A DNA stretch of 28,960 nt, taken from positions 1 to 28,960 of IMG/VR virus record IMGVR_UViG_3300042884_001760. One strand, written 5' to 3'. Position numbers and translations under genes: made by a program. Position 1 is the first letter of the stretch. Each line of letters begins with the position of its first letter. Of this stretch, positions 1 to 28,960 are shown one piece after another. Source of the DNA: a virus. The notes beneath the pieces were generated by a model. That model ran no database searches, was not told where the DNA came from, and saw nothing but the letters and a program-made list of their open reading frames with translations.

Positions 1-357
1 CTCTCCAGAGGGGTACACCCAGCTCACCTGGTCATCGCCGCCCAGGAAGGGCTCACGGTTGGCGATGCCCGGTTTGATCTGCAGGTTGGTGCCGGTGAGG
101 AACACCTCCAGCAGCAGCACCGCCGGCTCACCGCCTGGGGTGAGCTGCGACAAGGTCGCCTCCAGGCGCCAGCCGCAAGGGTCTGTTGCGGTGGCGTTGG
201 GGTTGGGGGCGGTGGCGATGCGCAGCTGGTGCTGGCTCACCTGGGCGTTGGCGGCAGCGATCCAGTTCTGCAGATAGCCATTCACCTCGGTGGCGACGGA
301 GGGCCAGGTGGTGTCGGTGCCGAGGCGGCTGATGTCGATCAGGGTGCGGCTGCTCAT
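1..357 (-). CDS. Unrecognised phage protein, 3' end outside window
   Basis: An open frame starts at an ATG at 357 and is still open at position 1, giving 119 residues. I do not recognise the family. The N-terminus (MSSRTLIDISRLGTDTTWPS) is followed by a mixed region with several Leu/Val-rich strands. It is the last visible gene of the leftward virion-gene series and begins 15 nt after the stop of the preceding gene, so it is probably co-transcribed with it. Position after the fibre genes suggests a virion or neck/tail-completion protein, but this is inference from place only. No signal peptide or membrane segment is visible. Composition matches the phage neighbours. Confidence 0.6.
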   Translation of the reverse strand, partial: MSSRTLIDISRLGTDTTWPSVATEVNGYLQNWIAAANAQVSQHQLRIATAPNPNATATDPCGWRLEATLSQLTPGGEPAVLLLEVFLTGTNLQIKPGIANREPFLGGDDQVSWVYPSGE

Positions 358-372
358 GGGGTGGGCCTCATC

Positions 373-792
373 TCAGGGCGCCAGCACGACGGCGGTGACG
401 GTGAGGGCGATGGCGGCCTGAGCCGTGCCGGTGTTGCGCACCAACGCCCGCAGCAGCGGCGCCGCCACAGCGGTTTCAGTGGAGAAGTAGGTGCCGCCCG
501 GCGGGGCGGTGATCGTCAGGGCAGCGGTGGTGGTGACCAGTTCGAGCAGCACCCCGCTACCCGGAGCCGGGTCCTGGGTGATGGGGCGGCTGCCATCGGC
601 CTCCCGGGCCGCTGCCGAGCTGTAGAAGCTCACCCAGCCCGGCGCATCGGTGCTGACAGCCAGGAAGTGGCCGATTCGGCCCAGGCCCGGCAGATCGAGC
701 AGGGCGCTGGCCCCGGGCAGCAGGGGCGTGGTGGTGGCGCTCACGCTCAGCCGCTGGCCAGGGACCTGGGTGCGTGGCAGCCAGCTGGCCAT
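373..792 (-). CDS. Small Ala/Thr-rich putative virion protein
   Basis: A 139-residue protein whose ATG overlaps the stop of the collagen-like fibre gene by one base (TGATG), so translation is probably coupled. It is rich in Ala, Thr, Pro and Val, with alternating hydrophobic stretches that suggest a beta-rich virion or fibre accessory protein. No family was recognised and no catalytic motif is visible. A segment around residues 85-125 (LVTTTAALTI, GGTYFSTETA) looks like a beta-sandwich of the kind used in head or tail decoration, but that is inference. The gene belongs to the leftward late operon. Confidence 0.65.
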   Translation of the reverse strand: MASWLPRTQVPGQRLSVSATTTPLLPGASALLDLPGLGRIGHFLAVSTDAPGWVSFYSSAAAREADGSRPITQDPAPGSGVLLELVTTTAALTITAPPGGTYFSTETAVAAPLLRALVRNTGTAQAAIALTVTAVVLAP

Positions 793-2036
793 CAGGGCAG
801 CACCTGGATTCGGCGGATCGCCCGCACCTGGCTGGCGCTGGCCAGGGTCTTGCTCTCGGCGTACTGGGTGCCCATGTAGGTCGTTCGCACGAACGCCGTG
901 CCGCTGGCGGCCTGCGTCGAGGTCCAGTGGAAGAAGGGATCGTCGCCGTAGGTGTCGTCGAAGTGCCGGAGCGTCTCAGCGCCATTGGCCCGGAACGCCA
1001 GCACACTCGTCAGCGCTGGGTTGCTGTCGGTGTAGTTGCCGCCTGCCGGCACCGCATAGGGGTTCGCGCCAAAGCCCGCCCCGGAATAGGTGCCGTTGGC
1101 CGTCGCCTCCGGCTTGAAGGACCGGTAGAGCACATCCCACTCCTGGGAGGCGGGCAGGTACCAGTCGTCGTAGCCGCCGATCGAGAGCGAGCGGCAGAAC
1201 TGCGCCGCCGGATGGCTGGCGTTGTTCATCGCCTCGCTGTTCGCCCACCCGTCGAAGACACTCGTGGTGCCCGTGCTGGCGGTGTTGGCGCTCTTCCAGG
1301 CCACGTTCAGCAGCGAGCCGGCGGTCTTGGGCGAAATGATCAGGGCATGGGTGGCCACGCCATTGGCGGTGTGGCTGATCAGGCCGGCATAGAAGCCGCC
1401 CTGGAAGGAGCTGCCGATCGCCGGCAGATCGGCCACCCGGATCGGCCCGAGTACGTAAACGGTTCCCGTCGTCAGATCGAGGTAGAGATCACCATCGACG
1501 GCGCCGGGAATGACGGCCGGTGGGGCGCCGATGCCGGTGAACCAGCCGGTGCCCCTGGGGCCGATCGCTCCATCCGCGCCAGCCGGGCCCTGGATGCCCT
1601 GGGGACCCTGCGGGCCAGCTGGCCCCTGCGAGCCGGTGGCGCCGGTCGGCCCCGCCACGCCGGCTGGACCTTGCGGGCCCTGGATCGAGCCGCCGTTCAC
1701 CCAGCTGCTGGCGGCGCTGTCCCACACCCGCAGTGAGTCATCAGCCTGCACCAGGTAGGCATCGCCCTGGGCGGCATTGGCGGGCAGGGCAGCGAGGGTG
1801 GCCACCTGGCCCTTGAAGTTGATGCCGATCCCCGCCGGGCCCTGAATGCCCTGGGGTCCGGTCGGCCCGGCCGGGCCAGAAGGTCCAGCCGGGCCTTCTG
1901 TTCCCTGCAATCCTGCGGGCCCCTGCGGTCCCTGGGGGCCAGCGGGACCCTGGGGGCCCTGCAAACCGGGCGAGCCCTGCGGACCTGCCGGGCCCTCAGG
2001 ACCGCGGATCGAACCGGTGGAATTCCAGGAACCCAT
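792..2036 (-). CDS. Collagen-like fibre protein with C-terminal Lcl/DUF1566-type domain
   Basis: A 414-residue virion fibre or adhesin. Residues 11-69 and 119-163 are collagen-like Gly-X-Y triplets, mostly GPQ, GPA and GPE. Between them lies a segment with [16 protein letters not shown] and SSWVNGG, typical of phage fibre spacers. Residues about 164-198 form a second spacer ([23 protein letters not shown]) that is also found at the C-terminus of the 4952-5743 product. Residues about 210-412 resemble the Lcl C-terminal/DUF1566 domain: [18 protein letters not shown], a central HWTST and a terminal VRAIRRI. That domain occurs in bacterial collagen-like adhesins and phage fibres, so host binding is the likely role. 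The gene has its own copy of the putative late promoter 39 bp upstream of its ATG. Confidence 0.85.
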
Positions 2037-2075
2037 GGCAGGAGCAGTGCTGGCCAGGCCTTGCAGCCAGGCAGG

Positions 2076-2091
2076 TCACTGCCTATTGCCA
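2076..2091 (-). promoter_or_regulatory. Putative late-promoter motif, copy 1
   Basis: On the minus strand this reads TGGCAATAGGCAGTGA, one base different from the copies before the capsid and scaffold genes. It ends 39 bp before the ATG of the collagen/Lcl fibre gene, in an 84-bp intergenic gap. Repetition at equivalent places before virion genes is seen directly. Promoter function is inference. Confidence 0.5.
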
Positions 2092-2120
2092 GGGATGGAC
2101 TCCATCGCCCTCTATGGGGG

Positions 2121-3560
2121 TCAGATGACCATCTGCCGCAGGTTCACCGCCGAGGTGTTGAGCAGCATGTAGATGTAAACAATCTCGGTATTTCCCTCGC
2201 GGAAGGTGACATCAAATGCCGTGTCGCCCACCGCCGCCGCACCCTGGGGGTAGAGCATGGTGGTCCAGCCATCCATGGCGGACTGGGCGAAGTCGTAGCG
2301 GAACCAGCGGCTGGTGGCGTCCTTCTGCAGGTAGAGGAAATCGCCGTTGTACGCCAGCTTGGTCCCCGTCGTGAAAGTCTCCGTCGCTGGGGCATAGGGG
2401 AGGGCGTTCTCCCAGCTGCCTGCGGCAATGTCATAGCGATCGAGTACTGCGGATCCGCCGCCACGGAAGGAATAGAGGTAGCGGCCATTGCGGATCGCGG
2501 CCTCATTGCTCCAGTCAGTGGCACTCACCGAGTGGATCCAGTGGCCGGAAAGACCGGCCCCCGGCGCGGCGGCGCGAGCGGTGGTGGGCGTAAGGGTGGA
2601 CCAGCTGTTGGCGCTGATGCTGTAGCGGTAGAGCGTCACAGAGTTGTTGCCGATGAAATAGAGGAAGTCGTCGTTGCCCTCGAGGCTGTATTGGCTGGTG
2701 GCATCGGGAGCAGTGCTCCAGGCGCTGCTCAGGGTGAGGGTGGTGGCGGTGTTGCTGGCCACGGTGCGGATCTGACCGGCGCCGGTGCCGGCGGTGATGC
2801 GCAGCTGGCTGTTGGCCCACTGATTCGTGGCCCAGCTCTTGGCGGTGTTGGTCAGGGTGGTGCTGCTGCCGCCAGTGGCGGTGCCTGACGCGAAGGAGCG
2901 GAAGCCGCTGTCGATCCAGGCGGGGGTGGCCATCAGCCGGCCATCGGTGCCGATCGTGGCCGGCAGACCGGAGTGGGCCAGGGTGATCCAGCTGTTGGTC
3001 GCGAAGTCGTAGCGCCGGAACGAGCCGGCAGCGAGGGTGCCGGCGCCGAGCACAAAAAAGGTGGGAGTGAGCAGGCGGTACTGGGTCGTGGCATCAAAGG
3101 CCGTCGCTTCTGTCTCGGTGAACGTGAGCACCGCATTGGCGCCGAGGGTGTTGGCGGCGATGGTCTTGAGCCGGCCGGCGTTGGTGCCGCCCACGATCAA
3201 GACGCTGTAGCCCCGCAGGTCCCGCTGCAGGTTCTGGTTCGTGGTGAGGCTGGTGGTGGTGCCGGCAGTGGCGGTGAGGCTCGAAGCAGCAGGGCTGGCC
3301 CCAGTGGAGAAGGCCCCAGCAGTGCCGCAGGCCCCAGCGCCAAAGGTTCCCGCCAGGGCGGGTGAGGGCACCTGCACCCAGCCGTCTTCTGCTGGGTTGT
3401 AGAGGAAGGCAGCAGTGTTGGACTGCACCAGCAGTTGCTGCTGCCGGTAGTGGCGGCTGGAGACGATGAAGTGGCCGGTGGTGGTGGCGGCAGGTGCGGG
3501 AGTGCAGAACTCCCAACGCTTGAGATCGAGGATCTTGCGGTTGCCGTTGCTGATGGGCAT
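2121..3560 (-). CDS. Large virion protein with internal duplication and Kelch-like repeats
   Basis: A 479-residue protein of the late operon. An internal duplication is visible. Residues about 95-195 and 225-323 share TAT.G...(S/T)LT, then (V/I)..GT.AG.(L/I)(K/R)T(I/V)A.NT, then DAT.QY.L, and finally (R/Y)YD/S..(T/A)NSW.TL. The recurring (F/Y)xRYDxxxxSW units ([45 protein letters not shown]) resemble blades of a Kelch-type beta-propeller. Such proteins occur in phage tails or capsid surfaces and may bind receptors or polysaccharide. No enzyme motif is evident. The gene lies between two collagen-like genes, which supports a surface fibre or decoration role. Start is an ATG at 3560, directly after the stop of the previous gene. 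Confidence 0.75.
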
Positions 3561-3561
3561 C

Positions 3562-3876
3562 TCAATTCACCGTGATGTTGCGCCGTAGGGAATCGGCAGA
3601 GAGGTGCATCAGGGCAGGGATCTGATCGTTGGCGCTGTAGCCGCCCACCTGGCTCTGGTTGGTGAGGGTGGAGCAGGTGGTGATGGTGCTGAGGTTCCAG
3701 GTGCCGGATTGGCTGGCCGGCACAACCCCTGGGGAGGATTCCAAGGTCACCCGCATGCGGCCAGCCGCATCGGGCGTCATCAAGCCGATGGTGCGGGTCA
3801 GAGCAGCAACCGCCAGCCGCAGCGCCTGGAGGGTGGACTCCAGGGCGAGGTCCTCAAAGGCATTGCGCAGGGCCAT
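3562..3876 (-). CDS. Small putative virion protein
   Basis: A 104-residue protein. I chose the ATG at 3876 (MALRNAFEDLALESTLQALR) because it overlaps the stop of the upstream collagen-like gene as TGATG; a longer frame to 3933 would run further into that gene. The N-terminal 45 residues are predicted helical. The middle (TPDAAGRMRVTLESS) resembles linker segments common in phage structural proteins with the pattern DxxGRxRV. The C-terminus ends in LRRNITVN. No family name can be given. Its place between fibre genes suggests a fibre-associated or chaperone role, but nothing in the sequence proves it. Confidence 0.65.
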   Translation of the reverse strand: MALRNAFEDLALESTLQALRLAVAALTRTIGLMTPDAAGRMRVTLESSPGVVPASQSGTWNLSTITTCSTLTNQSQVGGYSANDQIPALMHLSADSLRRNITVN

Positions 3877-4166
3877 CAGTTCACCCCGTCCTCGATGTAG
3901 AGGGTGAGGGCCCCGCCGCTTGTGTCCCACCACTGGTAACGGCTGGCCCCCGCCAGTTGTTGGGCGCTGGGTGGGCTCCCCTGAATGAACAGGGGATCAG
4001 TGGCGGGGGCTGTTGACCATTCGCTGTCGAAGTCCGCGGCGCTGCGTTTGCGCAGGGTCTGGCCCGCACTGCCCCCAGCCGGCACTCCCGGGCCCTGAGG
4101 ACCCGGCGGTCCAGCCTGGCCTGGGGGGCCGAGCAGGGAGGCCAGTTGGGTCCAGAACAGGGCCAC
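3876..4166 (-). CDS. Short collagen-like fibre protein
   Basis: A 96-residue protein. After a 12-residue hydrophobic start (MALFWTQLASLL) there are about six collagen triplets (GPPGQAGPPGPQGP). Then comes GQTLRKRSAADFDSEW, a version of the GQxLxKxSxxDxDxxW segment often found in phage fibre proteins. The end (RYQWWDTSGGALTLYIEDG) is another common fibre module. It is probably a small trimeric fibre or fibre tip. It follows the one-TM protein gene after 18 nt, and a copy of the late motif overlaps that gap and the end of the upstream gene. Confidence 0.75.
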   Translation of the reverse strand: MALFWTQLASLLGPPGQAGPPGPQGPGVPAGGSAGQTLRKRSAADFDSEWSTAPATDPLFIQGSPPSAQQLAGASRYQWWDTSGGALTLYIEDGVN

Positions 4167-4184
4167 GGCGGCAAAGAGCGGTGA

Positions 4185-4200
4185 TCACTGACTCTTGCCA
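4185..4200 (-). promoter_or_regulatory. Putative late-promoter motif, copy 2
   Basis: Minus strand TGGCAAGAGTCAGTGA, with the flank CCATGG as in the capsid and scaffold copies. It lies 18 bp before the ATG of the short collagen-like gene and overlaps the last codons and stop of the 4185-4946 gene. It has three differences from the scaffold copy over 16 bp. Function is inferred from repetition and place. Confidence 0.4.
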
Positions 4201-4946
4201 TGGCCGGCTCCAGGGGGGCCATCAACTAGGACCTCCCCCAGCCGGCGGGCGATCAGCAACAGCTCCTCCTGGCGCAGCCACTGCTCCTTCTCACTTGCAC
4301 CGGTGTGGCTGGCTGTTTGTGCTGGGCTCTGGCGCTCGTCATAGAGGCTGAGCAGCAGAGCGCGCTGGCTGGTGCGATTGCCGCAACCCACCGGGCACAG
4401 CAGCGCAATCGTTGCTTTGCCATTGGTGGAAGCAGCGGTGTCGGGGTTGAGGGGCAGGGCCTCCGGCTGCTCGCTGGCGCAAAGCCCCAGAGCGAGGTGG
4501 CCCAGGGCGCTGGCCATCTCCACCCCCAGCAACAGCTCCTGATCGGCAGAGAGCCCCTGCTGGCTGAGCCGGCCCGCAGCCGCCAGCACGGTCGCGCTGC
4601 TGCCGCCGTCCCACTGGAGCAGCGCCAGGGTGTGGAGGCCATCGCCGCTGGTTTCGATCGCCGTGCGCAGCAGCGATTGCACCTGGCTTTGATGGGCCGC
4701 CACCTGCTCCTGAAGGGTCTGGAGGTGAGTGCTGCTGATCCGCTTGGCCAGGTCCGGCTGCAGGGTGATCAGCAACCAGGCGGTGTAGAGCACCAGCCCC
4801 AGCAGCACAATGCGCGAGAGGCGATAGAGCAGCTGCCACGGGTTGCGGGCATCGAGGACATCGCCGACGGCCTTTTGGAGGGCATCGCTGGTGGCCCGGG
4901 TGAACACCTCCACCCGCTCCGCCAGCCCTTTGTTGAGGTCAGCCAT
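4185..4946 (-). CDS. Single-pass membrane protein of unknown function
   Basis: A 253-residue protein with an amphipathic N-terminus, one clear transmembrane helix at about residues 45-62 (SRIVLLGLVLYTAWLLI), and then a predicted coiled coil at about 66-100 (LQTLQEQVAAHQSQVQSLL). The remaining 150 residues look globular and contain Cys-rich LLCPVGCGN near residue 182. One TM helix plus coiled coil can occur in spanins, holin-like or superinfection-exclusion proteins, but the length and place among virion genes fit none cleanly. It is co-oriented with its neighbours, 5 nt from the preceding gene. Function unknown. Confidence 0.7.
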   Translation of the reverse strand: MADLNKGLAERVEVFTRATSDALQKAVGDVLDARNPWQLLYRLSRIVLLGLVLYTAWLLITLQPDLAKRISSTHLQTLQEQVAAHQSQVQSLLRTAIETSGDGLHTLALLQWDGGSSATVLAAAGRLSQQGLSADQELLLGVEMASALGHLALGLCASEQPEALPLNPDTAASTNGKATIALLCPVGCGNRTSQRALLLSLYDERQSPAQTASHTGASEKEQWLRQEELLLIARRLGEVLVDGPPGAGHGKSQ

Positions 4947-4951
4947 CGTGA

Positions 4952-5743
4952 TTAGGCGGAGAGTTCGTAGACCTGGCCGGTGAGCCGATCCAGGTAGAAG
5001 TCGCCAACCGCTGGTGGTGGCTGCAATGGGGCCGCTGCCCCGGTCGGTGGGGCGCCATTGCCCGAATACCAGCGGGTGGCGCGGCTACCGACACCTGATT
5101 CCTGCACCACCGCCAAGGCCGGTTCGCCGCTGCTGGGGTCCGGCAGGAAGCCCAGGCCGCCATTGGGATGGAGCCGCAACCGCCACACCACGGCATGGCG
5201 GCCGTCGTAGGGCTCGCCGGTGATGCCGCCGCTGGGGATCAGGGGCTGGATGGTGCCGCTGCTGCTGGCACCGCCGCCATCGCGGTGGCCGGTCAGCTGT
5301 TGGGGCGGCACGGGGCAGCCCACCAATGCGACAGGCAGGGTGGCGATCAGCATCCCCAGCTGCACCTGGACCGAGACATCGGCCCGGTGGGCATAGACGT
5401 GGCGTAGCCGGGGCGCGGTGCGGGAGGTGGCGGGCCAGGGCACCTCGTCGCTGGTGCCATCCCCCCAGATCACGGAGATCGGGGCGGTGATGCTCTGGCG
5501 GGGGTTGATCAGCAGCTCGATGGCGGCCGAGGCGATCGGTTCATTCCAGCGGCGATCGGCCGGCAGCCAAAACAGTTCCAGGTCATTCGCCGGCACCGGG
5601 CCTTTGCGATAGCCGAGTTCCTCCCAGCGGCCGAACTCCATCGGCAGCACCCATTGCTCGGTGCCGGGGCAGCCGAGCGGGGGGAGCAGCCGCACCCGTG
5701 CCCCACCCACCGTGGCTGGTTGCTCAGGCAGGGGATAGGGCAT
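4952..5743 (-). CDS. Virion-region protein with PKD-like segment and fibre module
   Basis: A 263-residue protein of the leftward late series. The middle (about residues 88-130) has WGDGTSDEVPW followed by RHVYAHRADVSVQV. This matches the WGDGT...HxY...V.V pattern of PKD-like beta-sandwich domains, which mediate protein or carbohydrate contacts. The last 40 residues (RWYSGNGAPP, VGDFYLDRLTGQVYEL) match the spacer module of the collagen/Lcl fibre product ([25 protein letters not shown]). The two proteins may therefore be parts of the same fibre system. Residues 1-80 were not recognised. Start is the ATG at 5743, 10 nt after the previous stop. Confidence 0.7.
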   Translation of the reverse strand: MPYPLPEQPATVGGARVRLLPPLGCPGTEQWVLPMEFGRWEELGYRKGPVPANDLELFWLPADRRWNEPIASAAIELLINPRQSITAPISVIWGDGTSDEVPWPATSRTAPRLRHVYAHRADVSVQVQLGMLIATLPVALVGCPVPPQQLTGHRDGGGASSSGTIQPLIPSGGITGEPYDGRHAVVWRLRLHPNGGLGFLPDPSSGEPALAVVQESGVGSRATRWYSGNGAPPTGAAAPLQPPPAVGDFYLDRLTGQVYELSA

Positions 5744-5753
5744 GGCAGGGGGA

Positions 5754-6236
5754 TCAGATCAAGGGGTCAGAGAAGAGGTCATCGGGCAGGGCGCTCAGGG
5801 CTAATGCCTCTTCTGCGGTGGAGTCGCCAGCAGGCTCAGCGGCTATCTCCGCTGCCAGGTCTGTGGCGGCGTGGGAATCGGATTCGGTGACACTCGACTC
5901 AGCAGTGGTCCCGGTTTCTTCCTGCGTGGCCTCAATGGCAGCAGGGGGCTGGTCCTGCTCCTCCTTGCGGCGGCGCCCGCGCTTTCCTCGGGCGGCCGTG
6001 GGTTCCGGTTCCGAGTCGAGAGGATCAGCTGGAGCTGGCACGGCCTGAGACAGCGGCTCCGCCGCCGTGGAGCTGGGGCCGGCGACCTGCCAGCCGAGAG
6101 CGAGCCAGCCCGGCAGGTGAACAGGCCAGACGTAGCGCTCCTGGTTGCCCTGGTGGATGCGCAGCATCCCGGCGGGGAGGGGCCCCTGGGCGATGAGCCC
6201 CTGGCTCTGGGGCCCAGTCATGGGTGGCTGGCTCAT
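5754..6236 (-). CDS. Acidic Ala/Glu-rich phage protein downstream of capsid genes
   Basis: A 160-residue protein with two parts. Residues 1-52 look folded (MLRIHQGNQERYVWPVHLPGWLALGW). Residues 53-160 are low complexity, rich in Ala, Glu, Ser and Pro, with one basic cluster (RGKRGRRRK) near residue 85. It starts 2 nt after the stop of the 6239-6676 gene. Short phage proteins ending with PxxLPGWLxxGW-like segments plus an acidic tail often follow the major capsid gene and may act in head completion, but I cannot name a family. Disorder of the tail is inferred from composition. Confidence 0.65.
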   Translation of the reverse strand: MSQPPMTGPQSQGLIAQGPLPAGMLRIHQGNQERYVWPVHLPGWLALGWQVAGPSSTAAEPLSQAVPAPADPLDSEPEPTAARGKRGRRRKEEQDQPPAAIEATQEETGTTAESSVTESDSHAATDLAAEIAAEPAGDSTAEEALALSALPDDLFSDPLI

Positions 6237-6238
6237 GG

Positions 6239-6676
6239 TCAGGCCGGCAGGGTGGCGGTCAGGCCCACCACCATTCCCTCGGGCGTCGAAGGGGTGACAA
6301 CGGCCTTGGCAAAGCAGAGCGCTGGCAGGTCGGCGTTGGCGACATCGGCGGCATTGAGGAGGATGTCGTGGCCGCTGATGTACGCCTCCACCCGGCCGCC
6401 CTCAGCAGGCACGGCGACAGTGGCGACCGGGATGAAGGTGCCGCGGGTTCCATCGCGCAGCTCAGGTGCCAGGTGCAGCACCACCGTCACCGCTGCGCTG
6501 TGGCCCGGATGGGAGACGAGCAGGGAGAAGCGGGAGGCGGCATCGAGCTTGGTGTTCAGCTTCACCACCTCACCGCTGGTGAACACCTTCTCGGTGTCGC
6601 GGGTGGCGGAGCGGTTGGTCCAACCCACCAGCACCGTGGCGGCATCGAGGAGGGCGTTGGCTTTCAGGCGAGTCAT
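6239..6676 (-). CDS. Putative capsid-associated (decoration-like) protein
   Basis: A 145-residue protein immediately after the major capsid gene. The ATG at 6676 (MTRLKANALLDAATVLVGWT) was chosen because a GGAGA ribosome-binding site lies just upstream; an upstream extension would overlap the capsid gene. The sequence is dominated by beta-prone segments (FSLLVSHPG, AVTVVLHLAP, GTFIPVATVAVP, GRVEAYISGHDI), fitting a beta-barrel or sandwich such as head decoration proteins. No family was recognised, so the role is inferred from position between the capsid gene and the small head-region genes. It may be a major virion component because it probably shares the strong late transcript. Confidence 0.65.
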   Translation of the reverse strand: MTRLKANALLDAATVLVGWTNRSATRDTEKVFTSGEVVKLNTKLDAASRFSLLVSHPGHSAAVTVVLHLAPELRDGTRGTFIPVATVAVPAEGGRVEAYISGHDILLNAADVANADLPALCFAKAVVTPSTPEGMVVGLTATLPA

Positions 6677-6711
6677 CGGTCGATCTCCAAGGAAGGGGTA
6701 CGGAGTGGCGG

Positions 6712-7629
6712 TCAGGAAATGGGGGCGATGCTGTGCAGGCGGCCCGCAGCGCGGGGGTGCATCACGCCAAAGCCCACGTACCAATCGATCCGGGTGCGGA
6801 ACACAGGCGCATCAGGCACTTCACCGAGGTCCCGCACCGAAATCCCGTAGCGGCCCTGGAACGGCCCCTGCAGGCCGGTCACCGCCTGATCCCCGAAGGT
6901 GCAGCAGTAGATCGAGCTGGTGCCGCCGGCCTCGCCGTAGCCGAGGACTTCAAGGCCCTGGGCGTCTCGGTCAACCGTGAGGATCTGGCACTCCTGGTAG
7001 TGATGCACCATCACGCCCAGGTTGTTGGTGCTCACGTTGTAAACGCCCTGGCCGACGGTCTGGCGGGCGAGGGCATTGAGCTGGCGGCGCATCGCCTTGC
7101 TCATCACCAGATACTTCTTGCCGCCGTAGGAATTGACCGAGTCGATCAGCTCATCGAGCTTGTCGAAGTCCAGGGCGGTGGCGCCGTTGTTGATCGCCAT
7201 CTCGGCGCCGGGGGTGAGGCGCTTGGCGAGGCCGTCAAAGCCCCGGCCCTGGCTGGCGGTGGCGTCGCCATTGATCAGGGCGGCCTCGAGGGTGAGGCGC
7301 ATCGAGCGGACCTTCATCTCGGTCTGCGCAGCCCGGGCCTCAGGCCCCTGTAGGTCGACGATCGAGCGGTCCACATCCACGTCGCCACCAAACAGGTGCA
7401 CGGCTTCTGACTGGGGATCGACGACGCCGTAGCTCTGCTTGTAGCCCTCGTTCACCGCCCGGAAGCCCACCGTGGGGAGCTCCTTCTCGACTGAATAGAA
7501 GAGGCCGCCGCCGGCGATGTTCATGAATGGCAGCCAGCTGAGCAGTTCGCCCTCAGCGAAGGTCTTGATCACCGCCAGGTGCTCCAGGCGGCTCTCGTAC
7601 TTGGCTGCCTCGATCAGGGTGAGGCCCAT
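6712..7629 (-). CDS. Major capsid protein (probable HK97 fold)
   Basis: A 305-residue protein, the size expected for HK97-fold capsid proteins without a long delta domain. The N-terminus MGLTLIEAAKYESRLEHLAVIKTF and the segment E.LLSWLPFMNIAGGGLFYSVEKELPTVGFRAVNEGY are typical of siphophage capsid proteins, where an N-arm leads into the E-loop and P-domain. DFDKLDELIDSV..GG..YLVMS, followed by LNALARQT, is the characteristic A-domain/spine-helix segment. The C-terminus ends in a beta-rich VFRTRIDWYVGFGVMHPRAAGRLHSI. It lies downstream of the scaffold gene and has its own copy of the late motif 36 bp upstream. No protease domain is fused, and no separate prohead protease was seen nearby. Confidence 0.85.
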   Translation of the reverse strand: MGLTLIEAAKYESRLEHLAVIKTFAEGELLSWLPFMNIAGGGLFYSVEKELPTVGFRAVNEGYKQSYGVVDPQSEAVHLFGGDVDVDRSIVDLQGPEARAAQTEMKVRSMRLTLEAALINGDATASQGRGFDGLAKRLTPGAEMAINNGATALDFDKLDELIDSVNSYGGKKYLVMSKAMRRQLNALARQTVGQGVYNVSTNNLGVMVHHYQECQILTVDRDAQGLEVLGYGEAGGTSSIYCCTFGDQAVTGLQGPFQGRYGISVRDLGEVPDAPVFRTRIDWYVGFGVMHPRAAGRLHSIAPIS

Positions 7630-7665
7630 CGGTGCTGCACTCCCGGGGTACGGCCCCAGATCACG

Positions 7666-7681
7666 TCACCGCCTATTGCCA
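7666..7681 (-). promoter_or_regulatory. Putative late-promoter motif, copy 3 (major capsid)
   Basis: Minus strand TGGCAATAGGCGGTGA, identical over 16 bp to the copy before the scaffold gene and preceded by the same CCA. It ends 36 bp before the capsid ATG in a 250-bp gene-free stretch. Exact repetition before the two genes expected to be most highly expressed supports a promoter or leader function. Confidence 0.55.
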
Positions 7682-7754
7682 TGGGCGCGTGCAGCGCGGC
7701 GGCGATGCAGCCACCAGCTCCTGAACGGGCTCCGCTCCGGCCCTTTTCATGATC

Positions 7755-7851
7755 GGGGGGCGCCTCAAGGGTTTCACGAGCCCGCCGCTGTGGACGTTGG
7801 CTCCGCGGCGCTCCGCATTTCAGTTGTGGACGGGCCCTTGACCCGCCCCCC
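7755..7851. repeat. 17-bp imperfect inverted repeat with long loop
   Basis: GGGGGGCGCCTCAAGGG (7755-7771) and CCCTTGACCCGCCCCCC (7835-7851) are reverse complements except for two central bases. They are separated by 63 bp that contain further small palindromes (GCCGC/GCGGC) and a repeated GTGGACG. The structure sits between the capsid promoter region and the small rightward ORF at 7884. It could insulate transcription in both directions or be a structured RNA. Nothing codes convincingly here. Confidence 0.5.
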
Positions 7852-7883
7852 GCCGGCTGAAGGGTCCTATGCGGAGCCCTCCC

Positions 7884-8069
7884 ATGGCTTCTCTGTCCCG
7901 CAAAGCCCGCCTGCAGCAGTTCTCCTGGCAGGTGCTTGATGATCTGGCGTTCTGCAGGGAGCGCTATCCCCGGCTGGCTGATTTGGCGGCCCAGCTGCTG
8001 TTCGAGCAGCAGGCGGTCCAGCCGCTGGCGCCGGTTGATCCGGCATTGGAGGCCCTGATCCCCTTCTGA
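7884..8069 (+). CDS. Small hypothetical protein, rightward
   Basis: A 61-residue protein (MASLSRKARLQQFSWQVLDD) on the strand opposite to the surrounding late genes. The ATG at 7884 is preferred over one at 7869 because the sequence after it is clearly protein-like. Most of the product is predicted helical with acidic and hydrophobic residues (RERYPRLADLAAQLLFEQQ). It is followed by a clear terminator at 8089, which supports a real, separately transcribed gene. No family was recognised. It may be an accessory (moron) gene. Confidence 0.5.
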   Translation: MASLSRKARLQQFSWQVLDDLAFCRERYPRLADLAAQLLFEQQAVQPLAPVDPALEALIPF

Positions 8070-8088
8070 TCTCAGCCGCCAAGCGGGG

Positions 8089-8111
8089 GGCCCCAGGGGG
8101 CCTCTTTTTTT
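8089..8111 (+). terminator. Rho-independent terminator
   Basis: GGCCC-CAGG-GGGCC stem-loop followed by TCTTTTTTT, 20 nt after the stop of the 7884-8069 gene. The stem is short but GC-only and the T-run is the cleanest in the window. Confidence 0.75.
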
Positions 8112-8272
8112 GGTCGCTGGGCCTGGGGTGCAGTGCGGGTCAGCAGGACACGCTGCGCTGCCAGCGGCGGACGACGACCCAGTTGGCGGAGTGATTCAGC
8201 ACTGACGGGAGCCGAAGCCATCACGGTCGGCGAGGGGAAGAAGGGAAGCACCGCTGCCCCAGCCGTCTCGCC

Positions 8273-8317
8273 CCGGCAAGGATCGTGCCTGGCGCCTCGT
8301 TGAGGCGTCCTTGCCGG
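8273..8317. repeat. Strong compound hairpin upstream of a small gene
   Basis: Outer arms CCGGCAAGGA (8273-8282) and TCCTTGCCGG (8308-8317) are perfect 10-bp complements. An inner hairpin CGCCTC-GTT-GAGGCG (8293-8307) abuts the 3' outer arm. A 10-nt bulge (8283-8292) remains on the 5' side. It lies 47 bp before the ATG at 8365. The rest of the 8112-8364 gap shows no convincing gene. A structured 5' leader or a protein-binding site is possible. Confidence 0.6.
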
Positions 8318-8364
8318 ATCGCTACAGCCGAGGCCTGACGCGGGTGTCCCTCGCCTCTCTCGTG

Positions 8365-8577
8365 ATGGCTTCTTCTTTCCCCTGCTGCGAAATCCGCCAG
8401 CTGCTGGTGCACATCTATCCCGGTGGCAGCAAGGCGGGCGCTGCTGAGCGCATCACGGTCTTCTATGGCCGCCGCGGTCGCCCGGTCAAAAAGCCCCGCT
8501 TCATTCCGGCTGAGCTGGCCCATCAGTGGGCGCGCAAGCTGCAGGCCCGGCGCCTCGGCACCGTCTCGGTGCTCTGA
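8365..8577 (+). CDS. Small basic hypothetical protein, rightward
   Basis: A 70-residue protein. The ATG at 8365 (MASSFPCCEIRQLLVHIYPGG) is preferred to 8311, because the earlier start lies inside the hairpin. The product is basic in its C-terminal half (ERITVFYGRRGRPVKKPRF, then AHQWARKLQARRLGT), which suggests nucleic-acid binding. No family was recognised. Like the 7884 gene it begins ATGGCTTCT, is preceded by a large inverted repeat and is oriented against the late operon. The two may be related accessory units. A 9-bp-stem hairpin follows the stop codon. Confidence 0.5.
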   Translation: MASSFPCCEIRQLLVHIYPGGSKAGAAERITVFYGRRGRPVKKPRFIPAELAHQWARKLQARRLGTVSVL

Positions 8578-8581
8578 GGGC

Positions 8582-8617
8582 CAGCCGGCCCTGCATGGCC
8601 GGCTGCGGGTTCGCCCG
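8582..8617. terminator. Double hairpin between convergent genes
   Basis: CAGCCGGCC-CTGCAT-GGCCGGCTG (8582-8605) is a perfect 9-bp stem, followed by CGGG-TTCG-CCCG. There is only a weak T-run after it. It lies between the convergent ends of the 8365-8577 and 8664-8870 genes, so a bidirectional terminator is plausible. Confidence 0.4.
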
Positions 8618-8663
8618 TGGCCGGCCTTTCGCTCTGCCGACGGAGCGAGCAGGGAAGGCGGAA

Positions 8664-8870
8664 CTACTGACGGAACACCCTCTCGACCGGGTTGATGGGG
8701 AAGGAGCAGCTGATCAGGCCCTGAATGATCTCGGGGATCGAGCGGCCGCTACGGATTGATATCTCCTCGATGCGCTCATAGAGATCGGCATCGATCTCCA
8801 GCTCCAGGCGCTGGGGTAACCGCAAGGGATCGAGCCAGCTGCGCGCCCCTTTCGGGGGGGGGGGGGACAA
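8664..8870 (-). CDS. Ribbon-helix-helix protein behind a poly-C tract
   Basis: Up to 68 residues. LPQRLELEIDADLYERIEEI followed by SIRSGRSIPEIIQGLI matches the beta-strand, helix A, turn (SGRS) and helix B of CopG/Arc-type ribbon-helix-helix proteins, so a DNA-binding repressor is likely. The start is uncertain. The frame begins with a possible TTG at 8870 followed by 13 consecutive C residues on the coding strand (plus-strand G run 8854-8866) encoding four prolines. No ATG is available upstream in any frame close by. Loss or gain of one C would change the upstream frame. The gene may be phase-variable, decayed, or mis-sequenced at the homopolymer. Confidence 0.5.
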   Translation of the reverse strand: MSPPPPKGARSWLDPLRLPQRLELEIDADLYERIEEISIRSGRSIPEIIQGLISCSFPINPVERVFRQ

Positions 8871-9203
8871 GAAGCCAATACAAATGAACTAATTCATGGC
8901 AGTCATTCTGTGCGATCCCGCGGAATAGCGCAACTTTTATGCAATGACTGCATTGAGATTTCCTGAATTTGAAAAATTTCCGAGGCCCCCTGCGCCGCTC
9001 AGAGAAACAGGGGGAATACCCCCCGAGTCTGCATGCTTCTACGAGGAGCTGCGGGCCACTGCAGGGAGTTGCAGGGAGCTGATTTTGAAACGCGAAATGC
9101 GAGGAGAATTTTCGATTTTTTTCGTGTCGCTTCCTCCCCCTTTTGTGGGGTGATCGTTGCTTGACATTGGTGTTTCCCGGGTTGGCGTTCTGCTGCGTGC
9201 GCG
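8871..9203. other. AT-richer gene-free stretch with inverted repeat
   Basis: This 333-bp gap is more AT-rich than its surroundings. It contains a perfect 9-bp inverted repeat, GCAGTCATT (8899-8907) and AATGACTGC (8943-8951), and a short tandem repeat near 9060-9080 (TGCAGGGAGTTGCAGGGAGC). A rightward frame at 8944-9153 (69 codons) exists, but without a ribosome-binding site or recognisable family I do not call it. TTGACA occurs at 9161 on the plus strand without a matching -10 box. Nothing else was identified. Confidence 0.4.
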
Positions 9204-9578
9204 TCAGCTTGAGCGGCTTATTCCAGCGCGACGCTCGGCGGCATCCATGCGGCGAGCCAAGCCCGTGGCCCAGCGCTTGCCGGGATCCCCGCCCCAACCA
9301 TCCCAGGCCTGACGGCCCTTGCCGTAGGTCTCCCAGCTGGAGCCCTGCTTGTCGACCTCGTGGCGAGCGAAGAAGCTCACCATCCGATCGATCGTCTGGG
9401 GGGAGAGCTCCTGACGGTGCAGCAACTGCCGGGCCCTGGCCAGGCCCACTGGTGTCATGCCGCGGTTTGACGGCGGCTGCTGGGCCCGGCGCTCCAGGGC
9501 ACGGCGGGCGGCAGCAGCCACAGGGGCGGGCGGCCGGAACGAGAGACCGGCATAGAAGCTGCGGGGCCGCCGTGCCAT
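9204..9578 (-). CDS. Conserved phage protein with FARHEVDK / WGGDPG motif
   Basis: A 124-residue basic protein. Residues about 38-115 carry a pattern often seen in phage structural-region proteins: RGMTPVGLARARQLLHRQ, then LSPQTIDRMVSFFARHEVDK, then AWDGWGGDPGKRWATGLARRM. I recognise the pattern but cannot attach a reliable family name. In other phages it occurs near portal, protease or capsid genes. The gene follows the scaffold gene after 9 nt and precedes the capsid gene in the leftward operon, supporting a head-assembly role. The N-terminal 35 residues are basic and Ala/Pro-rich. Confidence 0.75.
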   Translation of the reverse strand: MARRPRSFYAGLSFRPPAPVAAAARRALERRAQQPPSNRGMTPVGLARARQLLHRQELSPQTIDRMVSFFARHEVDKQGSSWETYGKGRQAWDGWGGDPGKRWATGLARRMDAAERRAGISRSS

Positions 9579-9587
9579 CGACTGATC

Positions 9588-10457
9588 TCAGCGACGAGCC
9601 ACTCGCCCATTCACAGCGAAGGATGCCCTGTACAGCTCGGATGCCGTCATCGCCTGGGGGTTGATTGGCTCGCCATTGCTGCCGATCCCCGACACCGTCA
9701 GTCCCCCAGCGGCCTGCATGCCAGCCGGGCCCCGCTGCTGGAACAGGAAGCCGTAGACGGGATGCACGCGCATCTGATCGAGGAACTCGGTGGTGGTCAT
9801 CGGCCGGCCGTCGTCGCCCAGCAGGGGTTTGCCCTGGCCGTCGAGGGGTTCGAGCACGTCCTTGCCATCCCCGCCAGTGGCGAGACGGAAGCACGTCCCC
9901 AGCTGCCCCTTGAAGATGTCAAAGAACGTCCCGCGGGCGTCACCGCCATTGCGGCCCTCGGCCTGGGAGAAGGCGCGCTCCAGCAGGCGGTCCTTGCGGA
10001 GTTGCAGGATCTGCTGCTTGGCCTCGTCGCGCTCAGCAGCAACGGCAGCCACCTTCTGAGCAGAGGCTTCCTCCATCTGGCGTTCGCGCAGCTCCATCTG
10101 CTGCTCGAGGATCTGCTTCTGGCGTTCGGCCTCCTGCAGGCGGGCGTACTCCTCGGGGTTGATCTCCGAGAAGCGGTTCAGCTGCTGGCGCAGCGTGCGG
10201 ATCTCCTTTTCGAGCTGGTTGCTCTTGCGCCGCTCGGCCCGCAGGGGCTCGGAGCTGCGGTGGTCATCGCCGCCAGGTTCAGCGGCTGCAGCAGGTGCCG
10301 GGGCCTGCGCCTGACCATCGCCCGCCATGGTGTCGGCAGAGCCCTGACCATCGGCACCGCTGTCGATGCTCTGGCCGTTGGCGGCGTAATTGTCGTCAGC
10401 GCCCTGGCCGCTGGAGGCGGTGGTGCTGGAGGTGGAGGAAGCAGTGGCAGTGGCCAT
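9588..10457 (-). CDS. Putative capsid scaffold protein
   Basis: A 289-residue protein with the layout of siphophage scaffolds. Residues 1-70 are low-complexity Ala/Ser/Gly/Asp. Residues about 78-160 form a long charged coiled coil (KSNQLEKEIRTLRQQLNRF through QILQLRKDRLLERAF). The C-terminal third is more globular and ends in a basic VNGRVARR that could contact the capsid protein. In the family, scaffolds guide procapsid assembly and leave before maturation. The gene is the second large one upstream of the capsid gene and has its own late-motif copy 45 bp before the ATG, consistent with a need for high expression. Confidence 0.75.
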   Translation of the reverse strand: MATATASSTSSTTASSGQGADDNYAANGQSIDSGADGQGSADTMAGDGQAQAPAPAAAAEPGGDDHRSSEPLRAERRKSNQLEKEIRTLRQQLNRFSEINPEEYARLQEAERQKQILEQQMELRERQMEEASAQKVAAVAAERDEAKQQILQLRKDRLLERAFSQAEGRNGGDARGTFFDIFKGQLGTCFRLATGGDGKDVLEPLDGQGKPLLGDDGRPMTTTEFLDQMRVHPVYGFLFQQRGPAGMQAAGGLTVSGIGSNGEPINPQAMTASELYRASFAVNGRVARR

Positions 10458-10502
10458 GACCCATCGCGGCTGTCGTGGATGAGCACCCCATCCGGGCTGT
10501 GC

Positions 10503-10518
10503 TCACCGCCTATTGCCA
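10503..10518 (-). promoter_or_regulatory. Putative late-promoter motif, copy 4 (scaffold)
   Basis: Minus strand TGGCAATAGGCGGTGA with flanking CCA, identical to the capsid copy. It lies 45 bp before the scaffold ATG in the divergent gap shared with the rightward cupin gene. The motif is therefore at the start of the capsid-assembly block. Confidence 0.55.
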
Positions 10519-10562
10519 TGGCCGCCGGCCGACAATGCCCCCCGGTTCGCATGCAAACCACC

Positions 10563-10841
10563 ATGGCCTCCGGCATCACGGTTACGTCCAACCCCGACCC
10601 GGAAGATCTGCAGAGCCTGGGTGTGACGAGCTGGCCGACCTGGGGCTGTGAGGTCAGCACTTTCCCCTGGACCTACGAAGAGCAGGAGACCTGCCTGCTG
10701 CTGGAGGGCGATGTCACCGTCACCCCCGATGGCGGGGAGCCGGTGCGCTTTGGCGCCGGTGACCTGGTGGTGTTTGACGCCGGCCTCAGCTGCACCTGGG
10801 ACGTGCATGCCCCGGTGCGTAAGCACTACCGCTTTGGCTGA
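10563..10841 (+). CDS. Small cupin-fold protein (cupin_3/DUF861 type)
   Basis: A 92-residue single-domain cupin. LQSLGVTSWPTWGCE, then YEEQETCLLLEGDVTVTPDG, then FGAGDLVVFDAGLSCTWDV and PVRKHYRFG follow the typical pattern of small cyanobacterial cupins related to the EutQ/cupin_3 group. The usual metal-site positions are partly changed (E..T.LLEG instead of H.H...E), so enzyme activity is uncertain. It is rightward inside a leftward late operon, with its stop overlapping the next gene by one base. This is the pattern of a moron expressed independently. An in-frame ATG at 10551 is an alternative start. Confidence 0.75.
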   Translation: MASGITVTSNPDPEDLQSLGVTSWPTWGCEVSTFPWTYEEQETCLLLEGDVTVTPDGGEPVRFGAGDLVVFDAGLSCTWDVHAPVRKHYRFG

Positions 10842-11089
10842 TGGCGACCGCCAGAGTGGAGCCCATGCAGATCCCGCCCCGGCCCACACCGCGCGAGAGC
10901 ACCGAGGCGATGGTGCGCAACATCGACCGGGAGCTAGCGGAGATCGAGCAGGGCATGAGGCGGTGCCGGGGCGATCTCGTCGCCGAGCCGAAGCTGACCG
11001 GCACCTGGATGGCCCACCTGCTGATCAGCAGCAAAGAACTGCTCCACAACCTGCTAATCGACACGGCCAAGCGGCCCCAGCGCCTATAG
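10841..11089 (+). CDS. Small helical protein coupled to the cupin gene
   Basis: An 82-residue protein whose ATG overlaps the cupin stop (TGATG), so the two form a two-gene rightward unit. The sequence is helical and mixed-charge (ESTEAMVRNIDRELAEIEQG, TWMAHLLISSKELLHNLLID). No motif or family was recognised. It ends 3 nt before the end of the convergent LysM/HTH gene, leaving no room for a separate terminator. Function unknown; co-function with the cupin is suggested only by the overlap. Confidence 0.6.
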   Translation: MATARVEPMQIPPRPTPRESTEAMVRNIDRELAEIEQGMRRCRGDLVAEPKLTGTWMAHLLISSKELLHNLLIDTAKRPQRL

Positions 11090-11092
11090 GCC

Positions 11093-11992
11093 TCACCCCC
11101 GCGAGAGCTCCAGCTGCCTGGCCAGCCAGAGTTCCACATCCTCATAGGTGTAGCGGACGAGGTTGCCCAGCTTCACGAAGGGCGGGCCGTAGCCGCTGGA
11201 GTTCCAGCTGTAGATGGTCGAGAGCGACACGCCCAGGTAGGTGGCCAGGGTTTCGGGGGTGTAGAAGCCAGCCGGCAGGCTGGTGGTGCTGGTGTCGGCA
11301 TTGGCGGCGGCGCGGCGCTTGGGCAGGAACAGCCAGCTCCCCATCGGCAGCTGGTCCGACGGACGGCCGGTGATGGTGGGGTTTAGGCCGCGCAAGGTGG
11401 TCACGGTGGTGCCGTGGCGCTCCGCCAGCACGTTGAGGCTGTCGCCGGTGCCCACCACCGCCACTCGGTTGGGCTTGAGCGCCGCTTGGATCCGTTCGCC
11501 GAGCAGCGGTTGGGTGAGGGAGCCAATGCCGCCGGCGCCGTAGAGCCCGCCGAACTCCGTCACCGAGAAGGCACCCAACTGCCCCCGGCTGGGGGAGGGA
11601 AGCACGCCAGGAGTGCGCAGCTCAGTCAGCGGCCCCAGCCAGACGGCACCGAAACAGGGGGTGAGCAGGGCCGGGGTTGTGGCAGAGACGGGCCGGATGC
11701 CGCTGGTGCTCCAACTGATGGCCGCCGCCAGCCAGTCCCAGGGTTGGGATGGCGTCAGCGGCAGCACCACCCCACGGGTGAGGTAGCCCTCGTAGGTGAA
11801 GTCCCCCGTGTCGAGGCCCGGAGCGTTCTCCTTGCTGGAGATTCCCCGCAGGCGCTTGAGGAAACCCTCGAAGACAAACCTCCCCGTGCGGGTGGAATCG
11901 AGCACGCCAGGGATGGCGTTGGAGAACAGCAGGATGCGGGCGTTGGCATAAGGCTGCAGTGCCGAGGGGGGCAGCACAGGAGTGATGCTCAC
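11093..11992 (-). CDS. LysM domain fused to excisionase-type helix-turn-helix
   Basis: A 299-residue protein starting at GTG 11992, just after the upstream stop. Residues 1-170 are unrecognised; they look folded (FVFEGFLKRLRG, DFTYEGYLTRG, WDWLAAAISWS) and may be a virion domain. Residues about 177-224 form a LysM-type repeat: VVGTGDSLNVLAERHGTTVT, TLRGLNP, and LPMGSWLFLP. Residues about 243-293 match the HTH_17/excisionase fold: YTPETLATYLGVSLSTIYSW, then GYGPPFVKLGNLVRYTYED. LysM domains bind peptidoglycan or chitin, whereas HTH_17 binds DNA, so the combination is odd. The gene lies between the portal-region and scaffold genes. The frame is continuous and no shift was seen between domains. 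Confidence 0.75.
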   Translation of the reverse strand: MSITPVLPPSALQPYANARILLFSNAIPGVLDSTRTGRFVFEGFLKRLRGISSKENAPGLDTGDFTYEGYLTRGVVLPLTPSQPWDWLAAAISWSTSGIRPVSATTPALLTPCFGAVWLGPLTELRTPGVLPSPSRGQLGAFSVTEFGGLYGAGGIGSLTQPLLGERIQAALKPNRVAVVGTGDSLNVLAERHGTTVTTLRGLNPTITGRPSDQLPMGSWLFLPKRRAAANADTSTTSLPAGFYTPETLATYLGVSLSTIYSWNSSGYGPPFVKLGNLVRYTYEDVELWLARQLELSRG

Positions 11993-11995
11993 GGT

Positions 11996-12514
11996 TCAGC
12001 CCCGCTCCAGCGCCGCCGTGAAGCCACTGCCCTGGCCGCTCAGCTGCGGGTCGCGGCTCCAGTTCGCCAGGGTGGGCAGCATCAGCAGCAGCGCCTGGGC
12101 ATGGCTGCCCCGCTGGCGGCGGAGGGCCGCCTCGATCGAGAGCCCCTCGCCGTAGCGGGTGATCGTTTCTTCCCGGAGGAGCTCGGTGTCGTACTCGATC
12201 ACGTCGGCCTTTCTGACCGGCAGGGTGCCGTCGTCAGGAAGGGCATCGGCAGGAACGGCCTTGCGGCGGGTCTCGATGGGTGCCTGCAACTGCTCGGGGC
12301 CCAGCCCCGCCAGCTCGGTGTCGATGGCGGCGATTGCGTCCAGCTCCCGCCGAGCGGTGGGGATGGCATCGGGGTAGAGCTGCTCCAGATCCGCCATGGC
12401 GTCGTTGATCGCCCGGATCGCAGGCATCCGGGCCGGAATAGCGAGGGCAACCCGGATGCCCTCCAGGTCAGCAGCCCGCCAGCGGTAGGGCGAGTCGGTG
12501 GGGGTCTGGCTCAT
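11996..12514 (-). CDS. Hypothetical protein following the portal gene
   Basis: A 172-residue protein whose ATG overlaps the portal stop by four bases (ATGA), so translation is coupled. It is helical and rich in Ala, Leu, Arg and Glu (IRAINDAMADLEQLYPDAIP through ELDAIAAIDTELAGL). No family was recognised. Genes placed directly after a portal often encode head-morphogenesis or head-completion proteins, which is inference from order alone. The C-terminal part (SHAQALLLMLPTLANWSRD) is hydrophobic but too short and too polar for a membrane helix. Confidence 0.65.
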   Translation of the reverse strand: MSQTPTDSPYRWRAADLEGIRVALAIPARMPAIRAINDAMADLEQLYPDAIPTARRELDAIAAIDTELAGLGPEQLQAPIETRRKAVPADALPDDGTLPVRKADVIEYDTELLREETITRYGEGLSIEAALRRQRGSHAQALLLMLPTLANWSRDPQLSGQGSGFTAALERG

Positions 12515-14136
12515 GCGGCTGCAGGCGAGGCTGACTCCTCTTGCCTCAGGGGCACCGGCGCTGAGCTCTCAGCAGCCCTGGGTTCCTGGGCCTGGCGCCC
12601 CTCCCCGGCCTTGGTGGCCGGGCTGTCATCAAGAGTCGGGCTGCTGATCGCATTGGCCGTGGCCAGGGCCAGCTGGTGGCGCAGCTCCTCCCGGCTGATC
12701 ACCCCCTTGTCGAACAACTCGATCCATTCCTTCACCTGAGGCTGCGGTTGGATCGGTGGGGTGAGCGGGCTCACCGTCACCTGCAGACCCGCGCCGGGGG
12801 TAAGGGCCTCCCCCGTAAGAGCGCACCAGTGCTGGAGAAGGGTGGAAAACAGCGACGCTTTCTGGATCGCCATCGCCTGCAGCAGGGCATAGCTCTGCGA
12901 GGCAGTGAGGCTGATCTCCATCTCGGTGCGGGCGGCACCGCGGTTCTGGGAGGGGATCAGGGCATCGCGGCGCATGGTGTCATCGAGGATCTGCAGCCAG
13001 GCGCGGTGCTCCGCCAGGGACCTGGCCCGGATCTCCACGAACTCGAAGGACGCGTCCGAGGGCAGGTCCATACAGGTGTTCGGACCGAGCACCACCGGAC
13101 CGGCCTGGCTGTTGCCCATGGCGTCCACCATCCCCTTGCGCACCCCCACAGGCAGGGCCGTACGGCTCAACAGCTCCTCGTACTCGCTCTTGCAGCGGAA
13201 GTGGTTGAGGTACTGGTGGGCCAGGCCCAGGTGCGGCAGGTCCCCCTCCCCGAAGGCTGAGCCATCGGAGGTGTACCAGCAGGCCGGCAGCCGGGTGATG
13301 CCCTCGAAGGTGGTGACCACGGGGTCGTCGCAACGCCAGCCGCTGGTGGCTTGAGGGTCAGCGCAGACCGGGTGGTGGGCCAGTTGCAGGCCGGTCACGG
13401 CCCCGCCCCTGGCGGTCCCACCCTTGGTGGTGTCGCCGGTGGTGAGCAGCTGCAAGCTGCGGTAGTGCCAGCGGTCTGGGGCGTCGGCATCGCCCAGAAG
13501 GGCGTTGATTTGCTCGGCTACCGCTCCTTCGCTGCCGACCGGTTCAGCGTTCATCGGCCGGTTCACCGGCTCCCGCCAGACGATCCGGCCAGGGAGGCCG
13601 TAGGAGACAGGCAGCCCCCAGTTGAGACAGTTGGCCCGGGGCACCAGCTGCAGCCGCGGGAGGGAGAGGCGATCGCCGCTGCGCAACGCCTCCTGCCGGT
13701 CGCCCTCGCTGGGCCAGCTGTGCTCGGGAGGCAGCACCAGCACCAGGGCGGCACCATCGCGCAGGACCAGCAGATCGGCGGCAGCCAAGAAGACGCCCAG
13801 GTCCGTGCCCCGGCCATCCACATCGGTCAGCACCGAGCTCAGGCTGGCCGGGAGGCTGATCCAGCTGCCACGGCTGAGCATCCCGGCATAGGTGCGCAAG
13901 GCATCACGGAAGAAGCCAGAGGGGCGGGCGGCGTCGAGGCGCTTGCGGTAGGCCGCCTCCGGCTCCCGCTCACCCTTGGGGAGGTAGTGCTCCTTGCGGC
14001 TGGTGCCGTCAGGGGCGGCGAGTAGGGCCCAGCAGTCGGCGGTGATCTGGAGGGATGGGTGCAGGGCAGTCAGGGTTGGGTGCCGGTGCCAGGGAGCGGA
14101 TGGGGCAGAAGCTGGCAGAGCGGGGGCTGGAAGCAC
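12511..14136 (-). CDS. Phage portal protein (DUF4055-like)
   Basis: A 541-residue protein forming the probable portal, the dodecameric channel for DNA packaging. Early residues contain YLPKGEREPEAAYRKRLDAA, the typical start of DUF4055-type portals, followed by an RTYAGMLSRG segment. The central part has ITRLPACWYTSDGSAFGEGD, then LPHLGLAHQYLNHFRCKSEY and EELLSRTALPV. These match the conserved lP..w/P.L..LA.lNl.Hy..kSdye pattern of the family. SLTASQSYALLQAMAIQKAS is the long stem helix. The C-terminal 70 residues are low complexity. The annotated start is a GTG with no strong Shine-Dalgarno, so the first 30 residues are uncertain. Confidence 0.8.
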   Translation of the reverse strand: MLPAPALPASAPSAPWHRHPTLTALHPSLQITADCWALLAAPDGTSRKEHYLPKGEREPEAAYRKRLDAARPSGFFRDALRTYAGMLSRGSWISLPASLSSVLTDVDGRGTDLGVFLAAADLLVLRDGAALVLVLPPEHSWPSEGDRQEALRSGDRLSLPRLQLVPRANCLNWGLPVSYGLPGRIVWREPVNRPMNAEPVGSEGAVAEQINALLGDADAPDRWHYRSLQLLTTGDTTKGGTARGGAVTGLQLAHHPVCADPQATSGWRCDDPVVTTFEGITRLPACWYTSDGSAFGEGDLPHLGLAHQYLNHFRCKSEYEELLSRTALPVGVRKGMVDAMGNSQAGPVVLGPNTCMDLPSDASFEFVEIRARSLAEHRAWLQILDDTMRRDALIPSQNRGAARTEMEISLTASQSYALLQAMAIQKASLFSTLLQHWCALTGEALTPGAGLQVTVSPLTPPIQPQPQVKEWIELFDKGVISREELRHQLALATANAISSPTLDDSPATKAGEGRQAQEPRAAESSAPVPLRQEESASPAAA

Positions 14137-14372
14137 TGGTCGCCGGCGGGGCTACTGGCTTTTGCCAGCGCGAATCCGACAGGGCGTCCAGAGTTGTGTA
14201 GCCAAAGGAATAGGTGGTTTGTGGACCGGTGAACCATGGCTACCAATGAGATACTTGCCGCAGAAATCCCTGCTGAGACAGGACTCAATGGCCATTGCAA
14301 GGCGCTATCCGGCATGGTTCTCGGAATGCACCGGCTATTCGCAGGTGGTTCTCGGAACCTGCCAATAACAAG
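14137..14372. other. Portal upstream region with hairpins, left border of the cassettes
   Basis: This stretch has a CTGGC-TTTT-GCCAG hairpin (14155-14168), whose minus strand also resembles the late motif (TGGCAAAAGCCAGTAG). Further right are two stem-loops with the same 10-nt loop GGTTCTCGGA but different stems: GCAT/ATGC near 14315-14332 and GCAGGT/ACCTGC at 14341-14362. A rightward 46-codon frame (14236-14376, MATNEILAAEIPAETG) ends in a TAG at the cassette border. It could be a small gene or a remnant; I see no family. The region ends with ACAAG just before TTAGGC of cassette 1. Confidence 0.4.
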
Positions 14373-15665
14373 TTAGGCTGATCGATACCAGTACTTCTTT
14401 GTTAAGGCAGGGCGATCATGCACATGAAAACATGCATCTACTGCAAGAAAACAAAAGAAGAGAAGGAGTTTACTTTAGAACATGTGATCTCGCAGTTTCT
14501 TGGCGGGGCACAAGCCCCAGATCAATTAAAAACAAGAGATGTATGCGGAACATGTAATAGCAATCTTGGGCTATTTGTAGATGCATCCTTTGAAAAGGAC
14601 TTTTTGGTCTACAGCATGCTAAGCCAGGCTGCATATTCCTTCTTCAATCCCGATAGACCCACTCCACTTCCATTGAAATGCATGGGCACATCCGACCTAG
14701 AGCCTCCGGAGATGACAGAAGATGAAATATGTGAGTATTGGATTGGTCCATTGGGCGAACAGATATACTGGATTCGTCCATCAGATGAACGTATGTACTG
14801 GTACTCTGGTGGCAATCCAATAACAACCAGAAAAGTAAGCACTAGAGCCTACTTTCTTTGGTCAGAGTATTCTCAAAAGAATCCAATGATTACGTGGCTA
14901 TCCTTCGGTGATGCATTTAAGGGTAGAAAAGTAAGAAAAGTGTCATGCACGGAGGTCGTGGGAGCAGATCCATCAGAGATCGGCTTTTCCAGGGCCGATG
15001 ATTTAGATTTAAAGCGGATTACCTATTTCAATGGCCTATGCAGCCAAGGGCAGACAAGACAAGCCCGGGTATCAATGTACCTTCGACATGATGTCCGGTT
15101 TTTGGCCAAGCTAGCTATTGGAATTGGTCACGCATTATTCGGTGAGACTTTCGATAACTCTAGGCATGCCGGGGAGCTTCATAAAGCGCTATGGTATAGA
15201 GAAGGCGATCCGGAACCAGATATACCGGGCCAAAGCGCTCTAAGGCATGGGAACGAATTTCTTAAAAGTGCTTGCGGGTTCAATAATGCAGTAACTTTAG
15301 CAATTATACCTTCGGAAAAGCATCTTGCTCTAAATCTTAATCTCTCTAGAAATATGAACTGGAATATCGCTCTTGCTGAACTGGAAGACGTCAGAGAGCT
15401 CATGGGAGAGGATTTGCGCCATGGTATATGCGTGATACTATTTAAGACCCTAGGAAAGGGTGTATCTATTTCATTGCCAGAACTAATCGCTCATAACCAA
15501 AACCTAGTGACACACCAGGATCTCGTAGAAGTTGAGGGGCTTGCCAATAATAGCGTTGGTTATTTTGAAAACCTATGAAGAGCCTAACAAGCTCTTCGAG
15601 TGGACAGGCCTCCATCAGGTTGTGCATGTCAATATAGACTCTTGGCCTGTCACTCAAGGGCAGTG
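14373..15665 (+). mobile_element. Integron-like gene cassette 1 (HNH gene plus attC)
   Basis: The unit begins G/TTAGGC at 14372-14378, a perfect GTTRRRY core. It contains one gene in the forward orientation and ends at the G of the next GTT (15665). Its attC starts with GCCTAAC, the exact complement of GTTAGGC, which is the known signature of a cassette that circularises and integrates between G and TT. One gene, a short 5' gap (45 bp) and an attC beginning 3 nt after the stop are standard cassette architecture. Base composition is visibly AT-richer than the phage. No integrase gene is present in the window. The call is sequence-based; mobility is inferred. Confidence 0.7.
14418..15578 (+). 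CDS. HNH-type endonuclease-like protein
   Basis: A 386-residue protein. The N-terminus has the zinc-bound HNH layout: C6-x2-C9 (CIYC), EH at 21-22 followed by VISQFLGG, then VC43-x2-CN (VCGTCNSNLG). This EHV.P.xLGG...VCxxCN pattern is typical of HNH endonucleases in restriction and defence contexts. The remaining 330 residues are not recognised and may hold a sensor or DNA-binding part; TRAYFLWSEYSQKNPMITWL and RHDVRFLAKLAIGIGHALFG look like folded core. The gene is rightward, AT-richer than its surroundings, and the only gene of cassette 1. An ATG at 14424 is an alternative start. A nuclease that acts on invading DNA is the most likely role, by inference. Confidence 0.75.
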   Translation: MHMKTCIYCKKTKEEKEFTLEHVISQFLGGAQAPDQLKTRDVCGTCNSNLGLFVDASFEKDFLVYSMLSQAAYSFFNPDRPTPLPLKCMGTSDLEPPEMTEDEICEYWIGPLGEQIYWIRPSDERMYWYSGGNPITTRKVSTRAYFLWSEYSQKNPMITWLSFGDAFKGRKVRKVSCTEVVGADPSEIGFSRADDLDLKRITYFNGLCSQGQTRQARVSMYLRHDVRFLAKLAIGIGHALFGETFDNSRHAGELHKALWYREGDPEPDIPGQSALRHGNEFLKSACGFNNAVTLAIIPSEKHLALNLNLSRNMNWNIALAELEDVRELMGEDLRHGICVILFKTLGKGVSISLPELIAHNQNLVTHQDLVEVEGLANNSVGYFENL

Positions 15666-15671
15666 TTATAC
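15582..15671 (+). repeat. attC-like recombination site 1
   Basis: R'' GCCTAAC (15582-15588). Left arm TCGAGTGGACAGGCC ends at 15610, then a 33-nt loop, then right arm GGCCTGTCACTC (15644-15655) and R' GTTATAC (15665-15671). The arms pair fully except for one extra G on the left arm, the extrahelical base expected in attC. The outer TAAC/GTTA boxes pair, and the spacer between outer and inner boxes does not. This is the box order R''-L''-L'-R' of integron attC sites. Confidence 0.7.
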
Positions 15672-16769
15672 GGTCTCGCAATCCATGAAAAGACTCTTTT
15701 GATCATGCCCCTTTCTATCGGCGAAGATGAATTAAACGAACGCATCCTGGTACTGGACAACGAACTGATTGACCAAGGCTTTGAGCCATGGCAACGCCAG
15801 ATTCATATTGAATCAAAGTTATCGCAAGAACTGCAGATTAGCTACATAATCAGCGAGAGACATGAGCCCCTCCACGTAAAGCTTATTAAGCAACACTTTG
15901 CCACCTACTACAGGAAGGAGGACTTATTCATGCCTCCACTGCACGTTGGAGCGTTTCTTTATCGCGATCTCTTCTTTCCCATTAGGATTCCAATTATCTT
16001 TGGATCACCAGTAATTGATTTACGCAAGTTTCTTTGTCAAGCAACGGAATCGCAGCTTAAGCTTGTTTTTGGCGAGCGGATAAGCACTTTAACATTCTGC
16101 GATCAGGCATTTGATCTGCTTGACTTTGTTTACGGCCTAGATGATTTAGGCAAGCAGGATCGAATTAACTCAAGGACTATTGAATGGTGGCATCTCGCCA
16201 AACAGCAGCTAGAAGCGGCCGCTGCCACTACTCTGGGATCATTCACGAAATATGCAATTATTCAGAACTGCTGCGTCTCTGCTGAACTTCTATTAAAAGG
16301 AGCTCTGCTGCAGGAAGGAGTTGGCGAGAATCTTCTTTCCAATACGAATAAGGGATATGGCCATAATCTAGAGGGCATCGCAAGTAAGTTTTGCAAGATT
16401 AGGCATGAGATTAACTCTCAGCTAGTCCTCGCCGTAGCCTCTCGAATGCCAAGCTATGTTGAGTCCCGATACAATGATATAGGTTTAACACGTGTACAGC
16501 TTGGGCATTTGCTAATGAATGCTCAATTCCTGGCGGGTGAGATTCTTCGATGCTATTCCGGTCGCAACTTCCGACTTGATGCACAAATTCAAGAGCGGAC
16601 TTATCCATCTATCACTTTTGCGTAACAGCTCGGACCTACGGGCTGGATTGACTGAGGAGGTTGTGTTGCCTGCGAAATCGTCCGCACATCAAGCCCCTCG
16701 AGTGGACAGGCCACTACCAGCATTGAGCTTCGCAACCCTACACTTCTCGCCTGCCACTCATAGGCAGAG
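15666..16769 (+). mobile_element. Integron-like gene cassette 2 (HEPN gene plus attC)
   Basis: The unit starts with TTATAC after the G of attC site 1 and ends at the G of GTTCAAT (16769). It holds one forward gene beginning 40 bp from its border and an attC-like site near its end. Its R'' box is degenerate (GCACATC instead of RYYYAAC), so recombination at this site may be weakened. The gene is AT-richer than the phage. The right border falls in the last bases before the stop codon of the convergent sigma-like gene, so the insertion left that gene intact. Confidence 0.6.
15705..16625 (+). CDS. HEPN-like domain protein
   Basis: A 306-residue protein; the ATG at 15705 is used because earlier in-frame codons lie inside the attC site. 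Residues 1-160 were not recognised. Residues about 165-285 look like a HEPN helical bundle: CCVSAELLLKGALLQEGVG, GYGHNLEGIASKF, MPSYVESRYNDIGLTR, then LLMNAQFLAGEILR. These match the ElxLKaLL, GHxLexL and ESRYxd positions of HEPN proteins. A canonical RX4-6H ribonuclease motif is not visible, so it may be a binding, inactive or divergent member. HEPN proteins often act in toxin-antitoxin and abortive-infection systems. Being the only gene of a mobile cassette next to an HNH cassette supports a defence role, by inference. Confidence 0.6.
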   Translation: MPLSIGEDELNERILVLDNELIDQGFEPWQRQIHIESKLSQELQISYIISERHEPLHVKLIKQHFATYYRKEDLFMPPLHVGAFLYRDLFFPIRIPIIFGSPVIDLRKFLCQATESQLKLVFGERISTLTFCDQAFDLLDFVYGLDDLGKQDRINSRTIEWWHLAKQQLEAAAATTLGSFTKYAIIQNCCVSAELLLKGALLQEGVGENLLSNTNKGYGHNLEGIASKFCKIRHEINSQLVLAVASRMPSYVESRYNDIGLTRVQLGHLLMNAQFLAGEILRCYSGRNFRLDAQIQERTYPSITFA

Positions 16770-16775
16770 TTCAAT
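16684..16775 (+). repeat. attC-like recombination site 2
   Basis: It shares TCGAGTGGACAGGCC with site 1 (here 16698-16712). The right arm GCCTGCCACTC (16749-16759) pairs with GAGTGGACAGGC leaving one extra A on the left arm. GTTCAAT (16769-16775) is the right core. In site 1 the extra base is a G in the same stem, so both sites keep an extrahelical base despite different right arms. R'' is degenerate (GCACATC). The loop is variable in sequence relative to site 1. Confidence 0.6.
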
Positions 16776-17412
16776 CCTGCTCCACCACCTCCATCGCGAC
16801 CACCCGCTGACTGCAGGCCCCAACGATCTCCCGCCACCGCTCTTCCCTGACCCCCAGACGCTCAGGAACCTCTGCCGCTGCCGTTCCCAGCCTGAGCAAC
16901 TTATGCCCTCGCGCATGCAGCTCACGCCAGGAGGCCGGCACCTTGATCAGAAAGCCCTTGTCGCGGAGATAGTGATACACCTCCCCGTTGGCATAGGTGC
17001 GGGCATAGGGCCGAAAGGATCCCCGCTCTGGTGAGAAGCGGCGAGCGGCCTGGAGGATGCCGAGCATGGCGACCTGCTCCAGGTCTTCCCGTGGATGGCC
17101 GGTGCGCCGGGAGATGTTGGCCGCCACGGTCTGCGCGATGTCGCGATGCTGGAGTGCCAGGACGTTGGCAGCGGCGTGGGGGTTGACCGGCCGATGGCGC
17201 CGCGGCTTGGCGGGGAAGGCGATCACCAGCTGAACGGCATCGCCCTGGTGCTGGGGTCGCGGCCGCGGTCGAGGACCGATCCGAACGCGCTGGGTACTGC
17301 TGGGCCGCGGCAGACACGTCGCCACCACCGGCGGCCGCAGTGGCAGATCCAGCTGGCCGCCCGTTCCGCGGCAGGAGGGCGTTCGTAGGGGTCGGGCGAT
17401 GGCGTCGGTCAT
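16771..17412 (-). CDS. Phage sigma-factor-like protein lacking visible region 4
   Basis: A 213-residue protein. Residues about 88-152 match sigma-70 region 2: HPREDLEQVAMLGILQAARR, FSPERGSFRPYARTYANGEV, then YHYLRDKGF. EDLxQvAxlGlxxAaxrF and RGSFxxYA are the core-binding and -10 signatures. Residues 155-203 (IKVPASWRELHARGHKLL, VPERLGVREERWREI) resemble region 3. No region 4 (-35 binding) follows before the stop. The N-terminal 80 residues are Pro/Arg-rich and probably disordered. It follows TerL after 3 nt, so it is made with the packaging genes. The likely role is redirecting host RNA polymerase to late phage promoters. The stop codon lies just outside the cassette border and appears native. 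Confidence 0.7.
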   Translation of the reverse strand: MTDAIARPLRTPSCRGTGGQLDLPLRPPVVATCLPRPSSTQRVRIGPRPRPRPQHQGDAVQLVIAFPAKPRRHRPVNPHAAANVLALQHRDIAQTVAANISRRTGHPREDLEQVAMLGILQAARRFSPERGSFRPYARTYANGEVYHYLRDKGFLIKVPASWRELHARGHKLLRLGTAAAEVPERLGVREERWREIVGACSQRVVAMEVVEQD

Positions 17413-17415
17413 GGC

Positions 17416-19110
17416 TCAGCGGCTAAACACCATCGGCAGCGGCGCCGTGCTGTGGCCCCGCCCGCGCCAGTACTGCGCCTCGATCCAGAGCACCCCTTGG
17501 GTGAAGGCATCCACCTGGTCGTCGATCCCGCCCCTGGGGGAGAAGGCCAGCAGCTCTTCAACCAGCGAGTCGGCCTTGCGGGCAAAGCGCACTTGGCCCG
17601 CCTCCACCAGCGGGGCGACGGCATGGGCGCGGGAGGCCTTGCTGCCCTTGGGCGGGATGGCGATCAACCCGGGCACCTGGCGCTTGAGCAGCTGGCAGAC
17701 GGCCGGGCCGTTGGCGGCGTCCTCGATCAGGACGGCGTGGGGGCGGAGGCCCTGGCGCTCCAGGGAGTTGAGCGATGCCAGCAGGAACTTGATCACTCCT
17801 GGCAGGTCCAGCTGCTGCCGGTGGGCCCAGAGCGCTTCGATCTGGAGCTCAGCCCATGGATCGGGGGGGGCATTCGCCCCCTCGGGATGTGGCGCTCTGC
17901 TGCGCTGGGCACCAGCGGCGTTCGTGGCCAGCGCCAGCCCCTGACGCCGCGCCTCAGCTGCCGGATGCCTCTGAGGCTCCAGCAGGCCCAGCAGGGCAAA
18001 ACCGCAGGCGTCGTTGTCCTTGCCGTCCTTGAAGCTCAAATCGCAGCTCAGCACCAAAGGCGCGTAGCGCCGGGGCTGGCCCAGGGCGACCGGCAGGGGC
18101 GCTTGGATCCAGTCCTTGCGGAACAGCAGACCCTCGGCAGGACTCGGCCGCTGCTGGTACAGGGCGTTCCACCAGTAAGAGCCCAGGCGGGTGCGGATGC
18201 GCTGAAGCACCGCCAACGGCACTCGCTCCGGGCACAGCGGCTCGCCGGGCTGTCGCCAGTCGGCCACCTTCGTGCAGGTATGCGGGATCTGCATAGAAAT
18301 AGCCTCCGGTTCTGCGATCGCCGGCAGGTTGAGCACCGTCCAGTGCTCCGGGTTCTCCTCGGCCTCCTGCTCGAGCAGCCAGGCGGTCATGTCGTGGTGG
18401 TCCCAGCGGGTCTGCACCACCACCTGCGCTGCCGGGAGCAGGGCACCTTCTGCCGTTAGGCCCGGCTCGGCCCGGGTGAACCAGACGCTCTTGAGCCAGT
18501 CGATCAGCCGCTCGCGCTGCAGGGTCGACTTGGCATCCTCCGGGCCCTTGTAGGGGTCATCGATGATCCCGAGGTTGTAGCCCTTCCCGGTGAACGGGCC
18601 CCTCACGCCCGCGGCGATGCAGCCGCCCCGCTGGGGAGTCAGCCAGTTGCCAACTGCCGCCGAATCCTTGGAAAGGGCGTGGCCGGTGCTCCGGTAGTAG
18701 TGCCGAGCCTCCCTGCTGTGGGCATAGGCCAGCTCACCCGAATAGCTGGCGATGGCACAGAACAGTTCGGGGTGGCGGCTCACCCAGTAGGCGGGGAACA
18801 GGCGCGACACCAGCTGGCTTTTTCCATGGCGGGGCGGACAGCAGACGATCAATCGCGTCAGCTGCCCGTCGGCCACCTGCTGCAGCAGGTCGATCAGCAG
18901 CTCCGATAGCCGGTGGAACTGGAAGGTGGGGAAGGCGATTTGGATGAAGTCGCGGAACAGCAGGCCTTGGCGGGTCGTTGTCGCCCGGTCGGGATCCGGA
19001 ACGCCCAGCAGTCCCCAGTCGGCCCACAGGTCGGTGGTGGGGTCCAGCAGCAGGCCACCCTCATGGCCAGATGAGGCAGGGAGCTGCAGGGTGGAGGCGA
19101 CGCGGCCCAT
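17416..19110 (-). CDS. terL: Terminase large subunit
   Basis: A 564-residue packaging motor. The ATPase domain has Walker A CCPPRHGKSQ (about 90-99), Walker B LGIIDDP (180-186) and a coupling-type QTRWDHHD (233-240). The RNase-H-like nuclease domain has LSCDLSFKDGKDND (acidic D357), LIEDAANG (461-468) and the terminal GIDDQVDAF (529-537). An Ala/Arg/Pro-rich insertion of about 40 residues (383-422) interrupts the nuclease domain after its first strand and looks disordered. The start ATG overlaps the TerS stop (TGATG). It acts at the portal to cut and translocate DNA. Length and motif order are normal for the family. Confidence 0.95.
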   Translation of the reverse strand: MGRVASTLQLPASSGHEGGLLLDPTTDLWADWGLLGVPDPDRATTTRQGLLFRDFIQIAFPTFQFHRLSELLIDLLQQVADGQLTRLIVCCPPRHGKSQLVSRLFPAYWVSRHPELFCAIASYSGELAYAHSREARHYYRSTGHALSKDSAAVGNWLTPQRGGCIAAGVRGPFTGKGYNLGIIDDPYKGPEDAKSTLQRERLIDWLKSVWFTRAEPGLTAEGALLPAAQVVVQTRWDHHDMTAWLLEQEAEENPEHWTVLNLPAIAEPEAISMQIPHTCTKVADWRQPGEPLCPERVPLAVLQRIRTRLGSYWWNALYQQRPSPAEGLLFRKDWIQAPLPVALGQPRRYAPLVLSCDLSFKDGKDNDACGFALLGLLEPQRHPAAEARRQGLALATNAAGAQRSRAPHPEGANAPPDPWAELQIEALWAHRQQLDLPGVIKFLLASLNSLERQGLRPHAVLIEDAANGPAVCQLLKRQVPGLIAIPPKGSKASRAHAVAPLVEAGQVRFARKADSLVEELLAFSPRGGIDDQVDAFTQGVLWIEAQYWRGRGHSTAPLPMVFSR

Positions 19111-19631
19111 CAGCTTTTCGCCTCAGGCGGCTTGATCGGGGCCCGCAGCAGCCCGCCGATCTCAGCGATCACCCGGAAGGCGCCGACGGCCGCGTTGAAC
19201 TGACCCGCGTCCATGGCCCGGCGGGCGCAGTCATTGAGGGCAAAGATCTGCTCGGCCTGGTGCCGGCGCCGGTCAGAGATCAGCTCCTGAACCATGCGCT
19301 CACGCGCGAGGTTGAGGTATCGGTTGACCGTCTGGGTGTTGTGGATTCCCCAGTTCTCACGAGCATTTTCAATGATCTGCACCAGAGGTAGGCGCTGAGC
19401 CACCCAGAGCTGTGCCTGAGCAATGCGCCGTTCCACCTCCAGCCGCGAGGGCCTGGGGGTGAGTTGAACCGCCACACCCTTGGGGCGGCGCGGTGGATTG
19501 GCATGGCCGATCGGCCGGGCCGGATCGGTGGGCTCATACAGCGGCTGGCCGTTGTCGTCCTCTGCGCTGGCCGCAGCGCGCAGCTCCTCCACCGGATCGG
19601 CGGAAGGCAGGTCATGGGCACGCTGCGGCAT
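19110..19631 (-). CDS. terS: Probable terminase small subunit
   Basis: A 173-residue protein directly before terL with a one-base overlap. I use the ATG at 19631 (MPQRAHDLPSADPVEELRAA), 4 nt after the previous stop. Residues 1-55 are likely disordered. Residues about 68-115 (LEVERRIAQAQLWVAQRLPL, then NWGIHNTQTVNRYLNLARERM) form a helix-turn-helix like that used by small terminases to bind packaging sites. The C-terminal helices (AEQIFALNDCARRAMDAGQF, NAAVGAFRVIAEIGGLL) fit the oligomerisation part and TerL-binding tail. Identification rests on position and HTH architecture. Confidence 0.75.
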   Translation of the reverse strand: MPQRAHDLPSADPVEELRAAASAEDDNGQPLYEPTDPARPIGHANPPRRPKGVAVQLTPRPSRLEVERRIAQAQLWVAQRLPLVQIIENARENWGIHNTQTVNRYLNLARERMVQELISDRRRHQAEQIFALNDCARRAMDAGQFNAAVGAFRVIAEIGGLLRAPIKPPEAKS

Positions 19632-19635
19632 CGGC

Positions 19636-20004
19636 TCAGAACGGTTGGTCCTGGGCCTTCGGGGGGCGGATGGTCCAGAAGGGCTTGCCGCGCTTCTCGG
19701 TGGCGCTGCCCTGCTGGATCGCGGCATCCTTGGCAGCCTTGAGCTGCTGCTCGATCTGTTGCACCGCCGGCGGGAACTCGTAGCTCAGCCGCCCAGTGCT
19801 GTGGGCAAAGGCCCAGTTGTCGTGGGAGAAGGAGGGATCCAGCTGGCCGGAGGCCATCGCCTCGCTGAGGGACTCGAGCAGCGGTTCGAGCTGCTGCTCC
19901 AGCTGTTTCTGCTGGACCTTGAGGGTCGTGATCGCATCGAGCAGCGCATCGATGGCGTCAGACGGCGCCGAGGCAGCTTCAGCAGGGGCAGCAGGCATCA
20001 CCAT
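19636..20004 (-). CDS. Conserved phage protein before the terminase genes
   Basis: A 122-residue protein with an N-terminal coiled coil (AIDALLDAITTLKVQQKQLE, QQLEPLLESL). Its conserved second half reads SHDNWAFAHSTGRLSYEFPP followed by VQQIEQQLKAAKDAAIQQGS and TEKRGKPFWTIRPPK. I recognise the GWAF...GR.sYeyPp...lk.aqk.A...G.A..k.G.pFWtIR pattern as recurrent in cyanobacterial phage and prophage replication regions, but no function is established to my knowledge. The ATG at 20004 is preferred to a GTG at 20010. It is the first gene of the leftward packaging operon and follows the repeated 39-bp element. Confidence 0.7.
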   Translation of the reverse strand: MVMPAAPAEAASAPSDAIDALLDAITTLKVQQKQLEQQLEPLLESLSEAMASGQLDPSFSHDNWAFAHSTGRLSYEFPPAVQQIEQQLKAAKDAAIQQGSATEKRGKPFWTIRPPKAQDQPF

Positions 20005-20067
20005 GAGCACGGCGTTCAGAGGCCAGCAGACCAGAGCCCGCTAGAGCTTCACTGTATGGGCTCTGTC

Positions 20068-20106
20068 CTGAAAGCCGCAATCACAAGGGCTATTAATTCC
20101 TAGCCA
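20068..20106 (-). promoter_or_regulatory. 39-bp duplicated intergenic element, copy A
   Basis: Read on the minus strand it begins TGGCTAGGAATTAATAGCC and ends TGCGGCTTTCAG. It matches 33 of 39 bases with copy B at 27446-27484 on the opposite strand. It lies between the nuclease gene and the packaging operon. A promoter-like TTGCGG, 18 nt, TACAGT begins inside it and extends past its end. Promoter or operator function is inferred. Confidence 0.5.
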
Positions 20107-20120
20107 GTCTCCCCCTCTGC

Positions 20121-20807
20121 TCAGAAGGGCCTGCGGGCAGAGCAGTAGCGACTCCAGGCCGCAGCCCAGGCCGCCAGGCACTGCTCGCGGCTGTAGAAGG
20201 TGCTGGTGAATGCCTCACCGGGCTTGCTCCAGATCGTCTGGCCCAGCTCGTAGTGGTTCCCCTGGGCAGCCTCCAGCACCATGTAGCCGCCGAGCTGGGC
20301 GGCGGTGGAATAGGGCCGGCCGTGGGCCGAGAGGGTCTTGAGGTCGTACAGCACCCGCACCTCGTGGCCTCGCCGCTCGCTCAGCGCCGGTGAGACGTAG
20401 GCGCCATCGAAGGCCCCGGCCACGTTCCGGGTGAGGCAGCAGGTGAGTCGTTCACTGGCGATCACCCGCACCTCCTCCCAGAGCGGTAGCTGCAGCAGCG
20501 GCAGGATCCAGTCCCGGTACTGGTGATGACCTGGCAAGGTCTCGGCTTCCAGCAGGGCTTCGCCGGCGCTCTTGCCCACCAGGAAACGGGCCTGGCTGTA
20601 GTGCTCCAGGGCGGCATGCACGGTGGTACCGCGCGGCTCCCAGATCGGCCGCTTGGCCTCGATTGATCGCTTTGCGGTCTCGCTCAATCCATAGGCCAGC
20701 ACGCCGGTGATCGACACCGGGAACAGATGATCCCCCAGCCAGTAGCGGTGGGCCGCCTCATCCCGCCAGAGGCCGGGGATGGGCTCCAGCCAGGTGGCAG
20801 TCAGCAT
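20121..20807 (-). CDS. PD-(D/E)XK superfamily nuclease
   Basis: A 228-residue RecB/Cas4-like nuclease. HRYWLGDHLFPVSITGVLAY is the N-terminal signature of this phage group. TTVHAALEHY (H64) precedes the core. ASERLT (E119), GAFDGAY (D134), YDLKT (D155, K157) and AAQLGGY (Q171, Y175) give the ordered E...D...DxK...QxxxY catalytic set. Such enzymes process DNA ends for recombination or replication, often beside a ssDNA-binding protein and an annealing protein; candidates for those lie at 27536-28960. The start is the ATG at 20807. The 289-bp region upstream carries repeated CGTCAC motifs. All catalytic residues appear intact. Confidence 0.85.
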   Translation of the reverse strand: MLTATWLEPIPGLWRDEAAHRYWLGDHLFPVSITGVLAYGLSETAKRSIEAKRPIWEPRGTTVHAALEHYSQARFLVGKSAGEALLEAETLPGHHQYRDWILPLLQLPLWEEVRVIASERLTCCLTRNVAGAFDGAYVSPALSERRGHEVRVLYDLKTLSAHGRPYSTAAQLGGYMVLEAAQGNHYELGQTIWSKPGEAFTSTFYSREQCLAAWAAAWSRYCSARRPF

Positions 20808-21096
20808 GGCCGTTTCCCTTGCAACAGCCCGTGACGGTGGGCGTCACAGCCGAAATCCCGCTCCAGAGCTGGGGTTGAGCAGGCCCCGTGACGTTGTAAC
20901 TCTCTTTCTATAAATAGAAGCATTAGCAAGCAGCAGTGTGTCCTTACGCAGGTGTGCATGGGTGTCTGTGTGTGTGAGGGTGTCTATCCCCGCCGAAAAG
21001 CGTCACAGCGTTACAGCCGCTGGGATCGGCTGCGCCGCAGTGGCTCTGGGCATAACGGTGGGGTGTTGCGGGGTGTCATGGCTGTGACGCTCCAGC
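20808..21096. promoter_or_regulatory. Intergenic region with repeated CGTCAC/GTGACG motifs
   Basis: No gene is seen here. CGTCACAGC occurs at 20842-20850 and 21001-21009, and its complement GCTGTGACG at 21081-21089. GTGACG also occurs at 20831-20836 (an inverted pair with 20842) and 20888-20893. An AT-rich palindrome TTCTATAAATAGAA lies near 20910. The AT-rich core and iterated motif suggest an operator region for the leftward nuclease gene, or a replication-origin-like site. Both readings are inference. Confidence 0.45.
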
Positions 21097-23805
21097 TCAG
21101 AGAGCCGCCAGTGGAATCGCCACCGCCCGCGTGACCATGCCGGCACCGCAGAAGCGCACCGGCCCGCGGCGTTGGGCACCGGCCAGGCGCAGCAGCACCA
21201 CCGCCCAGCCATGCGCCCAGGCCGTATCCCGCAGGATCTGGGCGATCGGCTCGGCCGTGTTGCTCACCAGCAGATGGGCCGGCTCCAACCGCAATCCCTG
21301 CCGGGCCAGTGCTTGCGCAGCCAGCTCGGCGCTGATCTCCAGGTCATGGGCCTGGTGGGCGGCGAGCTCCACCAGCTCACCGATCGTGCGGGTGACGGTG
21401 CGATCGGGGCACTCCACCCGCAACGGGTGCTGCAGGATCGTCTGAATGCAGCGCTGCTCATCACTGAGCTCGGTGCTCTGGCTGTAGCTCTCCCAGTCGT
21501 GGCAGGCGATGCACTGCTCGGCCTCCTCCTGGGTGGGGACCACATCGCTAAGCAGCGACCAGGCCCCAGCCATCAAGGTGCCGTACTGATCCCCCAGGCG
21601 CTGGGAGTCGAAGTGCCGCGCCGCTGCCCGGGTGAACACCCCTTCCGCCTGGCGGATCATCGGGATCAGCCCCACGGTGCGGGCGATCAGCCGCCGGCCC
21701 AGCTCGCTGGAGATGTGGCGATCGAGGTCCCGATCCAGCGAGGCCCAGTGCATTTCACGCTCACCTTTGGGCAGCTCGGCGGGGTTGCGCAGGGTGAGTT
21801 GGGCAAAGCGGCTGCGGTCGGCACCCTGCTTGAGGGCAGTGGCGATCGAGCTGAGCAGGAACATCGAGCGCACCCGGTAGCGGCTCACCTCGCCGCTGGG
21901 GGAGCCCTTGAGCAGGGAGGCCCCGCTCTCGCTGCTGGCCACCCGTGCCAGCGACAGAATCCCCTGCATCCGCTGCTGATCCGGCCGCTCGTTGCTTTCG
22001 GCCTCGTCGAACACCACCGGCACGGCGTCGGAGCAGATCGACTGGCGCAGGGCGGCTTCTGTGGTCGAGCCGCTCACCAGCAGGGCGAAGTCCCCCAGCA
22101 AGGGGGTGATGTAGCGATCGAGGATTGCGCTCTTCCCCGAGCCCGCACCGCCCGTCAGCCAGACGTGGGGCCGCCAGCGCAGCGAACCGCAGATCGGGCT
22201 GAGCACCACCCAACCCACCAGCAAGGTGCCGGAGGCGGGCACATCCCAGTGGAAGCGATTGGCGATGCTCACGATCACCGCCGCCTCCTGCACCGAGAGG
22301 GGCTCCACATCGCCGGGCCCATCGAGCCGCGGCATGCGCTGGTAGACGTAGCGCGAGCGAAAGGGAGCGGTGATCAGGTGCTCCCCCTCGGGGGTGACGA
22401 GCCGATCGCCGAGATGCAGCAGCGGCCGGCCGTCGTCCCACCAGGCCCCGCGGCCGCGGATGCGATCGGGGGTGAACAGCCCGGCCGCGATCGAGCGCTC
22501 GTAGAGGTCACTGGCCACCGCCGACCAGTTCACGCCGGTGCGGCTCGGGTAGAGGGTTTCCCAGTGAGCCAGCGGCGCCAGGGCAATCAGGTGGGTAGCG
22601 GTGTGAGCAGAACGGGCCAGGCGCAGCACCTGCCCGGTGCGCCCCGATCGGTAGTAGCTGGCCTCGCCGTCGTAGCCGAGGCACTGGAATGGCGCCCCAC
22701 CGCCGGCACCTCCAGCAGGGGGCTCACCGGAAGCGGGCTCCTGCTCGTCAGCGGCTGACGCCCCTGCCAGTCTTGCGCCCTCTGCTGGCAGGGGCTGCAC
22801 CCACTGCTGCAGGTGCTCGGTCGCTTCCGCCGGGTTCCACTCGGCGTTGGCCAGATCCCAACCTTGCGGCAGCTCGGCCGGCGGTTCCACCAGCTGCACA
22901 CTGCAGCCCTGACCCCTCAACAGAGCAGCCAGCCGCGCCATGGCCTTGCGGCCGGGCGCGTCGGCATCGGGCCAGAGCGTCACCGACCGCCCCGCCAGCC
23001 CCAGTGGGGCCAGCGGCTGCCAGTCGGCCTTGGCGATGGCGTTGGTGCCGTTGGCCCAGCTGATCACCACGTGATCGGGGAACAGCTGGGCGGCTGCATC
23101 GGCCGTGCCTTCCCCCTCCACCACCAGCACCGGTGCCTCGTGGCGTTGGCTCAGGCCCGGCAGGCCGTAGAGCGGCCGGGGTGCAGGCCACTCGCAGGAG
23201 AAGGGATCACGGCGGCTGGGCCGGTGCCAGCCGCCATCGAGCCACACCCGATGCAGAAAGACCTTTCGCCCACTGCGGCCAGGGCAGAGGCGCTGGATCC
23301 AAAACAGCTGGAGACCAGCCGAATCGCGATAGCACCATTGGGCGATGGCGCCCTGGTCCAATGCCGGCGGCGCGGCATCGGACGGTGGCGTTTCAGGTTG
23401 GCGCCACGGCCGGCTGCCGTGGCCTGGAAGTCCAGTCGCGGCAGGTAGCTGGCCCGCGGAGCCGTTGCCGGTGCTCACTGGCTGGGGCCGATGCCGTCCA
23501 GTGCCGTCCGGCTCCAGGCCCAGGTAGCGCTTCACCTCCTCGCAGGCCTGGCTAAAGCTCCAGCGGCGCACCCGCATCAGCAGGTCCATCCCGGTTCCGC
23601 CTCCACCCAGGTGGTCCTTGCCGCCGCACTGGTTGCAGAACCAGGAGCCGTTGCCGTCCCGGTCGTCAAAGCGATACCGGTCCCGCCCCCCGCAGGCGGG
23701 GCAGGGCTGATGGCGGTTGCTGAGCTGCTCGGCGTGCAGCCCCCCAAGCCCCTCAAGGATGTCCCGCCAGCGGCCTGAGGCCGCCGTCATCACGTCGGTT
23801 GCCAT
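21097..23805 (-). CDS. P4-type primase-helicase
   Basis: A 902-residue replication protein. The ATG at 23805 follows a GGAG site; a GTG at 23817 is the alternative. Zinc finger: C35-x2-C38 and C57-x2-C60 (CPACGG, FCNQCGG). Toprim-like primase: VLVVEGEGTADA (E230) and VTLWPDADAPG (D280, D282) within about 225-310. A Pro/Gly/Ala linker lies at 340-375. The DUF927-like helicase part has Walker A TGGAGSGKSA (551-560), Walker B VVFDEAE (597-603) and a sensor-like MFLLSSIATALKQGADRSRF. It would prime and unwind the phage replication fork. It follows the RHH gene closely. Length is typical for fused phage primase-helicases. Confidence 0.9.
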   Translation of the reverse strand: MATDVMTAASGRWRDILEGLGGLHAEQLSNRHQPCPACGGRDRYRFDDRDGNGSWFCNQCGGKDHLGGGGTGMDLLMRVRRWSFSQACEEVKRYLGLEPDGTGRHRPQPVSTGNGSAGQLPAATGLPGHGSRPWRQPETPPSDAAPPALDQGAIAQWCYRDSAGLQLFWIQRLCPGRSGRKVFLHRVWLDGGWHRPSRRDPFSCEWPAPRPLYGLPGLSQRHEAPVLVVEGEGTADAAAQLFPDHVVISWANGTNAIAKADWQPLAPLGLAGRSVTLWPDADAPGRKAMARLAALLRGQGCSVQLVEPPAELPQGWDLANAEWNPAEATEHLQQWVQPLPAEGARLAGASAADEQEPASGEPPAGGAGGGAPFQCLGYDGEASYYRSGRTGQVLRLARSAHTATHLIALAPLAHWETLYPSRTGVNWSAVASDLYERSIAAGLFTPDRIRGRGAWWDDGRPLLHLGDRLVTPEGEHLITAPFRSRYVYQRMPRLDGPGDVEPLSVQEAAVIVSIANRFHWDVPASGTLLVGWVVLSPICGSLRWRPHVWLTGGAGSGKSAILDRYITPLLGDFALLVSGSTTEAALRQSICSDAVPVVFDEAESNERPDQQRMQGILSLARVASSESGASLLKGSPSGEVSRYRVRSMFLLSSIATALKQGADRSRFAQLTLRNPAELPKGEREMHWASLDRDLDRHISSELGRRLIARTVGLIPMIRQAEGVFTRAAARHFDSQRLGDQYGTLMAGAWSLLSDVVPTQEEAEQCIACHDWESYSQSTELSDEQRCIQTILQHPLRVECPDRTVTRTIGELVELAAHQAHDLEISAELAAQALARQGLRLEPAHLLVSNTAEPIAQILRDTAWAHGWAVVLLRLAGAQRRGPVRFCGAGMVTRAVAIPLAAL

Positions 23806-23820
23806 GGGTGTCTCCACGGC

Positions 23821-24015
23821 TCAACGACGTTCAGCGGATGTCGCCAAAACGGGCCCTGGCATGGCCATGCCAGTCCGTTCTGCCTCGATCACGGCATCGA
23901 TCACCTGGCGCAGCACCGCCGAGCGACTGAGGGCGCCGTGGGAGCGGCGCTGATCAAGCCAAGCCAGCTGCGCCTCGGTGATGGAGACGCTCAGGGGCGG
24001 CGCGAAGGAAGCCAT
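23821..24015 (-). CDS. Small ribbon-helix-helix regulator
   Basis: A 64-residue protein starting at the ATG at 24015 (MASFAPPLSVSITEAQLAWL). PLSVSITEAQLAWLDQRRSH, then GALSRSAVLRQVIDAVIEAE, matches the beta-strand, helix, SRSxVLRxxI helix of ribbon-helix-helix repressors. It is the first gene of the leftward primase operon and faces the rightward helicase gene across a 97-bp gap that contains a 6-bp inverted repeat. It is therefore a natural candidate to regulate both early operons. The C-terminal 15 residues are unlikely to be folded. Confidence 0.75.
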   Translation of the reverse strand: MASFAPPLSVSITEAQLAWLDQRRSHGALSRSAVLRQVIDAVIEAERTGMAMPGPVLATSAERR

Positions 24016-24077
24016 GGATGCCTGAAGTTCTGAGCACAGCCTAAGCGTACCCGGCAAGGCTTGATAAGTTGAACATT

Positions 24078-24097
24078 GCTGAGACCATCTGCTCAGC
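24078..24097. promoter_or_regulatory. Inverted repeat in the divergent early region
   Basis: GCTGAG-ACCATCTG-CTCAGC, a perfect 6-bp inverted repeat 16 bp before the helicase ATG, in the gap between the divergent RHH and helicase genes. A TTGATA at 24061 could be a -35 element. The site may be an operator for the RHH protein. Confidence 0.35.
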
Positions 24098-24112
24098 GCA
24101 AAGCCTGTCGTC

Positions 24113-25552
24113 ATGCCCATGGCCCCGATCGTCCTGCGCGACTACCAGCAGCAGTTGCTGGCCGACCTCCGCGCAGCCCTCAAAGTCCACCGGCGGGTCT
24201 GCGCCGTCATGCCCACCGGTGCGGGCAAGGGCCAGACCATCGGCGCCATCGTCCAGAGCGCGGCCGGCAAGGGCCGGCGGGTGCTGGTGCTCGCCCACCG
24301 AGCCGAGCTGATCGACCAGCTCACGGGCACCGTTCGGGCGTGGGGACTGGAGCCCGACGTGATCGCCCCTGGCCGCGCGCTGCAGGGCCGGCAGGTGGCC
24401 GTGGGCTCGGTGCAGACCGTCGCCCGGCGGCTGGGGCAGTTGTCAGCGCCGGATCTGATCATTCAGGACGAGGCCCACCACCTGGTGGCCGGCAACGTCT
24501 GGGGCCGGATCATCGAGGCCTGGCCAGGCGCCCATCTGATCGGCAAGACCGCCACCCCAGAACGCCTCGACGGGAAGGGACTGGGCGTGGTGGCCGGCGG
24601 CTACTTCGAGGCCCTGGTGCTGGGGCCCTCAGCGGCCTGGCTGGTGGAGCAGGGCTGGCTGGCAAAACCCCGAGTCTTCTCCTGGCCAGGAGCCAGGAAC
24701 AGCAAGCTCCGTCGCCGCATGGGCGAGTACGACCTGGAGCAGGCGGCACGCGCCTTCGGGGACCGGGCCGCCATTGGTGATGCGGTGTCGCACTACCGAC
24801 GCCGACTGCACCCGGGTACGGCGATCTGCTTCTGCTGCACGATCGAGCATGCCGAGCAGATGGCCGGCGCCTTCCGCGCTGCGGGAATCCGGGCCGCGTC
24901 GGTGAGCGGCGGCACCCCTGCCGAGAAACGCAAACGCCTCATCGCCGGGCTCGGCACCGGAGAAGTGGAGGTGCTCACCAGCTGCATGATCATTTCCGAG
25001 GGCACTGACATCCCCTCAGTCGGCGGCGCGATCCTGATGCGTCCCACCGCCAGCCTCTCGCTCTACCTGCAGATGGTCGGACGGGCTCTACGTCCCGCGC
25101 CGGGTAAGCAGGAAGCAGTGATCCTCGATCACGTCGGCAACGCCCATCGCCACGGCCTGCCCACCGATGAGCGCGAATGGAACCTGGCCGGCCGGCGCCA
25201 GCGGGAGGGCGTCTCGATTCCGATCAAGGACTGCCCGGTCTGCTTCTGCAGCTGCCCCAGCGCCGCGGAGGTGTGCACGGACTGCGGCCACCTGTTCCTG
25301 GCGGAGGAACGCGATGAGCAGCGCCGCGGGATCCAGCAACTCGACGGCGAGCTGGTTGAAGTCACGGGCGCGGCCCGTCACCGGCCCAAACCCACCCAGC
25401 AGCAGAGCCCCCGGCGCACGCACCCTGCAGCTGGCTGCCGCACCTTCGAGCAGCTGCTGGAGCGCGAGCAGGAGCGCGGCTACAAGCCCGGCTGGGCCAG
25501 GCATGTGTGGGCTGCAAGGCAGCACAACAAGCCAACTGGCAGTACGCTTTGA
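24113..25552 (+). CDS. SF2 DEAH-type helicase
   Basis: A 479-residue helicase. Q-like start VLRDYQQQLLADL; motif I MPTGAGKGQT (33-42); motif Ia VLVLAHRAELIDQL; motif II QDEAHH (118-123); motif III GKTATPER (144-151); motif V SEGTDIPSV (295-303); motif VI QMVGRALRP (320-328). A zinc-binding CPVC...CTDCG (C374, C377, C388, C391) follows, then a basic, probably flexible tail. Phage proteins of this type remodel DNA during replication or recombination. It starts the rightward early operon. Its last codons overlap the operator of the YefM-YoeB genes. An ATG at 24119 is an alternative start. Confidence 0.9.
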   Translation: MPMAPIVLRDYQQQLLADLRAALKVHRRVCAVMPTGAGKGQTIGAIVQSAAGKGRRVLVLAHRAELIDQLTGTVRAWGLEPDVIAPGRALQGRQVAVGSVQTVARRLGQLSAPDLIIQDEAHHLVAGNVWGRIIEAWPGAHLIGKTATPERLDGKGLGVVAGGYFEALVLGPSAAWLVEQGWLAKPRVFSWPGARNSKLRRRMGEYDLEQAARAFGDRAAIGDAVSHYRRRLHPGTAICFCCTIEHAEQMAGAFRAAGIRAASVSGGTPAEKRKRLIAGLGTGEVEVLTSCMIISEGTDIPSVGGAILMRPTASLSLYLQMVGRALRPAPGKQEAVILDHVGNAHRHGLPTDEREWNLAGRRQREGVSIPIKDCPVCFCSCPSAAEVCTDCGHLFLAEERDEQRRGIQQLDGELVEVTGAARHRPKPTQQQSPRRTHPAAGCRTFEQLLEREQERGYKPGWARHVWAARQHNKPTGSTL

Positions 25553-25557
25553 CGTAC
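25542..25557 (+). promoter_or_regulatory. Putative YefM-YoeB operator
   Basis: Two GTAC cores (25542-25545 and 25554-25557) form the inverted arrangement GTACG...CGTAC with centres 12 bp apart, 16 bp before the yefM start. From memory, the E. coli yefM-yoeB operator has TGTACA-core palindromes with the same centre spacing. Here the cores are AGTACG and CGTACG. Confidence 0.5.
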
Positions 25558-25573
25558 GGGTGAGGGCCATGTC

Positions 25574-25816
25574 ATGACCACCGTGTCCGCCACAGAAGCC
25601 CGCAAGCGGCTCTATGCCCTGATCGACGAGGTGGGGCAGTCCCACGAGCCGGTGCAGATCACCGGCAAGCGGAGCAACGCCGTGCTGCTGTCCGAGGACG
25701 ACTGGCGCGCCATCCAGGAGACGCTCCACCTGGTCTCGATCCCCGGCATGCGTGAGTCGATCCTTGAAGGCATGGCCACTGAGGTGAGCGAACTGAGCAG
25801 CGAACCGGGCTGGTGA
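25574..25816 (+). CDS. yefM: YefM/Phd-family antitoxin
   Basis: An 80-residue antitoxin. TVSATEARKRLYALIDEV followed by EPVQITGKRSNAVLLSEDDW and AIQETLHLVSIPGMRESILE is the Phd/YefM fold: an N-terminal DNA-binding and dimerisation part and a C-terminal toxin-binding tail. It neutralises the toxin encoded next and, with it, represses the operon by conditional cooperativity, as known for the family. The stop overlaps the toxin start. The palindromic site just upstream fits autoregulation. Confidence 0.9.
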   Translation: MTTVSATEARKRLYALIDEVGQSHEPVQITGKRSNAVLLSEDDWRAIQETLHLVSIPGMRESILEGMATEVSELSSEPGW

Positions 25817-26082
25817 GCTGGACGGTCCTCTTCACCAGGCAGGCCCAGAAGGACGCTCGCAAACTCGCTTCCGCATCCCCTGCTCTCAAGCAGAAGGCTC
25901 AGGCCCTGCTGGACATCCTGGCCGTCGACCCTTATCAGCAGCCACCTCCCTACGAGGCCCTGGTCGGCGATCTGCGAGGGGCCTGCTCAAGGCGCATCAA
26001 CATCCAGCACCGCCTCGTGTACCAGGTGCTGGAGGAGGAGCAGATCGTGAAGGTGCTGCGTCTCTGGAGCCACTACGAGTAG
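25813..26082 (+). CDS. yoeB: YoeB/Txe-family mRNA interferase toxin
   Basis: An 89-residue toxin starting at GTG 25813, overlapping the antitoxin stop by four bases. The family cleaves mRNA at the ribosomal A site. Key positions are kept: E48 in YEALVGDLRGACSRRI, R60/R61, H66 in HRLVYQV, and the terminal H87-Y88 (SHYE) matching the His-Tyr pair of E. coli YoeB. The toxin therefore looks active. In a prophage the pair would stabilise the element or limit infection by other phages, which is inference. Confidence 0.9.
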   Translation: MSWTVLFTRQAQKDARKLASASPALKQKAQALLDILAVDPYQQPPPYEALVGDLRGACSRRINIQHRLVYQVLEEEQIVKVLRLWSHYE

Positions 26083-26103
26083 CCCCGCTCGGCAACAGGA
26101 GGC

Positions 26104-26481
26104 ATGGCCTCCTCCCTGTGCGAACACGAGATCCAGCAGCGCATCCGCCTGGCCTGCGGCCGCGGGCCGGTGCGGCTCTGGCGCAACAACACCGGCGCCC
26201 TGGTCGACCAGCAGGGGCGGTTCGTGCGCTTTGGGCTGTGCAAGGGCAGCAGCGACCTGATCGGGCTGCGCTCGCTGGAGATCACGCCCGAGCTGGTCGG
26301 CCAGCGGCTCGCCCAGTTCGTTGCCCTGGAGGTCAAGACCGCCAGTGGAGTCGTCAGCCCTGAGCAGCGCGCGTTCCTGCGGTTCGTGCAGGAGTTCGGT
26401 GGCGTAGCAGCGGTCTGCCGCTCCGTGGAGGAGGCCGAGCAGCTGCTTGGCACCCCGAGGCAAGGGCTGCTGGGACACTGA
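26104..26481 (+). CDS. VRR-NUC domain endonuclease
   Basis: A 125-residue stand-alone VRR-NUC nuclease. VRLWRNNTGALVDQQGRFVR is followed by FGLCKGSSDLIG (D51), FVALEVKTASG (E76, K78) and SPEQRAFLRFVQEFGGVAAV (Q88). These give the N-x-G, GxSD, ExK and Q motifs of the PD-(D/E)XK-type VRR-NUC fold. Small phage members act as structure-specific nucleases in replication or recombination. It lies 21 nt after the toxin and its stop overlaps the next small gene (TGATG), so it is part of the rightward operon. Confidence 0.85.
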   Translation: MASSLCEHEIQQRIRLACGRGPVRLWRNNTGALVDQQGRFVRFGLCKGSSDLIGLRSLEITPELVGQRLAQFVALEVKTASGVVSPEQRAFLRFVQEFGGVAAVCRSVEEAEQLLGTPRQGLLGH

Positions 26482-26645
26482 TGGATCCGGCAGAACTGCA
26501 GCAGCGGCTGAGGCGTCTCGCACAGGCCCACCCAGACGAGCACCCCTACACCCTTGCTCTGAGATTGCAGGCAGAGACAGGGAAGGTGATGACTGGGCAG
26601 CTTGCCAAGCAGATCCTGCAGAGGCTCGGACAGGATCGGGCCTGA
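26481..26645 (+). CDS. Small hypothetical protein (54 aa)
   Basis: The ATG at 26481 overlaps the VRR-NUC stop. The 54-residue product (MDPAELQQRLRRLAQAHPDE, then TLALRLQAETGKVMTGQLAK, ending QILQRLGQDRA) is helical and basic, with a rhythm suggesting a small DNA- or RNA-binding bundle. No family was recognised. Start overlap and phage-like codon use support a real gene despite its length. Confidence 0.55.
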   Translation: MDPAELQQRLRRLAQAHPDEHPYTLALRLQAETGKVMTGQLAKQILQRLGQDRA

Positions 26646-26692
26646 TATGCCAGGACGTGTCAGGAAGTGACTAGGAGTGCCAAGCTTGCCGT

Positions 26693-27445
26693 ATGGTTCG
26701 GGAAATCCCATTCAGGATCCTGAACGTGGCCATCACCTACGCGGAGCTGCTTGAGCGCCAGGAGGAGAACCGCACAGCGTTCGGTCGGATGCTGCTGAAC
26801 TGGCGAAGAACCAACGGCTGGACCCAGTACACCGCCTGCAGCTGGGCGGAAGAAGCGGGCTTTGAGGCAATCAGCTACGGCAACCTCTCGGTGATCGAGC
26901 AGGGCAAGGCCGGCGAGCTGCGCCAGAAGGCCTTCTGGCAGCTGGGCGAGCTGAACCGCCGCATCGCCGAGAAGGACTGGGGCCCAGTCAAGAGCCAGGC
27001 GATCAAGGAGAAGCTCGAGAACGCCATCCCGCTGGGAGACGACGAATCCCCGGCTTGGACGCCCCTGGAGCTCTGGGCCTGCTACTGCGGTCTGAGGGAG
27101 GTGCCGGCAGCGTTCCGCACCACGCCCGCACCGACAGTTGGTCAGCGCAAAGCGACGGAGCTCTCGGCCAAGTGGCGCAATCAGATGCGCCGGGTCGTCG
27201 ACGAATGCGGCCTCGAACCAAGCGACGCCCTCAGCTCCCTGGCGGTTGAGGCGAGCGAAGAGCATCGCAAGCGCTTCTTTGCCGTCCTCACGGGCTTCGG
27301 TGACTACAAGCCGGAGGAGCTGGCCCCACTGTGGGTCGAGAGCGACCTTTACCTGCCCAAGCGCTGGCTGGACCAGTGGGAGGCGGCCAACAGGACAGAC
27401 ATCAAGCCCAACGGCCGCAGAGGCAAGAAGCCAGTCAAAGCCTGA
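26693..27445 (+). CDS. Putative XRE-like helix-turn-helix protein
   Basis: A 250-residue protein. Residues about 28-75 (AFGRMLLNWRRTNGWTQYTA through GNLSVIEQGKAGELRQKAFW) resemble a Cro/C1-type HTH: a helix ending in NGWTQ, a recognition-like segment, and SVIEQGKA at the place of the SrxExG motif. An insertion (CSWAEEAGFEAISY) lengthens the loop compared with standard XRE domains. The rest (about 80-250) is helical, ends in a basic RRGKKPVK and has no recognised domain. It may be a regulator of the early operon or a replication initiator. It starts 47 nt after the previous gene. The identification is tentative. Confidence 0.55.
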   Translation: MVREIPFRILNVAITYAELLERQEENRTAFGRMLLNWRRTNGWTQYTACSWAEEAGFEAISYGNLSVIEQGKAGELRQKAFWQLGELNRRIAEKDWGPVKSQAIKEKLENAIPLGDDESPAWTPLELWACYCGLREVPAAFRTTPAPTVGQRKATELSAKWRNQMRRVVDECGLEPSDALSSLAVEASEEHRKRFFAVLTGFGDYKPEELAPLWVESDLYLPKRWLDQWEAANRTDIKPNGRRGKKPVKA

Positions 27446-27484
27446 TGGCTAGGAATTAACAGCCGCTGCGAGTGCGGCTATCAG
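27446..27484 (+). promoter_or_regulatory. 39-bp duplicated intergenic element, copy B
   Basis: It begins directly after the HTH gene stop with TGGCTAGGAATTAACAGCC and ends TGCGGCTATCAG. It matches copy A (20068-20106, minus strand) at 33 of 39 positions. Here AGCCGC-TGCGAGT-GCGGCT forms a perfect 6-bp hairpin. GTGCGG, 17 nt, TAATTT would be a promoter for the following operon. Confidence 0.5.
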
Positions 27485-27535
27485 AGAACAGTGCTAATTT
27501 TCGGGTCAGCGGGCAACCGCCCGATTCGATCCGTC

Positions 27536-28348
27536 ATGGCTCCTCCCCCCAGGCCTCAGGAGGCCGGCACTGCGGCGCCCGGCTCCGCTGATGCGACAAG
27601 CATCCCGGCTTCCGAAGCGCTGCCGGCCGTCCCGGCCCACGCCACCCCAGAGCAACAGCTCACCCATACCCTGGCCAGCTTCCAGGCCGAGGCGTCCACC
27701 ATCACCGCCGCCGATCTGGCGGAAGTGGTTCACGCTGCACGCCCCGCGTTCCGCCGCGGGATCAGCTGGTCCGCCCACCTGCGCGAGCAGCAAGGGCGCT
27801 CCAGGCTGCAGGTCACGGTGATGCACGTCGCCGGGGCCGAGCTCTGCAGCGAGTACTGGGCCGATGAGGCCAGCGACCTGGCCGAAACGACCGGCCTGAT
27901 GCTGGCGATGCTGCTGGGCATTCCTGTGTCTGCACAAGCTCGGGCTGTACAGCCCTGTGCTGCTGCAGAAGATCAGGCTGCCGACAAGTCTGACGTGGTC
28001 GCTCCGCAGAAGACTTGCCCCGATCAGCAAGCCGACGATCCGTCTCCACAGGATCCAGTCCCACTGGCTGACTCCACGGATGACGGCACTTCTGCAGACG
28101 CTGATCCAGCCCTGGCCCCGCTCTCCCATGAGGAGGTCGGCGAGGTCCACCGCCGCGTCCTCGAACTGCCCCAGGCGACACGTCAGGAGCTGACCAAAGC
28201 CTTCCGCGAGCACTTCCAGGTGCCGCGCAACGCCCGCTCCATCGGTGATCGCATCACCCAGCGGCAGCACAGCTTGTTCATCGAGCTCTTCCTCGAAGAA
28301 GCGCAGGGCCAGGTGCAGGCGGAAGCTCCTGTGGAACCAGGCCCATGA
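27536..28348 (+). CDS. Putative recombination protein (weakly ERF-like)
   Basis: A 270-residue protein from the ATG at 27536; an upstream ATG at 27491 lies close to the repeated element and is less likely. Residues about 40-135 look folded: LASFQAEASTITAADLAEVV, FRRGISWSAHLREQQGRSRL, QVTVMHVAGAELCSEYW, then DLAETTGLMLAMLLGIP. The order 'W...L, vtv.H.aGe, a....g.....LLGi' recalls ERF-type single-strand annealing proteins, but the match is weak. Residues 140-200 are low complexity. The C-terminus (ELPQATRQELTKAFREHFQV, SIGDRITQRQHSLFIELFLE) is helical. Its neighbour encodes a ssDNA-binding protein, which fits a recombination role. Confidence 0.45.
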   Translation: MAPPPRPQEAGTAAPGSADATSIPASEALPAVPAHATPEQQLTHTLASFQAEASTITAADLAEVVHAARPAFRRGISWSAHLREQQGRSRLQVTVMHVAGAELCSEYWADEASDLAETTGLMLAMLLGIPVSAQARAVQPCAAAEDQAADKSDVVAPQKTCPDQQADDPSPQDPVPLADSTDDGTSADADPALAPLSHEEVGEVHRRVLELPQATRQELTKAFREHFQVPRNARSIGDRITQRQHSLFIELFLEEAQGQVQAEAPVEPGP

Positions 28349-28590
28349 GCGAGAGCCATCGCCCCCGGCCGCCACGCCGCTACGGCGAGCAACCCCGTTC
28401 TCAGGCTGGTCGCCATTTCATCCAGACCCAGGTGCGCACCGATGTGTACCTGCGGCTCCGCGAGGTGATGGAGACCCACAACCTCTCCGCCAGCGGAGCG
28501 GTGCATCACCTGCTGCGCGAGCGCTTTGGCTTGCCGCCCCTGCCCCCGTTCGATCAACACCCGATTTCCACCGATTCATCCGATGGCTAA
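28345..28590 (+). CDS. Small RHH-like protein
   Basis: An 81-residue protein overlapping the previous stop by four bases (ATGA). HFIQTQVRTDVYLRLREVME followed by THNLSASGAVHHLLRERFGL resembles a ribbon-helix-helix pattern (strand, helix, N-L-S-x-S turn, helix). The N-terminal 22 residues are basic and the last 15 are probably disordered. Its stop overlaps the next gene, so all three genes are co-translated. Likely DNA-binding; target unknown. Confidence 0.6.
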   Translation: MSESHRPRPPRRYGEQPRSQAGRHFIQTQVRTDVYLRLREVMETHNLSASGAVHHLLRERFGLPPLPPFDQHPISTDSSDG

Positions 28591-28960
28591 AGACATTTTT
28601 CGCAGCCCCCTCGCCGAAGTGCGTTGGGCCCACCTGATCACCCCCCGGCATCAGCTCGACAAGAGCAAACCCAAGGCCTGGACAGCAGACCTACTGCTCC
28701 CAAACAGCGACGAGAAGGCCCAGTCCTTCCTTCTGGCGATGGAGGACCAGTTCATCGCCCTGCACGGCAGCCGCAAGCGCCGAGCCGAGAAGGGCTTCCC
28801 CTGGAAGCCCGACAAGGAGAAGCCGAGCGAGATCACGGTGGTGCGCTTCAAGGTGCCGCAGTTCCAGCGGCGCGACGGCTCCCTGTCCGAGGGGCCGCGC
28901 ATCGTCGATGCCAAGAAGCAGCCCTGGGATGGGGCCGCCATCGGCAACGGCTCCAAGGTT
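28583..28960 (+). CDS. Phage ssDNA-binding protein (T7 gp2.5/DUF2815-like), 3' end outside window
   Basis: The frame starts at ATG 28583 and is open to the window end, 126 residues. MAKDIFRSPLAEVRWAHLIT, KAWTADLLLP, and GPRIVDAKKQPWDGAAIGNG followed by SKV match the layout of phage ssDNA-binding proteins of the T7 gp2.5/DUF2815 kind: an OB-fold beginning with a xW..L..P strand and ending with P.vvDa...p.....IGnGS.v. These proteins coat single strands during replication and recombination and help nucleases and annealing proteins. Its ATG overlaps the previous stop region by 8 nt. Confidence 0.75.
   Translation, partial: MAKDIFRSPLAEVRWAHLITPRHQLDKSKPKAWTADLLLPNSDEKAQSFLLAMEDQFIALHGSRKRRAEKGFPWKPDKEKPSEITVVRFKVPQFQRRDGSLSEGPRIVDAKKQPWDGAAIGNGSKV

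Follow-up and report, generated by a model that had tools for sequence, protein, structure and literature searches.

Two adjacent genes of low GC content, lying against the direction of the surrounding late genes, raise the question of what they do in a phage genome and whether they act together. The earlier note had read them as a possible anti-phage defence pair, an HNH-type gene and a HEPN-like gene in consecutive integron cassettes. We analysed them in the viral record IMGVR_UViG_3300042884_001760, within a window (the whole stretch of DNA analysed) of 28,960 bases whose late operon is encoded on the minus strand.

A low-GC insert in the late operon

By terminase, the nearest isolates are two Synechococcus phages, S-CRES3 and S-CBS2, with identities of about 36-37%. 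The order terL-sigma is common to the window and both isolates, and in both isolates the primase gene comes next. The insert of the window lies between the stop codon of the sigma factor gene and the portal gene, and carries two plus-strand genes, opposite to terL, sigma and portal (Table 1). Both open reading frames proposed in the earlier note are real, and both are, as it had described, AT-rich and antiparallel to the late operon, with a GC content of 0.44-0.46 in the insert versus 0.68 elsewhere in the window.

Table 1. Features of the sigma-portal interval and its flanks in the window.
Feature	Position	Strand	Basis
Portal gene (DUF4055), left slot anchor	12511..14136	-	Pfam; PHROG portal 7e-33
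Left boundary zone of the insert	14273..14372	.	blastn against relatives; sequence
Proposed cassette 1 (HNH gene and most of attC1)	14373..15665	+	inference
HNH_5-domain protein P0001, 386 aa	14418..15578	+	Pfam HNH_5 3e-16; conserved residues
attC1-like site	15582..15671	+	R'' GCCTAAC, bulged stem GAGTGGACAGGC/GCCTGTCACTC, R' GTTATAC
Proposed cassette 2 (HEPN-like gene and attC2)	15666..16769	+	sequence; inference
HEPN-like protein, 306 aa	15705..16625	+	homologue alignments, structure model, PDB fold matches, Pfam in homologues
attC2-like site	16684..16775 (about)	+	degenerate R'' GCACATC, R' GTTCAAT; alignment to attC1, fold
Sigma factor gene, right slot anchor	16771..17412	-	Pfam Sigma70_r2 1e-12; PHROG sigma factor
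terL	17416-19110	-	

The sigma-portal slot in related phages

The slot was compared between the window and eight related viral contigs (L003-L008, L010 and L011), whose flanking sigma, portal and terL proteins are mostly 75-92% identical. The nine slots are all filled. Their contents measure 1.0-5.0 kb and are low in GC (0.46-0.56 versus 0.64-0.68 in the flanks), and the cargo proteins gave no match when compared between the nine slots. Known defence systems are part of this cargo: PADLOC detected IetA (2e-73) and IetS (5e-58) in the slot of L004 and the Shedu protein SduA (2e-55) in that of L010. A PLD-helicase with a HamB-like match is encoded in the L008 slot, and a weak GapS1-like protein together with a pentapeptide protein in the L006 slot. 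The sister-slot cargo not recognised as defence includes an ATP-grasp protein resembling maturases, a HINT protein and two unrecognised proteins. The ATP-grasp protein (L003:8835-10327) is of the ribosomal-peptide maturase type (2e-44) and has a small ORF nearby. The two unrecognised proteins, of 598 aa (L007:8449-10245) and 478 aa (L011:4724-6160), are candidates for new defence genes.

Because all nine slots hold different foreign cargo between two conserved phage genes, with IetAS and Shedu in sister slots, the sigma-portal interval is, as judged from sequence comparison, a phage-borne defence hotspot of a cyanophage clade. It resembles the hotspots described in P2 and P4 (2022, PMC9122126) in being a locus of about 1-5 kb framed by two conserved phage genes, with a fast turnover of known and unknown defence genes. 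Unlike them, it belongs to an unrelated clade, of cyanophages, lies inside the late operon, has one member with attC-like sites, and occurs in records in which no tyrosine integrase was found. This search covered eleven records, possibly fragments and the longest of 76 kb, none of which encodes a tyrosine integrase above the cut-off; lysogeny is thus not evident from records that may be incomplete.

Proposed cassette structure of the insert

Homology of the phage leader to L003 and L004 stops at 14272-14273 in blastn comparisons. Beyond this point, the heptamer GTTAGGC at 14372 matches the reverse complement of the attC1 R'' box at 15582 in every base, as expected of the left end of cassette 1 itself, and the crossover G^TTAGGC is proposed at 14372-14378. 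The attC1-like site has ends of the RYYYAAC...GTTRRRY type and a stem of 12 pairs with a single bulge. Among 200 dinucleotide shuffles of the insert, none reached 12 pairs and none exceeded 9, and the bottom-strand fold of attC1 gave z=-2.9 against shuffles. The attC2-like site keeps the stem of attC1, with a fold of z=-1.3, and its R' box (16769-16775) abuts the sigma stop codon. Set against the hallmarks of an integron cassette, namely R'' and R' boxes, a bulged stem and an R'' box complementing the left end, attC1 displays all of them and attC2 falls short in its degenerate R''. The earlier claim of consecutive integron cassettes consequently holds for the first, with its attC1 and its junction at 14372, and only in part for the second. 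Both genes are probably of cassette origin.

The window record has no PF00589 match that would indicate an integron integrase. CALIN-type arrays are without an integrase by definition, so that its absence does not exclude a cassette. Clusters of attC sites have been described in phages (Qi et al. 2023, PMC9892861), and the window resembles these CALINs in combining attC-like sites and cassettes with no integrase in a phage. Unlike them, it has one full and one degenerate attC-like site, both predicted, and its cargo lies in a defence hotspot. In the other slots, no attC arrangement was found apart from a half remnant of the attC repeat at the same slot edge in L006. The possibility that the whole slot is fed by integrons was rejected for this reason, and the hotspot is independent of integrons.

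The attC repeat also occurs in the viral contig L025, a related high-GC phage, beside an AT-rich gene for a C5-cytosine methylase (L025:363-1694); this attC-like repeat has an R'' GCCCAAC and a non-standard R'. A match in L026 was judged to be due to chance. Upstream of the portal gene, at 14230-14238 and 14315-14359, lie palindromic repeats of the GGTTCTCGGAACC type, together with a GAACCATGG motif that is common to several relatives. They are possible regulatory sites.

The HNH protein

The HNH_5 domain spans residues 6-63 of P0001 (E=3e-16; 59.5 bits for a curated Pfam cut-off of 27.5), and C6, C9, H22, C43, C46 and N47 are kept in an alignment of six homologues. The protein thus shares with HNH_5 (PF14279) proteins the metal-binding/catalytic head with its conserved C, H and CN residues. 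It differs from them in an additional body of about 320 residues with no match to a Pfam, PADLOC or NCBIfam family, in agreement with the earlier description of an HNH-type protein with an unrecognised body. The structure model has a pLDDT of 33, a confidence at which the body is not resolved, and a PDB sequence search returned weak matches to HNH domains only. Scans with PADLOC, NCBIfam and PHROG gave no name to either whole protein of the insert.

Relatives with 45% identity lie in P2-like prophages on three viral contigs. These contigs have genes of P2 type, among them tail hub D on L021 and, on L023, replication gene A and an integrase, and the neighbours of the HNH relatives are AT-rich. 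More distant relatives, at about 30% identity, are located on alphaproteobacterial plasmids, twice beside a RES gene and an Abi_2/PD-T4-5-like gene. The family was present in none of the 369 Gammaproteobacteria genomes sampled.

The HEPN-like protein

The second open frame covers 15600-16625. Its homologues align only from the ATG at 15705, and the start is therefore probably located there rather than upstream. The structure model comprises an N-terminal region of about 130 residues, whose fold is not recognised, and a helical C-terminal domain (residues ~133-295).

The HEPN assignment is plausible, although weak by profile and by structure. The C-terminal half is modelled as a helical bundle for which HEPN domains are the best-ranked PDB folds, at a non-significant E of 0.3. 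The Pfam HEPN profile scores just below the cut-off (1e-3 and 4e-3), in homologues only, and a PDB sequence search with the family returned nothing. The canonical RX4-6H motif, already reported as not visible in this protein, is absent from all seven aligned members of the family, in which 'PxYVxxRY' is conserved in its place, with invariant R255-Y256 and G260 (counted along the 306-aa form). The family resembles the HEPN superfamily (PF05168; HEPN-MNT toxin structures 7ae6 and 8xeh; 4nqf) in the weak profile match of homologues and in the best-ranked folds, and departs from it by the lack of RX4-6H, by an extra N-terminal domain and in that no MNT partner was seen.

Six relatives with 26-30% identity were found, in two Pseudomonas, Sphingobium, Croceicoccus, a Sphingomonadales MAG and Microvirga. 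Gabija adjoins two of the six: the gene directly follows GajA-GajB in Microvirga, and follows them with an IS5 copy in between in Croceicoccus. These loci (L020:5016-8870 and L017:814-6501) belong to two genera and carry different GajA and GajB subfamilies. Beside Gabija, the HEPN-like gene is possibly an accessory or co-island gene. PADLOC models matched neither protein of the insert nor the HEPN relatives tested. The full-length family was present in one of 385 Alphaproteobacteria sampled, the centre genome itself. By these small family samples, both the HNH and the HEPN-like families appear to be rare.

Separate defence genes, a homing endonuclease or passengers

The two genes are adjacent, have the same orientation and a similar GC content and share one slot, as would components of a single two-gene defence system. 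However, an attC-like site lies between them, none of the loci seen with a relative of one family contains the other, and the HNH family has no member in three whole genomes that carry the HEPN-like family. The pair reading is not supported by these loci and genomes, and a two-gene system is very unlikely; the two genes most likely act separately. The defence half of the earlier proposal fared better. Its strongest support is the slot as a defence hotspot, with IetAS and Shedu in sister slots, to which the position of relatives beside Gabija or Abi genes or within P2-like prophages can be added. From this location and these neighbourhoods, we infer an anti-phage activity of both proteins; the triggers and biochemical targets are proposals.

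Phages often carry intergenic HNH genes as mobile elements, and the turnover of the slot is fast, so that the HNH protein could instead be a free-standing homing endonuclease by which its gene and the cargo next to it spread to this slot in related phages. Yet the gene is present in none of the eight related slots, and its relatives are scattered singletons of plasmids and P2-like prophages, beside Abi or methylase genes rather than at allelic phage sites. In typical free-standing HNH homing enzymes, moreover, the corresponding body is much smaller than these approximately 320 residues. We regard homing as improbable. Both genes might also be passengers, brought into the phage by chance as integron cassettes and without a role against other phages. 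The quality of attC1 as an integron-type site and the attC clusters known in phages (PMC9892861) fit this reading, as does the fact that many integron cassettes have no assigned role. Against it, the slots of sister phages hold known defence systems with no attC sites, and the two frames are intact, with conservation across phyla; passengers thus seem unlikely. We consider it reasonably probable that the two genes are independent single-gene anti-phage cargo units, carried by integron-type cassettes in a cyanophage hotspot.

As independent cargo units, the two genes would have reached the slot probably as integron-type cassettes, and each protein would most likely block competing phages in a cell occupied by this phage. 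The HNH protein may be an effector that cuts DNA, its ~320-residue body serving to recognise or gate the target. The HEPN-like protein may be an effector or growth-arrest protein, with an N-terminal domain sensing infection and a C-terminal HEPN-fold domain acting without RX4-6H.

Implications

We found no paper on a defence hotspot in cyanophages in the literature searched, and the two anchor genes of the slot can be used to mine further systems. The insert adds two candidate single-gene defence families, one of which adjoins Gabija in two genomes, and connects a phage's own defence slot with cassettes of the integron type. More tentatively, a cyanophage clade with no evident integrase may keep a dedicated defence slot open to restocking from integron cassettes, and with it two new single-gene defence classes, one of them with a HEPN fold lacking the canonical motif.
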